Shown in pieces: positions 1-64,000 of a stretch of 64,000 bases of DNA (the first letter of the stretch is position 1; each line of letters opens with the position of its first letter). The notes beneath the pieces are model-generated. The model did not search any database, was not told where the DNA came from, and saw only the letters and a program-made list of their open reading frames with translations. Origin of the DNA: Clostridiales bacterium. GTDB lineage: Bacteria > Bacillota > Clostridia > Christensenellales > Aristaeellaceae. The stretch spans positions 248,001 through 312,000 of the forward strand of contig CP069419.1 in the NCBI GenBank assembly GCA_017569285.1, read 5' to 3'. The position numbers and the translations under genes were made by a program.

Positions 1-1
1 C

Positions 2-778
2 AGCCTGGCTTCCACGGCTGAATCCTACCTGAAAGTGCATGGGATTGAATGTATTTCCCCGGAATCCGGCAATGAAACGCTTCCGGGCTGTGCAGGAATT
101 ATCCTGACGTTCGGCGGCGACGGAACGCTCCTGATCGGTGCCCGGTATGCGATGAAATATCACATTCCCCTGATGGGATTCAATCTCGGAACCACCGGAT
201 TCCTGACCGAGGAAGAACCGGAGCGCCTTCAGGAAGCCCTGGATGCAATCCTGGCCGGCCGCTACGAGACAGAAGAGCGGATGCTGCTGGATGTGACCAA
301 CGTCAAAACCGGCGAGCATTTCAGTGCACTGAATGACGCCGTAATCACCCGCGGCGGGTATGCCCGCCTGATCCGGGTGGATTGTACGGTGAGCGGGGAG
401 GCTTTCGGTACATTCACATCCGACGGAATGATTGCCGCAACACCCACCGGATCTACCGGTTACTCTCTCTCTGCCGGGGGACCGATTGTGGAACCGTCCA
501 TGCGGTGTATCGTACTGACACCCGTATGCGCCCACAGCCTGCAGCAATGTCCGTGCGTTGTCTCAGAGGGATCAGAAATCCGTTTCCGCCTGCAGAAAGA
601 GCGGAATCAGACTGCAGAACTCCAGATCGACGGCATGAACCGCGGAACCCTGGAGGCGGGGGATGAGATTATTGTGACCGGTTCCCCCGATACCGTACGG
701 CTTCTTCGGCTGCACCCGTATCATTTTTACAGCCTGCTGCATATGAAGCTGCGGGAATGGGGTTCCAACCACGAGTAA
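2..778 (+). CDS. nadK: NAD kinase, 5' end cut by window edge
   Basis: Phosphorylates NAD to NADP in the cytoplasm. The reading frame is open from base 2 with no stop, so the true start is outside the window; a GTG at 35 is in frame but would remove conserved N-terminal sequence. The nucleotide-binding GGDGT motif (bases 115-129), the NLGTTGFL block and the TPTGSTGYSLSAGGP segment are family hallmarks. About 258 residues are visible, against 270-300 usual for the family. It is followed 13 nt later by argR and then recN, the common Firmicute order, so the three are probably cotranscribed. Confidence 0.95.
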   Translation, partial: SLASTAESYLKVHGIECISPESGNETLPGCAGIILTFGGDGTLLIGARYAMKYHIPLMGFNLGTTGFLTEEEPERLQEALDAILAGRYETEERMLLDVTNVKTGEHFSALNDAVITRGGYARLIRVDCTVSGEAFGTFTSDGMIAATPTGSTGYSLSAGGPIVEPSMRCIVLTPVCAHSLQQCPCVVSEGSEIRFRLQKERNQTAELQIDGMNRGTLEAGDEIIVTGSPDTVRLLRLHPYHFYSLLHMKLREWGSNHE

Positions 779-791
779 TGACGGAGGTGCA

Positions 792-1250
792 ATGATGAAA
801 TCCACCCGCCAGAATGATATCATCCGGATCATCTCGGACAAGGAAATCGAGAAACAGGAAGAGCTCGCCGGCGAACTGCGCGCGCTCGGTTACCAGGTTA
901 CCCAGGCAACCATTTCAAGGGATATCAAGGATCTCCACCTGATCAAAGTCATCGGGGAAAGCGGCAAGTACAAATATGCCCAGCCGGACCGCAACCGTTC
1001 AGCCGTGAATGTCCGGCTGACGCGGATCCTGTCTGATTCCCTGGTCAGCGTGGAGCAGGCCGGCTATATGATTGTGGTCAAAACGCTGAGCGGATCAGCC
1101 GGCGTTGCCGGCGAAGCAATTGACACCATGCAGTGGTCCGGAATACTCGGGACTATTGCCGGAGACAATACCATTTTCATCGTCGCACGAAATGAAAAGG
1201 ATGCCGATGAGATCACCGCGCGCCTCCGGAAGCTGTCCAGCGATGAATAA
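792..1250 (+). CDS. argR: Arginine repressor ArgR/AhrC
   Basis: Arginine-responsive transcription factor, active as a hexamer. The 152-residue length is typical. An N-terminal winged-helix domain (about residues 1-70, with the QATISRDIKDLHL recognition segment) is followed by the C-terminal oligomerisation and arginine-binding domain (about 80-150, with the GTIAGDNTIF segment carrying the arginine-contacting Asp). A GGAGG site lies 6 nt before the ATG. It sits between nadK and recN; this conserved neighbourhood reflects genome organisation more than shared function. Confidence 0.96.
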   Translation: MMKSTRQNDIIRIISDKEIEKQEELAGELRALGYQVTQATISRDIKDLHLIKVIGESGKYKYAQPDRNRSAVNVRLTRILSDSLVSVEQAGYMIVVKTLSGSAGVAGEAIDTMQWSGILGTIAGDNTIFIVARNEKDADEITARLRKLSSDE

Positions 1251-1271
1251 CATGCGGGAGGAAAGCACGGT

Positions 1272-2990
1272 ATGATTCAATCGATATCCATCCGGAATAT
1301 TGCATTGATCGATCGCCTGACCATCTGTTTCCATTCCGGGCTGCAGGTGCTTTCCGGAGAAACCGGGGCCGGAAAAAGCATTGTTGTGGATGCCATGAAG
1401 CTGATCCTCGGCGGGCGGGCCGACCGTACACTGATCCGCTCCGGATGTGAAAAAGGATCGGTTGAAGCCGTTTTTGACATACCCGGCTCCGATACCGCAG
1501 CCCGGCTTCTGGAGCGGGAATCCCTTGAGTTTGATGGTTCTTCCATTACAGTTTACCGGGAAATATCTGCCACCGGAAAAAACATCTGCCGGGTCAACGG
1601 CGTAATGATGCCGCTGTCGTTCCTGAAGGAACTTTCACCGCTGCTCATGAATCTCCACGGGCAGAGTGAGCACCAGTTCCTTGCAGATCCGGAAACCCAC
1701 CTGGCCTATCTCGATCATCTCGGAGACCAAGCCCATATGCTGCTTCTCGGAGATGTCCGCGATGCCTGTATGCGGTTTATGGCCAATCATCGTGAATATG
1801 CCCGCCTGGTCAGAATCAGCCGGGATAAGGAGCCCCGGATCCGGCAGATTACCCGGGAGCTGGAAGAACTCCGCAGTGCTGCGCTGCAGCCGGGTGAAGA
1901 GGAATCCCTTCGGGACAGTCTCCGTGGATTGGAAAAAGCCGGCCGGATCTCCGGCTCCCTGAAAAACGCATACGGCCATCTGGTACACGGAGAGGCATCG
2001 GAAGACGGCGCACTATCCGCTGTCCGGGAAGCCGGAAACGCGCTGAAATCGATCACAGAAGAGGATGATCTCATCCACGGACTTTCCGCCCGTTGTGAGA
2101 ACCTTTATTATGAGCTGGAAGACATTGCGTTTCAGCTCTCCGGCCTGATCGAAAAGAATGATTTTGATCCCGTGCGGCTTGAACAGACGGAAAACCGCCT
2201 GGACCAGATCCGCCGGATTGAAAAAAAATACGGAACATCTGCGGATGAAGTCCTGCAGACAGAAGACAACCTGGCCGCCGAGCTGGAAGACCTGAACCGG
2301 CTGGACGACCGTCTGGAACAGATGGGTGCTGAACACCGGAAACTCCTGGCTGAATACCGGGAAGCCGCACGCAGGCTGACCGCTTCCAGAAAAGCACTGG
2401 CCGAAGTTTTCAGCATGCATATGATGCAGGAACTTCAGCAGCTTGGCATGGCCCAGACCGTTTTCAGTGTGCATTTTGAGGAAAATTCGGATGGTAAGCC
2501 GAAAATGCCGACGGAAACCGGCGATGACCGCGGCGAATTCCTGATATGCCCCAATCCGGGAGAACCCCTGATGCCGCTGAAGGATATTGCTTCCGGCGGC
2601 GAACTGTCCCGCCTGATGCTGGCCATGAAAACCCTGGAAGCCGGACACACCGGTGTTGACTGCATGATCTTTGATGAAATCGATACGGGTATCAGCGGTA
2701 AGATGGCACAGACAGTTGCTGAAAAGATGATCGCGATTTCCAGGCATCACCAGGTGATCTGCGTCAGCCATCTGCCTCAGCTGGCTGCTGCCGGGGACTA
2801 TCAGTACCTGGTCAGCAAAGGTGTTGTCAACGACCGGACAGAGACCAATGTCTCCGAGCTGGACAGGGAAGGACGGATCCGGGAAATCGCCCGGATCATC
2901 AGCGGTGCCGACGGAATCTCCCCGGATGCAGTCACTTACGCCGAGCAGCTTCTTTCGGCAGCGGATCATAAAAAACAGTGCCTTCCGTAA
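1272..2990 (+). CDS. recN: DNA repair protein RecN
   Basis: SMC-like ATPase acting in double-strand break repair. The 572 residues show the N-terminal Walker A GETGAGKS (residues 29-36), a long central coiled coil rich in Leu, Glu and Arg (about 160-390), the ABC signature SGGELSRL near residue 440 and Walker B IFDEIDTGISG just after it. RBS GGGAGG precedes the ATG. Last gene of the nadK-argR-recN cluster; a separate promoter for the next gene begins 33 nt after its stop. Confidence 0.97.
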   Translation: MIQSISIRNIALIDRLTICFHSGLQVLSGETGAGKSIVVDAMKLILGGRADRTLIRSGCEKGSVEAVFDIPGSDTAARLLERESLEFDGSSITVYREISATGKNICRVNGVMMPLSFLKELSPLLMNLHGQSEHQFLADPETHLAYLDHLGDQAHMLLLGDVRDACMRFMANHREYARLVRISRDKEPRIRQITRELEELRSAALQPGEEESLRDSLRGLEKAGRISGSLKNAYGHLVHGEASEDGALSAVREAGNALKSITEEDDLIHGLSARCENLYYELEDIAFQLSGLIEKNDFDPVRLEQTENRLDQIRRIEKKYGTSADEVLQTEDNLAAELEDLNRLDDRLEQMGAEHRKLLAEYREAARRLTASRKALAEVFSMHMMQELQQLGMAQTVFSVHFEENSDGKPKMPTETGDDRGEFLICPNPGEPLMPLKDIASGGELSRLMLAMKTLEAGHTGVDCMIFDEIDTGISGKMAQTVAEKMIAISRHHQVICVSHLPQLAAAGDYQYLVSKGVVNDRTETNVSELDREGRIREIARIISGADGISPDAVTYAEQLLSAADHKKQCLP

Positions 2991-3022
2991 TATGCGGAAC
3001 GCCTGCACAGTATACAAAAAGC

Positions 3023-3051
3023 TTGCCAAGTGACTGTTCAGGCAGTATAAT
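3023..3051 (+). promoter_or_regulatory. Promoter of ppdK
   Basis: TTGCCA (3023-3028), a 17-bp spacer and TATAAT (3046-3051) form a near-consensus sigma-A promoter about 80 nt before the ppdK start, giving the dikinase its own transcript separate from recN. Confidence 0.75.
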
Positions 3052-3129
3052 CATTTGTTGTACGGTATTGTGGACGTTGCACTGTTCTGACAAACTGTTA
3101 CACGCGAATTGAACGAGGAGGAATTTTGT

Positions 3130-5769
3130 ATGTCCAAAAAGTATGTGTACCTCTTCAGCGAAGGGAATGCCACCATGCGTGAACTTCTGGGCGGAAAAGG
3201 CGCCAACCTGGCTGAGATGACCAACATCGGCCTGCCTGTTCCCCAGGGATTCACGATTTCTACCGAGGCCTGTACCCAGTATTATGAAGACGGACGCCAG
3301 ATCAATGATGAAATCCAGGCGCAGATCATGGAGTATATTGCGCGGATGGAAGAAATCAACGGCAAGAAGTTTGGGGACCTGAAAAACCCCCTGCTTGTTT
3401 CCGTCCGTTCCGGTGCCCGTGCTTCCATGCCCGGTATGATGGACACCATCCTCAATCTGGGCTTGAATGACGACGTGGTTGCCGCCATGATTGCCGGAAA
3501 CGACGACCCCAAATTCGCGCGTTTCGTATATGACAGTTACCGCCGTTTTATCCAGATGTACTCCGATGTCGTTATGGAAGTCGGCAAGAAATACTTTGAA
3601 CAGCTCATCGATGAGATGAAGCAGAAAAAGGGTGTCACATACGACGTGGATCTGACTGCCGATGACCTTAAAGAGCTGGCCGCCGCTTTCAAGGCGGAAT
3701 ACAAGGCCAAGATCGGTGATGACTTCCCCTACGATCCGAAGGATCAGCTGATGGGAGCCATCAAGGCTGTTTTCCGTTCCTGGGACAATCCCCGTGCCAA
3801 TGTCTACCGCCGCGACAATGACATTCCGTACAGCTGGGGAACCGCTGTCAATGTCATGCCCATGGTATTCGGAAACCTGAACAACAACTCCGGTACCGGC
3901 GTTGCCTTCACCCGCGACCCCGCAACCGGCGAAAACAAGCTGATGGGTGAGTTCCTTGTCAATGCCCAGGGCGAAGACGTGGTCGCCGGCGTCCGTACGC
4001 CGATGCCGATTTCCCAGATGGCCGAACAGTTCCCCGCAGCCTATGATGAATTCGTCAAGGTTTGCGGAACCCTGGAAAAGCACTACCGTGACATGCAGGA
4101 TATGGAATTCACCGTGGAAAACGGAAAGCTGTATATGCTGCAGTGCCGCAGCGGCAAACGTACTGCGCAGGCCGCACTGAAGATTGCATGCGACCTCGTG
4201 GACGAAGGAATGCGTTCTGAAGAGGAAGCCGTTGCGATGATCGATCCCCGTAACCTGGACACCCTGCTTCATCCGCAGTTTGACGCCACAGCCCTGAAAA
4301 AGGCTGCTCCGATCGGCCGCGGCCTGGGTGCTTCTCCCGGCGCCGCCTGCGGTAAAATCGTGTTCACCGCTGAAGACGCCGAAGCATGGGCCGCCCGGGG
4401 CGAGAAAGTCGTCCTGGTCCGTCTGGAGACCTCTCCTGAGGACATCACCGGTATGAAGAGCGCCCAGGGCATCCTGACCGTCCGCGGCGGTATGACCAGC
4501 CACGCAGCCGTCGTTGCCCGCGGAATGGGAACCTGCTGCGTTTCCGGATGCGGCGACATTGCCATGGATGAAGAAAACAAGAAATTCACGCTTGCCGGGA
4601 AAACCTTCCATGAAGGTGATTTCCTCTCCATCGACGGAACGACCGGCAATATCTATGACGGCCTGATCCCGACTGTGGATGCCAAGATTGCCGGAGAGTT
4701 CGGCCGGATCATGGCATGGGCGGACAAATACCGCCGGCTCCGCGTGCGGACCAACGCCGATACGCCCGCCGATGCAAAGAAAGCCCGTGAGCTCGGCGCG
4801 GAAGGTATCGGCCTGTGCCGTACCGAGCATATGTTCTTTGAGCCGGAACGCATCGCTGCTTTCCGCGAGATGATCTGCTCCGACACGGTGGAAGAACGCG
4901 AAGCTGCGCTGGATAAAATCCTGCCGTATCAGCAGGGCGACTTTGAAAAGCTCTATGAAGCGCTGGAAGGCTGCCCGGTCTGCATCCGGTTCCTGGATCC
5001 GCCGCTGCATGAGTTCGTTCCCACCACGGAGGAAGAGATTGCACTGCTGGCCAAAACCCAGGGCAAGAGTGTAGAAACCATCAAGAACATCATCGCTTCC
5101 CTGCATGAATTCAATCCCATGATGGGCCACCGCGGCTGCCGCCTGGCTGTCACTTATCCGGAAATCGCAAAGATGCAGACCCGGGCCGTTATCCGCGCTG
5201 CCATCAACACGCAGAAAGCGCATCCCGACTGGACGGTTCGTCCCGAAATCATGATTCCGCTGGTCTGCGAGGAAAAGGAACTGAAGTTCGTCAAGAAGAT
5301 CGTTGTGGAAACGGCCGATGCTGAAATCGCCGCCAGCGATGTGAAGATCGAGTATGAAGTCGGTACGATGATCGAAATCCCGCGTGCCGCCCTGACCGCG
5401 GATGAAATCGCCAAGGATGCTGATTTCTTCTGCTTCGGCACCAACGACCTCACGCAGATGACCTTCGGGTTCAGCCGCGACGACGCGGGCAAGTTCCTTT
5501 CCGCGTACTATGACACCAAGATCTTCGAGAGCGATCCGTTCGCCCGCCTGGACCAGAACGGCGTCGGCAAGCTGATGGATCTTGCCATCAAGCTGGGACG
5601 TCCGGTCAATCCGAAGCTGCACATCGGTATCTGCGGCGAGCATGGCGGTGATCCGACCTCTGTGGAATTCTGCCATAAGATCGGCCTGGATTATGTGAGC
5701 TGCTCTCCCTTCCGTGTGCCGATTGCCCGGCTCGCTGCCGCACAGGCTGCCATTGCCGCGAAGAAGTAA
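3130..5769 (+). CDS. ppdK: Pyruvate, phosphate dikinase
   Basis: Interconverts pyruvate + ATP + Pi with PEP + AMP + PPi; in many anaerobes it works glycolytically with PPi. I chose ATG 3130 because a GAGGAGG site lies 9 nt upstream; an in-frame TTG at 3109 overlaps that site and is unlikely. The 879 residues match the family. Visible are the N-terminal ATP-grasp GGKGANLAEM segment, the phosphohistidine loop GGMTSHAAVVARGMG (catalytic His near residue 458) and the C-terminal PEP/pyruvate barrel with GICGEHGGDP (catalytic Cys). It is monocistronic, with its own promoter and terminator. Codon use is strongly biased (abundant GGC, CTG, AAG), as expected of a highly expressed gene. Confidence 0.98.
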   Translation: MSKKYVYLFSEGNATMRELLGGKGANLAEMTNIGLPVPQGFTISTEACTQYYEDGRQINDEIQAQIMEYIARMEEINGKKFGDLKNPLLVSVRSGARASMPGMMDTILNLGLNDDVVAAMIAGNDDPKFARFVYDSYRRFIQMYSDVVMEVGKKYFEQLIDEMKQKKGVTYDVDLTADDLKELAAAFKAEYKAKIGDDFPYDPKDQLMGAIKAVFRSWDNPRANVYRRDNDIPYSWGTAVNVMPMVFGNLNNNSGTGVAFTRDPATGENKLMGEFLVNAQGEDVVAGVRTPMPISQMAEQFPAAYDEFVKVCGTLEKHYRDMQDMEFTVENGKLYMLQCRSGKRTAQAALKIACDLVDEGMRSEEEAVAMIDPRNLDTLLHPQFDATALKKAAPIGRGLGASPGAACGKIVFTAEDAEAWAARGEKVVLVRLETSPEDITGMKSAQGILTVRGGMTSHAAVVARGMGTCCVSGCGDIAMDEENKKFTLAGKTFHEGDFLSIDGTTGNIYDGLIPTVDAKIAGEFGRIMAWADKYRRLRVRTNADTPADAKKARELGAEGIGLCRTEHMFFEPERIAAFREMICSDTVEEREAALDKILPYQQGDFEKLYEALEGCPVCIRFLDPPLHEFVPTTEEEIALLAKTQGKSVETIKNIIASLHEFNPMMGHRGCRLAVTYPEIAKMQTRAVIRAAINTQKAHPDWTVRPEIMIPLVCEEKELKFVKKIVVETADAEIAASDVKIEYEVGTMIEIPRAALTADEIAKDADFFCFGTNDLTQMTFGFSRDDAGKFLSAYYDTKIFESDPFARLDQNGVGKLMDLAIKLGRPVNPKLHIGICGEHGGDPTSVEFCHKIGLDYVSCSPFRVPIARLAAAQAAIAAKK

Positions 5770-5786
5770 TTTCTCCTGGTATACCG

Positions 5787-5820
5787 GGAACTGTTCCTCC
5801 GGGAACAGTTCCTTTTTCTT
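5787..5820 (+). terminator. Rho-independent terminator of ppdK
   Basis: A perfect 10-bp stem (GGAACTGTTC at 5787-5796 with GAACAGTTCC at 5803-5812), a 6-nt loop and TTTTTCTT follow the ppdK stop by 17 nt. Confidence 0.9.
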
Positions 5821-5853
5821 CCGGTTTCCGTGTATCATGCAGAAAAATAATGT

Positions 5854-5882
5854 TTGCAATTTGTTTTTCTTTATGATATTAT
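5854..5882 (+). promoter_or_regulatory. Promoter of rplS
   Basis: TTGCAA (5854-5859), a T-rich 17-bp spacer and TATTAT (5877-5882). Located about 100 nt upstream of rplS, leaving an untranslated leader of roughly 95 nt. Confidence 0.75.
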
Positions 5883-5894
5883 GTCTGGTGTTAT

Positions 5895-5960
5895 GCGGGC
5901 GGTCCTCTGTCCGGGCTGAAACGGCGAATCGTTCGGTTCGCTGACCGGGTCATGAACGTC
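5895..5960 (+). promoter_or_regulatory. Possible structured L19 mRNA leader
   Basis: The rplS leader contains nested complementarity: GCGAA (5924-5928) with TTCGC (5937-5941), enclosed by GGTC (5901-5904) with GACC (5943-5946). L19 autoregulatory leaders are known in Firmicutes; whether this one matches that family needs a covariance search, so this is only a suggestion. Confidence 0.3.
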
Positions 5961-5983
5961 TATGAGGGAAGGAGGAACCTGTC

Positions 5984-6334
5984 ATGAATGAAATCATTCG
6001 TTCCATTGAAGCCAAGCAGATCCGCAGTGATATGCCCCAGTTCAACGTCGGCGATACCGTCCGGGTCTGGGTGAAGGTTGTTGAAGGCAACCGCGAACGT
6101 CTGCAGGCTTTTGAAGGAACTGTTATTGCAAAGCGGAACGGCGGAGTCCGGGAAACATTTACCGTGCGTCGTGTGTCCTACGGCATCGGCGTAGAGCGTA
6201 CTTTCCCGATCCATTCCCCCCGTGTTGACCACGTGGATATGATCCGCCGCGGTAAAGTCCGCCGCGCCAAGCTGTACTATCTGCGTGAGCGCCAGGGCAA
6301 AGCTGCCAAGATCAAGGAGATCAAGCGCATCTGA
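5984..6334 (+). CDS. rplS: 50S ribosomal protein L19
   Basis: Large-subunit protein at the 30S/50S interface. The 116-residue length and the segments [28 protein letters not shown] and [11 protein letters not shown] are characteristic. AAGGAGG lies 6-7 nt before the ATG. It has its own promoter and a perfect terminator, so it is monocistronic here. In Bacillus and many Clostridia rbgA-rnhB follow directly; here three carbohydrate genes lie in between. Confidence 0.98.
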
Positions 6335-6344
6335 TTTTCCGCTT

Positions 6345-6382
6345 AAAACCGGCTTCAGAATTTATTCTGAAGCCGGTTTTTT
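6345..6382 (+). terminator. Terminator of rplS
   Basis: A perfect 16-bp inverted repeat (6345-6360 with 6365-6380), 4-nt loop, ending in a T tract; the A-rich 5' arm would let it also work in the opposite direction. Confidence 0.93.
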
Positions 6383-6474
6383 GTTTCCCATGAGCAGGAA
6401 AAAACCACCGGAATGTATAATTTTTTAAGGTAAGAATCAATCATTCAAACTGAATTCACGATCGGAGAAGCACT

Positions 6475-8544
6475 ATGAGAGACAGGGCAGAAGCAACGGC
6501 TCAGGCCAAAGAACTGGTATCACGGATGACACTGGAGGAAAAAGCATCCCAGCTCAGATATGATGCACCGGCAATTCCCCGCCTGGGCATTCCTGCATAC
6601 AACTGGTGGAATGAAGCTCTCCACGGCGTGGCCCGGGCAGGTACCGCCACCGTTTTCCCGCAGGCAATCGGCCTGGCTGCAATGTTTGATGAAGATCTTC
6701 AGGAGGAAATCGCTTCTGTCGTTTCTGATGAGGCCCGCGCGAAATACAACGGGCAAAGCCGTTTCGGCGACCGGGATATTTATAAGGGGCTGACCGTATG
6801 GAGCCCGAATATCAATATTTTCCGGGATCCCAGATGGGGCCGCGGACATGAAACCTACGGTGAAGATCCGTATCTGACCAGCCGGCTCGGAATCCGATAT
6901 ATTGAAGGCCTGCAGGGACACGGAAAATACCTGAAGACTGCCGCCTGCAGCAAGCATTTCGCTGTTCATTCCGGTCCGGAAGCCCTACGCCATGAATTCG
7001 ATGCGAAAGCCAATCCTAAGGATATGGCCGAAACCTATCTGGCCGCCTTTGAAGCCACCGTAAAGGAAGCGGATGTGGAATCCGTCATGGGCGCCTACAA
7101 CCGTGTCAACGGAGAACCGGCCTGCGGCAGCAAAGCGCTGCTGAAGGATACCCTGCGCGGAAAATGGGGATTCCGGGGGCATGTAGTCAGCGACTGCTGG
7201 GCCATCCGGGATTTCCATGTCAATCACAAGGTAACCGCTACAGCCCCCGAAAGCGCAGCCCTGGCCATCCGGAACGGGTGTGATCTGAACTGCGGCAATA
7301 CGTATCTCCATATGATGCAGGCATACCAGGAGGGGCTGGTTACTGAAGAGCAGATTACCACCGCCTGTGTGCGTCTCTTTACCACCCGTTTCCTGCTGGG
7401 GCTTTTTGCCGATGACTGTGAATATGACGGTATTCCGGTAACCGATACCGATACGGACGCTCACGACGCACTTGCCCTGAAGGCAGCGGAAAACAGCATG
7501 GTGCTGCTGGAAAATGACGGAACCCTTCCGCTGTGTGCGGACCGGATCCGGACCGTTGCCGTGATCGGTCCGAACGCCGACAGCATTCCGGCCCTGGAAG
7601 GCAACTACAACGGTACCAGCAGCCGATATGTCACCTTCCTGGAAGGAATCCGTTCCTATTGTGCTGCCCACGGAATTCGTGTCCTTTACAGTCTCGGAAG
7701 CCACCTGTACAAGGACCGGACGTCCGGCCTTTCCAAACCCGATGACCGGCTGGCTGAAGCGGCCATGTACTCCGAGGCTGCCGATGTGACGATTGCCTGT
7801 ATCGGTCTTGACGCCACCCTTGAAGGGGAAGAAGGGGATACCGGCAATGAATATTTCAGCGGTGACAAGAAAGACCTGCTGATTCCGGAATCCCAGCGGC
7901 GGCTGATGGAAATCCTCTGCCGGCACTCCCGGAAACTCATCACCGTCATTGCGGCCGGTTCCGCCCTGAATGTCAGCGGCGGCAACGCCAAGCTTTTGTC
8001 CTGGTATCCCGGACAGGCCGGCGGAAAAGCGCTTGCCGAGCTGCTGTTCGGCGAGAAAAACCCCAGCGGCCACCTGCCGGTAACCTTCTACAAAAGTGTG
8101 GATGATCTTCCTGCTTTTGAAGACTACAGCATGGAAAACCGGACCTACCGTTATTTCACCGGTGAACCGCTCTATCCGTTCGGGCATGGACTCAGCTACA
8201 CCTGCTGGGAGCTGTCGGATGCATCCCTGGAAGACGGCCGGATCCGGGTCAGTGTCCGCAATACCGGCAGTATGGACGGCGATGCTGTGGTACAGGTATA
8301 TGCCGAAGCCGACAGTCCGTATGCACCAACCCACCCCCGGCTCTGCGGTTTCTGCCGGATTCCGGTAAGAGCCGGCGAAACCGTTTCGGCTGTGGTCCGG
8401 CTGGATCCGCTGACCCGGACCGTAATTGATCCGGATGGGAACCGTATTCCTGTTGAGCACCTGACATTCCATATCGGTATGAGCCAGCCTGATCCGCAAA
8501 GCGTCCGGCTTTCCGGTGTCACGCCTGTCCGGCTTTCCGTCTGA
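6475..8544 (+). CDS. Glycoside hydrolase family 3 (beta-xylosidase/beta-glucosidase-like)
   Basis: Exo-acting glycosidase releasing terminal beta-linked sugars from oligosaccharides. The N-terminal barrel carries YNWWNEALHGVAR, typical of the xylosidase-type GH3 branch, plus DPRWGRGHETYGEDP and the nucleophile region VVSDCWAI (Asp near residue 238). An alpha/beta sandwich follows (GPNADSIPALEGNYNG), then a C-terminal Fn3-like domain after PFGHGLSYT. 689 residues; no signal peptide, so it is probably cytoplasmic and acts on imported oligosaccharides. RBS GGAGAAG precedes the ATG; TATAAT at 6416-6421 may be the -10 box, with no clear -35. Substrate cannot be settled from sequence; xylosides are favoured by the signature. 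Confidence 0.92.
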   Translation: MRDRAEATAQAKELVSRMTLEEKASQLRYDAPAIPRLGIPAYNWWNEALHGVARAGTATVFPQAIGLAAMFDEDLQEEIASVVSDEARAKYNGQSRFGDRDIYKGLTVWSPNINIFRDPRWGRGHETYGEDPYLTSRLGIRYIEGLQGHGKYLKTAACSKHFAVHSGPEALRHEFDAKANPKDMAETYLAAFEATVKEADVESVMGAYNRVNGEPACGSKALLKDTLRGKWGFRGHVVSDCWAIRDFHVNHKVTATAPESAALAIRNGCDLNCGNTYLHMMQAYQEGLVTEEQITTACVRLFTTRFLLGLFADDCEYDGIPVTDTDTDAHDALALKAAENSMVLLENDGTLPLCADRIRTVAVIGPNADSIPALEGNYNGTSSRYVTFLEGIRSYCAAHGIRVLYSLGSHLYKDRTSGLSKPDDRLAEAAMYSEAADVTIACIGLDATLEGEEGDTGNEYFSGDKKDLLIPESQRRLMEILCRHSRKLITVIAAGSALNVSGGNAKLLSWYPGQAGGKALAELLFGEKNPSGHLPVTFYKSVDDLPAFEDYSMENRTYRYFTGEPLYPFGHGLSYTCWELSDASLEDGRIRVSVRNTGSMDGDAVVQVYAEADSPYAPTHPRLCGFCRIPVRAGETVSAVVRLDPLTRTVIDPDGNRIPVEHLTFHIGMSQPDPQSVRLSGVTPVRLSV

Positions 8545-8558
8545 AAGGGAGGCACCGT

Positions 8559-9242
8559 ATGTTCACCGGTTTCAGTGAGGATACTATTTCCTTCTTCCTG
8601 GATCTGAAGTTTCACAACAATGCCGCCTACTTCCATGAAAACCATGACCGGTATGTGGAGGTTGTCCAGCGTCCGTTCTATGAATTCATCGAAGATCTCG
8701 GACCTGCAATGAGGAAAATTGACCCGCGGATGGAAATCCGTCCGCACAGGTGTCTTTCCCGGATTCACCGGGATACCCGCTTTTCCCGGGATAAAAGCCC
8801 GTACCGGGATCATCTGTGGCTGCTGTTCCGTCGTGAAGGAGAGCCCCGGGAGCAAAGCCTGATGTACTGGTTTGAACTCGGACCGTCCCGCCTGGACTGG
8901 GGGATGGGATTCTGGGGTGAAAACAGGGAAGCGCTGGACCTTTTCCGGAAAAGGATGCGTGCCAATCCGGACGGTACACTGGCGATACTGGATGACCTGG
9001 ATCTGGCCGGCCGGGGCCTGCTTCTGAACGGAAGTATCCATAAAAGGATGGAAGTGCCGCCGGAAATACCGGACCGTCTGCGGCGATGGTACTGTACCAA
9101 GGAGATGTATATCAACAAGATTTCCCCCGATTTCAGGAAGGTTTTCTCTGAGCGCATCCTGACCGAGGTCCGGAAGGATTTCCAGCAGCTTGCGCCATTG
9201 TATCATATTCTTCGCGGGTACTGTGACGAACTTGACGCATAG
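8559..9242 (+). CDS. DUF2461 family protein
   Basis: A 227-residue member of DUF2461, a cytoplasmic family without an established reaction. The diagnostic opening F-x3-T-x2-F-x2-L-x4-NN-x2-F, the RIHRDTRFSRDKSPYRDH block (about residues 67-84) and the FELGPSRLDWGMGFW segment are visible. GGAGG starts 14 nt after the GH3 stop, so it is likely cotranscribed with the glycosidase and the following mutase. Function unknown. Confidence 0.85.
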   Translation: MFTGFSEDTISFFLDLKFHNNAAYFHENHDRYVEVVQRPFYEFIEDLGPAMRKIDPRMEIRPHRCLSRIHRDTRFSRDKSPYRDHLWLLFRREGEPREQSLMYWFELGPSRLDWGMGFWGENREALDLFRKRMRANPDGTLAILDDLDLAGRGLLLNGSIHKRMEVPPEIPDRLRRWYCTKEMYINKISPDFRKVFSERILTEVRKDFQQLAPLYHILRGYCDELDA

Positions 9243-9260
9243 CAAACGGAGGCGATTGTT

Positions 9261-10772
9261 ATGACAGACTGGTTGTCTTTGAAAAGCGGTTCTGATGTCC
9301 GGGGAACAGCCGTGGGCGACAACGCCGCACTGACCACGGATATCGCACAGGCACTGGGTATGGCATTTGCTCAATGGGTGGCTGCCAAAAAAAGCAAACC
9401 TGCTTCGGCACTGAAAATCGCCGTCGGCCGGGACAGCCGCATCACCGGCCCCGCCCTCCTGCAGGCCGTTTCAGACGGCATCTGCCGTTCCGGTGCTTCC
9501 GTAGCCGACTTCGGTATGTGCACCACTCCGGCCATGTATATGTCCACCATTACCCCGGGATTTGAAGCAGACGGCGCAGTGATGATTACTGCCAGCCACC
9601 ATCCCTGGGATAAAAACGGGCTGAAGTTCTTCACATCTGAAGGCGGACTGGAAAGCAAGGATGTGGAATCTCTGCTTCGGGTTGCCCGGGACCTGCGGCC
9701 GGAGGATGCCGAACCTGCCGGTTCGGTCCAGCCGGAGGAATTCCTTCCTGTGTACCAGCGCCAGCTGGCAGACCGGATCCGAAGCGGGCTGGGCACTGAT
9801 GCGGACAAACCGCTTGCCGGGCTTCATGTGGTGGTGGATGCCGGAAACGGAGCCGGCGGCTTTTATGCAGACATGCTCCAGTCCCTGGGCGCCAATACCG
9901 CCGGAAGCCAGTTCCTGAATCCGGATGGGATTTTCCCGAACCATATTCCAAATCCGGAAAATGCTCAGGCAATTGCTTCACTCCGTTCTGCCGTACTCCG
10001 CGCCGGCGCAGATCTCGGTGTAATCTTTGATACCGACTGCGACCGGGCTGCGGTTGTGGACGCCGACGGAAAAGAAATCAACCGGAACCGCCTGATCGCG
10101 CTGATCAGCGCCATCCTGCTGGAGCAGAATCCCCGCCAGGTGATCGTGACGGACTCGGTCACATCGTCCGGCCTCAGTCTCTTTATCCGCCGGAAGGGCG
10201 GGGAACACTACCGCTTCAAGCGCGGTTACCGGAATGTGATTGATGAAGCGATCCGGCTGAACCGGGAAGGTTCCGACTGTCCTCTGGCCATTGAGACCAG
10301 CGGTCACGCTGCCCTGCGGGAAAACCATTTCCTGGATGACGGAATGTACCTGGTGACGGTTCTTATCGTGACCGCCATGCAGATGAAGCAGCAGGGGAAA
10401 AACCTCGGCAGCCTGATTGCAGACCTGAAAGAACCGGCAGAAAGCACCGAGATCCGGCTCAATATTACGGATCCGGACTTCCGCCCGCGCGGCCAGGAGG
10501 CCATTCAGCGAATCCTCGACCATGCTGAAATTACGGACGGGTGGCATATCGCACCGGATAACCGGGAAGGGGTCCGGATCAGTTTTGATCTGGGCGGTGT
10601 TCCGGATTCTGCCTGGTTCCTGCTCCGGCTGAGCGTTCATGACCCGGTGCTTCCGCTGAATGCGGAAAGTGATATCCCGGGAGGTATCAAGACCATGCTG
10701 GCTGCTCTTGCCGAGGTACTGGACGGAACACCGGGAATTGATATGACCCCTCTCTATGCTGTTATCCGTTAA
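9261..10772 (+). CDS. Phosphomannomutase/phosphoglucomutase family protein
   Basis: Alpha-D-phosphohexomutase moving phosphate between C1 and C6 of a hexose. The 503 residues contain the phosphoserine loop TASHHPWDKNG (about 112-122), the metal-binding DTDCDRAAVV (about 257-266; the family pattern is DxDxDR), and the sugar-binding ETSGHAALRENHFLDDG. The C-terminal fourth domain has the phosphate-contact region around RISFDLGG. RBS GGAGGCG. Third gene of the GH3-DUF2461-mutase block, which could feed sugar released by the glycosidase into central metabolism. Mannose versus glucose specificity cannot be told from sequence. Confidence 0.9.
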   Translation: MTDWLSLKSGSDVRGTAVGDNAALTTDIAQALGMAFAQWVAAKKSKPASALKIAVGRDSRITGPALLQAVSDGICRSGASVADFGMCTTPAMYMSTITPGFEADGAVMITASHHPWDKNGLKFFTSEGGLESKDVESLLRVARDLRPEDAEPAGSVQPEEFLPVYQRQLADRIRSGLGTDADKPLAGLHVVVDAGNGAGGFYADMLQSLGANTAGSQFLNPDGIFPNHIPNPENAQAIASLRSAVLRAGADLGVIFDTDCDRAAVVDADGKEINRNRLIALISAILLEQNPRQVIVTDSVTSSGLSLFIRRKGGEHYRFKRGYRNVIDEAIRLNREGSDCPLAIETSGHAALRENHFLDDGMYLVTVLIVTAMQMKQQGKNLGSLIADLKEPAESTEIRLNITDPDFRPRGQEAIQRILDHAEITDGWHIAPDNREGVRISFDLGGVPDSAWFLLRLSVHDPVLPLNAESDIPGGIKTMLAALAEVLDGTPGIDMTPLYAVIR

Positions 10773-10788
10773 CCGGATGCTGCCTTTC

Positions 10789-10823
10789 AGCGGCGGAAAG
10801 CTTACGCTTTCCGCCGCTTTTTT
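10789..10823 (+). terminator. Terminator after phosphohexomutase
   Basis: A perfect 13-bp stem (10789-10801 with 10806-10818), TTAC loop, followed by a run of T. It ends the three-gene carbohydrate block. Confidence 0.92.
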
Positions 10824-10837
10824 CCTTCTATGTTCGC

Positions 10838-10866
10838 TTGACGCAATATTGTTCATGGGATAATAT
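10838..10866 (+). promoter_or_regulatory. Promoter of the rbgA-hslU gene string
   Basis: TTGACG (10838-10843), 17-bp spacer, TAATAT (10861-10866). It follows the terminator directly and precedes rbgA by about 45 nt; the next ten genes show no other clear promoter or terminator. Confidence 0.8.
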
Positions 10867-10908
10867 AATGAAGGAATTTTTTCGGAGAAGGGCAGGCACC
10901 CGTTTTTT

Positions 10909-11784
10909 ATGAGTATTTCTGAGCAACCAATTAACTGGTACCCGGGGCACATGGCCAAAACCAGGCGTCTTCTGCAGGATCAGCTGAAACGGGTCGACCT
11001 GGTGATTGAAGTCTGTGATGCCCGTCTTCCTTTTTCCAGCCGGAATCCGGAGCTGCTCCGTATGACAGCCGGAAAGCGGCGGATTCTGCTGCTGAACAAG
11101 GCAGATCTGGCTGATCCGGAAGCGACCCGCAGATGGGTTCGTTTTTTCCAGGCCCGGGGCGAAACCGCCTATCCCGTCCACGCCATTTCCCTGAAGTCCA
11201 AGGAGCTTCTCGGTACCATTGACCGTTCTGTACGCGACGTTGTTGAAACCGCAGAAGAAAAGGGGATCCGGAAAACAATTCGCGTGATGGTGATCGGCGT
11301 TCCGAACGTCGGCAAAAGCACGCTCATCAACCGGCTCCGCGGAACCAGTATCGCAAAAACCGGCGACCGTCCCGGCGTGACCAAAGGCAACCAATGGATT
11401 CATGTAGCACCCTACCTGGACCTGATGGACACTCCCGGTATGCTGTGGCCCCGGCTGGATGATCAGCTCGCTGCCCGCAGGCTTTGCTATATCGGTTCCG
11501 TAAAGGACGATGTCGTTGATATTTACGCGCTGGCCATCTCGCTGCTGGAGGACCTGAAAGCCAGCTGTCCGGAAACATTATCCGTCCGGTTCCACGTGGA
11601 AGACCTGAACGTGGAAAATGTGGAACTCCTCGATGCCGTCTGCCGCGGAAGGGGATGGCTGCTCCGGGGCGGCCGTTTTGACTATGACCGCTGCTGCAAT
11701 GTGGTACTCGATGAGTTCCGCAGCGGAAAGCTCGGCAAAATCACCCTTGAACTTCCCGATGCACAGACAGGAGAAGCTTTATGA
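10909..11784 (+). CDS. rbgA: Ribosome biogenesis GTPase RbgA (YlqF)
   Basis: Circularly permuted GTPase needed for late 50S assembly. The motif order is permuted: LNKADL (G4) precedes GVPNVGKST (G1) and DTPG (G3). The N-terminal INWYPGHMAKTRR signature and C-terminal RNA-binding region fit the family; 291 residues. The only Shine-Dalgarno-like sequence (GGAGAAGG, 10884-10891) is 17 nt from the ATG, unusually far. The gene overlaps rnhB by 4 nt (ATGA), implying translational coupling. In Bacillus it directly follows rplS. Confidence 0.96.
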   Translation: MSISEQPINWYPGHMAKTRRLLQDQLKRVDLVIEVCDARLPFSSRNPELLRMTAGKRRILLLNKADLADPEATRRWVRFFQARGETAYPVHAISLKSKELLGTIDRSVRDVVETAEEKGIRKTIRVMVIGVPNVGKSTLINRLRGTSIAKTGDRPGVTKGNQWIHVAPYLDLMDTPGMLWPRLDDQLAARRLCYIGSVKDDVVDIYALAISLLEDLKASCPETLSVRFHVEDLNVENVELLDAVCRGRGWLLRGGRFDYDRCCNVVLDEFRSGKLGKITLELPDAQTGEAL

Positions 11785-12392
11785 TCGACAGGAAAGCACA
11801 CGCACTGGAACTGCAGGCCTTTGATTCACAATACCGTTCCGGTAGCCTGGTCATCGCCGGAATGGATGAAGTCGGGCGCGGACCGCTGGCCGGAAATGTT
11901 GTGACCGCCTGTGTGGTGATTCCGGAAAGCCCGCTGATTGAGTGGATTGATGACAGCAAAAAGCTGAGTGAAAGCCGGCGGGAAAAAGTTTACGACCAGA
12001 TTATGGCCAATGCCCTGTATGTCGGTATCGGCCAGGTCAGTCCGGAGGAAATCGACCGGATCAACATCCTGCAGGCCACAAAAAAAGCCATGCGTATGGC
12101 CGCGGACTCCGTTCCCGCTGATATTTTCCTGATCGACGCGGTCACCGGACTGGGGCTGAAGGGCAGGGAAGTCGCCGTAATTCATGGGGATGCCTTCTCA
12201 TACAGTATTGCTGCCGCAAGCATTGTCGCCAAGGTGGTCCGGGACCGGCAGCTGCAGGAGCTGGATGCCCTGTATCCCGAGTACGGATTCGCCCGCAACA
12301 AGGGATACGGCACCCGGGAGCATATCGAAGCGCTCCGGAAGTACGGTCCATGCCCGGAGCACAGAAGAAGCTTTATCGGTAATTTTGTATGA
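11781..12392 (+). CDS. rnhB: Ribonuclease HII
   Basis: Removes ribonucleotides and RNA from RNA-DNA hybrids. The 203 residues carry the catalytic DEVGRGPLAG motif (Asp and Glu near residues 29-30), the metal-ligand region FLIDAVTG and SYSIAAASIVAKVVRD. It overlaps rbgA by 4 nt upstream and the YraN gene by 4 nt downstream, so all three should be translated together. A second RNase H (type I, 26024-26515) is also present in this window. Confidence 0.96.
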   Translation: MIDRKAHALELQAFDSQYRSGSLVIAGMDEVGRGPLAGNVVTACVVIPESPLIEWIDDSKKLSESRREKVYDQIMANALYVGIGQVSPEEIDRINILQATKKAMRMAADSVPADIFLIDAVTGLGLKGREVAVIHGDAFSYSIAAASIVAKVVRDRQLQELDALYPEYGFARNKGYGTREHIEALRKYGPCPEHRRSFIGNFV

Positions 12393-12757
12393 AGCAAACC
12401 TATGAAACCGGCCTGCAGGGTGAAAATACCGCCGAGGCCTATCTTCATGACCGGCTGGGGATGATTTGCCTCGAACGCCGGTACAGAACCCATTGCGGCG
12501 AAATCGACCTGATTATGCTCGACCGGGATACAGTCGTTTTCGTTGAAGTCAAAACCCGACTGACCGGACCGCCCGGCCAGGGACTGATGTCCGTTACGGA
12601 AGATAAACAAAAGCGGATATCCCGGGCGGCTGTCCTCTATCTTCAGAAAAACCGCCGTCTGAACAGTCCCGTCCGGTTTGATGTGATTGAGATTCGTCCG
12701 GATTCCGTCCGGCACATTCCGAACGCATTCCAGCCGGGCAGTATGTTTTACCGCTAA
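12389..12757 (+). CDS. YraN family (UPF0102) nuclease-like protein
   Basis: Small protein of the UPF0102/YraN family, whose fold belongs to the restriction-endonuclease-like superfamily. The 122 residues show the G-E-x3-AE-x-YL opening and the E-I-D-L-I-x8-FVEVKTR core that corresponds to the PD-(D/E)xK metal site. ATGA overlap with rnhB; this linkage is common in Firmicutes and Proteobacteria. The biological role is unsettled. Confidence 0.9.
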   Translation: MKQTYETGLQGENTAEAYLHDRLGMICLERRYRTHCGEIDLIMLDRDTVVFVEVKTRLTGPPGQGLMSVTEDKQKRISRAAVLYLQKNRRLNSPVRFDVIEIRPDSVRHIPNAFQPGSMFYR

Positions 12758-12779
12758 AGAGGAAAGGAATGTCCTGTCC

Positions 12780-15700
12780 ATGAAATATACCCGCATCCCG
12801 AAGCGCCTGCTCATTCTGCTGGTTCTGATTCTTGCCGGCGTTTTTGCCGTCTGCATCTCTGCGTCCGGTGAGGAAAACCCGGATGACAGCAATCTGATCT
12901 GGAACAGCGGTTTTGAACTGCTGGAGGATGAGAACCTTCCGGATGGCTGGTATACCGATGCCTGGTACAGTCAGATCGGTTATACTGAATATCGTGTCAT
13001 CCAGGATGAAGACCCGGAACGCGGCCAGGTTTTCGAAATCCGGAATAACGCCCCGAATGATGCCCGGATTGCACAGGTTGTCGATGTGGATCCCGATACC
13101 GTATACTGCCTGAGCGGCTATATCCGCGCCCAGGGTATTGAAGGCGGACGCGGTGCGAACCTGAGCATCGAGGGACTTTATGCTTTTTCGGAAGACTTTG
13201 CTGACACCGAAGGCGAATGGCGTTATGTGGAATACTACGGCGAAACCGGTCCCGACCAGACCTGGGTCACGATCTATGCCCGGGTCGGCGGCTACGGGGA
13301 CCTCGGTACCGGCACTGCATGCTTTGATGATATCCGCCTGACCGCCGTGGATTCCATCCCGGATGACGTTATTGCCGACCGCTGGTATTCTGTTCAGGAT
13401 ACCGGCCGGGAGACTGCTGATGATGAGGAGCCCGAATCCCGGAAAGCCTGGCCTCTGCTGACAGCCGGCGGCCTGCTGTGGTGTATCCTGCTCATCTGCG
13501 CGGTAATGCTGTATGCAATGCGTCCGCATTCTCTCCAGGGAACCGCCGGACTGCAGAAACGGACCGATTCATGGAGTTTGGGGCTGATCCTGCTGATATC
13601 CCTGGCACTTCGGTTGTTCATCAGCGCCAGTGTTGAGGGGTATCAGGTGGATGTCAACTGCTTCCTCAGCTGGGGCGGAACCATGGCTGCCCATGGTCCT
13701 TTGGATTTTTACCGGGTGACCGGTTTCTGCGATTACCCGCCGCTGTACACCTATATCCTTGGGCTGAATTCATGGATTTCCACCCAGACAGGAGCATCCT
13801 CCGCCTGGACGAATGTTATTTTCCGGCTTATTCCGAACCTGTGCGATCTTGCGCTCTGCTGGCTGCTCTTTGCTTACATGCGCTGCCAGCATCCGGAACA
13901 CAGCCGCTTCTTCATTGTGCTTTTCGCGCTGCTGGCCTTCAATCCGCTCCTGATTCTGAACAGCGCCGCCTGGGGCCAGATGGACAGTGTCCTGTGCCTG
14001 ATGATGGTGCTGGTTGTCCTGTGCGCAGTTAAAAACAAATGGACGGCAGCACTTCCGATATACGCGCTCAGCGTACTTGTCAAACCCCAGGCGCTGATGC
14101 TCGGCTTTCTCGGACTGGCAGCAATCATTTTCACCTGGATCCGGCAGAAGGAGACCCGGAAGTCCATCCTTGCCGGAATCCTGATCTCCATTGCCGTTCT
14201 CATTGCCGGAATCCTCCCGTTTGGGCTCCGCCAGCCCTTCGGATGGCTGTTCAACCAGTACCGTGAGACCTTGGCATCCTACCCCTATGCCACACTGAAC
14301 ACCGCGAATATCTATTATCTTTTCGGTGCCAACTGGACCCGGCTGGAAAACACCGCCCATATTGCCGTTCCGCTTCTTTTCGCTTTCTCTTCCCTTGTTT
14401 TTGCAGTCCTGTGGACATGGAAACACCGGGATGTCCGTTTCTGGGGAATCGAGGCCACAGCCGCCGGATGCCTGTCGGTCGGATTTATTGTATGCGCAGT
14501 CTGCGGCGCCCCATGGACTTATCCCGGTATCGGTGCCATGGCGTTCGCTTTCCTGATCACCATTTCCCTGTTTATCCGCAAATCGGATATCCGTTTCCTT
14601 CCGTATCTGGGCGCCCTGCTGTTTATCCTGCTCTATGTATTCGGCATCAAGATGCATGAACGGTATCTGCTTCCCGCAGTTTTCCTGCTGGCCTGCGCCT
14701 ATGCGGTCCAGAGGGACCGCCGGATCCTCTGGGTTCTGGCGTTGTTCACCTTCACTGTTTTTATCAACGAAGGAATCGTTCTGGACAACAGCATTCGTCT
14801 CGGATCAGAATCCGGCCATCTGCTTTCGGATACCACCGCACTGGCAGACGGGCTCAGTATCCTGAATATTCTCGGATCCGTCTATGCCGTCCTGCTCGGT
14901 TACCGGATGCTTCAGGGATCTGATGCAGACTGGTCTGCTGCTGAGCCGTCCATCCTTCCGGATACCCATCCGGTTCCTTCCAGGACCCCGCTGGATTACC
15001 ATCCGGACCGGAAGCTGCACTGGAACCGGAAAGATACCATCATTCTCACTGTGGTTACACTTCTTTACAGCCTGGTCAGCCTGACAACGCTCGGAAGTAC
15101 AAAAGCCCCGCAGAACGGATGGTCCTCCTCCGGCATCAACGAGGAAATCGTCTTTGACCTCGGGCAGCCCCATGATGATATTCGGGTCCTCTATTTCGGC
15201 CAGGTCAGTATGTTTGATTTTTCCCTGTCTGACAGCACGGACGGAGAGACATGGTCCGAAGACCGTCCCGCCTTTATGGCCGAGGGAGAGTGCTGGAAAT
15301 GGAAGTATGCGATCCGCCCGTTTGAGGATGCGGACGGAAATCTGAAATACTATAACAACGAATCCAATATCGTCCATTTCCGGGGCCGTTATATCCGCCT
15401 GAAGGCTGAACAGATCGGCCTGAAACTGAACGAAATCATCTTCCGTGACCCGGAAGGGAATGCCATTCCGGCTACGGTCGCTTCCCATACCGGAGCTGAA
15501 CCGGAATCCATGCTGTATTCCGATCCCTCCGCCCTGCTGGATGAGCCGGACACCCTGGAAGCGACACCTGTCCTGTTCGGAAGCAGCACGGGCGAACCCC
15601 AGCCGTCCTGGTGGAACAGCACCTATTTTGATGAGATCTACCATGCACGTACCGGATTTGAATTCACACAGGGAACTGTTCCCTATGAAACGAGCCATCC

Positions 15701-16997
15701 GCCTCTCGGGAAAGTATTTATCAGCTGGTGTATCACCCTGTTCGGCATGACGCCGTTCGGATGGCGCTTTGCCGGTGCGCTGGCGGGAATCCTGATGCTG
15801 CCGGGAATCTATCTGCTGACAAAGCAGCTGACCAAAAAAACACTTCCGGCTGCCGTTGTATGCGTCCTGATGTCCCTGGACTGTATGCACCTGACCCAGA
15901 CCCAGATTGCGACAATCGACAGTTATCCGGTCCTGTTTATCATTTTTGCCTATTTCTTTATGCTGCGTTATATGCAGACGGATCTTGCCAGGGAACCGTT
16001 CCGCCATGCATTGGTTCCGCTGGCGTTCAGCGGCCTTTTCATGGGGCTGTCCATCGCCAGCAAATGGATCGGAATCTATGCCGGCGCCGGCCTGGCTGTG
16101 CTGTATGCCTGGCACGGAATCCGCCATATCCGGCTGCGCGCTGAGGCGGACCGCCTCCTTCAGTCCGCCGGTCTTTCTGAAGAACAGGCTGCGGAACTGC
16201 TTCCGTACAGCAGTTCCCGCAACCGGATTGTTTCCCGCCTGATCCGTATTTCCCTGTGGTGTGTTCTGTTCTTCATTGCTGTTCCGATTGCCATCTATCT
16301 GCTCAGCTATATTCCGTATATGGCATACAATACGCGGATCCACTCCCTGTGGGACTATCTTTCCGCTGTATGGCAGTCCCAGGTGGGAATGTTCCGGTAT
16401 CACAGCAAACCCGGACTGGGCATGGATCATTATTACTACTCTCCCTGGTATGAATGGCCTGTTATCTATAGGCCGATGTATTATGCGATGGAGGAGTTTG
16501 TACCTTATTCATCGCCAGTCCATCACAGCATTTTCAGTTTCGGCAACCCCGCCGTCTGGTTTGGCGGGCTGTTCACCCTGCTGGTATGCCTGCTCTGCTG
16601 GCTGTCCCGCAGACGGTATATCCGTTCCGATGCGGATTACCTTTCCGGACTTCCTGTCATCCGCTGGCACTTTACTGCTCCGACATATGATGTCCGGTAC
16701 GGGTTCCTGTTCATCGGGCTCCTGGCCCAGTATCTTCCATGGGTGCTGGTACCAAGAGGCACATATATCTATCATTACTTTGCCAGCATTCCGTTCCTTC
16801 TGGTTTCCATCGGGCTCTGCCTGGCTGCCATTCCCGGCCGGATGAAAGCATTCCGGGGGATTGCCGCAGTCCTGTCCTGTGTCCTGGCGGCCGCCGGCTT
16901 TATCATTTTCTTCCCGTACGCGAGCGGGATTATGGTTCCGCGGGAATGGCTGGATATCGGCGGAAAGATCCTGACCGTCAGCTATCCGGGTATGTAA
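12780..16997 (+). CDS. Giant membrane glycosyltransferase: CBM-like + GT-C (Gpi18-like) + PMT (GT39) fusion
   Basis: A 1405-residue membrane protein. ATG 12780 follows GAGGAAAGG by about 11 nt; an earlier in-frame start inside yraN would not give a clean signal sequence. Order: a hydrophobic N-terminal signal/anchor (about 8-27); an extracellular beta-sandwich resembling CBM4/9 modules, starting at LIWNSGFELL (about 40-190); a membrane segment (about 225-245); a first multi-spanning GT-C domain with YPPLYTYILG and WGQMDS like Gpi18-type mannosyltransferases (about 260-740); a discoidin-like soluble region (about 770-960); then a second GT-C domain of the protein-mannosyltransferase type with the first-loop Asp-Glu in YFDEIYHARTG and SHPPLGK (about 980-1405). 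Both GT-C types use polyprenyl-phosphate sugars at the outer face. The acceptor is unknown: glycoprotein or wall polymer. It lies in a housekeeping gene string, 13 nt before comM. Confidence 0.88.
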   Translation: MKYTRIPKRLLILLVLILAGVFAVCISASGEENPDDSNLIWNSGFELLEDENLPDGWYTDAWYSQIGYTEYRVIQDEDPERGQVFEIRNNAPNDARIAQVVDVDPDTVYCLSGYIRAQGIEGGRGANLSIEGLYAFSEDFADTEGEWRYVEYYGETGPDQTWVTIYARVGGYGDLGTGTACFDDIRLTAVDSIPDDVIADRWYSVQDTGRETADDEEPESRKAWPLLTAGGLLWCILLICAVMLYAMRPHSLQGTAGLQKRTDSWSLGLILLISLALRLFISASVEGYQVDVNCFLSWGGTMAAHGPLDFYRVTGFCDYPPLYTYILGLNSWISTQTGASSAWTNVIFRLIPNLCDLALCWLLFAYMRCQHPEHSRFFIVLFALLAFNPLLILNSAAWGQMDSVLCLMMVLVVLCAVKNKWTAALPIYALSVLVKPQALMLGFLGLAAIIFTWIRQKETRKSILAGILISIAVLIAGILPFGLRQPFGWLFNQYRETLASYPYATLNTANIYYLFGANWTRLENTAHIAVPLLFAFSSLVFAVLWTWKHRDVRFWGIEATAAGCLSVGFIVCAVCGAPWTYPGIGAMAFAFLITISLFIRKSDIRFLPYLGALLFILLYVFGIKMHERYLLPAVFLLACAYAVQRDRRILWVLALFTFTVFINEGIVLDNSIRLGSESGHLLSDTTALADGLSILNILGSVYAVLLGYRMLQGSDADWSAAEPSILPDTHPVPSRTPLDYHPDRKLHWNRKDTIILTVVTLLYSLVSLTTLGSTKAPQNGWSSSGINEEIVFDLGQPHDDIRVLYFGQVSMFDFSLSDSTDGETWSEDRPAFMAEGECWKWKYAIRPFEDADGNLKYYNNESNIVHFRGRYIRLKAEQIGLKLNEIIFRDPEGNAIPATVASHTGAEPESMLYSDPSALLDEPDTLEATPVLFGSSTGEPQPSWWNSTYFDEIYHARTGFEFTQGTVPYETSHPPLGKVFISWCITLFGMTPFGWRFAGALAGILMLPGIYLLTKQLTKKTLPAAVVCVLMSLDCMHLTQTQIATIDSYPVLFIIFAYFFMLRYMQTDLAREPFRHALVPLAFSGLFMGLSIASKWIGIYAGAGLAVLYAWHGIRHIRLRAEADRLLQSAGLSEEQAAELLPYSSSRNRIVSRLIRISLWCVLFFIAVPIAIYLLSYIPYMAYNTRIHSLWDYLSAVWQSQVGMFRYHSKPGLGMDHYYYSPWYEWPVIYRPMYYAMEEFVPYSSPVHHSIFSFGNPAVWFGGLFTLLVCLLCWLSRRRYIRSDADYLSGLPVIRWHFTAPTYDVRYGFLFIGLLAQYLPWVLVPRGTYIYHYFASIPFLLVSIGLCLAAIPGRMKAFRGIAAVLSCVLAAAGFIIFFPYASGIMVPREWLDIGGKILTVSYPGM

Positions 16998-17010
16998 CGG
17001 AGGAACGAAG

Positions 17011-18564
17011 ATGAGTAAACAGGCAATGGCGAAAACCCTGAGCTTCGGCGTCAGCGGTGTCAACGGGTTTCCCGTGCAGGTAGAAGTCTTCTGTGTGGAC
17101 GGTATGCCGATGATGGAGATCATCGGCCTTCCGGATACGGCTGTCCGTGAAAGCAAGAACCGGATCAATGCCGCAATCATCAGCAGCGGCGTGGAGCTTC
17201 CTGTCAACCGAGTCACCTTTAACCTTGCACCTGCGGATATCCGGAAAGAGGGGCCATCCTTCGATCTCCCCATGGCCGTCGGTTTACTGATCGCTTCCGG
17301 AAACCTGTTCCCCCGGGATGATTTTGATCCGGACAGCACTGCGTTCTTCGGGGAGCTCGGCCTGGATGGCTGTATCCGCCGTGTGAACGGCGTGCTTCCC
17401 ATGGTAATCAGTGCGAAAGAGAATGGGGTAAAAGAGGTCATCCTGCCCGCCGGGAATGCCCGGGAAGCTGCCTGCATTGAAGGTCTTCGGGTTATTCCGG
17501 TTTCCCATCTTTGTGAAGTCATCCACTATCTGGACGGAACAGAGGACATTACCCCGGAGACCCCGGTTGCCTTTGAGCAGCTGAAGCGCGAGGCGGTATG
17601 TGCAGTCGATATGGCCCAGATCCGCGGGCAGTCCGCTGCCCGCAGAGCCCTTGAGGTTGCCGCCGCAGGCGGCCATAACCTGATTATGATCGGTGTTCCC
17701 GGGAGCGGAAAAACCATGCTGGCACGGTGTGTTCCCGGGATTCTGCCCCCGATGACTTTTGAGGAATCCCTGGAAACCACACGGATCCATTCCATCAGCG
17801 GACGCCTGCCGGCCGGCAGCGGCCTGATGGTCACCCGGCCATTCTGCGCCCCGCATCACAGCGCGTCTGTTGCCTCGCTGATCGGCGGGGGACAGGATGC
17901 GCGCCCCGGGGAAGTTTCCCTGGCGCATAACGGCGTCCTGTTTCTGGATGAACTCCCTGAATTCAGCCGGAGCGCGCTGGAAGCCCTCCGCCAGCCTCTT
18001 GAAGACGGCATTGTCTCGGTTTCACGGGTGAAACGCCAGGCTCAGTATCAGTCCTCCTTCATGCTGATCGCTGCAATGAATCCATGCCCCTGCGGCTATT
18101 ACGGCAGCTCCCAGCGTGCATGCCGTTGCACACCTCCGGAAATCCGACGGTATCTCGACCGGGTTTCCGGTCCGCTCCTGGATCGGATCGATATTCAGAT
18201 TGAGGTGGATTCTGTTCCGGTCAGCGCTATCACCGGCAGCACGGCTGCTGAATCATCTGCCGCAGTTGCCGCAAGGGTGGCGGCTGCCCGTTCAATGCAG
18301 TATGAACGTTACAGAGGAACCTCCCTTTTCTGCAATGCCCAGCTGGACAGCAGTTCCGTCCGCAGGTTCTGCGTTCCGGACGCAGAAGGCTCCCGTCTTC
18401 TGCACGCTGCGGCTGATTCCATGCACATGAGCATGCGGGCTTATCACCGGATTCTGAAGGTTGCCCGAACAATTGCGGACCTGGCCGGTGAGGGAACAAT
18501 CTCCTCCGCCCATATTGCCGAAGCCGTTCAGTACCGGGAACTGGACCAGAAATACTGGAGATAA
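17011..18564 (+). CDS. YifB/ComM family Mg-chelatase-like AAA+ ATPase
   Basis: In naturally transformable bacteria ComM is a helicase promoting branch migration of incoming DNA. The 517 residues contain the N-terminal ChlI-like domain (FNLAPADIRKEGPSFDLP), Walker A GVPGSGKTMLARCVPG (about 228-243), Walker B VLFLDELPEF, and the zinc-like NPCPCGYYGSS-x-RACRC segment. RBS GGAGG. It is followed 7 nt later by dprA, so two transformation-associated genes are adjacent. Confidence 0.93.
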   Translation: MSKQAMAKTLSFGVSGVNGFPVQVEVFCVDGMPMMEIIGLPDTAVRESKNRINAAIISSGVELPVNRVTFNLAPADIRKEGPSFDLPMAVGLLIASGNLFPRDDFDPDSTAFFGELGLDGCIRRVNGVLPMVISAKENGVKEVILPAGNAREAACIEGLRVIPVSHLCEVIHYLDGTEDITPETPVAFEQLKREAVCAVDMAQIRGQSAARRALEVAAAGGHNLIMIGVPGSGKTMLARCVPGILPPMTFEESLETTRIHSISGRLPAGSGLMVTRPFCAPHHSASVASLIGGGQDARPGEVSLAHNGVLFLDELPEFSRSALEALRQPLEDGIVSVSRVKRQAQYQSSFMLIAAMNPCPCGYYGSSQRACRCTPPEIRRYLDRVSGPLLDRIDIQIEVDSVPVSAITGSTAAESSAAVAARVAAARSMQYERYRGTSLFCNAQLDSSSVRRFCVPDAEGSRLLHAAADSMHMSMRAYHRILKVARTIADLAGEGTISSAHIAEAVQYRELDQKYWR

Positions 18565-18570
18565 CGACAG

Positions 18571-19689
18571 ATGATGAATGATGCCGCCATTGAAACCGCA
18601 TACCTGGCATGGATTGCGGACCAGCAGATTCCGGCAGATGTGCTGCTGGCGGTTATCCGGGAGTACCGGACCGGAGAGGCTGTTTTCCATGCAGTCACAG
18701 AAGGCGACCCGCATCTCGATGAAATGATCCGTCCCGATGTGATCAGCCGGATGAGAGCTTCCGGAACCCGTGAGAACCTCCGCCGGCTGTATGACCTGAC
18801 CGTTCAGCACCGGATCCTGTCCGTAACCGCCGTGAATGACTCTTTTCCGGCTGTTCTGTCCGAAATTCCGGATCCTGTTTCCATTCTTTTCTACCGGGGA
18901 GATCTTTCCTGCCTGCAAAAGCGGAAAATCGCGATGGTCGGATCCCGGCATGCTTCCTATGCGGGGCTGAAGGCAGCAGAGACCATTGCCCGGGAACTGA
19001 GCAGCAGCGGGATTGCCGTCATCAGCGGATTCGCAAACGGGATTGATACGGCCTGCCATGAAGGCTGCCTGAAAGGCGGGGCGCCGACCATTGCCGTTCT
19101 CGGCTGCGGACTGGATCAGTCTTACCCGGCTGCCAACAGCGGTCTCCGGAAGCGGCTGCTGGAAAACGGCGGACTGCTGATCAGCGAGTTTTCTCCCGGC
19201 CAGCCGCCCCTGTCATACCATTTCCCATACCGCAACCGGATCATCTCCGGGCTGGGGGATGCGGTCATCCTGATGGAGGCCCGGATCAGGAGCGGAAGCC
19301 TGGTAACCGTCAGCCATGCGCTGAACCAGGGAAAGGAAGTTTTTGTCTATCCGGGCGACCCCTCATCCCCGTATTCGGAAGGAAACCGACAGCTTCTGAG
19401 GGAGGGCGCCACCTATTTCACCACTGCCCGCGATATCCTGGCCGATATGAATTGGCTTGACAATCCGCCGGATGAAGTGCACAATAGCGATTGCTCCGTA
19501 CTCTCAAAGGCGCGGACAGGAACGGAGACAGCCGTGCTGAACTGCCTTCTGCCCGGTCCCCGGAGTTTTGACCAGCTTTCTGACGCATGCGGGCTTCCGC
19601 CCGCCGAACTGCTCAGTGTTCTGACAATGCTGCAGATCCGCGGAATGGTTGAATCCGTTCCCGGAAAAAAATATCAGATCATTCAATAA
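18571..19689 (+). CDS. dprA: DNA-processing protein DprA (Smf)
   Basis: Loads RecA on incoming single-stranded DNA in competent bacteria. The 372 residues include an N-terminal SAM-like region (1-90), the Rossmann-fold core with VGSRHASYAGL, SGFANGIDTACHEG, GCGLDQSYPAANSGL and SEFSPGQPP, and a C-terminal winged-helix (about 310-372). It begins just after comM. No strong Shine-Dalgarno is visible, which suggests coupling to comM translation. Confidence 0.95.
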   Translation: MMNDAAIETAYLAWIADQQIPADVLLAVIREYRTGEAVFHAVTEGDPHLDEMIRPDVISRMRASGTRENLRRLYDLTVQHRILSVTAVNDSFPAVLSEIPDPVSILFYRGDLSCLQKRKIAMVGSRHASYAGLKAAETIARELSSSGIAVISGFANGIDTACHEGCLKGGAPTIAVLGCGLDQSYPAANSGLRKRLLENGGLLISEFSPGQPPLSYHFPYRNRIISGLGDAVILMEARIRSGSLVTVSHALNQGKEVFVYPGDPSSPYSEGNRQLLREGATYFTTARDILADMNWLDNPPDEVHNSDCSVLSKARTGTETAVLNCLLPGPRSFDQLSDACGLPPAELLSVLTMLQIRGMVESVPGKKYQIIQ

Positions 19690-19716
19690 AACCTATTTGA
19701 TTCGGAGGAATCACGG

Positions 19717-21840
19717 ATGGCAACGGCAAAACAGAAACTGATTATTGTGGAATCTCCCGCCAAGGCAAAGACAATCGGGCGGTACCTGGGAAAGGGATAT
19801 AAAGTGGAAGCCTCCCAGGGGCATGTATGCGACCTGCCCAAAAGCCAGCTGGGTGTGGATCCCGATCATGACTTTGATCTGAAATATATCACAATCCGCG
19901 GCCGCGGAGATATCCTGAGCCGTATCCGCAAGGAAGCCAAAAACGCTTCCCAGATCTATTTCGCGACAGACCCTGACCGCGAAGGGGAAGCCATCAGCTG
20001 GCACCTTTACCATGTCCTGGGTGTCGATGAAAACAAGGCCTGCCGGATTGAATTCAATGAAGTGACAAAGAAAGCCGTCCAGGCTGCCATCAAGCATCCC
20101 CGCCAGCTGGATATGGGACGCATTGACGCCCAGCAGGCCCGCCGGGCTCTGGACCGGCTGGTCGGTTACAAAATCAGCCCGCTTCTCTGGGCAAAAGTCA
20201 AAAAGGGATTGTCTGCCGGCCGTGTACAGAGTGTCGCGACGCGGATGGTTGTGGACCGTGAAAATGAGATCAACGCTTTCATTCCCGAGGAATACTGGGA
20301 TATTTCCGCAAAATGCGCCATCCGCACCGGAAAGAAAGACCAGCTGTTCACCGCACGCCTTGCGACCGTGGACGGGAGCAAAGTCCAGGTCCACAATGAG
20401 GAACAGGCTTCCGAAATCAGAAAGCTGATTGAGAAGGACAGCTTTATCATTTCCGATGTAAAAACCAAGGAAAAGAAAAGAATGCCGGCGCCGCCGTTCA
20501 CCACTTCCAGCCTGCAGCAGGAAGCCGGCCGCAAGCTGAGCTTCACCACTTCCAGAACCATGCAGGTTGTACAGCAGCTGTATGAGGGCATTGACCTGGA
20601 AGGCGAGGGAACCCAGGGCCTTGTAACCTACATTCGTACCGACAGCGTCCGTATCAGCGATGACGCCCTGGATGCCGTCCGTGCCTTTATCCCGGTGAAG
20701 TATGGGCCTGAATACCTTCCGGAAGAAAAGAATGAATTCAAAGGCCGTAAAAATGCGCAGGATGCCCATGAGGCCATCCGGCCGACCGATGTGACCCGGA
20801 CACCGGAATCCATCAAGGCATCCCTGAACCGGGAACAATTCATGCTGTACCGGCTGATTTACAACCGTTTTGTTGCCAGCCAGATGGCGCCAGCGGCCTA
20901 TCAGACCATGACTGCCGAGATTTCCGGCAAGCGGATCGGCCTGCGCTTCTATGGCGAGCATAAAACATTTGCCGGTTTCACTGCCCTTTACGAAGAAGGA
21001 ACCGACGATGCCGTCAATTCCGTGGAAATGACTCTTCCGGTGCTGGAAAGCGGCCTGAAAGTCACAATCCAGGATATCATCAGCGACCAGCACTTTACCC
21101 AGCCGCCGAGCCGCTATACGGAAGCCAGCCTGGTCCGGACGCTGGAAGAGAATGGAATCGGCCGTCCGTCCACATATGCGCCGACGATCTCCACCATCAT
21201 CTCCCGCGGCTATGTTTCCCGGGAGAAAAAGCGCCTGTATCCGACTGAGCTTGGCATCATGGTTACCGATATGATGGAAAAGTATTTTGCCGAGATCGTG
21301 GATACGGAATTTACCGCCAATATGGAGACCCGGCTGGACCAGGTCGAAGAGGGAAATGCCGACTGGAAACAGATTCTTCGTGAATTCTATCCGGGTTTCC
21401 AGAAAACGCTGGCGGTCGCCGAAAAGGAAATTGAAAAGATTGAAGTCAAGGACGAAGTCAGCGATGTCCCCTGTGACCAGTGCGGTGCAATGATGGTCTA
21501 CAAGATGGGGCGTTTCGGGAAATTCCTGGCCTGCCCGAATTTCCCGGACTGCCGGAATACCAAACCCCTGCTGACATATATTGATGCCTCCTGCCCGAAG
21601 TGCGGGAAACGCCTGCTGGAAAAAATCAGCCGAAAAAGCCGCAAGTTCTATGGCTGCGAAGGATATCCGGAATGCGATTTTGTCAGCTGGGACAAACCGG
21701 TTTCCGAGAAATGCCCGCAATGCGGATCCTATATGGTGGAAAAGCGAAATAACCGCGGGGAACTGATTCATCTTTGTTCCAATGAGAACTGCCGCTTCAA
21801 AACAGTGGTCAGTGAAGCAGAGGGCGATCTGAATGAGTGA
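19717..21840 (+). CDS. topA: DNA topoisomerase I
   Basis: Type IA topoisomerase relaxing negative supercoils. The 707 residues show the Toprim domain ([32 protein letters not shown]), the active-site Tyr in [14 protein letters not shown] (near residue 307), and the RPSTYAPTI block. Three C-terminal Cys4 zinc ribbons follow: CDQCG...CPNFPDC, CPKCG...CEGYPEC and CPQCG...CSNENC. RBS GGAGG. It overlaps trmFO by 8 nt. The dprA-topA-trmFO order is the Firmicute standard. Confidence 0.98.
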
Positions 21841-23143
21841 GCTTCATGCCACGGTGATCGGCGCCGGGCTTGCCGGCAGTGAAGCAGCCTGGCAGCTTGT
21901 CCGGAAAGGGATTCCGGTTACAATTGTTGAAATGAAGCCGGTGCAGCAAACCCCGGCGCACCATACGGAATACTTTGCGGAACTGGTATGTTCCAACAGT
22001 TTCCGCGGAAGCCGCCTGTCCAGTGCCGTCGGTCTCCTCAAAGAGGAAATGCGGTGCATGGGCTCCCTGATCATGCAGTGCGCGGATGACAACCAGGTAC
22101 CGGCCGGTGACGCGCTGGCTGTGGACCGGGAAGGTTTTTCCCGCCAGGTAACAGAAACCCTTCTCCGTCATCCGCTTGTCACCCTGGAGAAGCGGGAAGC
22201 ATCTGAAATTCCGGACGGTCCTGTCATCATTGCCACCGGTCCACTGACCAGTCCGGTTATGGCGGATGCCATCCAGTCCCTCCCGGGCCTGGATACCCTG
22301 AATTTCTACGATGCTGCCGCTCCGATCGTCCTTCGGGAATCCCTGGATGAAAGCAGGATGTTCCGTCTCAGCCGCTACGGGCGGGGAGACGATTACCTGA
22401 ACTGTCCGTTTACCGAAGAGGAATACAACCGGTTTATTGACGCGCTGCTGACAGCCGAAACAGCGGAAGTCCACGGTTTTGAGGAAACCCGGGTATTTGA
22501 AGGCTGTATGCCGATTGAAAGCATGGCCCGCCGCGGACGAATGGTACCGGCCTTCGGACCGATGAAGCCCGTCGGCCTCCGGGATCCGCGGACCGGAAAA
22601 GAACCTTTTGCCGTGGTTCAGCTCCGGCAGGATGACGCCGGGGAAACCATGTACAATATTGTCGGATTCCAGACACGCCTGAAATTCGGGGAACAGAAGC
22701 GGGTATTCGGCCTGATTCCCGGACTGGAAAACGCGGTGTTCTCCCGTTACGGTGTCATGCACCGGAATACTTTCCTGAAAAGCCCCGGATTCCTGAACAG
22801 CCGTTTTGAAATGATCCACCGGCCGATGTGCTATTTTGCCGGCCAGATGACCGGTGTGGAAGGATATGTGGAAAGCGCCGCCAGCGGGCTTGTTGCCGGC
22901 CGCTCCCTTGCCGACCAGCTGCTGGGCCGGGAACCGCTTGAACTGCCCGGATTCACCGCTCTCGGCGCCATGGGACGATATGTTTCCACACCGAATTCCA
23001 GCTTCCAGCCGATGAACTGTACATTCGGCCTGATTGATCCGCTTCCCGTGATCCCCGGGGCAAAGAAAATCCGCGACAAAAAAGAACGATACGAAGCCAT
23101 TTCCGACAGAGCGCTCCGGTATATCCGGAGTATTGACCAGTAA
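21833..23143 (+). CDS. trmFO: tRNA m5U54 methyltransferase TrmFO (FAD/folate-dependent)
   Basis: Makes 5-methyluridine at position 54 of tRNA using methylene-tetrahydrofolate and FADH2. The 436 residues open with the FAD-binding [12 protein letters not shown] and carry CSNSFRG, the [11 protein letters not shown] segment, FEGCMPIE and the C-terminal MGRYVSTPN and GLIDPLP blocks. The ATG lies inside the topA end, upstream of the topA stop. In Bacillus xerC (codV) follows; here hslV follows directly and the recombinase gene is 4 kb away. Confidence 0.96.
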
Positions 23144-23156
23144 ACGGAGGAATAAA

Positions 23157-23696
23157 ATGAGCAGCGTTTTCAAGGGAACTACCATCTGTGCCGTCCGCAA
23201 AAACGGGCAGATCGCCATCGCAGGCGACGGTCAGGTCACCATGGGGGAGAATACAATCTTTAAAACCTCCGCCAAAAAAGTCCGCCGCTTGTTCAATGGA
23301 CAGGTTGTTGCCGGATTTGCCGGCAGCGTAGCCGATGCTTTCACGCTTTGTGAAAAATTCGAGGAAAAGCTGCAGCAGTGCAGCGGCAACCTGGAAAAGG
23401 CAGCTGTCCAGCTGGCTCAGACCTGGCGCGGCGATCAGGCTATGCGCCATCTTGAATCCATGCTGATCGTGGCAGATCATGACCATCTGCTGATCCTCAG
23501 CGGTACCGGTGAGGTGATTGATCCGGATGAGGGCATTGCCGCGATCGGATCCGGCGGAAATTACGCCCTGGCTGCTGCCCGGGCGCTGGTGCAGAACACT
23601 GATCTTTCCGCCGCTGAAATTGCGGAAAAATCGCTCCGGATCGCAGCCAGCATCTGTGTCTTTACAAATGACCATATCATTGTCGAAACGCTGTAA
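23157..23696 (+). CDS. hslV: ATP-dependent protease subunit HslV
   Basis: Peptidase of the two-part HslVU (ClpQY) protease. ATG 23157 is supported by GGAGG 6 nt upstream. 179 residues. The [10 protein letters not shown] segment supplies the N-terminal Thr nucleophile after removal of a short propeptide, as in Firmicute CodW-type proteins that also carry several residues before the [12 protein letters not shown] and [14 protein letters not shown] are family signatures. Followed 16 nt later by hslU. Confidence 0.96.
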
Positions 23697-23712
23697 AAGC
23701 GAAGGAGGCAGT

Positions 23713-25083
23713 ATGAACCAGCAGCTTACCCCCCGCCAGATTGTCCATGAGCTGGACCGTTTTATTGTCGGCCAGGATGAAGCCAAGAAGGCGGTCGCAA
23801 TCGCCCTGCGGAACAGATACCGCAGAAGCCGTGTGGAAGAATCCCTCCGGGATGAAATCATACCGAAGAATATCCTGATGATCGGCCCGACAGGCGTCGG
23901 CAAAACCGAAATTGCCCGCCGGCTTGCCAAGCTGGTTAACGCGCCGTTTATCAAAGTGGAAGCAACCAAGTTTACCGAAGTCGGCTATGTCGGCCGTGAT
24001 GTGGAAAGCATTATCCGCGATCTGACGGAGAATGCCGTACGCCTCGTGCAGAAGGAGCATAAGGAACGCGTCCTCCCGAGAGCCCGTGTGCTGGCTGAAG
24101 AACGCCTTTCCGAACTGCTTGCCCATCCGCCGAAAAAAAGCAATGCAGGCAATCCGCTTGATTTCCTGCTTGGCCGTCAGAAGGAATCCCAGCCGACTGA
24201 CGAGGAAGCGGTTGCGCTGGCCCGAAAAAAAGAGGAAATCCGCCAGCAGCTGATGCGGGGAGAAATCGAAGACCTGGAACTGGACCTTGAGGTGGAGGAG
24301 GAAGCCCCGACGCTGGAAGTCGGCGGCAGCAGCATCAGCCTTGGAGACATGATGGGGAATATGATGCCCAAGCGCACCCGCATCCGCCATGTGAAGGTCC
24401 GTGAAGCCCGCAAGATCATCACCGACCAGGAAGCCTCCCGCCTGATTGACAATGACGCTGTACAGGAAGAGGCAATCTCCCGGACGGAACAGAACGGTAT
24501 CGTCTTTATTGATGAAATTGACAAGATCGCCGGCAGCAATGGCGGACACGGCCCGGATGTCAGCCGGGAAGGCGTACAGCGGGATATCCTGCCGATCGTT
24601 GAAGGCTGTACCGTCAACACCAAATACGGCGCTGTCAAAACCGATTTCATGCTGTTTATCGCCGCCGGCGCCTTCCATGTCAGCAAGGTGTCCGACCTGA
24701 TTCCCGAACTGCAGGGACGTTTCCCGGTGCATGTCCATCTCCAGAGTCTCTCAAAGGAAGACTTCCGCCAGATCCTGACCACACCGGAAAACGCGCTGAC
24801 AAAGCAGTACAAAGCGCTGCTGGAAGTGGACCGTGTGCTGCTGACATTTGACGAATCCGCGATTGATGCGATCGCAACCGCTGCCTGCAACGCCAATGAC
24901 AACTCCGAGGATATCGGCGCCCGCCGGCTGCATGCGATCTTCGAGCAGCTCCTGGAGGATGTCTCCTTCAATGCCGGGGATGAAAACATGCCGCCCTTTG
25001 AGCTGAAAATCGACGGCGATTATGTCAACGCCCACCTGAAGGGTGAAAACAAACCAATGGATATCAAAAAATACATTCTTTAA
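23713..25083 (+). CDS. hslU: ATP-dependent protease ATPase subunit HslU
   Basis: AAA+ unfoldase feeding HslV. ATG 23713 follows GGAGG by 4 nt. 456 residues: Walker A GPTGVGKTEIARRLAKL (about 57-73), an intermediate domain of charged helices (about 110-240), Walker B GIVFIDEIDKI, sensor and pore GYVGRD motif, and the C-terminal helix ending KKYIL, which docks into HslV. The usual downstream codY is absent; proC follows after a hairpin. Confidence 0.97.
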   Translation: MNQQLTPRQIVHELDRFIVGQDEAKKAVAIALRNRYRRSRVEESLRDEIIPKNILMIGPTGVGKTEIARRLAKLVNAPFIKVEATKFTEVGYVGRDVESIIRDLTENAVRLVQKEHKERVLPRARVLAEERLSELLAHPPKKSNAGNPLDFLLGRQKESQPTDEEAVALARKKEEIRQQLMRGEIEDLELDLEVEEEAPTLEVGGSSISLGDMMGNMMPKRTRIRHVKVREARKIITDQEASRLIDNDAVQEEAISRTEQNGIVFIDEIDKIAGSNGGHGPDVSREGVQRDILPIVEGCTVNTKYGAVKTDFMLFIAAGAFHVSKVSDLIPELQGRFPVHVHLQSLSKEDFRQILTTPENALTKQYKALLEVDRVLLTFDESAIDAIATAACNANDNSEDIGARRLHAIFEQLLEDVSFNAGDENMPPFELKIDGDYVNAHLKGENKPMDIKKYIL

Positions 25084-25090
25084 ATCCTGA

Positions 25091-25126
25091 AAACACTGTC
25101 CGGAGCTTTCCAGACAGTGTTTCTCA
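25091..25126 (+). terminator. Hairpin after hslU (weak terminator)
   Basis: AAACACTGTC (25091-25100) pairs perfectly with GACAGTGTTT (25113-25122), 7 nt after the hslU stop. The T tract is short (TTTCTC), so termination may be partial. Confidence 0.55.
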
Positions 25127-25135
25127 TGTTATAAT
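25107..25135 (+). promoter_or_regulatory. Probable promoter of proC
   Basis: TATAAT at 25130-25135 with a 17-bp spacer from TTTCCA (25107-25112, weak -35). It overlaps the 3' arm of the hairpin behind hslU. Confidence 0.55.
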
Positions 25136-25183
25136 GGACCATCAGAAGCCGGGAGACCGTTCCCGGCACGGGAGGAAAGTCAC

Positions 25184-25996
25184 ATGATTCAGCAAATCGG
25201 CATGATCGGTACGGGCAATATGGGCTCCGCCATTCTCCGCGGCATTGTGGAAGCAAGATATATCCGTTCATCCATGATCACCGCATTTGACGCGAGCAGC
25301 AAGCGGATGCGTGAACTGGAAGAAGATATTCCGGGCGTCTGCCTGGCCGCCGACTGCCGGGAGGTTGCTGAGAAATCCGACCTGATTATCCTGGCGGTCA
25401 AACCGATCTACGTCCAGGAAGTCATTGATGAAATCCATCCGTACGTCAACGGAAAATCTGTGCTGAGTATTGCGGCCGGCTGGACAGTCAGCATGCTTTC
25501 CAAGGCCCTGGAAAACTCCGGAGCGGCTTACATGCGCGTGATGCCGAACACACCGGCCCTGGTGGGGGAAGGCATGACCGCCCTCTGTGATGATTCCACT
25601 TTCTCCCGCGAAGACTTTGATTACGTCAAGGGCATTTTTGATTCCATCGGCAAGACGAGAATCCTGCCCGAACGCCTGTTTGACGGTGTGACCGCCATCA
25701 GCGGCAGCAGTCCCGCCTATGTATATATGATGATTGAAGCCATGGCAGATGCGGGCGTGCGGGAAGGCCTTCCGCGCGTTTATGCATACGAAATGGCCGC
25801 ACAAAGCGTACTGGGAAGCGCCCTGATGGTATTGTCTTCCGGCACCCATCCCGCCGCGCTGAAGGATGCTGTCTGCTCTCCCGGCGGAACGACAATCGAA
25901 GCCGTGGAGGAACTGGAGCGCAAGGGATTCCGCGCGGCCATCATGGACGCCATGAAAGCATGTGCCGAAAAAAGCCGGGAATTGTCCAAATCGTAA
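25184..25996 (+). CDS. proC: Pyrroline-5-carboxylate reductase
   Basis: Last step of proline synthesis, reducing pyrroline-5-carboxylate with NAD(P)H. The 270 residues have the Rossmann GMIGTGNMGSAILRG (6-20), VMPNTPALVGEGMTAL, and the C-terminal SGSSPAYVYMMIEAMADAGVREGLPR and SPGGTTIEA signatures. A GGAGG site lies 9 nt before the ATG. Apparently transcribed from its own promoter, perhaps with rnhA, which starts 28 nt after its stop. Confidence 0.97.
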   Translation: MIQQIGMIGTGNMGSAILRGIVEARYIRSSMITAFDASSKRMRELEEDIPGVCLAADCREVAEKSDLIILAVKPIYVQEVIDEIHPYVNGKSVLSIAAGWTVSMLSKALENSGAAYMRVMPNTPALVGEGMTALCDDSTFSREDFDYVKGIFDSIGKTRILPERLFDGVTAISGSSPAYVYMMIEAMADAGVREGLPRVYAYEMAAQSVLGSALMVLSSGTHPAALKDAVCSPGGTTIEAVEELERKGFRAAIMDAMKACAEKSRELSKS

Positions 25997-26023
25997 CGGC
26001 AGGGAAGGATTATCCGCATTCTT

Positions 26024-26515
26024 ATGGATACATCAATGAAGAAGGTTAACATATATACAGACGGTGCCTGCAGCGGCAATCCCGGCCCCGGCGGCTGGGC
26101 TGCCATTCTGGAATTCGGCCCGCACCGGAAGGAAATCAGCGGTTATATGGCCGGAACCACCAATAACCGGATGGAACTGTTCGCCGCTATCAGCGGCCTC
26201 GGTGCGCTCAAGGAGCCCTGTGAGGTAACCCTGTATTCCGATAGCAACTATCTTGTACAGGCCTTCAATGACCACTGGATTGAAGGCTGGAAAAGCCGGG
26301 GCTGGAAAACCAGCAACGGGACTGCAGTGGAAAACCAGGACCTCTGGTTTATCCTGATGGCCCAGACAAAAAAACATCATGTTACGTTTGTCAAAGTCAA
26401 GGGTCACTCGGATCATCCGGAAAACAACCGCTGTGATGAGCTGGCCCGTGCTGCGATTGACGAATACCGGAAAACCTATCCGGAGCCCGAGCAAACCGCT
26501 GCCGAAAACAAATGA
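26024..26515 (+). CDS. rnhA: Ribonuclease HI
   Basis: Cleaves the RNA strand of RNA-DNA hybrids. The 163 residues keep all four carboxylates: Asp in IYTDGACSGNPGPGG, Glu in NRMELFAA, Asp in LYSDSNYL and Asp in NRCDELAR, plus the KVKGHSDHPEN loop. I kept ATG 26024 because GGGAAGG is nearest to it; the ATG four codons later is possible. A bidirectional terminator follows. Confidence 0.95.
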   Translation: MDTSMKKVNIYTDGACSGNPGPGGWAAILEFGPHRKEISGYMAGTTNNRMELFAAISGLGALKEPCEVTLYSDSNYLVQAFNDHWIEGWKSRGWKTSNGTAVENQDLWFILMAQTKKHHVTFVKVKGHSDHPENNRCDELARAAIDEYRKTYPEPEQTAAENK

Positions 26516-26526
26516 TCCGGATTTTA

Positions 26527-26554
26527 AAAAAGCACGCCTGAAGACGTGCTTTTT
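26527..26554. terminator. Bidirectional terminator between rnhA and the NUDIX gene
   Basis: AAAAAGCACG (26527-26536) and CGTGCTTTTT (26545-26554) form a 10-bp stem with an 8-nt loop, flanked by A and T tracts that serve both converging genes. Confidence 0.88.
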
Positions 26555-26561
26555 CCCATTT

Positions 26562-27065
26562 TCAGACCCATTCCTCCGGTTTCCCGGTATCCCTGATCCC
26601 ATAATTCTGACAGATGATATCCCGGGCTTTCATAACCTGTGCGGTCCCGACATCGCCCCAGTCCAGCAGTTCCGCCGCTCTTTCTGCGGACACCATCAGG
26701 CGGTCATAGATCCTGCCATTATCCGGATCCGGCTTTTTGATACCGATTTTCCGGATCAGCGCCGCCATCCGGATCTGGGCATAAGCCGGTGTGCCGTCTT
26801 CCTTATCAACCTGCTGGTAACCAATATAGACCGGAGTCTCTATTTCCGTATTGACCTCTTCCAGCAGCTCCCGGCGGCATGTATCCTCCATTCCACTGTC
26901 AAAAGGCTCCGGACGTCCGCCGGCCAGCGAATACCGCGTCCTGCCGTCCGGTGTTTTCTCCACCCGGAGCATGACCCGGCCGTCCCGGTCCAGTGTGACT
27001 GCATAAACCTGGGTGATTTTCATTCCTGCCGGAACCGGCGCATCAACCCATCGGAATTCTGCCAT
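26562..27065 (-). CDS. NUDIX hydrolase
   Basis: Pyrophosphohydrolase of the NUDIX superfamily. The box G-R-P-E-P...E-D-T-C-RRELLEEVNTEI (about residues 60-85) keeps the REx2EE core, although the spacing after the first Gly is longer and the last Gly is Asn, so the box is slightly atypical. I chose the start at 27065 (167 residues) because AAGGCAGG precedes it; an upstream in-frame ATG at 27101 lacks a ribosome site. Substrate unknown. It converges on rnhA and diverges from the recombinase gene. Confidence 0.8.
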   Translation of the reverse strand: MAEFRWVDAPVPAGMKITQVYAVTLDRDGRVMLRVEKTPDGRTRYSLAGGRPEPFDSGMEDTCRRELLEEVNTEIETPVYIGYQQVDKEDGTPAYAQIRMAALIRKIGIKKPDPDNGRIYDRLMVSAERAAELLDWGDVGTAQVMKARDIICQNYGIRDTGKPEEWV

Positions 27066-27222
27066 ATAAGCAACCTGCCTTCTGATCATTCTGGAAAGCA
27101 TTGTATCATAATTCGCCGGGTGGAAGAAGGGGAGAGAAGAATAACCGCATGGTTCAAATTCAAGCGGAATGACAATTAAATGATTTACTTTCGAATATAT
27201 TTTTTTCCCGGTTTATAACAAA

Positions 27223-27261
27223 CATTCTTCGCAATACTGATTTGATGGTTTGTGAAGAATG
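27223..27261. repeat. Imperfect inverted repeat in the recombinase upstream region
   Basis: A 12-bp arm (27223-27234, CATTCTTCGCAA) and its near-perfect complement (27250-27261, one mismatch) flank a 15-nt centre. There is no T tract in either direction, so it is not an obvious terminator. It lies between the divergent NUDIX and recombinase genes and could be a binding site. Confidence 0.7.
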
Positions 27262-27333
27262 AGTTAAGTTTCATCACAGGGAAGTAAGTATATCGCTGAA
27301 TCCCTGGGAAGGCAATTATCCGGACCTGGAAAC

Positions 27334-27362
27334 TTGACATAAACGGAAGGGTATGGTAATAT
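27334..27362 (+). promoter_or_regulatory. Strong promoter of the tyrosine recombinase
   Basis: TTGACA (27334-27339), 17-bp spacer, TAATAT (27357-27362): consensus -35 and near-consensus -10, about 87 nt before the chosen start. Confidence 0.85.
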
Positions 27363-27364
27363 CT

Positions 27365-27398
27365 AACTATTCGCTAAACCACAGTTTTACGAATAGTT
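27365..27398. repeat. 34-bp loxP-shaped inverted repeat overlapping the transcription start
   Basis: AACTATTCG (27365-27373) and CGAATAGTT (27390-27398) are perfect complements. Counting 13-bp arms (two mismatches) leaves an 8-bp centre, which is the arm/spacer geometry of many tyrosine-recombinase sites. It starts 3 bp after the -10 box. An operator or an mRNA hairpin are alternatives. Confidence 0.7.
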
Positions 27399-27448
27399 AT
27401 GCATATTTCAAACGGTTTCCCGAGCATCCTGGCAGAAAGGTCGGATTC

Positions 27449-28576
27449 ATGATGACAGAACACCATCCGCACGCTGCTCCTTCCTTCAAGGAACAATCCG
27501 ATGCAAAGCGGATTCTCCAGATTCGCGAAATCATCCGTGAGCTTCCTCAGGCTTGCTCTGATTTCATCCGTTCGATTGCTGTAACGACCGGAACATTTAC
27601 CCGCCTCGCTTATGCGATCGATCTGCGCACGTTTTTCAACTTCCTGCACACCGAACGCGTCGCGTTTGCTGATAAACCAATCCGGCTTCTGGAAGACTCA
27701 GATCTTGAAAAACTGACCCGGAACGATATCACCGCCTACACCGAGTACCTGACCTACTACCTGAAAGATACAGACGATGATTCGGTACCTAATAAAGCAT
27801 TCGTCAATCATGATCTGTCCATCAAGCGGAAACTTTGCTCCATCCGTTCCTTTTATGATTACCTTTTCAAGAACCAGCGGATTTCTTCCAATGTCACGGA
27901 GCTCGTTCCCCTGCCGAAAATCCATGAAAAACCGATTATCCGCCTTTCCCGGGATGAGATGAGCCGGATCCTGTCAGTTTCCCAGACCGGTGAAGCCCTG
28001 AGCAAAGGACAGCAGAAATTCCAGAAAATCACGGCCAAACGCGATTTTGCCATGCTTTCCCTTTTCCTGGGCACCGGAATCCGTGTCAGTGAATGTGTCG
28101 GAATCGACCTGAACGACCTGGATATGGAAAACAACGCTTTCCTGGTCACACGGAAAGGCGGCAATCAGGTGGTGCTTTACTTCCCTCCTGAAGTCGCTGA
28201 TGCTCTCGGCGAATACTTGGATGAACGGATGCAGATTGAACCGCTGCCGGGCCATGAAAATGCGCTGTTCCTCAGCCTGCAGCGGAAAAGAATCACCCAG
28301 CGTGCTGTTCAGAACCTGGTGAAAAAATATGCCGCTGTCGCGGCGCCGCTGAAACAGAAGATCAGTCCGCACAAGCTTCGCAGCACATATGCCACCAATC
28401 TGTACCAGGAAACCAGCGATATCTATCTGGTTGCGGATGTGCTGGGCCACACCTCCGTGGATACCACCCGGAAGCATTACGCAGATATGACAGACGCGCG
28501 GCGCAGAATGGCCGCACGTCATGTTCACCTGCCCGGAGATCCGGAGTTCTCCACCCGCAAAGACGATGACGAATAA
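27449..28576 (+). CDS. Tyrosine recombinase/integrase (XerC/CodV-like)
   Basis: Site-specific recombinase. ATG 27449 has AGAAAGG 8 nt upstream and gives 375 residues; an earlier in-frame start at 27353 overlaps the promoter and is excluded. An N-terminal SAM-like core-binding domain (about 45-170) precedes the catalytic domain with the full set: Arg in GTGIRVSE, Lys in TRKGG, HKLR, His in LGHTSV and nucleophile Tyr in HYADM. It is longer than XerC (about 300 residues), with an N-terminal extension and a 20-residue insert before the catalytic Arg. Xer chromosome-dimer resolution is possible, as xerC often sits near trmFO-hslVU, but a mobile-element integrase is equally possible. The promoter and inverted repeats just upstream suggest tight control. 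Confidence 0.92.
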   Translation: MMTEHHPHAAPSFKEQSDAKRILQIREIIRELPQACSDFIRSIAVTTGTFTRLAYAIDLRTFFNFLHTERVAFADKPIRLLEDSDLEKLTRNDITAYTEYLTYYLKDTDDDSVPNKAFVNHDLSIKRKLCSIRSFYDYLFKNQRISSNVTELVPLPKIHEKPIIRLSRDEMSRILSVSQTGEALSKGQQKFQKITAKRDFAMLSLFLGTGIRVSECVGIDLNDLDMENNAFLVTRKGGNQVVLYFPPEVADALGEYLDERMQIEPLPGHENALFLSLQRKRITQRAVQNLVKKYAAVAAPLKQKISPHKLRSTYATNLYQETSDIYLVADVLGHTSVDTTRKHYADMTDARRRMAARHVHLPGDPEFSTRKDDDE

Positions 28577-28748
28577 ACCTGATTCCTCAGATAAATACAG
28601 CAGACAAAATACACTCCCCCTCATCTGCTTTGGTTGGTGCAAAGAAGTGAGTGCATTTTTAATAAAGGCCTTGAAACTACTGCTGTCAGTTTAACTTCCG
28701 AGATAATTGACTATGTCCCGCCCCGACAAGCTGGGATTCGCAAATCTC

Positions 28749-29093
28749 TTAAACAGAATATCCCAAATTAATATCAAAAGGTGCAATCAGCATCTTTTGC
28801 AAATCTTTATTGTATTGATCAAAATAAGTTTTTATGGCCTTGCCATAGTTTTCTTTTGTGTCAAACTCCCAGTATGAAAAATATTTAACGCACTTTACGA
28901 TTTTGGTTAACTCCCTTGGCGGCTCACCAAGTTCTATTCCATCTATGGTGTAAAATCTCTTGAAATACTTCAGGGATATGCAGCCTTCACATTTGCGCTG
29001 ATTTGCTGACATTTCCTCAATCTTTGCCTCAAATTGCTCGAGTCTGTCGGGCTTTACCTGAAAGAGTTTCATCTCAATAAAGGTTTTTTCCAT
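28749..29093 (-). CDS. Small ABM-like (dimeric alpha/beta barrel) protein
   Basis: A 114-residue protein resembling antibiotic-biosynthesis-monooxygenase-type dimeric alpha/beta barrels: FIEMKLFQVKPDRLEQFEAK at the start, then a central CEGCISLKYFKRFY strand and a YWEF strand. The start is supported by GGGGGA 7 nt upstream. Base composition is markedly more AT-rich than its neighbours, suggesting transfer. No enzymatic function can be assigned. The 170 nt separating it from the recombinase gene show no gene. Confidence 0.65.
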   Translation of the reverse strand: MEKTFIEMKLFQVKPDRLEQFEAKIEEMSANQRKCEGCISLKYFKRFYTIDGIELGEPPRELTKIVKCVKYFSYWEFDTKENYGKAIKTYFDQYNKDLQKMLIAPFDINLGYSV

Positions 29094-29172
29094 TATGCGT
29101 CCCCCAAAAGTTTCTTCGTTTCTCTGCAGGCTCTGATTTGTCGATCATAAACAAAATCAAAAGATAATCGTA

Positions 29173-30783
29173 CTATTTCATCAGCGTACGGATTTTTCCT
29201 GTCAGCGACTTGATCTCAGCGTTGGAATGCCCCTCCAGATCCCGGATCTTCTGCATCAGGCTTTCGCCTGCCTGCAGCAGTTCGCGGTACAGCTGTTCCT
29301 TTTTCACTGCCGGAGCGGTATTTCCGCTCTTTTTCTTTTCTTCCTTTTTGTATACAGGATCCGTCAGCCGGACCCATTCACCTGCAGCCAGGTCATAGCA
29401 TGATCCGGAAAAGGGCGCATATGCCGGTATGCCGAACCGTTCGGTAATCGCGGCCGCCAGGCCGGTACATGATTCATCATCCCCGTGGTTGACAAATACG
29501 GCCGCAGGTTTCCGGGTAAAGGAATCCACCCAGGCCAGCAGTCCGTTCCGGTCCGCATGCCCGGAAATCCCGCTCAGCAGCGTAATCTCTGCTTTGACAT
29601 CGATTGTTTCACCGAGGATTTTGACTTCCCTGGCTCCGTCATAGATAATACGGCCGAGTGTACCGACTGCCTGATACCCGGCAAACATCACGGTGTTCCG
29701 CTCATCCCAGAGGTTGTGCTTCAGGTGATGGCGGATCCGTCCGCCTTCGCACATTCCGCCGGAAGCAATGATTACCTTGGCTGTATCATCCGTGTTCAGT
29801 GCTTTGGATTCATCAGAAGACACCACGGTATGCAGTCCGTCAAACCAGATCGGGTTTTCACCGGAAATCATGACGGCCTTTGCGTCGTCATCCAGGCAGG
29901 CTGTATCGCACTGGAGAAAAATCGCGGTCGCTTCATTGGCCAGCGGACTGTCCACGTATACCGGAAAGTCCGGAAATTCCGGAAGCAGTTGCTTCTGCTT
30001 GATTTCCCGGAAGAAATACAGCAGTTCCTGCGTCCGGCCGACTGCAAAGGACGGGATAATCAGGGTTCCGCCCCGGCTGAATGTCCGCCGGAGAATATCC
30101 GTCAGTACCGGAATCGGATCTTTCCCGCCCTCATGAGTCCGTGTACCGTATGTGGATTCAATCAGCAGGTAATCTGCTTCCGCAATGGTCTGCGGATCCC
30201 GGATGATCGGCTGGTTGGTGTTTCCGACGTCGCCGGAGCACACGAGCTTGACCTTTTTCCCTTCATCCTCCAGGAAAAGCTCAGCAAAAGCCGACCCAAG
30301 CAGGTGCCCCGCATCCTGGAAGCGAACCGAAAGGCCCTCGTCAATCCGGATCAGGTCATCATATGCGCACGGCCGGAACATCCGCATGACGTTTGCCGCA
30401 TCCTCCGCAGTAAATGCCGGTTTCACCTCCGGAAGTCCGGTCCGCAGGTTTTTCTTTGTCTGATAGGCCGCGTCCGTCTCCTGGATGTGTGCGCTGTCCG
30501 CCAGCATGATATTGCAGAGATTCTCCGTTTCAGGCGTTGAATAGATCTTTCCCCGGAATCCCTGCTGGTAAAGCAGCGGAAGATTGCCGGAATGATCAAT
30601 ATGGGCATGCGTCAGGATTACATATTCAATCTGGCCGGGCTGCACAGGCAGTTCCTGCATCTGATAGCAGTTTTCTCCCTGTTCCATCCCGTAATCCACA
30701 ATCAGATACCGGCCGGATTTCCATTCGATCAGCGTACAGCTGCCGGTTACCTGGTGAGCTGCTCCGAGCAATGTCATCTTCAT
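29173..30783 (-). CDS. MBL-fold beta-CASP RNA-specificity ribonuclease
   Basis: Metallo-beta-lactamase fold nuclease of the RNA-processing beta-CASP branch. The 536 residues contain the zinc motif LTHAHIDHSG (about 56-65), DAGHLLGS, CSGDVGN, the beta-CASP segments IESTYGTRTHE and IPSFAVGRTQELLYF, and C-terminal SGISGHADRNGLLAWV and FVNHGDDES. After about residue 455 comes a lysine-rich helical tail, probably an RNA or protein contact. It likely acts in RNA turnover; exact substrates are unknown. The small Cys-rich gene lies upstream on the same strand. Confidence 0.9.
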   Translation of the reverse strand: MKMTLLGAAHQVTGSCTLIEWKSGRYLIVDYGMEQGENCYQMQELPVQPGQIEYVILTHAHIDHSGNLPLLYQQGFRGKIYSTPETENLCNIMLADSAHIQETDAAYQTKKNLRTGLPEVKPAFTAEDAANVMRMFRPCAYDDLIRIDEGLSVRFQDAGHLLGSAFAELFLEDEGKKVKLVCSGDVGNTNQPIIRDPQTIAEADYLLIESTYGTRTHEGGKDPIPVLTDILRRTFSRGGTLIIPSFAVGRTQELLYFFREIKQKQLLPEFPDFPVYVDSPLANEATAIFLQCDTACLDDDAKAVMISGENPIWFDGLHTVVSSDESKALNTDDTAKVIIASGGMCEGGRIRHHLKHNLWDERNTVMFAGYQAVGTLGRIIYDGAREVKILGETIDVKAEITLLSGISGHADRNGLLAWVDSFTRKPAAVFVNHGDDESCTGLAAAITERFGIPAYAPFSGSCYDLAAGEWVRLTDPVYKKEEKKKSGNTAPAVKKEQLYRELLQAGESLMQKIRDLEGHSNAEIKSLTGKIRTLMK

Positions 30784-30866
30784 GGGTCAACCGCCCTTTC
30801 ATGATGTTTTTATTTGATTTTGCCGCAGACTGCGAATATAATACAATTCGCCGGAAGGAACAGGCG

Positions 30867-31061
30867 TCAGGTCTGTTCGCCGGAAGGAATCTCCCCTTCC
30901 AGAATCACCCGGTCAATGGATACAGCACGGTATTCTGCGTCCCCGTTCACACATTTCATGCAGTTGTCGCAGATTTTCTCCGGATCCAGGTCGCACCGGT
31001 CGCATTCTCCGCATCCGATACACTCCCGGTCATACAATACACACTGGCGATGGACAGCCAT
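30867..31061 (-). CDS. Small cysteine-rich (ferredoxin-like) protein
   Basis: A 64-residue protein with closely spaced cysteines: CIGCGECDRCDLDPEKICDNCMKC, i.e. C-x2-C-x2-C-x2-C followed by C-x2-C-x2-C. This could bind an Fe-S cluster or zinc. The start at 31061 has GGAGGTG 8 nt upstream; a longer reading of the frame overlaps the promoter. I recall comparable small proteins in Clostridia but know no function. It lies upstream of the beta-CASP nuclease on the same strand. Confidence 0.75.
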   Translation of the reverse strand: MAVHRQCVLYDRECIGCGECDRCDLDPEKICDNCMKCVNGDAEYRAVSIDRVILEGEIPSGEQT

Positions 31062-31085
31062 CCCGGAATCACCTCCGTTTAGTTT

Positions 31086-31115
31086 ATTATACCCCTGTGG
31101 GAAAAGAAAGGTCAA
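31086..31115 (-). promoter_or_regulatory. Minus-strand promoter of the Cys-rich protein gene
   Basis: On the minus strand TTGACC (31110-31115), an 18-bp spacer and TATAAT (31086-31091). It overlaps the untranslated region just before the divergent methyltransferase gene. Confidence 0.75.
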
Positions 31116-31123
31116 GAAAGCAT

Positions 31124-32302
31124 ATGGCGTCTAAGGTTTATCTGATTCCCGGCAAGGAAAAGCGCGTATACAGCCGGCATCCCTGGGTTTTCCGCAGCGA
31201 TATCCATCATACGGAAGGTCCGTGCGCTCCCGGAGATGTGGTAAGTATCTATTCCGACAAGGGGCGTTTCCTGGCAAAGGCGTTCTACAACCCCAACAGC
31301 CAGATCGCGCTTCGTATTCTCACCTGGCAGGATGAGGAAATTGACCGCGCCTTTATCTTCCGGCGTGTTCACGATGCTGTTGAATACCGCCGGTCTTTCG
31401 CCGATCTCCGCAGCTGCCGGCTGATCTTTGCGGAAAGTGACCGCCTTCCAGCTCTGATTGCCGACGTGTTTGGCAGCACGGTGGTTATCCAGTGCATGTC
31501 GCTGGGAATGGAGCGTTTCAAGCAGGACGTAATCGATGCAATCGTTGAGGAAATCCATCCCGACGGCATCTGGGAACGGGATGACATTCCCGTCCGGAAG
31601 CTTGAAGGAATGGAAATGAGGACCGGTCTGCTGTATGGAAACGTTCCGGACCGGGTGGAAATGACGGAAAACGGAATTCGTTTCCTGGTGGATGTCAAGG
31701 AAGGACAAAAAACCGGTTTCTTCCTCGATCAGAAAGAAAACCGGGCTGCGATTGCTCCGTTTGTAAAGAATAAAAAAGTCCTGGACTGTTTCACGCACAC
31801 CGGCTCTTTCGCGCTCCATGCCGCACATTACGGCGCCGCGGATGTCACCGGTGTTGATATCAGTGATTACGCCTGTGAGTTTGCCACCGAAAATGCCCGC
31901 CTCAACGGGTTCGGGGACAATGTCCGCTTCATCGCGGCAAACGCATTTGACCTGCTCTCCGAGCAGAGCAAGGCCGGTCAGAAATATGATGTGATTGTCC
32001 TGGATCCGCCGGCATTTACCAAAACACGCTCCGCTGTGGAAAGCGCCCTGCGCGGATATAAGGAAATCAACCTGCGCGCCATGAAGATGGTGGTTCCGGG
32101 TGGATATCTGATTTCCTGCTCCTGCAGCCAGCACGTGACGCCGGATCTTTTCAAAAAAATGATCCAGGATGCCGCGTATGATGCCCGGGTTTCCCTCCGG
32201 CAGGTGGAATTCCGCAGTCAGGGAAAAGATCATCCGATCCTCCCCGCCGCTCCGGAAACCGAATACCTGAAATGCGGTATCTACCAGGTGTTCCCCGTCT
32301 GA
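31124..32302 (+). CDS. Class I SAM-dependent rRNA methyltransferase (RlmI-like)
   Basis: Probable 23S rRNA 5-methylcytidine methyltransferase. The 392 residues (start at ATG 31124; the GTG at 31097 lies inside the divergent promoter) have an N-terminal PUA domain (HPWVFRSDI, about 1-75), a central region, and a Rossmann methyltransferase with VLDCFTHTGSFALHAA (about 220), VLDPPAFTKTR and the catalytic SCSCSQHV. The ribosome site is weak (AAGAAAG). Confidence 0.9.
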   Translation: MASKVYLIPGKEKRVYSRHPWVFRSDIHHTEGPCAPGDVVSIYSDKGRFLAKAFYNPNSQIALRILTWQDEEIDRAFIFRRVHDAVEYRRSFADLRSCRLIFAESDRLPALIADVFGSTVVIQCMSLGMERFKQDVIDAIVEEIHPDGIWERDDIPVRKLEGMEMRTGLLYGNVPDRVEMTENGIRFLVDVKEGQKTGFFLDQKENRAAIAPFVKNKKVLDCFTHTGSFALHAAHYGAADVTGVDISDYACEFATENARLNGFGDNVRFIAANAFDLLSEQSKAGQKYDVIVLDPPAFTKTRSAVESALRGYKEINLRAMKMVVPGGYLISCSCSQHVTPDLFKKMIQDAAYDARVSLRQVEFRSQGKDHPILPAAPETEYLKCGIYQVFPV

Positions 32303-32314
32303 TAAAGGCAGGCG

Positions 32315-33214
32315 TTATTTGTCCTCATAGCCGAGTGTTTTCAGGTCCGACGCGTTGTTCCGCCAGTCGGGCCTGATTTTTACCCAAAGCTTCAGATTGA
32401 TATGGGTATCCAGGAGCCGCTCAATATCCAGCCGGGCTTCGGTGCCGATTGTCTGCAGCATGGCTCCGTGTTTCCCGATAATGATGCCTTTGTGGGCATC
32501 TCTTTCACAATAGATCGTTGCGTTGATCTCCGTCAGGTCGTCCCGGATCTTCTCGATTCCGAGGATTTCAACCCCGATTCCGTGCGGCACTTCATCCCGC
32601 AGATGACAGAGTGCCTTTTCGCGGATGATTTCCGCGCAGAGGACCCGTTCGGGCTGATCGGTCATCATATCGTCCGGGAAGTACTTCGGTCCTTCCGGCA
32701 GATATTTCCGCAGGTTGGCATTCAGCTCCTCGAGCCCGGCGCCGGTCTTTGCGCTGACGGGGATAATTTCGTCAAACGCATATTCAGCAAAACGTGCTGT
32801 CGCTTCCAGAACAGCATCCGGCCGGATCAGGTCAATCTTGTTCAGTGCCAGGATCTTCGGTACCTTCCGGGATACCACATCCGCCGCGATCGCCATGTCC
32901 CTGTCCGTGATATGGGACGCGTCGGCGATCATCAGCACGCAGTCCATCCCGTCCATTGCGGTATGAACGGACTGCATCATATATTCCCCGAGGCGGGTCC
33001 GCGGCTGGTGAATACCGGGCGTATCCAGGAATACCATCTGGTCATGCTCATGCGTCACTACACCCATAATCCGGTTCCGGGTCGTCTGCGGGCGGTTGGA
33101 TACAATCGCTACCTTTTCACCGATCATGGCATTCATCAGCGAAGATTTTCCGACATTCGGAAGGCCGACAATGGTAATAAACCCGGAATAAAAAGCATTC
33201 TCTGCAGGCTTCAT
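32315..33214 (-). CDS. era: GTPase Era
   Basis: Ras-like GTPase binding 16S rRNA and needed for 30S maturation. The 299 residues have G1 GLPNVGKSSLMN, the switch region SNRPQTTRNR, DTPG, NKID and a C-terminal KH domain (about 200-299) ending in WVKIRPDWRNN. ATGA overlap with the upstream ybeY-cdd gene. Its stop faces the methyltransferase stop only 12 nt away, and I see no terminator between them. Confidence 0.97.
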   Translation of the reverse strand: MKPAENAFYSGFITIVGLPNVGKSSLMNAMIGEKVAIVSNRPQTTRNRIMGVVTHEHDQMVFLDTPGIHQPRTRLGEYMMQSVHTAMDGMDCVLMIADASHITDRDMAIAADVVSRKVPKILALNKIDLIRPDAVLEATARFAEYAFDEIIPVSAKTGAGLEELNANLRKYLPEGPKYFPDDMMTDQPERVLCAEIIREKALCHLRDEVPHGIGVEILGIEKIRDDLTEINATIYCERDAHKGIIIGKHGAMLQTIGTEARLDIERLLDTHINLKLWVKIRPDWRNNASDLKTLGYEDK

Positions 33215-34107
33215 TTCTCTGACTCCTTTGTTTCCAGTTCGATGCTGAATGGCAGCAGCTCGGAAAGATTCTTCTCAATCACCTGTCCGTTCGAGCACAG
33301 CAGGATCCGGATGGCCGGTGCGAATTCAGCCAGCACCTGGCGGCATGCGCCGCAAGGCCAGGGGGTCTGGTTCGCGGCAATTGCAATTGCGTCAAACGAC
33401 CGCGTTCCCTCGCTGACTGCTTTGAATACCGCCGTTCTTTCCGCGCAGTTTGTCAGTCCGAATGAAACGTTCTCAATATTGCACCCGGTAAAAACACGTC
33501 CGTCTGTACCCCGGATTGCAGCGCCGACCGGAAACCCGGAATAAGGAGAATAGCTCTTTTCCATTGCTTTTACCGCTGCCTGAACCAGTTCCCTGTCAGC
33601 ATCCGTTATCCCCGTTTCCCGGAGAACCGATACTTCAGAAAGGACTTTTTCTTCCATCCTGCGCATTTTTGCCTTGTCCCCCTCTTCCATATGGTCATAC
33701 CCCATCAGGTGGCAGATTCCATGAACCAGCAGATAGGCCGCTTCCCTCTCCGGTGAATGGCCGTATTCCGCTGCCTGGGCAAAGATATGCGGTACCGCAA
33801 TCACAATATCTCCCAGGAAGCATGCATTCAGTTCATCGTCATATTCCTGCTGCAGCAGTTTTCCGCACTGTCCTGCTGTCATGCCGGCAGGATAATCAAC
33901 CGTCGGAAAGGACAGCACATCCGTGCTCCGGCTGATACCGCGAAATTCGGAGTTGATTTCCGATATGGCATTGTCATCGCACAGCCGGACAGAAATCGCG
34001 ACAGGCACTTCAATCCCTTCGGATACTGGACACTGGTCCGCTGCTTCCTGCATCTTTTTCCGGATCGAAGGATCAAGCTCCTGCTCACCGGTCCATTCAA
34101 TTCTCAT
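33211..34107 (-). CDS. Fusion: YbeY rRNA-maturation endoribonuclease + cytidine deaminase
   Basis: One 298-residue chain joins two enzymes usually encoded by neighbouring genes. Residues about 1-160 are YbeY, with LVHGICHLMGYDH holding the three zinc-binding His. After a linker of a few residues (RETGITDAD), residues about 170-298 are a cytidine deaminase with YSPYSGFPVGAA, the catalytic NCAERTA (zinc Cys, Glu) and PCGACRQ. Both sites look intact. I chose the second of two adjacent ATGs because GAGGAA lies 7 nt before it. It overlaps the HD gene upstream by 11 nt and era downstream by 4 nt. Clostridial clusters often read ybeY-dgkA-cdd-era; dgkA is absent here. Sequencing error seems unlikely because the linker is clean, but it is not excluded. 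Confidence 0.92.
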   Translation of the reverse strand: MRIEWTGEQELDPSIRKKMQEAADQCPVSEGIEVPVAISVRLCDDNAISEINSEFRGISRSTDVLSFPTVDYPAGMTAGQCGKLLQQEYDDELNACFLGDIVIAVPHIFAQAAEYGHSPEREAAYLLVHGICHLMGYDHMEEGDKAKMRRMEEKVLSEVSVLRETGITDADRELVQAAVKAMEKSYSPYSGFPVGAAIRGTDGRVFTGCNIENVSFGLTNCAERTAVFKAVSEGTRSFDAIAIAANQTPWPCGACRQVLAEFAPAIRILLCSNGQVIEKNLSELLPFSIELETKESEK

Positions 34108-36466
34108 CATTCGGTTCCTCTGCCGTTTTTTCAGCGGCTGTTGTATCTTCGGATGCCGCTGCCGTCCGGGCGGGCGCTTCCGGTGCCTGAACGGTTTTTT
34201 CCACCGTGGGAGCCGGTGCTGCCTTTTCCGGACCAGCTGCTGCCGGCTGAGGCTCTGCCTTAGGCACCGCAATATCCTGAACCGTGCCGTTCGCGTTCAC
34301 ATAATGGCGGACGGTCGGATATTCAATCCGCTCATGGTACACACCCCGCAGGATTCCGGAAAATGCCTTACAGATATCATCAATATCCGACAGGGACAGC
34401 GGGCTTTCGCTCAGCTGGCCGTCCTCCAGTTTCGACCGGACCAGACGTTCAATAAACTGGTCGATTTCCTTCGGGGTCGGATCCTTCATGGAGCGGACCG
34501 CCGCTTCAATCGTATCGGCCAGCATGACAACGGCCGCTTCTTTGGTATTGGGTTTCGGGCCGGCATACCGGAACTCATTGATGTCCACATGATTTCCGTC
34601 GGACATCTGCAGTGCCTTGTGATAGAAGAACATTACGGGAGTATCGCCATGATGCTGCAGGATAATGTTCTGGACCTCCTCCGGAATATGTTCTTTCTGG
34701 GCCAGCAGCGCACCATCCATCGTATGGCTTGTAACGATTGCAGCGGAAATATACGGATCCGTCCGTTCATGCGGATTGTCGCCGGTCTGGTTTTCCTTGA
34801 AATATCCGGGCCGCTTCAGTTTTCCGATATCATGGTAATAGGCGCCGGCCCGCGCAAGATACGGATTGGCCTGGATTTTGTCAGCAGCCGCTTCCGCCAG
34901 ATTGGCCACGATAATGGAATGATGATAGGTGCCGGCAGCTTCAATCATCAGCCGCTTCATCAGCGGCTGATTCGGGTTGGTCAGCTCCAGCAGGCGGCTG
35001 GGTGTTGCCAGCCGGAATACGACTTCAAACGCAGGCTGCAGTGCAACCGCAAACAACCCGCTCAGCATCCCGCCGCCAAGTGTCCAGGCTCCATCCGTCA
35101 GAATGCTCAGCGATTCCACAGATGTGAGCCACTTGACAATCACCAGCAGCAGGATCCCCGCAATGCCGGACAGCAGTCCGGCGATCAGAACCCGTACACG
35201 CTGCGGACGTCCTTTCAGGAACCAGATCGACAGCGTGCCTTCTGTCAGCGTCATCGCCATCAGGAGTACCACTTCATGGAATGTACTGCTGCTCCTTCCT
35301 GCAGTCAGGAATGAAATCAGCAGTGTAAGTGCCAGCGTCAGGCAGATACCGGCCCGGTATCCGATCAGCATCGTCCCCAGGATGGATCCGAGGGCAAGCG
35401 GAATCAGGAATGAACTGGGGAGCAGCTGGAAAACCGCTGCCAGGATCATGCACAGAATCAGGATCAGCAGTACCACAGACAGCTTCCGGACATCGGTCAG
35501 GATATCCCGGTTCAGAAGCTTCAGGCACATGATCAGGATCACCATGGACAGGATTACCGCGGCCAGGGATCCGCCATAGGCAGAGTAATCATAGGTACCG
35601 TCCTTGAGCAGGTTCAGCGACCTGAGCACCTGGATCTGCGCGTATGTAATTGTATTTCCCTCAACGATAACCGGTTCGCCCTGCAGGATGGTCACCGGAT
35701 CAACAGAATCCATAGCCTCGCTGCGGGCTCTTTCCGTTGCTTCCGTATCGATGATGTAATTCGGCCGGATGCACTCCCGCAGGATAGTGGGAATGATATC
35801 ATTCATGCGCATTTCAATATCCAGTTCCGGATAATACGCATTGAAGTCCTCCACCATCACTTTGATGAGATCTTCCGTCTGTCCTTCGTACAGATTGGAG
35901 TTCATTTTGATGGAAACGGCTTTGGTCACGATGGAAACCATGGTCTCAAAGTCGGTATAGTTTGTTTTCATCAGAATCCGGATCTGGTTCCCGGACAGCG
36001 GAACGGAATTGAGGTACTCAATTGTAGCGTATTCTATTTCGTCTTCGGTAAAGCGGTCGCCCCGTCCGGGCTCGCTTGTGCGCAGCTGTTCACCGTAGCG
36101 CTGGATGGACCGGAGTTCATCGAAAGCGGATTCCAGGGAAGCCATCACATCCTGCTTGACGTTGGAGTAGACATACTGGATTTCCGTCTTGGCTGCTGCC
36201 GTTTCCCGCCTTTCCTGGGTCCGGACCTCATCCACCACATCACGGGTCGCCCAGATCGTCTCATGGGCTACCGCGCCTTCCTTCAGGTCATACTTTTTGG
36301 GTGTGCAGACAAAAAAGAACAGCACAAAAATGATCAGTGCGGATGCAATCACCAGTAAAGTACACCTGCATGCGGGGGAGCCAAACCATTTCCTGAGCTT
36401 TTCGCCGGCTATCCGGCTGTTCCGCGCCTTTCCGGCTTCCGCATGGTTTTCCTGGGCGTTTGTCAT
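34097..36466 (-). CDS. 7TM-HD (PgpH-type) cyclic-di-AMP phosphodiesterase family protein
   Basis: Membrane HD-domain protein; the PgpH/YqfF family hydrolyses c-di-AMP in Listeria and relatives. The start at 36466 has GGGAGTG 9 nt upstream; earlier in-frame TTG and ATG lack good sites. 789 residues: one N-terminal membrane segment (about 30-50), a large extracellular 7TMR-HDED domain (to about 290), a seven-helix membrane region (about 295-490) and a cytoplasmic HD domain with TYHHSIIV, YYHDIGK and ILQHHGDTP (about 515-715). An Ala/Pro/Glu-rich low-complexity tail of about 70 residues ends the protein and overlaps the ybeY start. Between phoH and ybeY, the usual place for this family. Confidence 0.93.
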   Translation of the reverse strand: MTNAQENHAEAGKARNSRIAGEKLRKWFGSPACRCTLLVIASALIIFVLFFFVCTPKKYDLKEGAVAHETIWATRDVVDEVRTQERRETAAAKTEIQYVYSNVKQDVMASLESAFDELRSIQRYGEQLRTSEPGRGDRFTEDEIEYATIEYLNSVPLSGNQIRILMKTNYTDFETMVSIVTKAVSIKMNSNLYEGQTEDLIKVMVEDFNAYYPELDIEMRMNDIIPTILRECIRPNYIIDTEATERARSEAMDSVDPVTILQGEPVIVEGNTITYAQIQVLRSLNLLKDGTYDYSAYGGSLAAVILSMVILIMCLKLLNRDILTDVRKLSVVLLILILCMILAAVFQLLPSSFLIPLALGSILGTMLIGYRAGICLTLALTLLISFLTAGRSSSTFHEVVLLMAMTLTEGTLSIWFLKGRPQRVRVLIAGLLSGIAGILLLVIVKWLTSVESLSILTDGAWTLGGGMLSGLFAVALQPAFEVVFRLATPSRLLELTNPNQPLMKRLMIEAAGTYHHSIIVANLAEAAADKIQANPYLARAGAYYHDIGKLKRPGYFKENQTGDNPHERTDPYISAAIVTSHTMDGALLAQKEHIPEEVQNIILQHHGDTPVMFFYHKALQMSDGNHVDINEFRYAGPKPNTKEAAVVMLADTIEAAVRSMKDPTPKEIDQFIERLVRSKLEDGQLSESPLSLSDIDDICKAFSGILRGVYHERIEYPTVRHYVNANGTVQDIAVPKAEPQPAAAGPEKAAPAPTVEKTVQAPEAPARTAAASEDTTAAEKTAEEPNDEN

Positions 36467-36519
36467 AAAGTTTTTCACTCCCGTCTGCATCCATTCCAAT
36501 CCGTTATGCCGGAATGGCG

Positions 36520-37482
36520 TTATGCCGGATCGTGCTTCTTTTCGTATGCTTCCACGATTCTCTGCACCAGTTCATGGCGGACAATGTCTTTCCCCGTCAT
36601 CTCCACAATACCGATTCCGGGGATTCCCTTCAGCAGGGAGATCGCTTCCGCCAGTCCGGACTGCTTGCCCTGCGGCAGGTCCGTCTGGGTGATGTCCCCG
36701 GTCACGATCACCCGGGAGTTGAAGCCCATCCGCGTCAGGAACATTTTCATCTGTTCCGATGTGGTGTTCTGGGCTTCATCCAGGATAATAAAGGCATCGG
36801 ACAGCGTACGTCCACGCATATAAGCCAGCGGTGCAACCTCCACCGTTCCCCTTTCCATCAGGCGGGTATACGAATCGGCGCCCATAAAATCATACATGGC
36901 ATCGTACAGCGGGCGGAGGTACGGATCCACCTTCTGGGTCAGGTCGCCCGGAAGGAAGCCGAGCTTTTCGCCGGCTTCCACAGCCGGCCGGGTCAGGATG
37001 ATCCGTTCAACTTCCTTGTTTTTCAGCGCCATAACCGCCAGGGCCATCGCCAGGTATGTTTTTCCGGTTCCGGCCGGGCCGATCGCAAAGGTGAGCATGT
37101 TCTGCCGGATTGCATTCACATACTGCTGCTGTCCGATCGTCTTGCAGGTAATCTGCTTTCCCCGGTGGGTTACCGCAATCACATTTTTGAATGTTTCTTC
37201 GATCTGCTCTTTTTTGCCTTCCCGGATCATGGCAATTACATACCGGATCCGGACACGGTCCACATATTCATGCCTTCTGATCATGGAAAGCAGGGTTTCG
37301 ATCACCTGTTCCGGCAGATCCAGGCGGTCTTCCTCGCCCTGGATCACCAGCTTGTTTCCCCTCAGCGCAGTTGTAACGCCGCATTCCTGTTCAATCAGTG
37401 CGATATTCTGGTCATTCAGACCGAACAGGGATACATATGCATCCATGGAATCGGCGGACAGGATCATTTCCCGGCTCGTCAT
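36520..37482 (-). CDS. PhoH family ATPase
   Basis: P-loop ATPase of the PhoH/YbeZ family, linked by conserved neighbourhood to YbeY and rRNA maturation. About 320 residues: an N-terminal KH-like segment (LRGNKLVIQGEED), Walker A GPAGTGKTYLAMA, ILTRPAVEAGEKLGFLPGD, and Walker B FIILDEAQNTT. I place the start at ATG 37482; the TTG one codon earlier is equally spaced from GAAGGGAAG. The longer frame to 37548 runs into the promoter and is rejected. First gene of the minus-strand operon phoH-HD-ybeY/cdd-era. Confidence 0.93.
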   Translation of the reverse strand: MTSREMILSADSMDAYVSLFGLNDQNIALIEQECGVTTALRGNKLVIQGEEDRLDLPEQVIETLLSMIRRHEYVDRVRIRYVIAMIREGKKEQIEETFKNVIAVTHRGKQITCKTIGQQQYVNAIRQNMLTFAIGPAGTGKTYLAMALAVMALKNKEVERIILTRPAVEAGEKLGFLPGDLTQKVDPYLRPLYDAMYDFMGADSYTRLMERGTVEVAPLAYMRGRTLSDAFIILDEAQNTTSEQMKMFLTRMGFNSRVIVTGDITQTDLPQGKQSGLAEAISLLKGIPGIGIVEMTGKDIVRHELVQRIVEAYEKKHDPA

Positions 37483-37520
37483 CAATCCATATGACTTCCC
37501 TTCACCAAAACTTCCATTAT

Positions 37521-37548
37521 ATGATACTATTTTTATCACTTTTGTCAA
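37521..37548 (-). promoter_or_regulatory. Promoter of the phoH-era operon (minus strand)
   Basis: Minus-strand TTGACA (37543-37548), a 16-bp A-rich spacer and TATCAT (37521-37526). An overlapping TATAAT (37517-37522) has a 20-bp spacer and is less likely. Confidence 0.65.
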
Positions 37549-37616
37549 ATAGGATCCTGGCCGGTTTTCCGTTGTCCCGAACAGAAAAAAAACACCTGCT
37601 TCTCCTTGTCATTCCG

Positions 37617-37645
37617 TTGACACAATGCCCCATTTATGATACGAT
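37617..37645 (+). promoter_or_regulatory. Promoter of the T-box operon
   Basis: TTGACA (37617-37622), 17-bp spacer, TACGAT (37640-37645), immediately upstream of the T-box leader. Confidence 0.8.
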
Positions 37646-37649
37646 TCCG

Positions 37650-37925
37650 CTTGAATTTAACATGAATGACGATGAAGGAAATGAAGCTTCCCGCGTTGAT
37701 TTCAGAGAGCCGTCGGTCGCTGCGAGACGGTACAAAGACGGAAAGTCACTGCTTCCTGAGTTGGTTCTGTGAACATGCGGATGCATCAGTAATGGAACCC
37801 GGCCGCCCCGTAATCGGCTTTGGACTTGTTGGAGTCCGAGAGTGACTGCCTTACGGCAGTAAAATGGGTGGTACCGCGGATTGATTTCGTCCCTGATGCA
37901 TATTTGCTTCAGGGTTTTTATTTTT
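37650..37925 (+). promoter_or_regulatory. T-box riboswitch (tRNA-sensing leader)
   Basis: The invariant T-box sequence TGGTACCGCG lies at 37869-37878 within AAAATGGGTGGTACCGCGG. Upstream is the Stem I apical element AGAGAGCCGTC...GACGG (about 37705-37735) and a Stem III hairpin ACTGCC/GGCAGT (37845-37860). Downstream is the terminator CCCTGA (37891-37896) with TCAGGG (37909-37914) and a T-rich tail to 37925. Uncharged cognate tRNA should stabilise the antiterminator and turn on the two genes that follow. The specifier is not certain: a CTG (Leu) follows the helix GAAGC/GCTTC in the right strand of Stem I, which would fit the LeuA-like gene, but I cannot fold Stem I reliably by eye. Confidence 0.92.
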
Positions 37926-37941
37926 CAGGAGGATATCGGAT

Positions 37942-39360
37942 ATGGAAAAACAGATCATGACTATCACAGACTGCACGCTTCGGCAGAAGAACAGCCTTCC
38001 CGATCTCAGCTTTCGCGAAAAGCTGGAGCTGTGCCGCCTGATTGACCGCCTGAATGTGGACCTGATTGAAATGGAGGAAATCCGGCAGGTCAAGATTGAC
38101 AGCCTGCTGATCAAATCCGTCTGCACGGCCGTTTCCAGTTCCAGGATTGCCGTCCCTGTGGCATTGAATGAGGAGAGCGTCCGGATCGCCCGGGAAGCGC
38201 TCAGAAACGCGGTCCATCCGCGCCTTCAGGTGCCGGCTCCGGTCAGTTCGGTCCAGATGGAATATCTCTCCCATATGAAACCGAAAGCCATGATTGCCGC
38301 GGTCGCCGATACCATCCGGAAATGCCGGGAATTCACAGATGACGTGGAATTCATCGCGGAAGACGCCACTCGCAGCGATGCTGCTTTCCTGCGCAGCATC
38401 ATCACCGAAGCCGTCAGCGCCGGTGCCCGGACGGTTACGCTGTGCGATACGGCGGGAGCCATGCTCCCGGATGAAACCGCGGCCTTTATCTCTTCCCTGT
38501 ACCAGGATATTGAATGTCTGAGCGGGGTTACTGTCGGTTTTTCCTGTACGGACCAGATGAATATGGCAGACGCATGTGCTGTCTCCGCCGTCCGTTCCGG
38601 AATCCGGGAAATCAAAGCCGCTTCCTTCCGGACCAACGCAATTTCCCTGATGAATATCGTGCGGATCCTGGACATCAAAGCCAACCAGTTTGACGTGCGC
38701 TGCCGGATTGGTACGGAACAGATCCGGAACCTCACCAGCAAAATTGAGATGCTGTGCCGCACCGGCCTCAGCCGGTCTGTCAGTGCCGGCACGGGTACGG
38801 ATGACCATGATTCCGGTGTCATGCTGAGTACTCATGACTCCCGTGAATCCGTGATGAAGGCGGTCGACAAGCTTGGATATGACCTGACGGCGGAGGATAT
38901 GGAAAAGGTCTGGCAGTGTTTCTCCGAAATTGCGGAGAAGAAGGACCTGATTTCCCTTCGGGAACTGGATGCGATCGTGGCGACCGAAGCCATGCAGGTT
39001 CCACCGGTATACCATGATATCCAGTATGTCATCAATACCGGCAATACCATCAATGCCATGGCGCATATGAAGCTCATGTACCATGACCGGGCAATTGAGG
39101 GAATGGCCGTCGGGGACGGTTCCATTGCGGCGGCGTTCAACTCCATCGAAAAGGCAACCGGACGCCACTTCGAGCTGGAGGACTTCCAGATTCAGGCCAT
39201 TACCGAAGGACGGGAAGCCGTCGGAGAAACCATCGTCAAGCTCCGCCATGAAGGCAAACTGTATTCCGGGCGCGGTATTTCGACGGATATCGTGGGTGCC
39301 GGGATCCTGGCCTATATGAATGCCCTGAACAAGATTGTTTACGAGGAGGAAGAAGCATGA
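37942..39360 (+). CDS. LeuA-like (isopropylmalate synthase family) protein lacking catalytic metal ligands
   Basis: A 472-residue homologue of the isopropylmalate/citramalate/homocitrate synthase family: HMGL-type TIM barrel (1 to about 280; EDATRSD and CDTAGAMLPDE blocks intact) and a C-terminal LeuA allosteric/dimerisation domain (about 355-465; VGDGSIAAAFNSIE, GRGISTDIVGAG). The active site is altered. The usual TLRDGEQ is TLRQKNS here (metal-binding Asp replaced by Gln at 15), and the zinc motif HCHND is replaced by SCTDQ (about 201-205). It may therefore be non-catalytic, for instance a leucine-sensing regulatory subunit, or a different lyase/transferase. T-box controlled; its stop overlaps the next start by 4 nt (ATGA), implying coupled translation. 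RBS AGGAGG. Confidence 0.88.
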   Translation: MEKQIMTITDCTLRQKNSLPDLSFREKLELCRLIDRLNVDLIEMEEIRQVKIDSLLIKSVCTAVSSSRIAVPVALNEESVRIAREALRNAVHPRLQVPAPVSSVQMEYLSHMKPKAMIAAVADTIRKCREFTDDVEFIAEDATRSDAAFLRSIITEAVSAGARTVTLCDTAGAMLPDETAAFISSLYQDIECLSGVTVGFSCTDQMNMADACAVSAVRSGIREIKAASFRTNAISLMNIVRILDIKANQFDVRCRIGTEQIRNLTSKIEMLCRTGLSRSVSAGTGTDDHDSGVMLSTHDSRESVMKAVDKLGYDLTAEDMEKVWQCFSEIAEKKDLISLRELDAIVATEAMQVPPVYHDIQYVINTGNTINAMAHMKLMYHDRAIEGMAVGDGSIAAAFNSIEKATGRHFELEDFQIQAITEGREAVGETIVKLRHEGKLYSGRGISTDIVGAGILAYMNALNKIVYEEEEA

Positions 39361-41873
39361 AGCTCTCTTTTTCAACCCGCGGATGGAAAGAGCTCCCCTG
39401 GCCGGAGCAGGTGAAAGATGCCTCCGAACTCCGTTTTCAGGGAATTGAGGTCTATAATCTTCATAAATGTCCTTCCCTGACAGACCGGAGCGGTGTCTTC
39501 CACAAGTTCCACCGGAATGAGACCCTGCGGGAACTGCGGGAGCACCATCTGACGATCCCGTGCCTGGATACCTGCATTGACCTCGGCGCAGAAGAGGATG
39601 AAACCGGCTTCATCCCCGATCTGATCGATACGGCTGCTACCATGAAAATCCCGTATGTCGCCGTTTGTGCCCTGCATGACGATGATGAACGGATCCGGGA
39701 ACGCATTGACCGGCTGATTCCGCAGTTCTCCGAAAAGGGAATCTGCATGCTGATTAAGACTGTCGGCATTTTCGCGGATACCGGAAAGCTCCGGAAACTG
39801 ATGGATGAATATGCCTGTGACGAACTGGGCGCACTGTGGGATATGCACCATCCATACCGGGATTTCCACGAAACGCCGGATACCACCATCCGCAACCTCG
39901 GCGGATACGTCCACCATGTCCACCTTCGTGATTCGGATGATGACCTGAATTACAATCTGATCGGTGAAGGCACCATTCCCATACAGGACATGATGAACGC
40001 GCTGTCTTCGATTGACTACAACGGCTTCATTTCCCTGGAGTGGAAAACGGAATGGATGGAAGATATTCCGGACCGTGAAATCATTTTTGCGCATTTCCTC
40101 AACTATATGGGCCGTTTTGACAATCCGAAGGGCAAAAAGAAATCCCTCTATTTCAATCACGACGGCACCGGCAAATATGTCTGGAAAAAGGACGAGCTGA
40201 TCGACCTGACATTCGGGCAGGTCCTGGACCGCATGGCGGAAGAGTTCCCGGATCAGTACGCATTCAAGTACACAACGCTGGATTACATCCGTACCTATAC
40301 CGAATTCCGCGATGATGTCAACCGCTTTGCCAAAGCCCTGATTTCCCTGGGAGTCAAAGCCGGCACCAAGGTGGCTGTATGGGCCACGAATGTCCCCGCA
40401 TGGTATATCGCTTTCTGGGCATCCGCCCGAATCGGCGCCGTACTTGTAACCGTCAATACCGCCTATAAAATCCATGAGGCCGATTACCTGCTCCGCCAGA
40501 GCGATACACATACGCTGGTCATGATTGAAAGTGCGCTGGACAGCAATTACCGCGCAATTATCAATGAGCTCTGCCCTGAGATTGCGGTATCGAAGCCCGG
40601 CGAACCGCTGCACTGCAAGCGGCTGCCCTTCCTCCGGAATGTCATTACCGTCGGTTTCACCCAGAGCGGATGCCTCACCTTTGAGGAGGCGATGCGCCGC
40701 GCTGATTCCGTTACCGATGAGACACTGGCAGCGATGGCTGAACGCGTGAAACCGGATGATGTATGCAATATGCAGTATACTTCCGGCACCACCGGCTTCC
40801 CCAAAGGCGTCATGCTGACCCATTACAACGTCGTCAATGACGGCAAATGTATCGGCGACCGGATGGGCCTTTCCACCGCAGACCGCATGATGATCCAGGT
40901 TCCCATGTTCCACTGTTTCGGCATGGTCCTCGCCATGACCGCCTCCATGACCCACGGAACTACGCTCTGTCCGCTTCCCTATTTCTCTGCCAAGAACTCC
41001 CTGGCATGTATCAACCAGGAACGGATTACCTGTTTCCACGGTGTCCCGACCATGTTCATCGCCATGTTCAACCATGAGGATTACCGGAAAACGGATTTTT
41101 CCTACATGCGGACAGGTATTATGGCCGGTTCCGGATGTCCGCCCGAACTCATGAAGCGTGCTGCCCGGCCGGATGAAATGAATATGCGCGGAATTGTCAG
41201 CGTATACGGGCAGACCGAGTCTTCCCCCGGAAGCACAATGTCCGCCTGGACTGATTCGCTGGAGCTCCGTACCGAAACGGTCGGATATGCATTCCCCCAC
41301 GTCCAGTGCAAGGTGATTGATCCGGAGACCGGAAAGGAACTGCCGGACGGACAGGACGGCGAATTCTGCTCCCGCGGCTACAATATCATGAAGGGATACT
41401 ATAAAATGCCGGATGCCACCAGTGCGACCATCGACGCGGATGGCTGGCTTCATTCCGGTGACCTGGCTCGTCGGAATCCGGACGGCACCTATCTCATCAC
41501 CGGCCGTCTGAAGGATATGATCATCCGCGGCGGTGAGAATATCTATCCGAAGGAAATCGAGGAATTCATCTACACACATCCGGCAGTTGCCGATGTACAG
41601 GTAATCGGTGTTCCGGACGCGCGATACGGCGAGGCAGTCATGGCGTGCATCATCAAAAAGGAAGGCGCTTCCCTGACCGCGGAGGAAATGACCGAGTACA
41701 TCAAGAGCCATATGGCCCGCCATAAGGTTCCGCAGTATATTGAATTCATGGACACATTCCCGATGAATGCAGCCGGCAAGGTGCTGAAATACAAAATGCG
41801 CGAAGAGGCTGCTGAACGCCTCGGACTGGTCGGCGCCGCAGGAATCGATACCGCCGGCGGCGGAAAGAACTGA
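39357..41873 (+). CDS. Fusion: sugar-isomerase-like TIM barrel + AMP-forming acyl-CoA ligase
   Basis: An 838-residue two-domain protein. Residues about 1-265 form a xylose-isomerase-like/AP-endonuclease-2 TIM barrel: LWDMHHPYRD, HHVHLRD and ISLEWKTEW hold likely metal ligands, but the position usually taken by the first Glu reads LIKT, so the metal site may be incomplete. Residues about 285-820 are an ANL-superfamily acyl-CoA synthetase with YTSGTTGFPKG (about 473-483), VYGQTE, the hinge SGDLARRNPDGTYLITGRLKDMIIRGGENIYPKEIE and the catalytic Lys in AAGKVLKYKMRE. It should activate a carboxylic acid with ATP and CoA; the acid is unknown. Coupled to the LeuA-like gene under one T-box, which ties it to amino-acid supply. 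Activation of branched-chain volatile fatty acids is one possibility (inference). Confidence 0.88.
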   Translation: MKLSFSTRGWKELPWPEQVKDASELRFQGIEVYNLHKCPSLTDRSGVFHKFHRNETLRELREHHLTIPCLDTCIDLGAEEDETGFIPDLIDTAATMKIPYVAVCALHDDDERIRERIDRLIPQFSEKGICMLIKTVGIFADTGKLRKLMDEYACDELGALWDMHHPYRDFHETPDTTIRNLGGYVHHVHLRDSDDDLNYNLIGEGTIPIQDMMNALSSIDYNGFISLEWKTEWMEDIPDREIIFAHFLNYMGRFDNPKGKKKSLYFNHDGTGKYVWKKDELIDLTFGQVLDRMAEEFPDQYAFKYTTLDYIRTYTEFRDDVNRFAKALISLGVKAGTKVAVWATNVPAWYIAFWASARIGAVLVTVNTAYKIHEADYLLRQSDTHTLVMIESALDSNYRAIINELCPEIAVSKPGEPLHCKRLPFLRNVITVGFTQSGCLTFEEAMRRADSVTDETLAAMAERVKPDDVCNMQYTSGTTGFPKGVMLTHYNVVNDGKCIGDRMGLSTADRMMIQVPMFHCFGMVLAMTASMTHGTTLCPLPYFSAKNSLACINQERITCFHGVPTMFIAMFNHEDYRKTDFSYMRTGIMAGSGCPPELMKRAARPDEMNMRGIVSVYGQTESSPGSTMSAWTDSLELRTETVGYAFPHVQCKVIDPETGKELPDGQDGEFCSRGYNIMKGYYKMPDATSATIDADGWLHSGDLARRNPDGTYLITGRLKDMIIRGGENIYPKEIEEFIYTHPAVADVQVIGVPDARYGEAVMACIIKKEGASLTAEEMTEYIKSHMARHKVPQYIEFMDTFPMNAAGKVLKYKMREEAAERLGLVGAAGIDTAGGGKN

Positions 41874-41881
41874 CAGAGCAA

Positions 41882-41915
41882 AACATCCACCGGCGCAGAT
41901 ACGCCGGTGGATGTT
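41882..41915 (+). terminator. Hairpin after the ligase fusion gene
   Basis: A perfect 14-bp stem (41882-41895 with 41902-41915) and 6-nt loop, 8 nt after the stop. It is followed by ATAT rather than a T run, so termination may be weak. Confidence 0.6.
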
Positions 41916-42000
41916 CATATTATGAGGAATTAACTTAGCGCAAACATACCAAGGACTCAGTACCAACTGGTCAAAACATCAAAACGGTAATCTCTTTCAC

Positions 42001-42273
42001 GGTGGCATGGCTCAGTCGGTAGGACACCTTGGTAGGAACTTCAAACCGACACGTGGTGGCATGGCTCAGTCGGTAGTCCGAAGTGGTAGCTTGTATAGAC
42101 CAAAAGCGTGGTGGCATGGCTCAGTCGGTAGTCCGAAGTGGTAGCTTGTATAGACCAAAAGCGTGGTGGCATGGCTCAGTCGGTAGGACACCTTGGTAGG
42201 AACTTCAAACCGACACGTGGTGGCATGGCTCAGTCGGTAGTCCGAAGTGGTAGCTTGTATAGACCAAAAGCGT
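42001..42273 (+). repeat. Tandem array of five 54/55-nt units beginning with a tRNA-Val 5' fragment
   Basis: Five units start at 42001, 42055, 42110, 42165 and 42219, each opening with the same 22 nt as the intact tRNA-Val that follows (GGTGGCATGGCTCAGTCGGT + AG). Two tail types alternate: type A (54 nt; units 1 and 4) and type B (55 nt; units 2, 3, 5), giving order A-B-B-A-B-tRNA. The two tails share short blocks (GGTAG, ACC, CGT), suggesting common ancestry. Each unit holds the acceptor 5' strand and D-arm only, so none can make a tRNA. No gene lies in 41874-42797 besides the tRNA. Confidence 0.9.
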
Positions 42274-42349
42274 GGTGGCATGGCTCAGTCGGTAGAGCAC
42301 ATCGTTCACATCGATGGGGTCGTTGGTTCGAGTCCAACTGTCACCACCA
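42274..42349 (+). tRNA. tRNA-Val (anticodon CAC)
   Basis: A complete cloverleaf: acceptor GGTGGCA/TGTCACC with one G-T pair, D-arm GCTC-AGTCGGTA-GAGC, anticodon arm CATCG-TTCACAT-CGATG with CAC, T-arm GTTGG-TTCGAGT-CCAAC, discriminator A and encoded CCA (42347-42349). It decodes GUG. Its 3' portion is duplicated at 49072-49125, and a strong terminator follows at once. Confidence 0.95.
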
Positions 42350-42350
42350 C
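42297..42350 (+). repeat. 54-bp direct repeat, copy 1 (putative attL in tRNA-Val)
   Basis: Identical to 49072-49125. It covers the tRNA from the D-arm 3' strand through the CCA end plus one base. Integrative elements commonly use the 3' end of tRNA genes and rebuild the tRNA at one junction, as seen here. Confidence 0.85.
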
Positions 42351-42351
42351 G

Positions 42352-42393
42352 AATCCGGTAGGCGTTCAAGTTCAACGCTTACCGGATTTTTTT
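42352..42393 (+). terminator. Terminator of tRNA-Val
   Basis: A 15-bp stem with one G-T pair (42352-42366 with 42374-42388), 7-nt loop, then a run of T. It begins 2 nt after the CCA. Confidence 0.93.
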
Positions 42394-42499
42394 GCGTACC
42401 CCTCAAGGGTACGCACTTTTCGAAGTCAGGAGTACGCACTTTTTTGTCAGAGGGGTACGCAAAAAGGGTACGCAGTTCACCTGAAAACTGCGTACCCTT
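42394..42499. repeat. GTACGCA palindromic repeat cluster
   Basis: Two perfect hairpins, GCGTACCC/GGGTACGC (42394-42401, 42407-42414) and a 14-bp stem (42464-42477 with 42486-42499), bracket two further GTACGCA copies near 42432 and 42455. This gives four direct and two inverted copies of a GTACGCA core in about 105 nt. Neither hairpin has a T tract. Possibly a REP-like element or protein-binding cluster of the integrated element. Confidence 0.75.
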
Positions 42500-42631
42500 G
42501 GAAGCATTTCGTTCACATCCATCGTGATGCTTTAGCCAACTTCCGTTTTTTTCACCAGAAACATAAGCAATTAACGAGCAGTTTTTCTTTCGAGTTTCGT
42601 ATGCCTAATAGGAAAAAATTTCAAAAAATAA

Positions 42632-42658
42632 TAAACACTCACCTAGTAGCAGTGCTAT
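42632..42658 (+). promoter_or_regulatory. Degenerate CIRCE operator before DUF308
   Basis: TAAACACTC-N9-CAGTGCTAT matches the HrcA operator consensus (TTAGCACTC-N9-GAGTGCTAA) at 14 of 18 arm positions. The better copy is at 45134. No clear -35 accompanies it. Confidence 0.55.
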
Positions 42659-42671
42659 GATAATATATGTT

Positions 42672-42759
42672 GAACAAAGGAACAGAAATCCAATAAAGCA
42701 CTGTTCCAATGCTTAAATTAACATGGCATGGCTGCCAAAGTGATCAACACACGAGGAGG
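42672..42759 (+). repeat. Duplicated leader, copy 1 (upstream of DUF308)
   Basis: About 88 nt, from GAACAAAGG to AGGAGG, roughly four-fifths identical by eye to 45183-45272. In copy 2 the AGGAGG serves the Hsp20 start codon; here the corresponding position reads ATAAACTGA and the real gene starts 38 nt later with its own AAGGAG. Confidence 0.8.
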
Positions 42760-42797
42760 AATCCTTCATAAACTGATTAAATAAGGAGCACTGCTGT

Positions 42798-43376
42798 ATG
42801 TTGTTTCAATCATTGGATAAACTCAAGCGGCAGTCGATACTGGCTGCAATTCTCATGATGGCTCTCGGTGTGGTCATGCTGATCTGCCCCGAAAGCTATG
42901 TGAATACCCTCGTTGTGACCGTGGGCTATGGGATGATTATCTTTGCGCTCGTGGAGATGCTTGAATTCATTGTAAGCAAAAAAGCCTTGATTCACTACAT
43001 CATTTTTACCGGCGCATTATTCATCGCTATTCTCGGCGTCTTCATACTCATTTACAATCAGGATCTTCTGAAAGCCTTGGGCTGGCTGTTCGGATTCGTG
43101 CTGGTGCAAGATAGCCTGTTTACGCTGTTGAATGCTCTGTTGTTTGCCCGCCGCTCCAATCGGAAGGGTTGGTGGATGCTGATCATATTTGCCATTGTGC
43201 TTATGGCTTTGGGTGTATTGATCTTTTTGAATCCCTGGTGGGATTCCCCGACCTTACTCATGAGGATCATCGGTGGCGCGCTCCTGTTTTCCGCTTTTGT
43301 GAGCACGCTTAGGCTCATTTGGGTGTGGCCGTTCAAAAACGGGAAGGAGAGTGCGGAAGATGCCTCTGAACGATAA
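42798..43376 (+). CDS. DUF308/HdeD-like membrane protein
   Basis: A 192-residue integral membrane protein with about six hydrophobic segments in pairs and a charged C-terminal tail. The pattern (short loops, GVVMLICPE and GVLIFLNPWW at the ends of repeated halves) resembles the DUF308/HdeD acid-resistance family. AAGGAG lies 9 nt before the ATG. Preceded by a degenerate CIRCE site and followed with a 17-nt overlap by the UbiB-like kinase gene. A stress role is inferred from context, not shown. Confidence 0.75.
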   Translation: MLFQSLDKLKRQSILAAILMMALGVVMLICPESYVNTLVVTVGYGMIIFALVEMLEFIVSKKALIHYIIFTGALFIAILGVFILIYNQDLLKALGWLFGFVLVQDSLFTLLNALLFARRSNRKGWWMLIIFAIVLMALGVLIFLNPWWDSPTLLMRIIGGALLFSAFVSTLRLIWVWPFKNGKESAEDASER

Positions 43377-45066
43377 AGCGCAAAAAATGGTGGACAAGCT
43401 TGAAACTGAAAAAGAACAGATCAAACATAGTACGGAGGAAATGAGTGCGGAACTGAAGCGGCTCCTTGAAAGTGAGATCAATGCGTTTCAGAAGCGCGAG
43501 AAGCACCGCTCCACCGAAATGATCGCTATCTTTGCCAGGCATAATTTCTACGCCAACGGTTTTACACCGCAGGAGCTTCGGACGACCCTGGAAGATCTTG
43601 GGCCAACCTATGTAAAGATCGGCCAGATCATGTCCAGCCGGGTTGATCTTCTGCCTGTCGGGTATTGCAGGGAACTGGCAAAGCTGCGTGATAGCGTAAA
43701 GCCTCTGGACCCGGCTGTGGCCAAAGCCGTCATCGAGCAGGAAACCGGCAAAAAAATCGACGAAATCTATTCTGAGTTTCGGGATGAACCACTGGGATCC
43801 GCATCGATCGCACAGGTCCATTATGGTGTCCTCAAGGATGGTACCCGAGTCGTTACCAAGATACAGCGCCCTTTGATCGCCGACATGATGCGAAAAGACT
43901 TCGTGCTTCTCAACAAGCTTGTTGACCTGGTGAACATCGTCGAGGAAGATTCCGACGAACAGGTCATCGACTTCAAATCGGTGATCAGAGAGGTTGAACG
44001 TGTTACCAAAGCTGAACTTGATTTCCGCGTGGAGGCAGAAAACACACGTCTTTTTAGGGAGAAGTGCATTGATGACGAAGAACTGATCTCCTGCCCAACC
44101 GTCATCGATGAGCTGACCACCGAACGCATCTTTACCATGACCTATATCGATGGCTGCTCTGTCGCCAACACGGAAAAATTGACTGCGGATGGTTGCGATC
44201 TGGATGAGATCGGGCGCGTGATTGTGGACAGTTACCTGCATCAGGTGCTGGACGTAGGCACATTCCACGCCGATCCGCATCAGGGCAACATCCTGGTCAG
44301 CCATGGCAAGCCCTATTGGATCGACTTCGGGATGATCGGGCACGTCACGGACAAGGATATCGATTTAATCCAAGACGCGGTCAAGGCGCTGTTGATCCAG
44401 GATGCTGACTCTTTGGTCAACGCGGTCATGGGTATGGGCGCTGCTTCGGAGAAAACCGACCGCACTATGCTTACCCGGGATGCAGAAATGTTCATCCAGA
44501 AGTATATGAATGTGAAGAGCGTCAGCGACATCAATGCGATCGAGGTGTTCGACGAAGTGATGAGCTTGGCTGCCAAAAACCACGTTTCTATGCCTGGCAG
44601 GTTCACCATGCTCGCCCGCTCCCTCACCACCCTGGAAGGCGTCATTGAGCAGCTTTGCCCTGACCTGAACATATTCGATATGCTTTATGATAAGCTGAAG
44701 GAGCGTGCGCGGCAGAATATGAACATTCCGCGTGAGCTTTTTGAGAAAGGGCAGGAACTGGTCAAGGCGGGTAAAAAGGCAGCAAGAATCCCTCTCCTCG
44801 CTTCTGAAGTTCTGGAGGGTATGGTGAAGGGAAAGACGAAGGTGCGCTTCGAGTTGTCCGGCTATGAGGAACCCCTAAACCGGATCTTCCACTTCCTGCG
44901 GTACACCGTACTGACGCTGGTGGCTTTGGTACTGTTCATCGGATCCTGCATTCTTTGCACCACCGATTTCAAGCCGATTCTACCCAACGGAGTGCCCCTG
45001 CTGGCTGTAGCCGGGATCGTCTTTTCCATCGCGTTGGCGATATTCTCGATCAAAAAGCTGAAATAG
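43360..45066 (+). CDS. ABC1/UbiB family atypical kinase-like protein
   Basis: 568 residues from ATG 43360 (GGAGAG about 8 nt upstream; the GTG at 43351 is too close to that site). The ABC1/ADCK/UbiB core is clear: LGPTYVKIGQIMSSR (KxGQ motif), GSASIAQVHYG replacing the glycine-rich loop, the Lys in VTKIQRP, catalytic HADPHQGNILV and metal-binding IDFGM. Two membrane helices end the protein (about 505-560). In ubiquinone makers this family supports quinone synthesis; no quinone genes are visible here, so its role is open. Translationally coupled to DUF308. Confidence 0.9.
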   Translation: MPLNDKAQKMVDKLETEKEQIKHSTEEMSAELKRLLESEINAFQKREKHRSTEMIAIFARHNFYANGFTPQELRTTLEDLGPTYVKIGQIMSSRVDLLPVGYCRELAKLRDSVKPLDPAVAKAVIEQETGKKIDEIYSEFRDEPLGSASIAQVHYGVLKDGTRVVTKIQRPLIADMMRKDFVLLNKLVDLVNIVEEDSDEQVIDFKSVIREVERVTKAELDFRVEAENTRLFREKCIDDEELISCPTVIDELTTERIFTMTYIDGCSVANTEKLTADGCDLDEIGRVIVDSYLHQVLDVGTFHADPHQGNILVSHGKPYWIDFGMIGHVTDKDIDLIQDAVKALLIQDADSLVNAVMGMGAASEKTDRTMLTRDAEMFIQKYMNVKSVSDINAIEVFDEVMSLAAKNHVSMPGRFTMLARSLTTLEGVIEQLCPDLNIFDMLYDKLKERARQNMNIPRELFEKGQELVKAGKKAARIPLLASEVLEGMVKGKTKVRFELSGYEEPLNRIFHFLRYTVLTLVALVLFIGSCILCTTDFKPILPNGVPLLAVAGIVFSIALAIFSIKKLK

Positions 45067-45133
45067 CTGGCATTTGTCGTAGCACGATGGCACTCTAAGG
45101 TTGCCACATAGAAAAGAGAAAAAAATTAAAAAA

Positions 45134-45175
45134 TTAGCACTCACCTCTTGACAGTGCTAACAATATGACTATAAT
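45134..45175 (+). promoter_or_regulatory. CIRCE operator overlapping the hsp20 promoter
   Basis: TTAGCACTC (45134-45142), N9, CAGTGCTAA (45152-45160): 17 of 18 arm positions match the HrcA operator. The -35 TTGACA (45148-45153) lies inside it; a 16-bp spacer leads to TATAAT (45170-45175). HrcA bound here would block RNA polymerase, giving heat-inducible transcription of hsp20. Confidence 0.92.
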
Positions 45176-45182
45176 ATGTGCT

Positions 45183-45272
45183 GAACAAAGGAACAGCGAT
45201 CCAATAAACCACCGTCCCAATGCTCAAAATCAACATGGCGTGGCTGCCATAGCGGCCCAACACCCAAGGAGG
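45183..45272 (+). repeat. Duplicated leader, copy 2 (upstream of hsp20)
   Basis: About 90 nt, similar to 42672-42759. It contains the short inverted repeat ATGGC...GCCAT and ends in the AGGAGG that serves the hsp20 ATG. Confidence 0.8.
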
Positions 45273-45280
45273 TAAGAGTT

Positions 45281-45718
45281 ATGTTGATGCCGAGTATTTT
45301 TGCTGAGAATTTGTTCGATGATTGGTTTGATTTCCCGTCTTTCCGGAACATGGATCGTCAGCTCTACGGCAGGCACTTTGCCCGTGAGATGAAGACCGAT
45401 GTGCATGAGCATGATGACCATTACGAAGTGGACATTGACCTGCCCGGCTTCCAGAAGGATCAGATTCAGTTGAGTCTTGAGAATGGTTATCTGACCATCA
45501 CGGCCACGAAAGAGGTCGAGAAGGATAAGACGAAGAAGGGCAAGACCATACGTCAGGAGCGTTACGACGGAACGCTGCAGCGGAGCTTCTATGTGGGCGA
45601 TGCGCTTACGGAGGAAGATATCACCGCAAAGCTGGAGCATGGTGTGCTGAGCTTGAACATCCCGAAGAAAAACGAGAAAAAGCTTCCTGAAAAGAAGCTG
45701 ATCGCGATTGAAGGATAA
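45281..45718 (+). CDS. Hsp20/alpha-crystallin small heat-shock protein
   Basis: ATP-independent holdase chaperone. The 145 residues carry the alpha-crystallin domain (about 40-135): DVHEHDDHYEVDIDLPGFQKD, the LTITA strand, and the A-x-L-x-x-GVLSLNIPK region near the end. AAGGAGG is 8 nt before the ATG. Controlled by a CIRCE site and closed by a terminator, so monocistronic. Fewer rare codons than the rest of the accessory region. Confidence 0.95.
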   Translation: MLMPSIFAENLFDDWFDFPSFRNMDRQLYGRHFAREMKTDVHEHDDHYEVDIDLPGFQKDQIQLSLENGYLTITATKEVEKDKTKKGKTIRQERYDGTLQRSFYVGDALTEEDITAKLEHGVLSLNIPKKNEKKLPEKKLIAIEG

Positions 45719-45754
45719 TGGGCTCTCATCCCAAGCAAGCTAAACCAACCGCAT

Positions 45755-45786
45755 GGCTCATCATGGAAACATGGTGAGCCCTTTTT
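45755..45786 (+). terminator. Terminator of hsp20
   Basis: An 11-bp stem with one T-G pair (45755-45765 with 45770-45780), GAAA tetraloop, then CTTTTT. Confidence 0.92.
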
Positions 45787-45842
45787 CTATAAAAGAAAGC
45801 GTATTAATTATATAATGCAAATATTGTTACTGATTGATGCTT

Positions 45843-46790
45843 CTATTTCCTTATAATATTCTCGATCTTAGTAATGGGTCTGTTCTCCAGCCTTTCCAGA
45901 TCCGCATCTATTGTTGCTTTCAGAGCTTTTACTTCCTCGTTCGCCGTTTTTTCATCGTATAACAATGCAATCAAATTTCCCTGTCGCTCAATCAGACTGG
46001 CTTTAACCAAAGCTGTTGGCTCAGCGATTTGCCCAACCTTTTTCGTCAGGTCCTGTGCTCTTTGTTCTGCCTCCTTCTTAAGCATTTCTGTCTCTGCTTT
46101 TATTTCAGCCAACCGCGCCTTTATGCGGTCAGTCCTATAAATCACGTCTGGATAGGCTTCAGCAAAGCGGCGATAAAAAACAGATTTATCTGTGAGCGTA
46201 CGTCTGATCTCCAAACTTATTTCCTCTGTATTGTCTGCCTGACTACACTCAACGCTCGTTTTCACCAGTTTCAGGATAAAGTGAGTCATGGCATAGTCCG
46301 AAGCACAGACCGCGGCCAGCACTCCAACTGCAATTTCTTTTGTCAGCAGAGCAATCCTATCCAGTATTGTAAAAAGTACCGGATTAAAGAAATGGACGAT
46401 CGCAACACCACCCAATCCAAACAGAATCAAATTTCCTATCCATACCCGACCATGCAGATTCATGGGCTTTTGACTATAATCCCACCAACGGGCATGAAAG
46501 CGTTTCTCCAAATACCAGCTTGTAAAATACTCTACTCCACCGCACAATAGAAATGATATGACAAAGGTTGTACCAAAGGCTTCTTCAAAGGGAGTCAAGA
46601 GGTGTACCGCAACGGTGATCAGTACTGCCCCGGTTCCATAGATAGGGCAGATCGGCCCTGTAAGGAATCCACGGTTGATAAAACGGTGATACTGGATATA
46701 TTTTAGACAAACCTCAATACACCATCCCGTAAGAGAATAAATGAAAAACAGAAGAACAAGATCTATCAGCATTGTGCCTGTCGCATTCAT
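45843..46790 (-). CDS. CmpB-type putative ABC-transporter membrane protein
   Basis: 315 residues. The N-terminal half has about five membrane helices and the family signature GWCIEV...RGFLTGPICPIYGTGAV (residues 20-55) with SWYLEKRFHARWWDYS, matching the putative ABC transporter type IV/CmpB family. The C-terminal third is a charged coiled coil (about 225-300). AAGGAGG lies 9 nt before the ATG. No ATPase partner is nearby and the function is unknown. The gene is AT-rich relative to the core. Confidence 0.75.
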   Translation of the reverse strand: MNATGTMLIDLVLLFFIYSLTGWCIEVCLKYIQYHRFINRGFLTGPICPIYGTGAVLITVAVHLLTPFEEAFGTTFVISFLLCGGVEYFTSWYLEKRFHARWWDYSQKPMNLHGRVWIGNLILFGLGGVAIVHFFNPVLFTILDRIALLTKEIAVGVLAAVCASDYAMTHFILKLVKTSVECSQADNTEEISLEIRRTLTDKSVFYRRFAEAYPDVIYRTDRIKARLAEIKAETEMLKKEAEQRAQDLTKKVGQIAEPTALVKASLIERQGNLIALLYDEKTANEEVKALKATIDADLERLENRPITKIENIIRK

Positions 46791-46815
46791 GATGGCGCTC
46801 CTCCTTAACCGGAAG

Positions 46816-47169
46816 TCAAGGTTGTCTGTTTATGCCTAACAATGGTTCCCGGTTCCAATGATAGCATATCCTGGTGATTTTTTCAGAAAATTTTCGCCGC
46901 TGGCATTCATCAACAGAAGAATGCCAGCGGCTTTCCGTCATGAAAACATGACGTCCAGCCCGCTGCTGCTGGGTGAGCTTGTTGCCCAGCATGGACAGCT
47001 TGGCTTCCGTGCCCGCGATGGTCTTTTCATAGTTTTCAACGCCAGCCCCGGCCAGACGGAAGGTGGGCTCGGCTTCCTTGATCTGCTGGTTGATGGTGCG
47101 CATATTGCGCGAGAAATTGCTGGAGTCCAGCGACAGCGCGACTACCAGTTCGCGCAGGGTTTCAGCCAT
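46816..47169 (-). pseudogene. Phage tail tape-measure protein, N-terminal fragment
   Basis: The first 70 or so residues (MAETLRELVVALSLDSSNF ... AEAKLSMLGNKLTQQQ region) match the start of phage tail tape-measure proteins, which normally exceed 600 residues. Homology stops near 46963, exactly where two adjacent perfect hairpins begin; the rest of the frame is unrelated. A prophage remnant, not a working gene. Confidence 0.7.
46896..46953. repeat. Two adjacent perfect hairpins at the tape-measure break point
   Basis: A 13-bp inverted repeat (46896-46908 with 46919-46931, 10-nt loop) and a 7-bp one (46936-46942 with 46947-46953, AAAA loop). Possibly the end of an inserted or deleted mobile element. 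Confidence 0.7.
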
Positions 47170-47434
47170 AAAGTTTCACTTTGATTGCAGGAGATTCGGG
47201 AAAGATGGCAGAATACTGGTTAGGAACATCGGTTCGACAACTCGGGATCTGAAAAACCACTTAACTTTGAATTCAAAGAACTGTCGACAAATCAAAACTT
47301 CCTTTTGCAATTGACCTCTGAGGAATATATTTCCTTCTTTCCTTTTCAGAGAAAAGAAGTATAATGATTCAGCGGAATCGAAAGACCGTCCGGTTGGCCT
47401 TTTATTCTGATTCACACTCTTGAGAGGCAGCCTT

Positions 47435-48316
47435 ATGAATCGATTTTTTATTGACTCACTGAAGATGATGCGGGAAAATTACATCCGTGCCTTCGGGGGA
47501 AAATACGACACGGAGATGTGTCCAATCAAAGATGTGGAAGTGGACGAGCGGGACGCGGCGGGCATCGTGACTGCTTCTACGGGATTTCTTCGGGGGCTGA
47601 CGATCGACGGCGTCAGCAGTCTGAAGAAAATCTACACAAATGACGTAAACGGAAAAACAGAGGAAATTCTTGATATTCGGGAGCGGGATGGAAGTGAACA
47701 CGAATACAGGGATCTGGCGCTGACGAGATACCGCTGTTCCCTGATGACGGTTTTCGCGATGGAACAGCTGATGCGAAAAAAACCGAAAAACGTGGGATTC
47801 ATCGGGACAGGCCGCACGAACCTAGCGAACTGCATCGGAATCTGCGAGCGCTTCTCTCCCTTGGGAATCGTAATCCGCGGAAGCAAAAGGAACGTCGACA
47901 AGAACATCGGGGATTTCCTGCTGGTTAACGGAAAAACGAAAGTGGATGACACGGAGGATATGATTCATCTTAACGCCTGCGATACCGTGATTATCTGCAC
48001 TTCCGCCACAAGGCGGGAGGAAATGATAAGCGCCAACCTTCTGATGGGCCCGGATTTGATCATCGTTCTGGATAGCGGGTATTACCTGGATGAATCCTTC
48101 CGGAAAACCCGGGATAATTATTCGGACAGCCCGGAACAACTGGAAGCTCATTTCCGGGATGAATTTCCCTGGGATGAAAAAGACTATACCTTTAAAACAC
48201 TGCTGGATAAACGGGACGCCAGAAAATGCACGGCCTACCTGTACGGCATCGGCCTGGCCGACGCCGTGGCGGGGGAGGAAATCACGAACCGCATTGAAAA
48301 ATCTCACAGGAAATAA
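47435..48316 (+). CDS. Ornithine cyclodeaminase/mu-crystallin-like protein
   Basis: 293 residues from ATG 47435, with GAGAGG 7 nt upstream. A Rossmann NAD(P)-binding core starts at VGFIGTGRTNLANCIGI (about 118-135) after a ~115-residue alpha/beta half with TGFLRGLTIDGVS; TVIICTSATRREEM and the C-terminal YGIGLADAVAGEEI parallel the ornithine cyclodeaminase/ketimine reductase fold. Family members act on ornithine, lysine or cyclic imines; the substrate here is unknown. It lies alone within the putative integrated element with no obvious partner. A TATAAT at 47360-47365 may be its -10 box. Confidence 0.75.
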   Translation: MNRFFIDSLKMMRENYIRAFGGKYDTEMCPIKDVEVDERDAAGIVTASTGFLRGLTIDGVSSLKKIYTNDVNGKTEEILDIRERDGSEHEYRDLALTRYRCSLMTVFAMEQLMRKKPKNVGFIGTGRTNLANCIGICERFSPLGIVIRGSKRNVDKNIGDFLLVNGKTKVDDTEDMIHLNACDTVIICTSATRREEMISANLLMGPDLIIVLDSGYYLDESFRKTRDNYSDSPEQLEAHFRDEFPWDEKDYTFKTLLDKRDARKCTAYLYGIGLADAVAGEEITNRIEKSHRK

Positions 48317-48514
48317 AGGCATCCTCTAGAACAAAAATTCTTCATCAAAAACAGGATGCGTCTCCGCATTCAGAGACCAAAATATTTCTCGGAATATAAT
48401 CTTGTCCGAGAGTCGCCAAAGGGAATACATATGATCCTGTACCGTTCCCTTCCCTTTTTGAGATGAACGGTATGGATAAATCGGGGTAAATAATTGCCCT
48501 TCGAGTGTCATGTG

Positions 48515-48554
48515 AAAACCCGCAGAGCTTATCACAATCTGCTCTGCGGGTTTT
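48515..48554. terminator. Bidirectional terminator-like hairpin
   Basis: A perfect 14-bp stem (48515-48528 with 48541-48554) flanked by AAAA and TTTT, 12-nt loop. About 200 nt after the cyclodeaminase-like stop; the sequence between shows no supported gene. Confidence 0.75.
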
Positions 48555-48583
48555 CGTCATCTTTGGGTTTAAGCAGCAATCAC

Positions 48584-48709
48584 TTATGGCGATGTATGTA
48601 TTGACAAGAAGAATGTATATAATGAAACCGTAAATGAATACAGGGGGCTAATCTTAGAACTCTTTACAATAGATATCTCTTCCTCTGTAAACTTTGAATC
48701 TCTAGCCAT
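48584..48709 (-). pseudogene. Possible truncated transposase N-terminus (41 codons)
   Basis: On the minus strand an ATG at 48709 preceded by GGAAGG opens a 41-codon frame starting MARDSKFTEEEISIVKSS, reminiscent of the N-terminal HTH of IS3-type transposases. It is short and ends abruptly, so this is tentative. The rest of 48317-49529 holds only the hairpins, the GAACACC repeats, the tRNA fragment and the PHO box listed separately. Confidence 0.25.
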
Positions 48710-48939
48710 TGTCAACTATCCTTCCTTTCGTTTGGTATATCACCTCCATCCTTTGTCCAGCAAGCATTCTGCATTGCTTTTCTTGTTAGTGTGCTATTTC
48801 CATTGTCCAGGTATGAGGACTCTGTGTTAATAGTCTTGTCCATTTTTGAGGATTTCGGCTATTTTATCTGTCCACAAACCGGGATCGGGTTAAATTCATC
48901 TGTCCATTCTATGGGGAGTATTTTACACTCCTGGCCCGT

Positions 48940-48982
48940 GAACACCCCCTGAACACCCCTGAACACCTTTTCATTGAACACC
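48940..48982 (+). repeat. Four GAACACC direct repeats
   Basis: GAACACC occurs at 48940, 48951, 48961 and 48976, three of them in a near-helical 10-11 bp period. Low complexity cannot be ruled out. Confidence 0.5.
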
Positions 48983-48994
48983 TCCGAAAATAGA

Positions 48995-49019
48995 AAAAGC
49001 CTTTATTTTAAAGGCTTTT
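48995..49019. terminator. Bidirectional terminator-like hairpin before the tRNA fragment
   Basis: AAAAGCCTTT (48995-49004) pairs with AAAGGCTTTT (49010-49019); A and T tracts form the outer stem. Confidence 0.7.
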
Positions 49020-49071
49020 CAGGTGTGTTCACGTCCACATTTCAGTTTGACAACTTGACCGGTAGCCCAGT

Positions 49072-49125
49072 GCACATCGTTCACATCGATGGGGTCGTTG
49101 GTTCGAGTCCAACTGTCACCACCAC
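49072..49125 (+). repeat. 54-bp direct repeat, copy 2 (putative attR, tRNA-Val 3' fragment)
   Basis: Identical to 42297-42350. It lacks the acceptor 5' strand and most of the D-arm, so it is not a tRNA gene. Preceded by GGTAG, also found at the corresponding place in the tRNA. A terminator follows at once, as expected for the original tRNA 3' flank. Confidence 0.85.
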
Positions 49126-49128
49126 TCT

Positions 49129-49162
49129 GAAGCCCTTGTAGATCAAGGGCTTCTTTCTTTTT
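49129..49162 (+). terminator. Terminator behind the tRNA-Val fragment
   Basis: A perfect 10-bp stem (49129-49138 with 49144-49153), 5-nt loop, TTTCTTTTT. Probably the ancestral terminator of tRNA-Val before insertion. Confidence 0.85.
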
Positions 49163-49449
49163 GTCCATTTCCGGTAAAGTGTACCCCGGGGTACACGGCT
49201 GTTGCGTATACAGTGTGCTCACTCACAAAAGTACCATATTGTATAGTAGCTTTTGTGGTGGATTCGGTATGGCTTTTTTGCCCGCAATCGGTCTGCCTTT
49301 AGCGCCTGCGTACGTGTGAACGGCGTGGTTGCAAGCAGCCATAGATAAATTGTAGAAACAGCATAAAGCGGTGAGAAGGATAATCATCTTTTTAACAAAG
49401 GCATAGTCCTGCAAAAATATACGGCTAAAGGATAAAGGATCTAAATAAC

Positions 49450-49504
49450 TTTACGCCGATTTTACAATACAGAGGTTGCAGGACTTACAATATAAAACTA
49501 TGCT
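49450..49504 (+). promoter_or_regulatory. PHO-box-like promoter of the response regulator operon
   Basis: Four hexamers at exact 11-bp steps: TTTACG (49450), TTTACA (49461), GAGGTT (49472), ACTTAC (49483). Ten nt later a -10-like TATGCT (49499-49504). The layout matches Firmicute PhoP boxes (repeats of TT[ACT]A[CT]A spaced by 5), and the same layout recurs at 52264. Confidence 0.8.
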
Positions 49505-49529
49505 TAAGAGTGACAGAGGAGGTTTTCCT

Positions 49530-50207
49530 ATGATTTATTGTGTTGAAGATGAAAGCGCCATTCGGGATCTGATGGTCTACACGCTGCAAGTGTCCGGATT
49601 CGATGCGCAAGGCTTTGAGAACGATGTTGTCTTTTGGGCAGCCATGAAAGAGCAAAGGCCGGAACTTATTATTCTGGATGTGATGCTGCCCGGGGAAGAT
49701 GGGCTAACGATCCTCCGTAAACTGCGCTCCTCTCCTGTAACGACAGATATTCCCGTTATTATGGCTACGGCAAAGGACAGTGAATATGACAAAGTGATCG
49801 GCCTCGATTCCGGTGCGGATGATTATCTTGCTAAGCCGTTTGGAATGATGGAAATGGTTTCCCGTATCAAAGCAGTTCTTCGCAGGGCAGGCAACAGACA
49901 GTCTGTGATTCTTTCATATGGGATGATCGTCCTCGATGAAAACAGGCACTCTGTTACCATTGACGGGAAGGCGGTTTTGCTCACATTGAAGGAATATGAA
50001 CTTCTGAAGCTGTTTATGGAAAGCCCCGGCAGAGTCTTTACAAGAGACAATATACTATCCAGTGTATGGGGCGTTGGTTTTGCAGGTGAAACAAGAACAG
50101 TGGATGTTCATATCGGGACTTTAAGGACAAAGCTGGAGAAAGCGGGAGACTATATCCGGACCGTTCGAGGGGTTGGGTACAAGTTGGAGGAAGAAAATGA
50201 GCAGTAA
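49530..50207 (+). CDS. OmpR/PhoB-family response regulator
   Basis: 225 residues from ATG 49530 (GAGGAGG 7 nt upstream). Receiver domain (1-115): acidic pair in VEDES, phospho-acceptor Asp in LIILDVMLPGEDG, switch Thr/Ala in MATAKDS, Lys in DYLAKPFGM. C-terminal winged helix (about 130-222) with TLKEYELLKLFM and RTVDVHIGTLRTKLE. It overlaps the kinase gene by 11 nt. PHO-box-like repeats upstream and a Na/Pi cotransporter downstream point to phosphate control and autoregulation. Confidence 0.95.
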   Translation: MIYCVEDESAIRDLMVYTLQVSGFDAQGFENDVVFWAAMKEQRPELIILDVMLPGEDGLTILRKLRSSPVTTDIPVIMATAKDSEYDKVIGLDSGADDYLAKPFGMMEMVSRIKAVLRRAGNRQSVILSYGMIVLDENRHSVTIDGKAVLLTLKEYELLKLFMESPGRVFTRDNILSSVWGVGFAGETRTVDVHIGTLRTKLEKAGDYIRTVRGVGYKLEEENEQ

Positions 50208-51558
50208 GATATTTAAGGCAATCTGGATCGTTGCCATCTCGGTTTTCCTTGCCTCGCTGTTGCTGATTATGGGAACACTATACAACTATTTTTCGTCCTT
50301 ACAGAGAAATCTGCTGCGCAATCAGACTGAATTGGCGGCACAGGGTGTTGCCATGTCCGGAATGGACTATCTTGACAAATTGAACATAGAAAACTATCGC
50401 ATCACCTGGGTCAGCACGGATGGAACTGTTCTGTTTGATAACGAAGCAGATACAGCATCGATGCAGAATCATCTGGAACGACCGGAGATCCAGCAGGCCC
50501 TGAAGGAGGGATTCGGAGAATCTACCAGACATTCCTATACCCTGGCAGATCAGCAGTACTATGCTGCTAAAAGACTTCCTGACGGGTCGGTTTTCCGTAT
50601 GTCAATCGCTCAGCTTTCTGTATGGAGCCTTCTCCTCGGCTTTGCTCAACCGATATGTTTTGTCATCCTTGCCGCATTGATCCTTTCATTTATTCTGGCG
50701 TCCCGGATCGCCAAAAAGATCGTCAAGCCCATTAATGAAATCGATCTGGAACATCCAAACCAGTACTATGGGCAGGAAGCTTATAAAGAAATTGAGCCGC
50801 TGCTTCACCATATTTCAGTGCAGCAGGCACAGTTAAGACAGGATCAGGAAGAGATCGAAAAAGCGGCCCGGATTCGGCAGGAGTTCAGTGCAAACGTGTC
50901 ACATGAGCTGAAAACACCGCTCCATGCCATATCTGGCTATGCGGAGCTTATTGAAACCGGGTTGGTAAAAGAGGAGGATATCAAGCCGTTTGCCGAAAAG
51001 ATTCACGCAGAATCGCTGCGGATGACGAAACTGATCGAAGATATTATTGATCTGACAAAGCTGGACAGTGGCGATGTTGATATGAAGTGGGAGGACTGCG
51101 ATCTGTATCGTATTGCAGAAAATGCTGTCGATTCTCTGGAGGCTGCTGCTTCTGAGATGGATATTACGATTGATATTGGTGGAGAAAGTGCGACCGTAAA
51201 AGCAATCCCACAGTTGCTGTACAGCATTGTGTATAACCTTTGTGATAATGCGATCAAGTATAACCATACCGGAGGCAATGTAATTGTTACGGTTGCGCAA
51301 AAAGAGCATAGCACCGTACTGTCGGTAAAAGATACAGGAATAGGCATTCCTGAAGCGGATCAGAAACGTATTTTTGAGCGTTTTTATCGTGTGGATAAGA
51401 GCCGCAGCAAAGAGGTTGGCGGAACAGGTCTTGGCCTGTCTATCGTTAAACACGCGGTTATGATTCATAACGGAGGAATTGAAGTGAAAAGCGCAGTTGG
51501 GGAAGGGTCAGAGTTTATCGTTACGATACCGAACCATCCAGAGGAGATTAAGCTGTGA
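50197..51558 (+). CDS. PhoR-like sensor histidine kinase
   Basis: 453 residues from ATG 50197 with GGAGG 6 nt upstream. Two membrane helices (about 8-30 and 145-170) enclose an extracytoplasmic sensor domain of about 115 residues. Then a linker, the HisKA domain with the phospho-acceptor His in FSANVSHELKTPLHAISGYAEL (near residue 236), and HATPase with CDNAIKYN (N box), VKDTGIGIP (G1) and GGTGLGLSIVK (G2). Cognate partner of the response regulator by overlap; its stop overlaps the HD gene start. Confidence 0.95.
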   Translation: MSSKIFKAIWIVAISVFLASLLLIMGTLYNYFSSLQRNLLRNQTELAAQGVAMSGMDYLDKLNIENYRITWVSTDGTVLFDNEADTASMQNHLERPEIQQALKEGFGESTRHSYTLADQQYYAAKRLPDGSVFRMSIAQLSVWSLLLGFAQPICFVILAALILSFILASRIAKKIVKPINEIDLEHPNQYYGQEAYKEIEPLLHHISVQQAQLRQDQEEIEKAARIRQEFSANVSHELKTPLHAISGYAELIETGLVKEEDIKPFAEKIHAESLRMTKLIEDIIDLTKLDSGDVDMKWEDCDLYRIAENAVDSLEAAASEMDITIDIGGESATVKAIPQLLYSIVYNLCDNAIKYNHTGGNVIVTVAQKEHSTVLSVKDTGIGIPEADQKRIFERFYRVDKSRSKEVGGTGLGLSIVKHAVMIHNGGIEVKSAVGEGSEFIVTIPNHPEEIKL

Positions 51559-52211
51559 CGTATCAGGAAATAAGAGATAATGAAGAAATCAATACTTATA
51601 TCCGCCAGGCAGATATGTCACTTTCTGCCCTGGGATATACTGAGCACAGTTTTGCGCATGTAACGATAGTGGCAGAAAAAGCAGGCTATATTTTGCAGAC
51701 TCTCGGTTACGACAAACGGCTTGTTGAGCTTGCAAAAATAGCGGGCTATCTTCATGATATCGGGAATCTCGTCAATCGTGAAGAACACAGTCAATCCGGA
51801 GCCATTATTGCCTTCCGAATACTGGATCATCTTGACTTCCCTCCTGAGGAAGTAGGATTGATTGTTACTGCAATCGGGAATCATGATGAAGGAACAGGCA
51901 CTCCGGTCAGTCCGCTTGCAGCTGCTTTAATACTTGCTGACAAAAGCGATGTGCGGCGAAACCGTGTACGAAATCAGGACATATCGACTTTCGATATTCA
52001 TGATCGTGTGAATTATTCAGTCAAAAAAGCAGAGCTTAAAATCAATGAAGCACATACAATCATCAAACTGAAGCTTTCCGTTGATACCCGTTATGGTTCT
52101 GTGATGGACTATTTTGAAATATTCATGCAGCGTATGATTTTATGCAGGAAAGCAGCTGAAAAGCTTGGGCTTCAATTCAAGTTGATGATTAACGAACAGC
52201 AGTTGATATAG
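51555..52211 (+). CDS. HD-domain phosphohydrolase-like protein
   Basis: 218 residues starting at GTG 51555, which overlaps the kinase stop (GTGA), so translation is coupled. The HD residues are present: His in EHSFAHV (about 31), His-Asp in GYLHDIGN (about 67-68), a His in GNHDEG and Asp in LILADKSDV. The substrate is unknown; family members cleave nucleotides or cyclic dinucleotides. Its place between the kinase and the phosphate transporter suggests a role in phosphate salvage or signalling. A terminator follows. Confidence 0.85.
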   Translation: MTYQEIRDNEEINTYIRQADMSLSALGYTEHSFAHVTIVAEKAGYILQTLGYDKRLVELAKIAGYLHDIGNLVNREEHSQSGAIIAFRILDHLDFPPEEVGLIVTAIGNHDEGTGTPVSPLAAALILADKSDVRRNRVRNQDISTFDIHDRVNYSVKKAELKINEAHTIIKLKLSVDTRYGSVMDYFEIFMQRMILCRKAAEKLGLQFKLMINEQQLI

Positions 52212-52224
52212 TGCAGAGAATCTT

Positions 52225-52254
52225 GCAGGGGTTACCAGGCCCCTGCGTTTTTTT
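52225..52254 (+). terminator. Terminator of the regulator-kinase-HD operon
   Basis: GCAGGGG (52225-52231) with CCCCTGC (52240-52246), 8-nt loop, then GTTTTTTT. Confidence 0.9.
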
Positions 52255-52263
52255 AGCCTTCGC

Positions 52264-52318
52264 TTTACACGAATTTTACTAAGGCGAGATAATGATTTTG
52301 ACATTGAATCTCTATTCT
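52264..52318 (+). promoter_or_regulatory. PHO-box-like promoter of the Na/Pi cotransporter
   Basis: Hexamers TTTACA (52264), TTTACT (52275), GAGATA (52286), TTTGAC (52297) at exact 11-bp steps, then 10 nt to a -10-like TATTCT (52313-52318). Same geometry and same third-hexamer start (GAG) as the site at 49450. The response regulator encoded just upstream is the likely activator. Confidence 0.8.
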
Positions 52319-52352
52319 GGATCTGTAACAAGAAACAGAGTGGAGAATGATT

Positions 52353-54101
52353 ATGGATTTATTTAATGCGTTGAACCTGATTGGCGGCTTATGTCTGTTC
52401 CTGTTCGGTATGACTTTGATGGGTCAGGCACTTGAACGACGCGCTGGCAATAAACTGAAAACGCTTTTAGAGCGTATTACAGCGAATAAGTTTGCCGGAC
52501 TCATGACGGGACTTGGTGTAACCGCCATTATCCAGAGTTCGTCTGCAACTACTGTGATGGTAGTTGGATTTGTCAATTCTGGGCTCATGACGCTGAGGCA
52601 ATCCATCAATGTGATCATGGGGGCAAATATCGGTACGACGGTAACCGCATGGATTTTAAGTCTTGCCGGAATAGAAAGCAGCAGTTTCTTTGTACGCCTT
52701 TTCAAACCATCTTCTTTTACCCCGATTCTCGCGTTAGTCGGCATTGTATTCTATATGATGTCAAAAAACAGTAAGCGTAAAGACACAGGGATGATCCTGC
52801 TTGGATTTGCTACCCTTATGTTTGGAATGGAAACGATGTCCGGCGCCGTCTCGGGGCTGCGGAATGTACCGGAATTCCAACAGCTGTTTTTGACTTTCAC
52901 CAACCCCATTTTAGGCGTTCTTGCCGGTGCGGTCCTTACAGCGATCATTCAGTCGAGTTCTGCTTCCGTCGGTATTCTGCAGGCCCTGGCTTCCACAGGA
53001 GCAGTTTCTTACGGTGCGGCCATCCCGATCATTATGGGACAGAATATCGGTACCTACATAACGGCAATACTTTCTTCAATCGGTACAACCAGAAACGCAA
53101 AAAGAGCCGCGCTTGTTCATTTTGCTTTCAACTTCATGGGAGCCGCCGTATGGCTGACGGTTTTCTGGCTGGTAAAAACAATTTTTGCTCCGGTATTTCT
53201 TGCACAGGCTGCCAGTCTGATAGGGATCGCGGTTTTCCATTCGGTATTTAACATTCTTTGCACCTTACTGATGCTTCCGTTCAGCCAGGTTCTTGAGCAT
53301 ATGGTCTGCAGGATTCTTCCTGATGCCAAGACAACGGAGAAGATTCAGGAACTGGATGAGCGTTTACTTGGAAGCCCTGCCCTTGCTTTAAATCAATGCA
53401 GGCAGGTACTCGGTAACATGGCAGAATTGTCAATCCAGGCATTCCGGGATAGCACTGCATGCGTTCTGAATTATGATAAAGTAATTGCAGATCGTATCCA
53501 TGAAGCAGAAGATAACACGGATCATCTTGAAGACTTGATCAGCACGTATCTTTTGAAACTGACCTCCCGCCATCTGGGAGATGAGGAAAGTGTCAAAGCA
53601 ACAGAGTATTTGAAACTGATTGGAGACTATGAACGAATTGCAGATCATGCAGTGAATATTCTGGAGTCAGCAGAAGAAATCGCAAGCAAAAATGTTGCGT
53701 TTTCTGAAGATGCCGTAGCCGAATACAGAACGATATGTGCCGCGGTAACAGAAATACTGAATCTGTCTTTTTCTGCATTTTCAAACGAAGATATTGAAGC
53801 TGCACGTAAAACGGAGCCTTTGGAAGAAGTCATTGATACACTGAAAGAAGATCTTCGAACCCGTCATTTTTTACGACTCCAAAGGGGCGAATGTTCCGTA
53901 GCGGCGGGATTTGTGTGGTCAGATCTTCTGTCGAATCTTGAAAGGGTGTCCGATCATTGTTCAAATATTTCGGGATGTGTCCTTGATTCGGCAGGCAACA
54001 CTATGAACATACACGAAAACCAGCGTGCTCTCAAAAATTCTGATGAGGAATATAAGCAGGAATACAATTTCTTTCAGCACAAGTACAGGCTGACAATTTG
54101 A
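52353..54101 (+). CDS. Na+/phosphate cotransporter (NptA/PhoU-fused type)
   Basis: 582 residues from ATG 52353 (GGAG 7 nt upstream; ATG 52347 is too close). The membrane half (1 to about 325) has two inverted Na/Pi-cotransporter repeats with QSSSATTVMVVGFVNSG and QSSSASVGILQALASTG and the GANIGTT / GQNIGTY loops. The C-terminal half (about 335-560) is a PhoU-like helical domain. Imports phosphate with sodium. Preceded by a PHO-box-like promoter and the phosphate-type two-component genes. Confidence 0.94.
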   Translation: MDLFNALNLIGGLCLFLFGMTLMGQALERRAGNKLKTLLERITANKFAGLMTGLGVTAIIQSSSATTVMVVGFVNSGLMTLRQSINVIMGANIGTTVTAWILSLAGIESSSFFVRLFKPSSFTPILALVGIVFYMMSKNSKRKDTGMILLGFATLMFGMETMSGAVSGLRNVPEFQQLFLTFTNPILGVLAGAVLTAIIQSSSASVGILQALASTGAVSYGAAIPIIMGQNIGTYITAILSSIGTTRNAKRAALVHFAFNFMGAAVWLTVFWLVKTIFAPVFLAQAASLIGIAVFHSVFNILCTLLMLPFSQVLEHMVCRILPDAKTTEKIQELDERLLGSPALALNQCRQVLGNMAELSIQAFRDSTACVLNYDKVIADRIHEAEDNTDHLEDLISTYLLKLTSRHLGDEESVKATEYLKLIGDYERIADHAVNILESAEEIASKNVAFSEDAVAEYRTICAAVTEILNLSFSAFSNEDIEAARKTEPLEEVIDTLKEDLRTRHFLRLQRGECSVAAGFVWSDLLSNLERVSDHCSNISGCVLDSAGNTMNIHENQRALKNSDEEYKQEYNFFQHKYRLTI

Positions 54102-54185
54102 ATTATTTGCTCTGATGGATATGGATATCAGAGGGGTTATGCCCACAAAAAAAGGAGCAGCCCGCTCCGCATCTCTCCTGACCGA

Positions 54186-55116
54186 TCAGGCAGTCTGCCG
54201 GATGAACTGCTCCGCAGAAACCTTGAATTGAATGTGGACTTCGTAATTCTCGCCGATCTCGATTCTGTCGACCAGCGCAGCGATGATCATATGCTTGGCT
54301 TCCACTGGCCTTGTCGTACCGTTCAACCCAGGTCAGCATTTCTTTCACCTGCGCCTGAGCGGCCTTGTTGTTTTCCGCTTCCGCTTCCTTCTTTGCCTTG
54401 GCTTCCTCCATGGCCCGCTGGCACTCTTCCAGCTTGGCCCGGTGCTTCAGGAGCATTCCGTTTACGACGCTCAGATCCAGCTGGCTTTCCCCGGTGAGCG
54501 CCTTGACCGTTTCCTCTTCCAGAGCCGCTACCTGCCGGGAAGCTTTCTGGAACTCCTCCTCGGCCTGCCTATAAGCGACCTCGTACAGATCAGCATTCTG
54601 GCTGCAGGCCGCTTTCAGGAGATCTTCCTCGCTGATGCTGCCGAGCCTGGCCAGATGCTTCCGGATCTCGGTATCAACAGCGTCATTGAGCCTTTCAGCG
54701 TTGTAGGCGCTGGGGCCTCTGCAGGTTTTCCGGGAGGACAGTTTCCGGTAGCACCGGTACATATCCCTTTCGTATTTTCGCTTGGTTCCGTCCGCCAATT
54801 TCTTCGTCGTTGTGTTATGGCTGAAATAAAGCCTGGTACCGCAGTCCGCGCAGTAGAGCAATCCGCTGAGCAGGCTGCGGCTATCTGTATGAACTACCCC
54901 GTCCGGAGCGTGAGCCGGAGTGCAAGCTCGGCCTTTCACCAGTTGGATGCACTTCTCGAAAGTCACGTCATCGACAATCCGCAGTTCCTCAAACGGCTCG
55001 GAGCGCTCATCGCCGAATCTCCGTATGCCCTTGTAGATCGGATTCTCGATGATCGCCCGGATCGTCGTTCCGCGCCACAGGGAGGTTCCCTTCTTCGTCA
55101 GAATGCCTTGCTGCAC
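54186..55116 (-). pseudogene. Large serine recombinase, truncated and frameshifted
   Basis: The remaining sequence covers the recombinase domain end (IRAIIENPIYKGIRRFG), the zinc ribbon (LLYCADCGTRLYF ... YRCYRK) and the coiled coil. The N-terminal resolvase catalytic domain with its Ser is missing upstream of 55116. A frameshift near 54309 throws the frame off after VERYDKAS; the other frame continues with a typical ending (EAKHMIIAALVDRIEIGENY) to a stop at 54186. Relic of an integrative element; not active. Confidence 0.88.
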
Positions 55117-55286
55117 AAGCCTTTCGGAAAATGGAAATGTGCAGATCGATGCAGGTCACGGAGTAAATTCAGACCAAAGTCTGATTTCAAACGCTTTCAC
55201 GCTCCCCTCCTGCCGCTTCCATCTGATTGCAACTGTTGGCGATATGCCCTATGGAGAAAACCTGTAGGGCATTTTCAACAAGGCCT

Positions 55287-56495
55287 TTACCTGAGCCAAA
55301 AGATTGACCACAGATGCTCCAGTTTCTTTCTCTCAGGCGGCAATCCATGATTGCGTATTCCGAGTGCTGGATCTTCGCGAGCAACGGACGGATCAAACCA
55401 GTCTGCTTTTTCTGTTGCCCAATCAATCCATTTCTGGGTTTTCTGATCAGAAGAGTCAGCTAAGGAGCGAACACGTTCTACGTACCGTCTGATTCTGCAG
55501 GCGATCTCATAGTCATTTGCCTCATTGACAAGGCTGTTTGTGATATCAACCTCTGCGTTATACAGCTCCAGGCGGCGTTCTTTCCTCTGTCTTTCTTCCT
55601 CCGCCTTTCTCGCTTCTTCCTCCTGGCGTAATCTTTCCAGACGTACATCCTCCGATGCTTTATACAGGGCAAAGAGAATTTCTGTCAATCTGTCTTCTAT
55701 TTGGCGTGATTCTGAATCTCTGAAAACATAATGATCATTGATTTTCATTGTCAATTTTCCGTTGTAAACGTGATCATACTTTCGGATATTTGGTTTGTGC
55801 GCCCATGAATATGTTTTGCTTTTTCTTTCATATTCTGCCAGTTCCCGCTCTTCCTGCTTTGTCAAAACATGATCATTTTTGTCCTTTGCTTCGCTGAAAG
55901 TAACAGGTACCGTTTCACCGCGGACAATCATATACAGTTTTTCTGTGATGCCGCACCCCAGTTCAGCGGTGCTTTTAACCAGTGAATTAAGGATACAAAA
56001 AACCCTTGGGCGGGTCTGATCGGAAACGGTGTTCGTCAGTTCCGGAGCAGGATGCTCTCTGTGTTTGGCCAGATGATAATCATATTTCCCATATTCTTTC
56101 TTCCAGGTATCAATTGATGCTTTGTATGCTGCAATAGTCTTGTGATATCTGCTTCCTTCCGGCAGCATCTCAATTGATTCCGCCACAGAATACAACTTCT
56201 GATATTCCTCCTCAGACAGGATATCCATCAATTCCGGTTCCGGAGCCGGTGCCTTCCTCTCAATAGAAATATACCTGGTTACAGTTGTTCTTTTATCCGT
56301 TTTGGGAAGTGGTTCCTTTTTTACTTTCTGTCCAGCGCGTTTCTTTGCCCAGTATCCTCTGGGCGGAACAGGGATATCCATTAACTTGCAGATTTTATGA
56401 ATGGCAACATCTGAAACGCCGTATCGTTTTGCAACAGTCGAAACTGGTTCATCCCAGACTTCTTTGTAGAGTTTTTCACGTTCATACTCAACCAC
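55287..56495 (-). CDS. Uncharacterised protein with N-terminal HTH-like KLYKEVWDEP motif
   Basis: 402 residues from GTG 56495, with GGAGGG 7 nt upstream. The N-terminus (REKLYKEVWDEPVSTVAKRYGVSDVAIHKIC, then PVPPRGYWAKKRAG) resembles a helix-turn-helix found at the start of a widespread family of hypothetical proteins of many phyla, often in variable regions; I know no function. The middle (90-280) is alpha/beta without a recognised motif; residues about 285-320 form a highly charged Glu/Arg coiled coil. The 170 nt to the recombinase relic downstream show nothing. A 10-bp palindrome TACTATAGTA (56545-56554) lies 50 nt upstream. Confidence 0.7.
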   Translation of the reverse strand: MVEYEREKLYKEVWDEPVSTVAKRYGVSDVAIHKICKLMDIPVPPRGYWAKKRAGQKVKKEPLPKTDKRTTVTRYISIERKAPAPEPELMDILSEEEYQKLYSVAESIEMLPEGSRYHKTIAAYKASIDTWKKEYGKYDYHLAKHREHPAPELTNTVSDQTRPRVFCILNSLVKSTAELGCGITEKLYMIVRGETVPVTFSEAKDKNDHVLTKQEERELAEYERKSKTYSWAHKPNIRKYDHVYNGKLTMKINDHYVFRDSESRQIEDRLTEILFALYKASEDVRLERLRQEEEARKAEEERQRKERRLELYNAEVDITNSLVNEANDYEIACRIRRYVERVRSLADSSDQKTQKWIDWATEKADWFDPSVAREDPALGIRNHGLPPERKKLEHLWSIFWLR

Positions 56496-56636
56496 GGCTT
56501 TCCCTCCAAATCATTGTTTTTTCCGTTTGACAAAGGTATGTCCATACTATAGTAAGTAGTAAAAAGGAGTTTCTTTATAATCCACATAGCTATAAGCTTA
56601 ACCGAACTCAACGCCTATAGCGTGGGATTTTGGTAA

Positions 56637-56672
56637 ACAAAAAAACGGAAGTGAAGGAAATCAACGCTTCCG
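56637..56672 (-). terminator. Probable terminator of the mreB-like gene (minus strand)
   Basis: Minus-strand CGGAAG/CTTCCG stem (56646-56651 with 56667-56672), followed on that strand by a run of T (A tract 56639-56645). Stem short, so moderate confidence. About 50 nt after the mreB-like stop. Confidence 0.55.
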
Positions 56673-56723
56673 GGAGTCGAATTCTTTGGATTCGGAACCT
56701 CTTCCAGAGATCTGTTACGGTAT

Positions 56724-57734
56724 TTATCCCCGTTCCAGCAGATGGCGCATTCCCGCGGGATTCATCAGCACCTTGGCGCATCCGAGCACCACACAGTCCT
56801 TTGCGTCCTGCGCCACATGGCATGGGATTTTCAGCACGTCACTGATTCGTTCTGCCAGACCGTACAGTCCGGAAGCGCCGCCGGTGAGCGTCAGTCCGCC
56901 TTCAAAGATATCGGAAACCAGCTGGGGCGGCGTCCGTTCGATGACCACCTGGACCCCCTCAATCAGTTCATTGACGTTGTCCACAAGCGCTTCATAAATC
57001 TCGTCCGAATCGATGGCAAGGGTTTTCGGAAGGCCGGAAATCAGGTTCCGGCCGGTCACATCCATCACAACCTTCGGATTGCGCCTGACAGCACCGCCGA
57101 GAGTCATCTTCACCTGTTCCGCTGTTCTTTCGCCGATCAGCAGGTTATGCTTCTTCCGGAGATACCGGATTACCGAATCATCAAAATGATCCCCGCCGAC
57201 AGGAACAGAGCTCATCACAGTCACCGCACTGTTGCAGAGAACCGCAAGATCCGTGCCTCCCGCGCTCATATCAGCAACCAGGCTGCCGTATGAACCCAGG
57301 AAATTCAGCTGGGCTCCGAGCGCCGCGGCAATCGTCCGGTCCAGGAGCTGGGTCCTCCGAAGCCCGGCATCAAACATAGCGGATACCAGTGCCTTTTTCT
57401 CCATCTCCTTGACCCCGGACGGAACCGCCATCACAGCGCGCGGACGGGCAAGGAAACGTTTCCCCGTAATATTGGTGATATAGTAGCGCAGCATGGAATT
57501 CGTCAGATCAAAGTCAATCATTTCACCCTGGGCCAGCGGCCGGATGATGCTGACATTGGAAGGCGCCCTTCCGATCATCCGGTAAGCTTCCGTACCGAAA
57601 GCAATAATATTGTTGGTCTCCCTGTCCACCGCCACAACAGAAGGCTCACGGAAAATCACACCGCGTCCTTTCATGTAAATCACGACGTTGGAAGTACCCA
57701 GATCGATTCCGAGATCCCCTGCTGCCTGTGCCAT
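56724..57734 (-). CDS. MreB/Mbl-family rod-shape actin homologue
   Basis: Bacterial actin guiding lateral wall synthesis. The 336 residues contain phosphate-1 DLGIDLGTSNVVIY, IRPLAQGEMIDF, the RPRAVMAVPSGV segment, phosphate-2 VADMSAGGTDLAVL and the adenosine motif LTGGASGLYGL. Two details differ from canonical MreB: the usual DIGGGTT of phosphate-2 reads DMSAGGTD, and no mreCD genes follow. It is therefore probably an Mbl/MreBH-type paralogue. It has its own promoter with a stem-loop at the transcript start. Confidence 0.92.
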   Translation of the reverse strand: MAQAAGDLGIDLGTSNVVIYMKGRGVIFREPSVVAVDRETNNIIAFGTEAYRMIGRAPSNVSIIRPLAQGEMIDFDLTNSMLRYYITNITGKRFLARPRAVMAVPSGVKEMEKKALVSAMFDAGLRRTQLLDRTIAAALGAQLNFLGSYGSLVADMSAGGTDLAVLCNSAVTVMSSVPVGGDHFDDSVIRYLRKKHNLLIGERTAEQVKMTLGGAVRRNPKVVMDVTGRNLISGLPKTLAIDSDEIYEALVDNVNELIEGVQVVIERTPPQLVSDIFEGGLTLTGGASGLYGLAERISDVLKIPCHVAQDAKDCVVLGCAKVLMNPAGMRHLLERG

Positions 57735-57762
57735 CTGCCCGCACCTTTCAACCCTGCATAAA

Positions 57763-57791
57763 ATCCATTATCCGGCTTCCGGATAATGGAT
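57763..57791. repeat. 13-bp perfect inverted repeat at the mreB-like transcript start
   Basis: 57763-57775 and 57779-57791 are perfect complements with a 3-nt loop. On the minus strand the repeat begins about 3 nt past the -10 box, so it would form the very 5' end of the mRNA or serve as an operator. No T tract follows. Confidence 0.75.
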
Positions 57792-57793
57792 AC

Positions 57794-57822
57794 ATCATAT
57801 CATTAACCCCGTAAAATTACAA
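57794..57822 (-). promoter_or_regulatory. Promoter of the mreB-like gene (minus strand)
   Basis: Minus-strand TTGTAA (57817-57822), 17-bp spacer, TATGAT (57794-57799). Confidence 0.7.
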
Positions 57823-57843
57823 CATCGCATCCCGGTGCCATTC

Positions 57844-57872
57844 TTGACAATAAACGCGTGATTCAGCATAAT
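57844..57872 (+). promoter_or_regulatory. Promoter of the DUF512-der-plsY-lepA string
   Basis: TTGACA (57844-57849), 17-bp spacer, CATAAT (57867-57872). Divergent from the mreB-like promoter 21 bp away. Confidence 0.75.
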
Positions 57873-57908
57873 ATATTGTGGAATGTTATGGAAATGGGAG
57901 GGAGTTTC

Positions 57909-59240
57909 TTGGCAATACCAATCCTGTCGGTGACCAGCCGTTCACCGGCTGATAAAGCCGGTGTCAGGGCAGGCGAAAAGCTGGAATCCGTCAACGGTGA
58001 AAAGATCATCGACGAGATTGATTACCAGGCACTTACCTCTGCTTCCCGGCTGACACTGGACCTGATTGACCCTGAGGGAAATCCACGCCAAGTATTCATC
58101 TATAAATCCCCCTGGGAACCGCTCGGACTCTGCCTGGATGAGACGGTCGCGCTGAAGCCGCGCAGCTGCCGTAATCACTGCCTGTTCTGCTTTATTGACC
58201 AGATGCCGAAAGGAATGCGGAATACGCTGTATGTCAAGGATGATGACTGGCGTCTCTCCATGATGATGGGAAATTATGTCACCCTGACCAATGTGGATGA
58301 CAGGGAGTTCGTCCGGATTCTTGAGCGAAAGGCTTCCCCTCTCTTTATCTCCATTCACGCTACGGATCCGGAAACCCGGATCCGCCTGCTCCGCAACCCG
58401 CATGCCGGTAACCTGATGGAACGGCTCCGCCTGCTGCGCGATCATGGTATTCAGTTTCACGGACAGGTTGTCCTCTGCCCGGGTATCAATGACGGCGATA
58501 TCCTGGCCCGGACCATTGAGGATACTGCTTCCCTCTTCCCGGCTGCCTGCTCGCTTGCGATTGTACCGATCGGTATGACCAGTCACCGGGAAGGCCTGAC
58601 CCCCATGCAGTGCGTTACCCCGGAAAAGGCAGAAGAAGTCATCCGCCTCTGTGAGTCCTTCCAGGAGCAGTACCTCCGGGACTTCGGCACCCGGTTCGTA
58701 TTCCCTTCCGATGAGTTCTACTGCATCGCCGGGAAGCCGCTTCCGGAAGACAATGACTATGAGGATTATCCGCAGATTGAAAACGGTGTCGGAATGCTGC
58801 GCCTTCTGGAAAAGGAATGTGAATCCGCTGCAGATGAGGAAATCGCTGATTCTGCCGCTTCGGCGGATCAGCCTGTTCACGGTGAACGGCTGATCATCCC
58901 GACCGGTGTTTCAGCTCAGCCGTTTATCCGTGACCTGGCCGAACGATACGCACCGCCCGGCACCAGCGTGGAGGTTATTGCCGTTCCCAACCGTTTCTTC
59001 GGGGAATCCATCACGGTAACCGGCCTGATCGTCGGCCGGGATCTCGTGGATGCCCTGAAATCCCACACATTTGACCGCGTCCTGATTTCAGGAACCATGC
59101 TGCGGGAGCAGACAGACCGGTTCCTCGATGATATGACACTGGAGGAAGTCCGGCAGCTCGTCGGAAAACCCATTACCGTTGTTGCCAATACAGGAGATGC
59201 TTTTATCCGCGCGCTTCGCGGACCGGAGGTTGAATCATGA
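57909..59240 (+). CDS. DUF512 family radical-SAM-like protein with PDZ domain
   Basis: 443 residues from TTG 57909, which has GGGAGGGAG just upstream; the longer frame from 57858 starts inside the promoter and is excluded, while ATGs at 57888 and 57894 lack a ribosome site. The N-terminal PDZ-like domain (SRSPADKAGVRAGEKLESVNG) is followed by a Cys cluster C-R-NHCLFCFIDQMP like a radical-SAM CxxxCxxC site (about residues 90-105), a TIM-barrel-like region, and the C-terminal DUF512 domain. Function unknown. Sits directly before der, a conserved Clostridial linkage; ATGA overlap with der. Confidence 0.9.
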   Translation: MAIPILSVTSRSPADKAGVRAGEKLESVNGEKIIDEIDYQALTSASRLTLDLIDPEGNPRQVFIYKSPWEPLGLCLDETVALKPRSCRNHCLFCFIDQMPKGMRNTLYVKDDDWRLSMMMGNYVTLTNVDDREFVRILERKASPLFISIHATDPETRIRLLRNPHAGNLMERLRLLRDHGIQFHGQVVLCPGINDGDILARTIEDTASLFPAACSLAIVPIGMTSHREGLTPMQCVTPEKAEEVIRLCESFQEQYLRDFGTRFVFPSDEFYCIAGKPLPEDNDYEDYPQIENGVGMLRLLEKECESAADEEIADSAASADQPVHGERLIIPTGVSAQPFIRDLAERYAPPGTSVEVIAVPNRFFGESITVTGLIVGRDLVDALKSHTFDRVLISGTMLREQTDRFLDDMTLEEVRQLVGKPITVVANTGDAFIRALRGPEVES

Positions 59241-60562
59241 GCAAGCCGCTTGTCGCAATTGTCGGACGGCCCAACGTCGGCAAGTCTACCTTTTTCAATA
59301 AAATGGCCGGAAGGCGGATCAGTATCGTGGAGGATACGCCCGGCGTAACACGTGACCGGGTTCATGCCGATGTGGAGTGGCTCGGCCATTCCTTCACGCT
59401 GATCGATACCGGCGGTATTGATCCGAAAAGCGATGATGAACTGCTCAGCCAGATGCGTGCCCAGGCACAGGTCGCCATGGATCTGGCGGATGTTATCTGC
59501 TTTTTTACCGATGCACGGGACGGCCTGACCGATGACGACCGTGATGTGGCCAACCTGCTGCGCCGCACCGGCAAGCCGGTACTGCTGGTTGTCAACAAAA
59601 TCGACTATATGGGCCTGAACGACCAGATGTACGAGTTCTATGAACTGGGACTCGGCGACCCGATTGGTATCAGCAGCGTCAATATGCTGGGTTTCGGTGA
59701 TCTGCTGGATGAGATCATCCGCCTGTTCCCGGAAGATACAGGCGAAGCAGCGGATGAATCCTCCCCGATTCAGGTCGCAATCGTCGGCCGGCCAAATGTG
59801 GGAAAAAGCTCACTGACCAACCGGCTCCTCGGTCAGGAAAGGACCATGGTATCCGATATTCCGGGCACCACGCGGGATGCGATTGATACGCCCTATACTG
59901 CGGAGGACGGCACATCCTACAACATCATTGACACGGCCGGTATGCGCAGAAAGCGGTCTGTGGAAGATGAATCGCTTGAGCATTTCAGCGTGCTTCGTTC
60001 CGTCGCTGCGATCCGCCGCTGTGATGTCGCCCTTCTGATGATCAATGCCGAAGACGGCGTCACGGAACAGGACACGAAAATTGCCGGCCTCATCCATGAG
60101 GAAGGAAAAGGGGTCATCATTATCGTCAACAAATGGGACCTGATCGAGAAGGAAACCGGTACGTTTGAAAAATACCAGAAGGAAGTCCTCTCCGCCCTCA
60201 AGTTCATGGACTATGCGCCGGTTCTCTGTATTTCAGCAAAATCCGGCCAGCGGGTCAACACGGTATTCCAGACGGTGAAGGCCGTATATGAGACATCCTG
60301 CCGCCGGATTACCACCGGCGTACTGAATGACGTCCTGAATGACGCAATGAACGATCTCCAGCCGCCGATTCAGGGAACCCGCAGGCTGAAAATCTATTAT
60401 GCCACCCAGTGCGATACCCAGCCGCCGACATTCGTCCTGTTCGTGAATGATGAGACCCTGATGGTATTCTCATATGAACGCTATCTGGAAAACTATTTCC
60501 GGAAAACATTCGATTTTACCGGTACACCCATCCGGTTTATCCTGCGCGAAAGGAAAAAATGA
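59237..60562 (+). CDS. der: Ribosome-associated GTPase Der (EngA)
   Basis: Double-domain GTPase needed for 50S assembly. The 441 residues carry two complete G domains: GRPNVGKSTFFNK (about 8-20) with DTGG and NKID, and GRPNVGKSSLTNR (about 185-197) with DTAG and NKWD, then a KH-like C-terminal domain (about 350-441). ATGA overlap with the DUF512 gene. Confidence 0.98.
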   Translation: MSKPLVAIVGRPNVGKSTFFNKMAGRRISIVEDTPGVTRDRVHADVEWLGHSFTLIDTGGIDPKSDDELLSQMRAQAQVAMDLADVICFFTDARDGLTDDDRDVANLLRRTGKPVLLVVNKIDYMGLNDQMYEFYELGLGDPIGISSVNMLGFGDLLDEIIRLFPEDTGEAADESSPIQVAIVGRPNVGKSSLTNRLLGQERTMVSDIPGTTRDAIDTPYTAEDGTSYNIIDTAGMRRKRSVEDESLEHFSVLRSVAAIRRCDVALLMINAEDGVTEQDTKIAGLIHEEGKGVIIIVNKWDLIEKETGTFEKYQKEVLSALKFMDYAPVLCISAKSGQRVNTVFQTVKAVYETSCRRITTGVLNDVLNDAMNDLQPPIQGTRRLKIYYATQCDTQPPTFVLFVNDETLMVFSYERYLENYFRKTFDFTGTPIRFILRERKK

Positions 60563-60566
60563 GTAT

Positions 60567-61199
60567 ATGATTCCTGCTGTTTTTACCGAAAAGCCATGGC
60601 TCGTCCTGCTTTCCTGTGTAATTGCCTATCTGCTTGGCTCCATTTCATTCGGGCTGATTGTCGCCCGGTTTGCCGGCGGTCCCGATCTCCGGAAGGTCGG
60701 CAGCGGAAATACCGGAGCCAGCAATGTCCAGCGGACCATGGGCTGGAAATTCGGCCTGATCACATTCGCCGGGGATTCCCTGAAATCCGTGCTTTCCTGC
60801 CTCATTGCCCAGCTGCTGACCGGTGACCATATGGCCTGCCTGGCAGCCGGCCTGTTCTGTATTATCGGGCATAACTGGCCCGTTTATTACCGGTTCAGGG
60901 GCGGAAAAGGTGTGGCAGCCAGCTGCGGTGTGCTGCTTTACTGTTTCCCGGTTCCCGCGCTGATTTGCTTTGTCCTGACGATCGCGCTGATTGCCGTTAC
61001 ACGGTATATTTCCCTGGGCAGCATGTTCCTTCTGACTTCATTTTCAGTGCTCGTTTCCCTGACTTACCAGGGCGAATACCGCCTGTATGTCATCATCTGG
61101 TCTGTGCTGCTTGCGATCATCTGCGTGGCACGCCATCATGCAAATATCGGGCGTCTCCTGAAAGGAACGGAAAATAAGCTTCGCTTCAAATCAAAGTAA
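60567..61199 (+). CDS. plsY: Glycerol-3-phosphate acyltransferase PlsY
   Basis: Membrane acyltransferase using acyl-phosphate to make lysophosphatidic acid, the first step of phospholipid synthesis. 210 residues from ATG 60567, 4 nt after the der stop; a longer frame reaching into der is not needed. The three signatures are visible: LLGSISFG, GSGNTGASNVQRTMG and GHNWPVYYRFRGGKGVA, among five to seven membrane helices. Confidence 0.95.
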   Translation: MIPAVFTEKPWLVLLSCVIAYLLGSISFGLIVARFAGGPDLRKVGSGNTGASNVQRTMGWKFGLITFAGDSLKSVLSCLIAQLLTGDHMACLAAGLFCIIGHNWPVYYRFRGGKGVAASCGVLLYCFPVPALICFVLTIALIAVTRYISLGSMFLLTSFSVLVSLTYQGEYRLYVIIWSVLLAIICVARHHANIGRLLKGTENKLRFKSK

Positions 61200-61217
61200 G
61201 ACCGGAGGTATTCACCC

Positions 61218-63017
61218 ATGGCGGATGATATGCGGAAAATCCGCAATTTCTGTATCGTCGCGCATATCGATCACGGAAAAAGCACGCTGGCAGACCGGAT
61301 TCTGGAAACAACCGGCGTTTTTGAGCAACGCGAAATGGTGGATCAGATCCTGGACAGCATGGAACTGGAACGTGAACGCGGAATCACCATTAAGAGCAAA
61401 GCCGTTCATATGAAATACCGGGCGGAAGACGGGCAGGAATATATCCTGAATCTGATCGATACCCCCGGGCACGTGGACTTTACATACGAAGTCAGCCGTG
61501 CCCTGGCCGCATGTGAAGGCGCCCTGCTGGTCGTGGACGCAACCCAGGGTATTGAAGCCCAGACACTGGCCAATGTGTACATGGCCCTGGAGCACAACCT
61601 GGAAACCATACCGGTCATCAACAAGATTGACCTGCCTTCCGCACGCCCGGAAGAAGTCCGCCGGGAGATCGAGGACGTCATCGGGCTGGATGCCAGCTAT
61701 GCCCCGTGTATTTCCGCCAAAACAGGTCAGAATATCAAAGACGTCCTGGAAGCGGTTGTCCATCATATTCCGGCACCGGAAGGCGATCCGTCCGCCCCGC
61801 TTCAGGCGCTGATTTTCGACGCGTTCTATGACAATTACCGCGGCGCGATCTGCTTCATCCGGATCAAGGAAGGCACCATCCGTCCCGGCATGAAAATGCG
61901 CCTGATGTCCACAGGTACCGAGTTTGACATCGTGGAAGTCGGTCACTTTACCCCGGGATATACCCCGTGCGATGCCCTCCAGGCCGGCGATGTCGGCTAC
62001 GTATCCGCATCCATCAAGGACGTCCGTGATACCCGGGTGGGTGATACCATCACGGATGCCGCCCGGCCCGCCGAATCGCCCCTGCCCGGATACCGGCATG
62101 TAACCCCAATGGTATACTGTGGAATCTACCCTGCCGACGGGGCTGACTATCCTGCGCTGAAGGATGCGCTGGAAAAGCTTCGCATGAATGATGCTTCCCT
62201 TTCCTTCGAACCGGAGACTTCCGTCGCGCTCGGCTACGGATTCCGCTGCGGTTTCCTCGGCCTGCTTCACATGGATATTATTACTACCCGGCTGGAGCGT
62301 GAGTTTGACCTGGATCTGGTCACCACAGCTCCCAGCGTTATTTACCGTGTGATTAAAACCAACGGCGCGGAGCTCATGATCGATAATCCGACGAACCTGC
62401 CGCCTGTCGGAGAAATTGCCTGCATGGAAGAGCCTTTTGTACATGCCACGATCTATACCCCCCAGGATTCCGTCGGAACACTGATGGAACTCTGCCAGGA
62501 CAAGCGCGGCATCTTCCTGGATATGCAGTATGAAGGAAGCCGGGTCAAACTCAACTATGACATGCCCCTGAACGAGATCATTTTCGACTTCTTTGATCAG
62601 GTCAAAAGCCGCAGCCGCGGTTATGCTTCCTTTGATTATGAACTGAAGGATTATCGGGAAAGCGATCTGGTCAAGCTGGATATCCTGCTGAACGGCGAGA
62701 TCTGCGACGCGTTCTCCATCATTGTCCACCGCGATAAGGCCTATGCCCGCGGCCGCGGAATCGCGGAAAAGCTGAAGGATGTGATCCCGCGGCAGATGTT
62801 TGAAATTCCGATCCAGGCCGCCATCGGCGGAAAAGTCATCGCACGTGAAACCGTCAAGGCCGTTCGGAAGGACGTTCTGGCCAAGTGCTACGGCGGTGAT
62901 ATTACCCGGAAAAAGAAGCTGTTGGAAAAGCAGAAGGAAGGCAAAAAGCGGATGCGGCAGTTCGGTACCGTCCAGGTCCCCAGCGAAGCTTTCCTTGCCG
63001 TGCTGAAAATGGACTGA
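61218..63017 (+). CDS. lepA: Elongation factor 4 (LepA)
   Basis: Ribosomal GTPase that can back-translocate stalled ribosomes. The 599 residues include G1 [49 protein letters not shown], and the LepA-specific C-terminal domain ending in [30 protein letters not shown] precedes the ATG. lepA-hemW is the classic Firmicute order leading into hrcA-grpE-dnaK. Confidence 0.98.
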
Positions 63018-63018
63018 T

Positions 63019-63696
63019 ATGAGAATTCCACGATGCGAAACCGCGCGGGTTGAACAGAATACGGTATGTTTTACCGGCCACCGCCAGATTGACCGGGAAT
63101 CTGTGCCGGAAATCCGGCAGCGCCTGAAATCCGCCATTCACCGGTGCTATGAGCAGGGAGCCCGCTGGTTTATCTGCGGCGGAGCTCTGGGTTTTGACAC
63201 GCTGGCTGCGGAAGAAGTGCTTGCCTTCCGCACGGATCATCCGGATATCGGTCTGTTTCTGGCCATTCCATGTGCAGACCAGTCCTCGCACTGGTCCGTT
63301 TCCGACCGGCGCAGGTATGAGCGGATCCGGAATTCCGCCGACGATGAACTGGTCCTGGCTCCTTCCTATTTCAAGGGATGCATGCATGTCCGGAACCGGT
63401 TCATGGTCCGGCATTCTTCAATCTGTATCTGTTATCTCAGAGAGTTTGAAGGCGGTACCGGTTATACGGTCCGGTATGCGCTTTCCGCTTCGCGGGATGT
63501 CATCAACCTGTATCCGGATCTTTCTTCCCCGGCCCTGATGAAGGAGCAGTTATGGAACTGTACATTCACATCCCCTTCTGTGTCCGGAAGTGCACATACT
63601 GTTCGTTCGCTTCGTTTTCCGGCTGCAGCCGGCCGGAAATGGAGCGTTACCTCCTTGCGCTTCTCACGGAAGCACAGCTCCGGCAGCACGAAATAA
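63019..63696 (+). CDS. DUF1273/YpsA-type SLOG-domain protein
   Basis: 225 residues in the frame from ATG 63019, 1 nt after the lepA stop. The SLOG Rossmann fold is clear: VCFTGHRQID, WFICGGALGFDTLAAEEVL, and the C-terminal CYLREFEGGTGYTVRYAL. Relatives such as YpsA affect cell division and are thought to bind nucleotide-type ligands. The last 48 residues (from about 63552) are unlike the family and coincide with the start of hemW in another frame, a 145-nt overlap. The family normally ends near 180 residues, so an ancestral stop was probably lost. Confidence 0.88.
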   Translation: MRIPRCETARVEQNTVCFTGHRQIDRESVPEIRQRLKSAIHRCYEQGARWFICGGALGFDTLAAEEVLAFRTDHPDIGLFLAIPCADQSSHWSVSDRRRYERIRNSADDELVLAPSYFKGCMHVRNRFMVRHSSICICYLREFEGGTGYTVRYALSASRDVINLYPDLSSPALMKEQLWNCTFTSPSVSGSAHTVRSLRFPAAAGRKWSVTSLRFSRKHSSGSTK

Positions 63697-64000
63697 GTGA
63701 ACCGATCGAAACCGTTTATATCGGCGGAGGGACCCCCTCCCTGGTTCCGGCCGGTATGCTTTGTTCATTTCTTTCAGAACTGAAGACAATACTGGATCTT
63801 TCCCGGGTTGATGAATTCAGTGTGGAAGCCAATCCGGGCACCGTAACCCCTGCCTGGCTGGACGCAGCCGTCTCCCATGGCATCAACCGCATTTCCTTTG
63901 GAATGCAGGCATTCCAGGATTCCATTCTGCAGACGCTTGGGCGGATTCACCGCTCCGGGGATGTGGCTGCATCGGTAAAAGCAGCCCGGGATGCCGGTCT
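63552..64000 (+). CDS. hemW: HemW-like radical SAM haem chaperone, 3' end cut by window edge
   Basis: An ATG at 63552 with AAGGAG 5 nt upstream opens a frame that stays open to the window end (149 codons). It starts MELYIHIPFCVRKCTYCSF, with the radical-SAM CxxxCxxC cysteines, then YIGGGTPS, VEANPGT and ISFGMQAFQD, all typical of HemW (earlier annotated as oxygen-independent coproporphyrinogen oxidase). It begins inside the SLOG gene in a different frame. hrcA is expected just past the edge, from family gene order. Confidence 0.93.
   Translation, partial: MELYIHIPFCVRKCTYCSFASFSGCSRPEMERYLLALLTEAQLRQHEISEPIETVYIGGGTPSLVPAGMLCSFLSELKTILDLSRVDEFSVEANPGTVTPAWLDAAVSHGINRISFGMQAFQDSILQTLGRIHRSGDVAASVKAARDAG

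Follow-up and report, generated by a model that had tools for sequence, protein, structure and literature searches.

We find that a T-box leader, probably of leucine type, precedes a pair of translationally coupled genes, A and B, in a Clostridiales genome. Gene A is, from its domain profiles and alignment, a LeuA homologue that has lost its catalytic residues and kept its putative leucine-sensing domain, and gene B fuses a TIM barrel to an acyl-CoA ligase. We lean towards a route from isovalerate to leucine in which B would act as the ligase and A as a leucine-sensing brake on B.

The window, that is, the whole 64,000-nucleotide stretch of DNA analysed here, carries the operon on its forward strand. 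As the original prediction had it, a T-box stands ahead of two coupled genes: the leader (37663–37897) matches RF00230 with 100.8 bits (E 4.6e-21), above the curated gathering score of 93 bits, and both the sequence and the Rfam alignment place the antiterminator motif TGGTACCGCG at 37869–37878. The probable specifier codon, CTG (Leu; 37749–37751), was read by eye from a geometry common to the relatives (codon, N, 4-nt stem, N, GAG). Gene A (37942–39360, 472 amino acids) and gene B (39357–41873, 838 amino acids) overlap by an ATGA at 39357–39360, which holds the stop codon of A and the start codon of B. A σ70-type promoter-like site (TTGACA-17-TACGAT, 37617–37645) comes from a pattern scan that returns 3 sites for the region and 4.0 for shuffled sequence. 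Directly 3′ of B, a 14-bp inverted repeat seen by eye (41882–41915) may mark the transcript end, and a terminator scan did not call it as a terminator.

The co-occurrence of the two genes extends to other genomes, with A followed by B at 44 loci, and so does the leucine codon. A Leu specifier is present in all 21 T-boxes directly upstream of A and in all 20 upstream of B at loci with B only, both counts being made by eye with the help of a motif listing that searched for CTC or CTG only; in 23 of the 44 A–B loci, no T-box motif was found directly upstream of A. A script-based specifier caller left CTG and TGC tied for the window T-box, ranked Leu first in 15 of the 21 A–B T-boxes (4 tied, the window included, and 2 missed) and did so in 14 of the 20 B-only ones. 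It performed poorly on nine other T-boxes of the same genome, among which the three that by eye read Thr, Pro and Asn, and that adjoin genes recognised by eye, were not so called, and the codon counts were therefore taken by eye.

Gene A has the architecture of LeuA, the 2-isopropylmalate synthase of the DRE-TIM metallolyase superfamily: as in that enzyme, the barrel is followed by a linker and then the LeuA_dimer domain, and the homology is clear. Domain matches and alignment place the HMGL-like TIM barrel at residues 8–226 (37963–38619; PF00682, 92.4 bits) and the allosteric LeuA_dimer domain, the most conserved part of the protein and intact as predicted, at residues 340–465 (38959–39336; PF08502, 97.6 bits). 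Unlike LeuA, however, A lacks the Asp/HxH metal site, is paired with B, falls below every LeuA equivalog cut-off (best 272.7 against 532; TIGR00973 235.4 against 598.7) and is usually about 460–480 residues long, compared with about 500–515 for LeuA. The open reading frame and the alignment bear out the degenerate motifs first noted in A: TLRD-GEQ reads TLRQKNS and HCHND reads SCTDQ, leaving Q, S and T at the Asp/His/His metal columns. The full triad occurs in none of the 43 complete A proteins; all 43 lack the metal-binding Asp, whose column holds nine different residues, and all but one lack the His pair. By comparison, D, H and H are present in all 22 canonical LeuA proteins that cover the Asp column, the 23rd aligned having a gap there and both His. 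The alignment with these 23 proteins led us to reject metal ligands at shifted positions in A, a possibility that the original prediction had itself named as a refutation.

Conservation in A is inverted with respect to LeuA. Of the positions conserved in canonical LeuA, 44 of 75 are lost from the barrel and 19 of 22 are kept in the dimer domain, which is the better conserved of the two in 100% of A pairs and in 0.8% of canonical LeuA pairs. A decaying gene was rejected on the basis of the conserved A–B pair and a dN/dS of 0.028 for A (0.010 for B) against the 97%-identical L016. Furthermore, the A barrel has a dN/dS of 0.034, indicating purifying selection, and conserved residues of its own (such as P100, E107, K113, E136, D141, R144 and D169), and A may therefore still bind or convert something. 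A neofunctionalised A, whose barrel would catalyse a metal-free reaction on a branched-chain intermediate under leucine feedback through LeuA_dimer, could draw on these features and on the Arg column of TLRD, which is Lys in 25 of the 43 proteins and could supply a Schiff-base lysine. We regard this as unlikely, as R (15), Q, C and H occur at that column too, the Asp column is as varied as described, most of the canonical-conserved barrel positions are gone, and B occurs without A: 71 of 111 near-complete B matches lie in genomes without detected A, so B does not need A. A proteins lack the metal triad and vary at the Arg column, and the new C–C bond enzyme that had been put forward as one option therefore finds no support here.

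Within the same pathway, A could alternatively be a scaffold or stabilising partner of B, or its LeuA_dimer domain could sense isoleucine or another metabolite. A citramalate synthase uses the LeuA_dimer fold to bind isoleucine, and PDB chain 3f6g_B, which we take to be a citramalate synthase chain, gave a match at E 7.2e-5 (the dimer domain alone gave no useful match in the PDB); the ATGA overlap in the window would suit a partner protein as well. Nevertheless, the Leu specifiers throughout and the retained dimer-domain positions make such a role improbable in our judgement.

Gene B matches the predicted fusion of a sugar-isomerase-like barrel to an acyl-CoA synthetase. Its xylose-isomerase-like barrel (AP_endonuc_2, PF01261) spans residues 20–233 (39414–40055), and its AMP-binding ligase domains span residues 291–682 and 733–808 (40227–41780; AMP-binding, PF00501, 298.9 bits; AMP-binding_C, PF13193, 66.7 bits). 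The motifs YTSGTTGFPKG, GRLKDMIIRGGENIYP and NAAGKVLKYKM correspond, we presume, to the core motifs that mark this class of ligases. If, as we assume from family knowledge, E-D-H-E are the metal ligand positions of the AP_endonuc_2 barrel, then the putative set in the window is an incomplete K-D-H-E, the first Glu being replaced by Lys (K134, by alignment). The set is complete in all 33 B-only proteins compared with 9 of 39 A+B proteins; these nine, which retain the complete barrel site beside A, are a counterpoint to our best reading. A careful unrooted ligase tree places the A+B proteins on one side of a branch (support 84/77), and a quick rooted tree groups 37 of 39 A+B rows (SH-aLRT 99) and leaves their one-sided placement open. 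A tentative scenario, which we rate below even chances, is that the metal-binding TIM barrel of an ancestral B was a built-in control or catalytic domain, and that a LeuA remnant of the abandoned pathway, recruited as a leucine sensor acting in trans, took over its role, after which the barrel decayed in most lineages. If true, the dead enzyme of one leucine pathway would have become the feedback subunit of the other.

The genomic context points to leucine synthesis by a route other than the standard one. Neighbour clusters among the 44 A–B loci include aminotransferases (11) and VorB-type (9), gamma (7) and beta (6) subunits of a 2-oxoacid oxidoreductase, and operon representatives pass the cut-offs for VorB (452.2 against 399) and IlvE (465.7 against 307). 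In the window genome, VorB (565.6 bits against 399) lies about 367 kb away, adjoined by beta and gamma subunits that score below their own equivalog cut-offs, and the branched-chain aminotransferase IlvE (NF009897, 489 bits against 307) lies about 58 kb away. Among genomes with A–B or a near-complete B, 44 of 49 have a VorB over its cut-off, compared with 13 of 27 without; for A–B genomes against the control set alone, the figures are only 33 and 24 of 38 (p=0.03). Counting both types of LeuA (TIGR00973 and NF002991, each over its cut-off), 5 of 38 A–B genomes have one, compared with 28 of 38 controls (Fisher 1.4e-7), a tally made up of 2 against 15 of 38 for one type plus 3 and 13 of the second. 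IlvC was detected in 5 of 38 compared with 22 of 38 (Fisher 8.7e-5). Further counterpoints to our best reading are the five A–B genomes that retain both LeuA and IlvC, the distance of VorB and IlvE from the operon in the window genome, the modest VorB contrast with the control set, the occurrence of B without A, and the A–B loci with no T-box motif directly upstream of A.

Profile searches of the window genome found no IlvC, no LeuA of either type and no other LeuA_dimer protein, and another of its HMGL-like proteins (L012) had no NCBIfam model match at 1e-60. Its LeuC/LeuD-like pair passes broad models and fails the equivalogs (LEU2 431.9 against 610.65; leud 147.7 against 245.85). With IlvC and LeuA absent and the LEU2 and leud equivalogs not passed, we rejected the standard isopropylmalate route for this genome. 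A reversed flow, with leucine degraded through 4-methyl-2-oxopentanoate and isovaleryl-CoA, or a B that is an unrelated fatty-acid ligase, seems very improbable: VOR enzymes are reversible and, among NCBIfam models, B matches best one for a fatty-acid CoA ligase subfamily, albeit below its cut-off (662.2 against 832), but LeuA and IlvC are mostly missing from A–B genomes and, as T-boxes induce under amino-acid starvation, leucine T-boxes fit synthesis or uptake.

In the isovalerate-to-leucine reading that we favour, uncharged tRNA-Leu would switch the operon on through the T-box, and B would activate isovalerate (3-methylbutanoate) to isovaleryl-CoA. A VOR-type 2-oxoacid:ferredoxin oxidoreductase would reductively carboxylate this product to 4-methyl-2-oxopentanoate, and transamination would yield leucine. 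A may have become catalytically inactive in genomes that had given up the acetolactate/isopropylmalate route, and its retention would be owed to a LeuA_dimer domain that still responds to leucine; it would act in trans as a feedback brake on B, most likely through direct binding. The original suggestion of a leucine-sensing subunit partnered with a branched-acid ligase thus gains indirect support from the Leu specifiers, the VOR and aminotransferase neighbours, the scarcity of LeuA and IlvC, and the inverted domain conservation of A. HisZ of ATP phosphoribosyltransferase is likewise a pseudoenzyme that regulates a metabolic enzyme, as A is proposed to be; A differs in that it derives from a different leucine pathway, and the ligase that it would control is unrelated to it.

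The chemistry itself is old. Reductive carboxylation of isovalerate and amination to leucine are described in passages of PMC7356843 and, for methanogens, of PMC10658910, and the former cites leucine formation from isovalerate in rumen bacteria (Allison and colleagues, 1962, 1966). The A–B route would share with this pathway its predicted substrate, reductive carboxylation and amination. The isovalerate passages of the two papers name no ligase gene, T-box or regulator, and the A–B gene set is assigned here by context. A passage of PMC10026030 reports that Staphylococcus aureus MbcS activates external branched-chain acids and feeds fatty-acid synthesis, the purified Staphylococcus enzyme taking 2-methylbutyrate and isobutyrate, and isovalerate poorly. 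MbcS-like ligases in A–B loci or genomes bear Ile or Val T-boxes, which would leave isovalerate for the Leu-controlled ligase. NF047394 is the best model for 8 of 10 of them, none passing 850 (best 450.9), and the other two, both cut proteins, match no model at 1e-60. Unlike MbcS, B best matches another ligase subfamily, is fused to a barrel and lies under a Leu T-box. We found no description of the A–B pair in the literature searched, most subscription papers lying outside that search, and within it the gene assignment and the regulator look new.

Isovalerate, a short branched acid, occurs in the gut and rumen, and the A–B carriers, a group of gut bacteria, probably make leucine from it. The pair offers testable genes for the isovalerate-activating step and its control, with the T-box codon setting the Leu-controlled B apart from the Ile and Val ligases, and, among allosteric enzymes, A is a clear candidate for one that has shed its reaction and kept its sensor. 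If our reading is true, isovalerate use would become predictable from genomes, and A-like proteins would no longer count as evidence for the isopropylmalate route.

In the window, a T-box leader (37663–37897, 100.8 bits) precedes two genes on the same (+) strand: gene A (37942–39360), encoding a 472-residue protein with HMGL-like and LeuA_dimer domains, and gene B (39357–41873), encoding an 838-residue fusion of an AP_endonuc_2 barrel with AMP-binding domains, the end of A and the start of B sharing an ATGA overlap. The solved structures that best match A are 2-isopropylmalate synthases; A scores 235.4 against the LeuA model TIGR00973 (cut-off 598.7) and reaches the cut-off of none of the 16 NCBIfam models that it matches. 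By eye, the near neighbours of the pair within the window appear unrelated to it. Downstream of B, two 131-nt repeat copies (42001–42131 and 42165–42295) are 100% identical, the second extending into a tRNA-Val(CAC) gene (42274–42349) as a tandem partial duplication that includes the tRNA 5′ end; just 3′ of this gene, at 42389–42500, inverted and direct repeats overlap in a cluster that contains GTACGCA.

The pair raised in the original prediction recurs, and is adjacent in 44 loci with the window counted: 38 genomes of the window's class, window included, and six relatives from a scan of genome contigs. These six, one with an A 97% identical to that of the window and five at 34–40%, come from Clostridia MAGs and one Lentisphaeria MAG, and B lies directly 3′ of A in each. 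Searched with a profile, 391 genomes of the class yielded 45 in which we judged A to be present on the grounds of score, length and adjacency. B adjoins A in the 38 whose region was examined (37 fetched, plus the window genome) and, judged by coordinates, in six more; one genome, G154, has no B among its listed matches. Three canonical LeuA loci fetched for comparison (L087–L089) contain no B.

The original prediction read TLRD-GEQ as TLRQKNS and HCHND as SCTDQ in A, and both readings are exact. Among 43 aligned A sequences (L090, cut at its end, was left out), the metal Asp is missing from all and both metal His are retained in a single protein, from locus L017, whereas 22 of the 23 canonical LeuA alongside have D, H and H and the remaining one has a gap at Asp. 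Of the positions conserved across canonical LeuA, A has lost 44 of 75 in the barrel and 3 of 22 in the LeuA_dimer domain. Mean pairwise identity is 44.8% (barrel) and 62.3% (LeuA_dimer) within the A set versus 63.9% and 48.6% within canonical LeuA, and the LeuA_dimer domain is the better conserved in 100% of A pairs versus 0.8% of canonical pairs. The two groups separate in a 66-row tree with support 100/100. Against its 97% identical relative (L016), A has a dN/dS of 0.034 in the barrel, 0.033 in the linker and 0.008 in the dimer domain. With the dimer domain best conserved and barrel positions lost, A has the pattern that a protein retained for its sensor would show.

A T-box motif lies 70–132 bases 5′ of A in 21 of the 44 loci. 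Read by eye, each of the 21 specifies Leu, 18 with CTC and 3 (the window, L016 and L064) with CTG; we placed the register of the window by analogy with L065, which has CTC-A-TTCC-C-GAG where the window has CTG-C-TTCC-T-GAG. A specifier script, which performs poorly on other T-boxes of the window genome, put Leu on top in 15 cases and level with another codon in 4, and missed it in 2; in the window, Leu tied with TGC. The antiterminator base U is compatible with A73 of tRNA-Leu, whereas tRNA-His and tRNA-Cys do not fit it.

B is also found without A. It has matches in 159 of the 391 genomes at E ≤ 1e-150, and we counted 111 near-complete fusions among those listed, of which 40 come from genomes that also have A and 71 from genomes that lack it. 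None of 34 fetched B-only regions has A adjoining B; one (L149) holds a weak HMGL-like piece about 8 kb from the B start. The motif scan flags T-boxes in 21 of the 34, including one (L129) without T-box features; the other 20 all read CTC by eye, and 14 of them Leu by script. Because these T-boxes too carry Leu specifiers, the leucine link is a property of B itself. Two genomes (G042 and G251; loci L151 and L163) have a B that lacks the barrel and is 66–67% identical to the window ligase.

Presence of A goes with decay of the B barrel in most proteins. The barrel has putative metal ligands at four positions (E, D, H and E), which we placed by knowledge of the family; all 33 B-only proteins have the full set, versus 9 of 39 with A (Fisher 2.4e-12, a value that overstates independence given the kinship of the rows). 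Barrel identity is 64.2% (B-only) versus 41.4% (with A), and ligase-domain identity 79.4% versus 75.5%. In a quick tree that included 12 barrel-less ligases, ten of these fall outside as the outgroup and two (L151, L163) within the B-only rows; B-only rows are basal and 37 of 39 rows with A form one clade. The other two (L067, L068) fall elsewhere with uncertain placement, and one of them keeps the barrel site while the other lacks it.

Clusters of neighbours around the 44 loci, whose flanks are of unequal length, include an aminotransferase (11), a CooC-like ATPase named by eye (11; one member was matched by neither Pfam nor NCBIfam), a roughly 265-residue amidohydrolase-like protein, also named by eye (10; at 11316–12119 in L063), and 2-oxoacid:ferredoxin oxidoreductase (VOR) subunits: VorB-type alpha (9, two of them cut and one a 578-residue opposite-strand protein in L056), gamma (7, one in L056) and beta (6). 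Representatives exceed the VorB and IlvE cut-offs; those of beta and gamma match 2-oxoacid oxidoreductase models below cut-off. In L063 a T-box, Leu by eye, precedes an operon of ATPase, VorB, VorA, VorC, aminotransferase, A and B. On the window contig, VorB, with beta and gamma adjoining, lies about 367 kb from the pair and IlvE about 58 kb. We compared 38 A–B genomes with 38 controls lacking A (among G001–G048), some of them incomplete MAGs, so that absences weigh less than presences: LeuA of either type occurs in 5 versus 28 (Fisher 1.4e-7; TIGR00973, 2 versus 15; NF002991, 3 versus 13), IlvC in 5 (the same five) versus 22, and VorB over cut-off in 33 versus 24 (G102, with VorB split in two, uncounted). 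LeuD-sized proteins occur in those five and in the window genome. The latter also holds a LeuC/LeuD-like pair (L093, 6442–8226) adjoining a protein that by eye resembles a GntR regulator, the pair scoring above the cut-offs of broad homoaconitase/LeuD models and below those of the LeuC and LeuD equivalogs, and a 464-residue HMGL-like protein with TTFRDGQQ and no LeuA_dimer domain (L012, 1330–2721), with no NCBIfam match at 1e-60.

Other ligases, with an HTH-like and cupin stretch, lie behind T-boxes read by eye as Ile (L018, L074, L076, L078, L085, L086) or Val (L065, the window genome), and L018 has an additional ligase behind a Val T-box; in the L021 ligase, HTH matches fall below the Pfam cut-off and cupin above. 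The short-chain acyl-CoA synthetase MbcS is the best NCBIfam model, always below cut-off, for 8 of 10 such ligases tested (L021 included); the cut ligases of L076 and L018 have no match at 1e-60. The window genome example (762 residues, HTH-like N-terminus, Val specifier GTC; L097, 2717–5002) is nearest MbcS at 442.9 bits (cut-off 850). For Staphylococcus MbcS, 2-methylbutyrate and isobutyrate are the preferred substrates and isovalerate a poor one (PMC10026030). This predicts a distinct leucine-controlled ligase for isovalerate.

The pathway and component folds are already known: PMC7356843 and PMC10658910 mention the isovalerate-to-leucine route, and PMC10464499 describes how leucine inhibits LeuA by occupying its regulatory domain. 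Our literature search found nothing on a catalytically dead LeuA, this barrel–ligase fusion or a leucine T-box ligase, and 'acyl-CoA' and 'AMP-binding' are absent from the main text of a 2008 T-box survey (PMC2494555). Codons and genomic context support a mechanism in which leucine starvation would raise uncharged tRNA-Leu, and T-box antitermination would co-produce A and B; B would form isovaleryl-CoA, to which VOR would add CO2 using reduced ferredoxin, and a transaminase would complete leucine. From the conservation pattern of A, we infer that ample leucine would bind its LeuA_dimer domain and A, its retained barrel perhaps serving as a docking face, would shut off B, saving ATP and ferredoxin.
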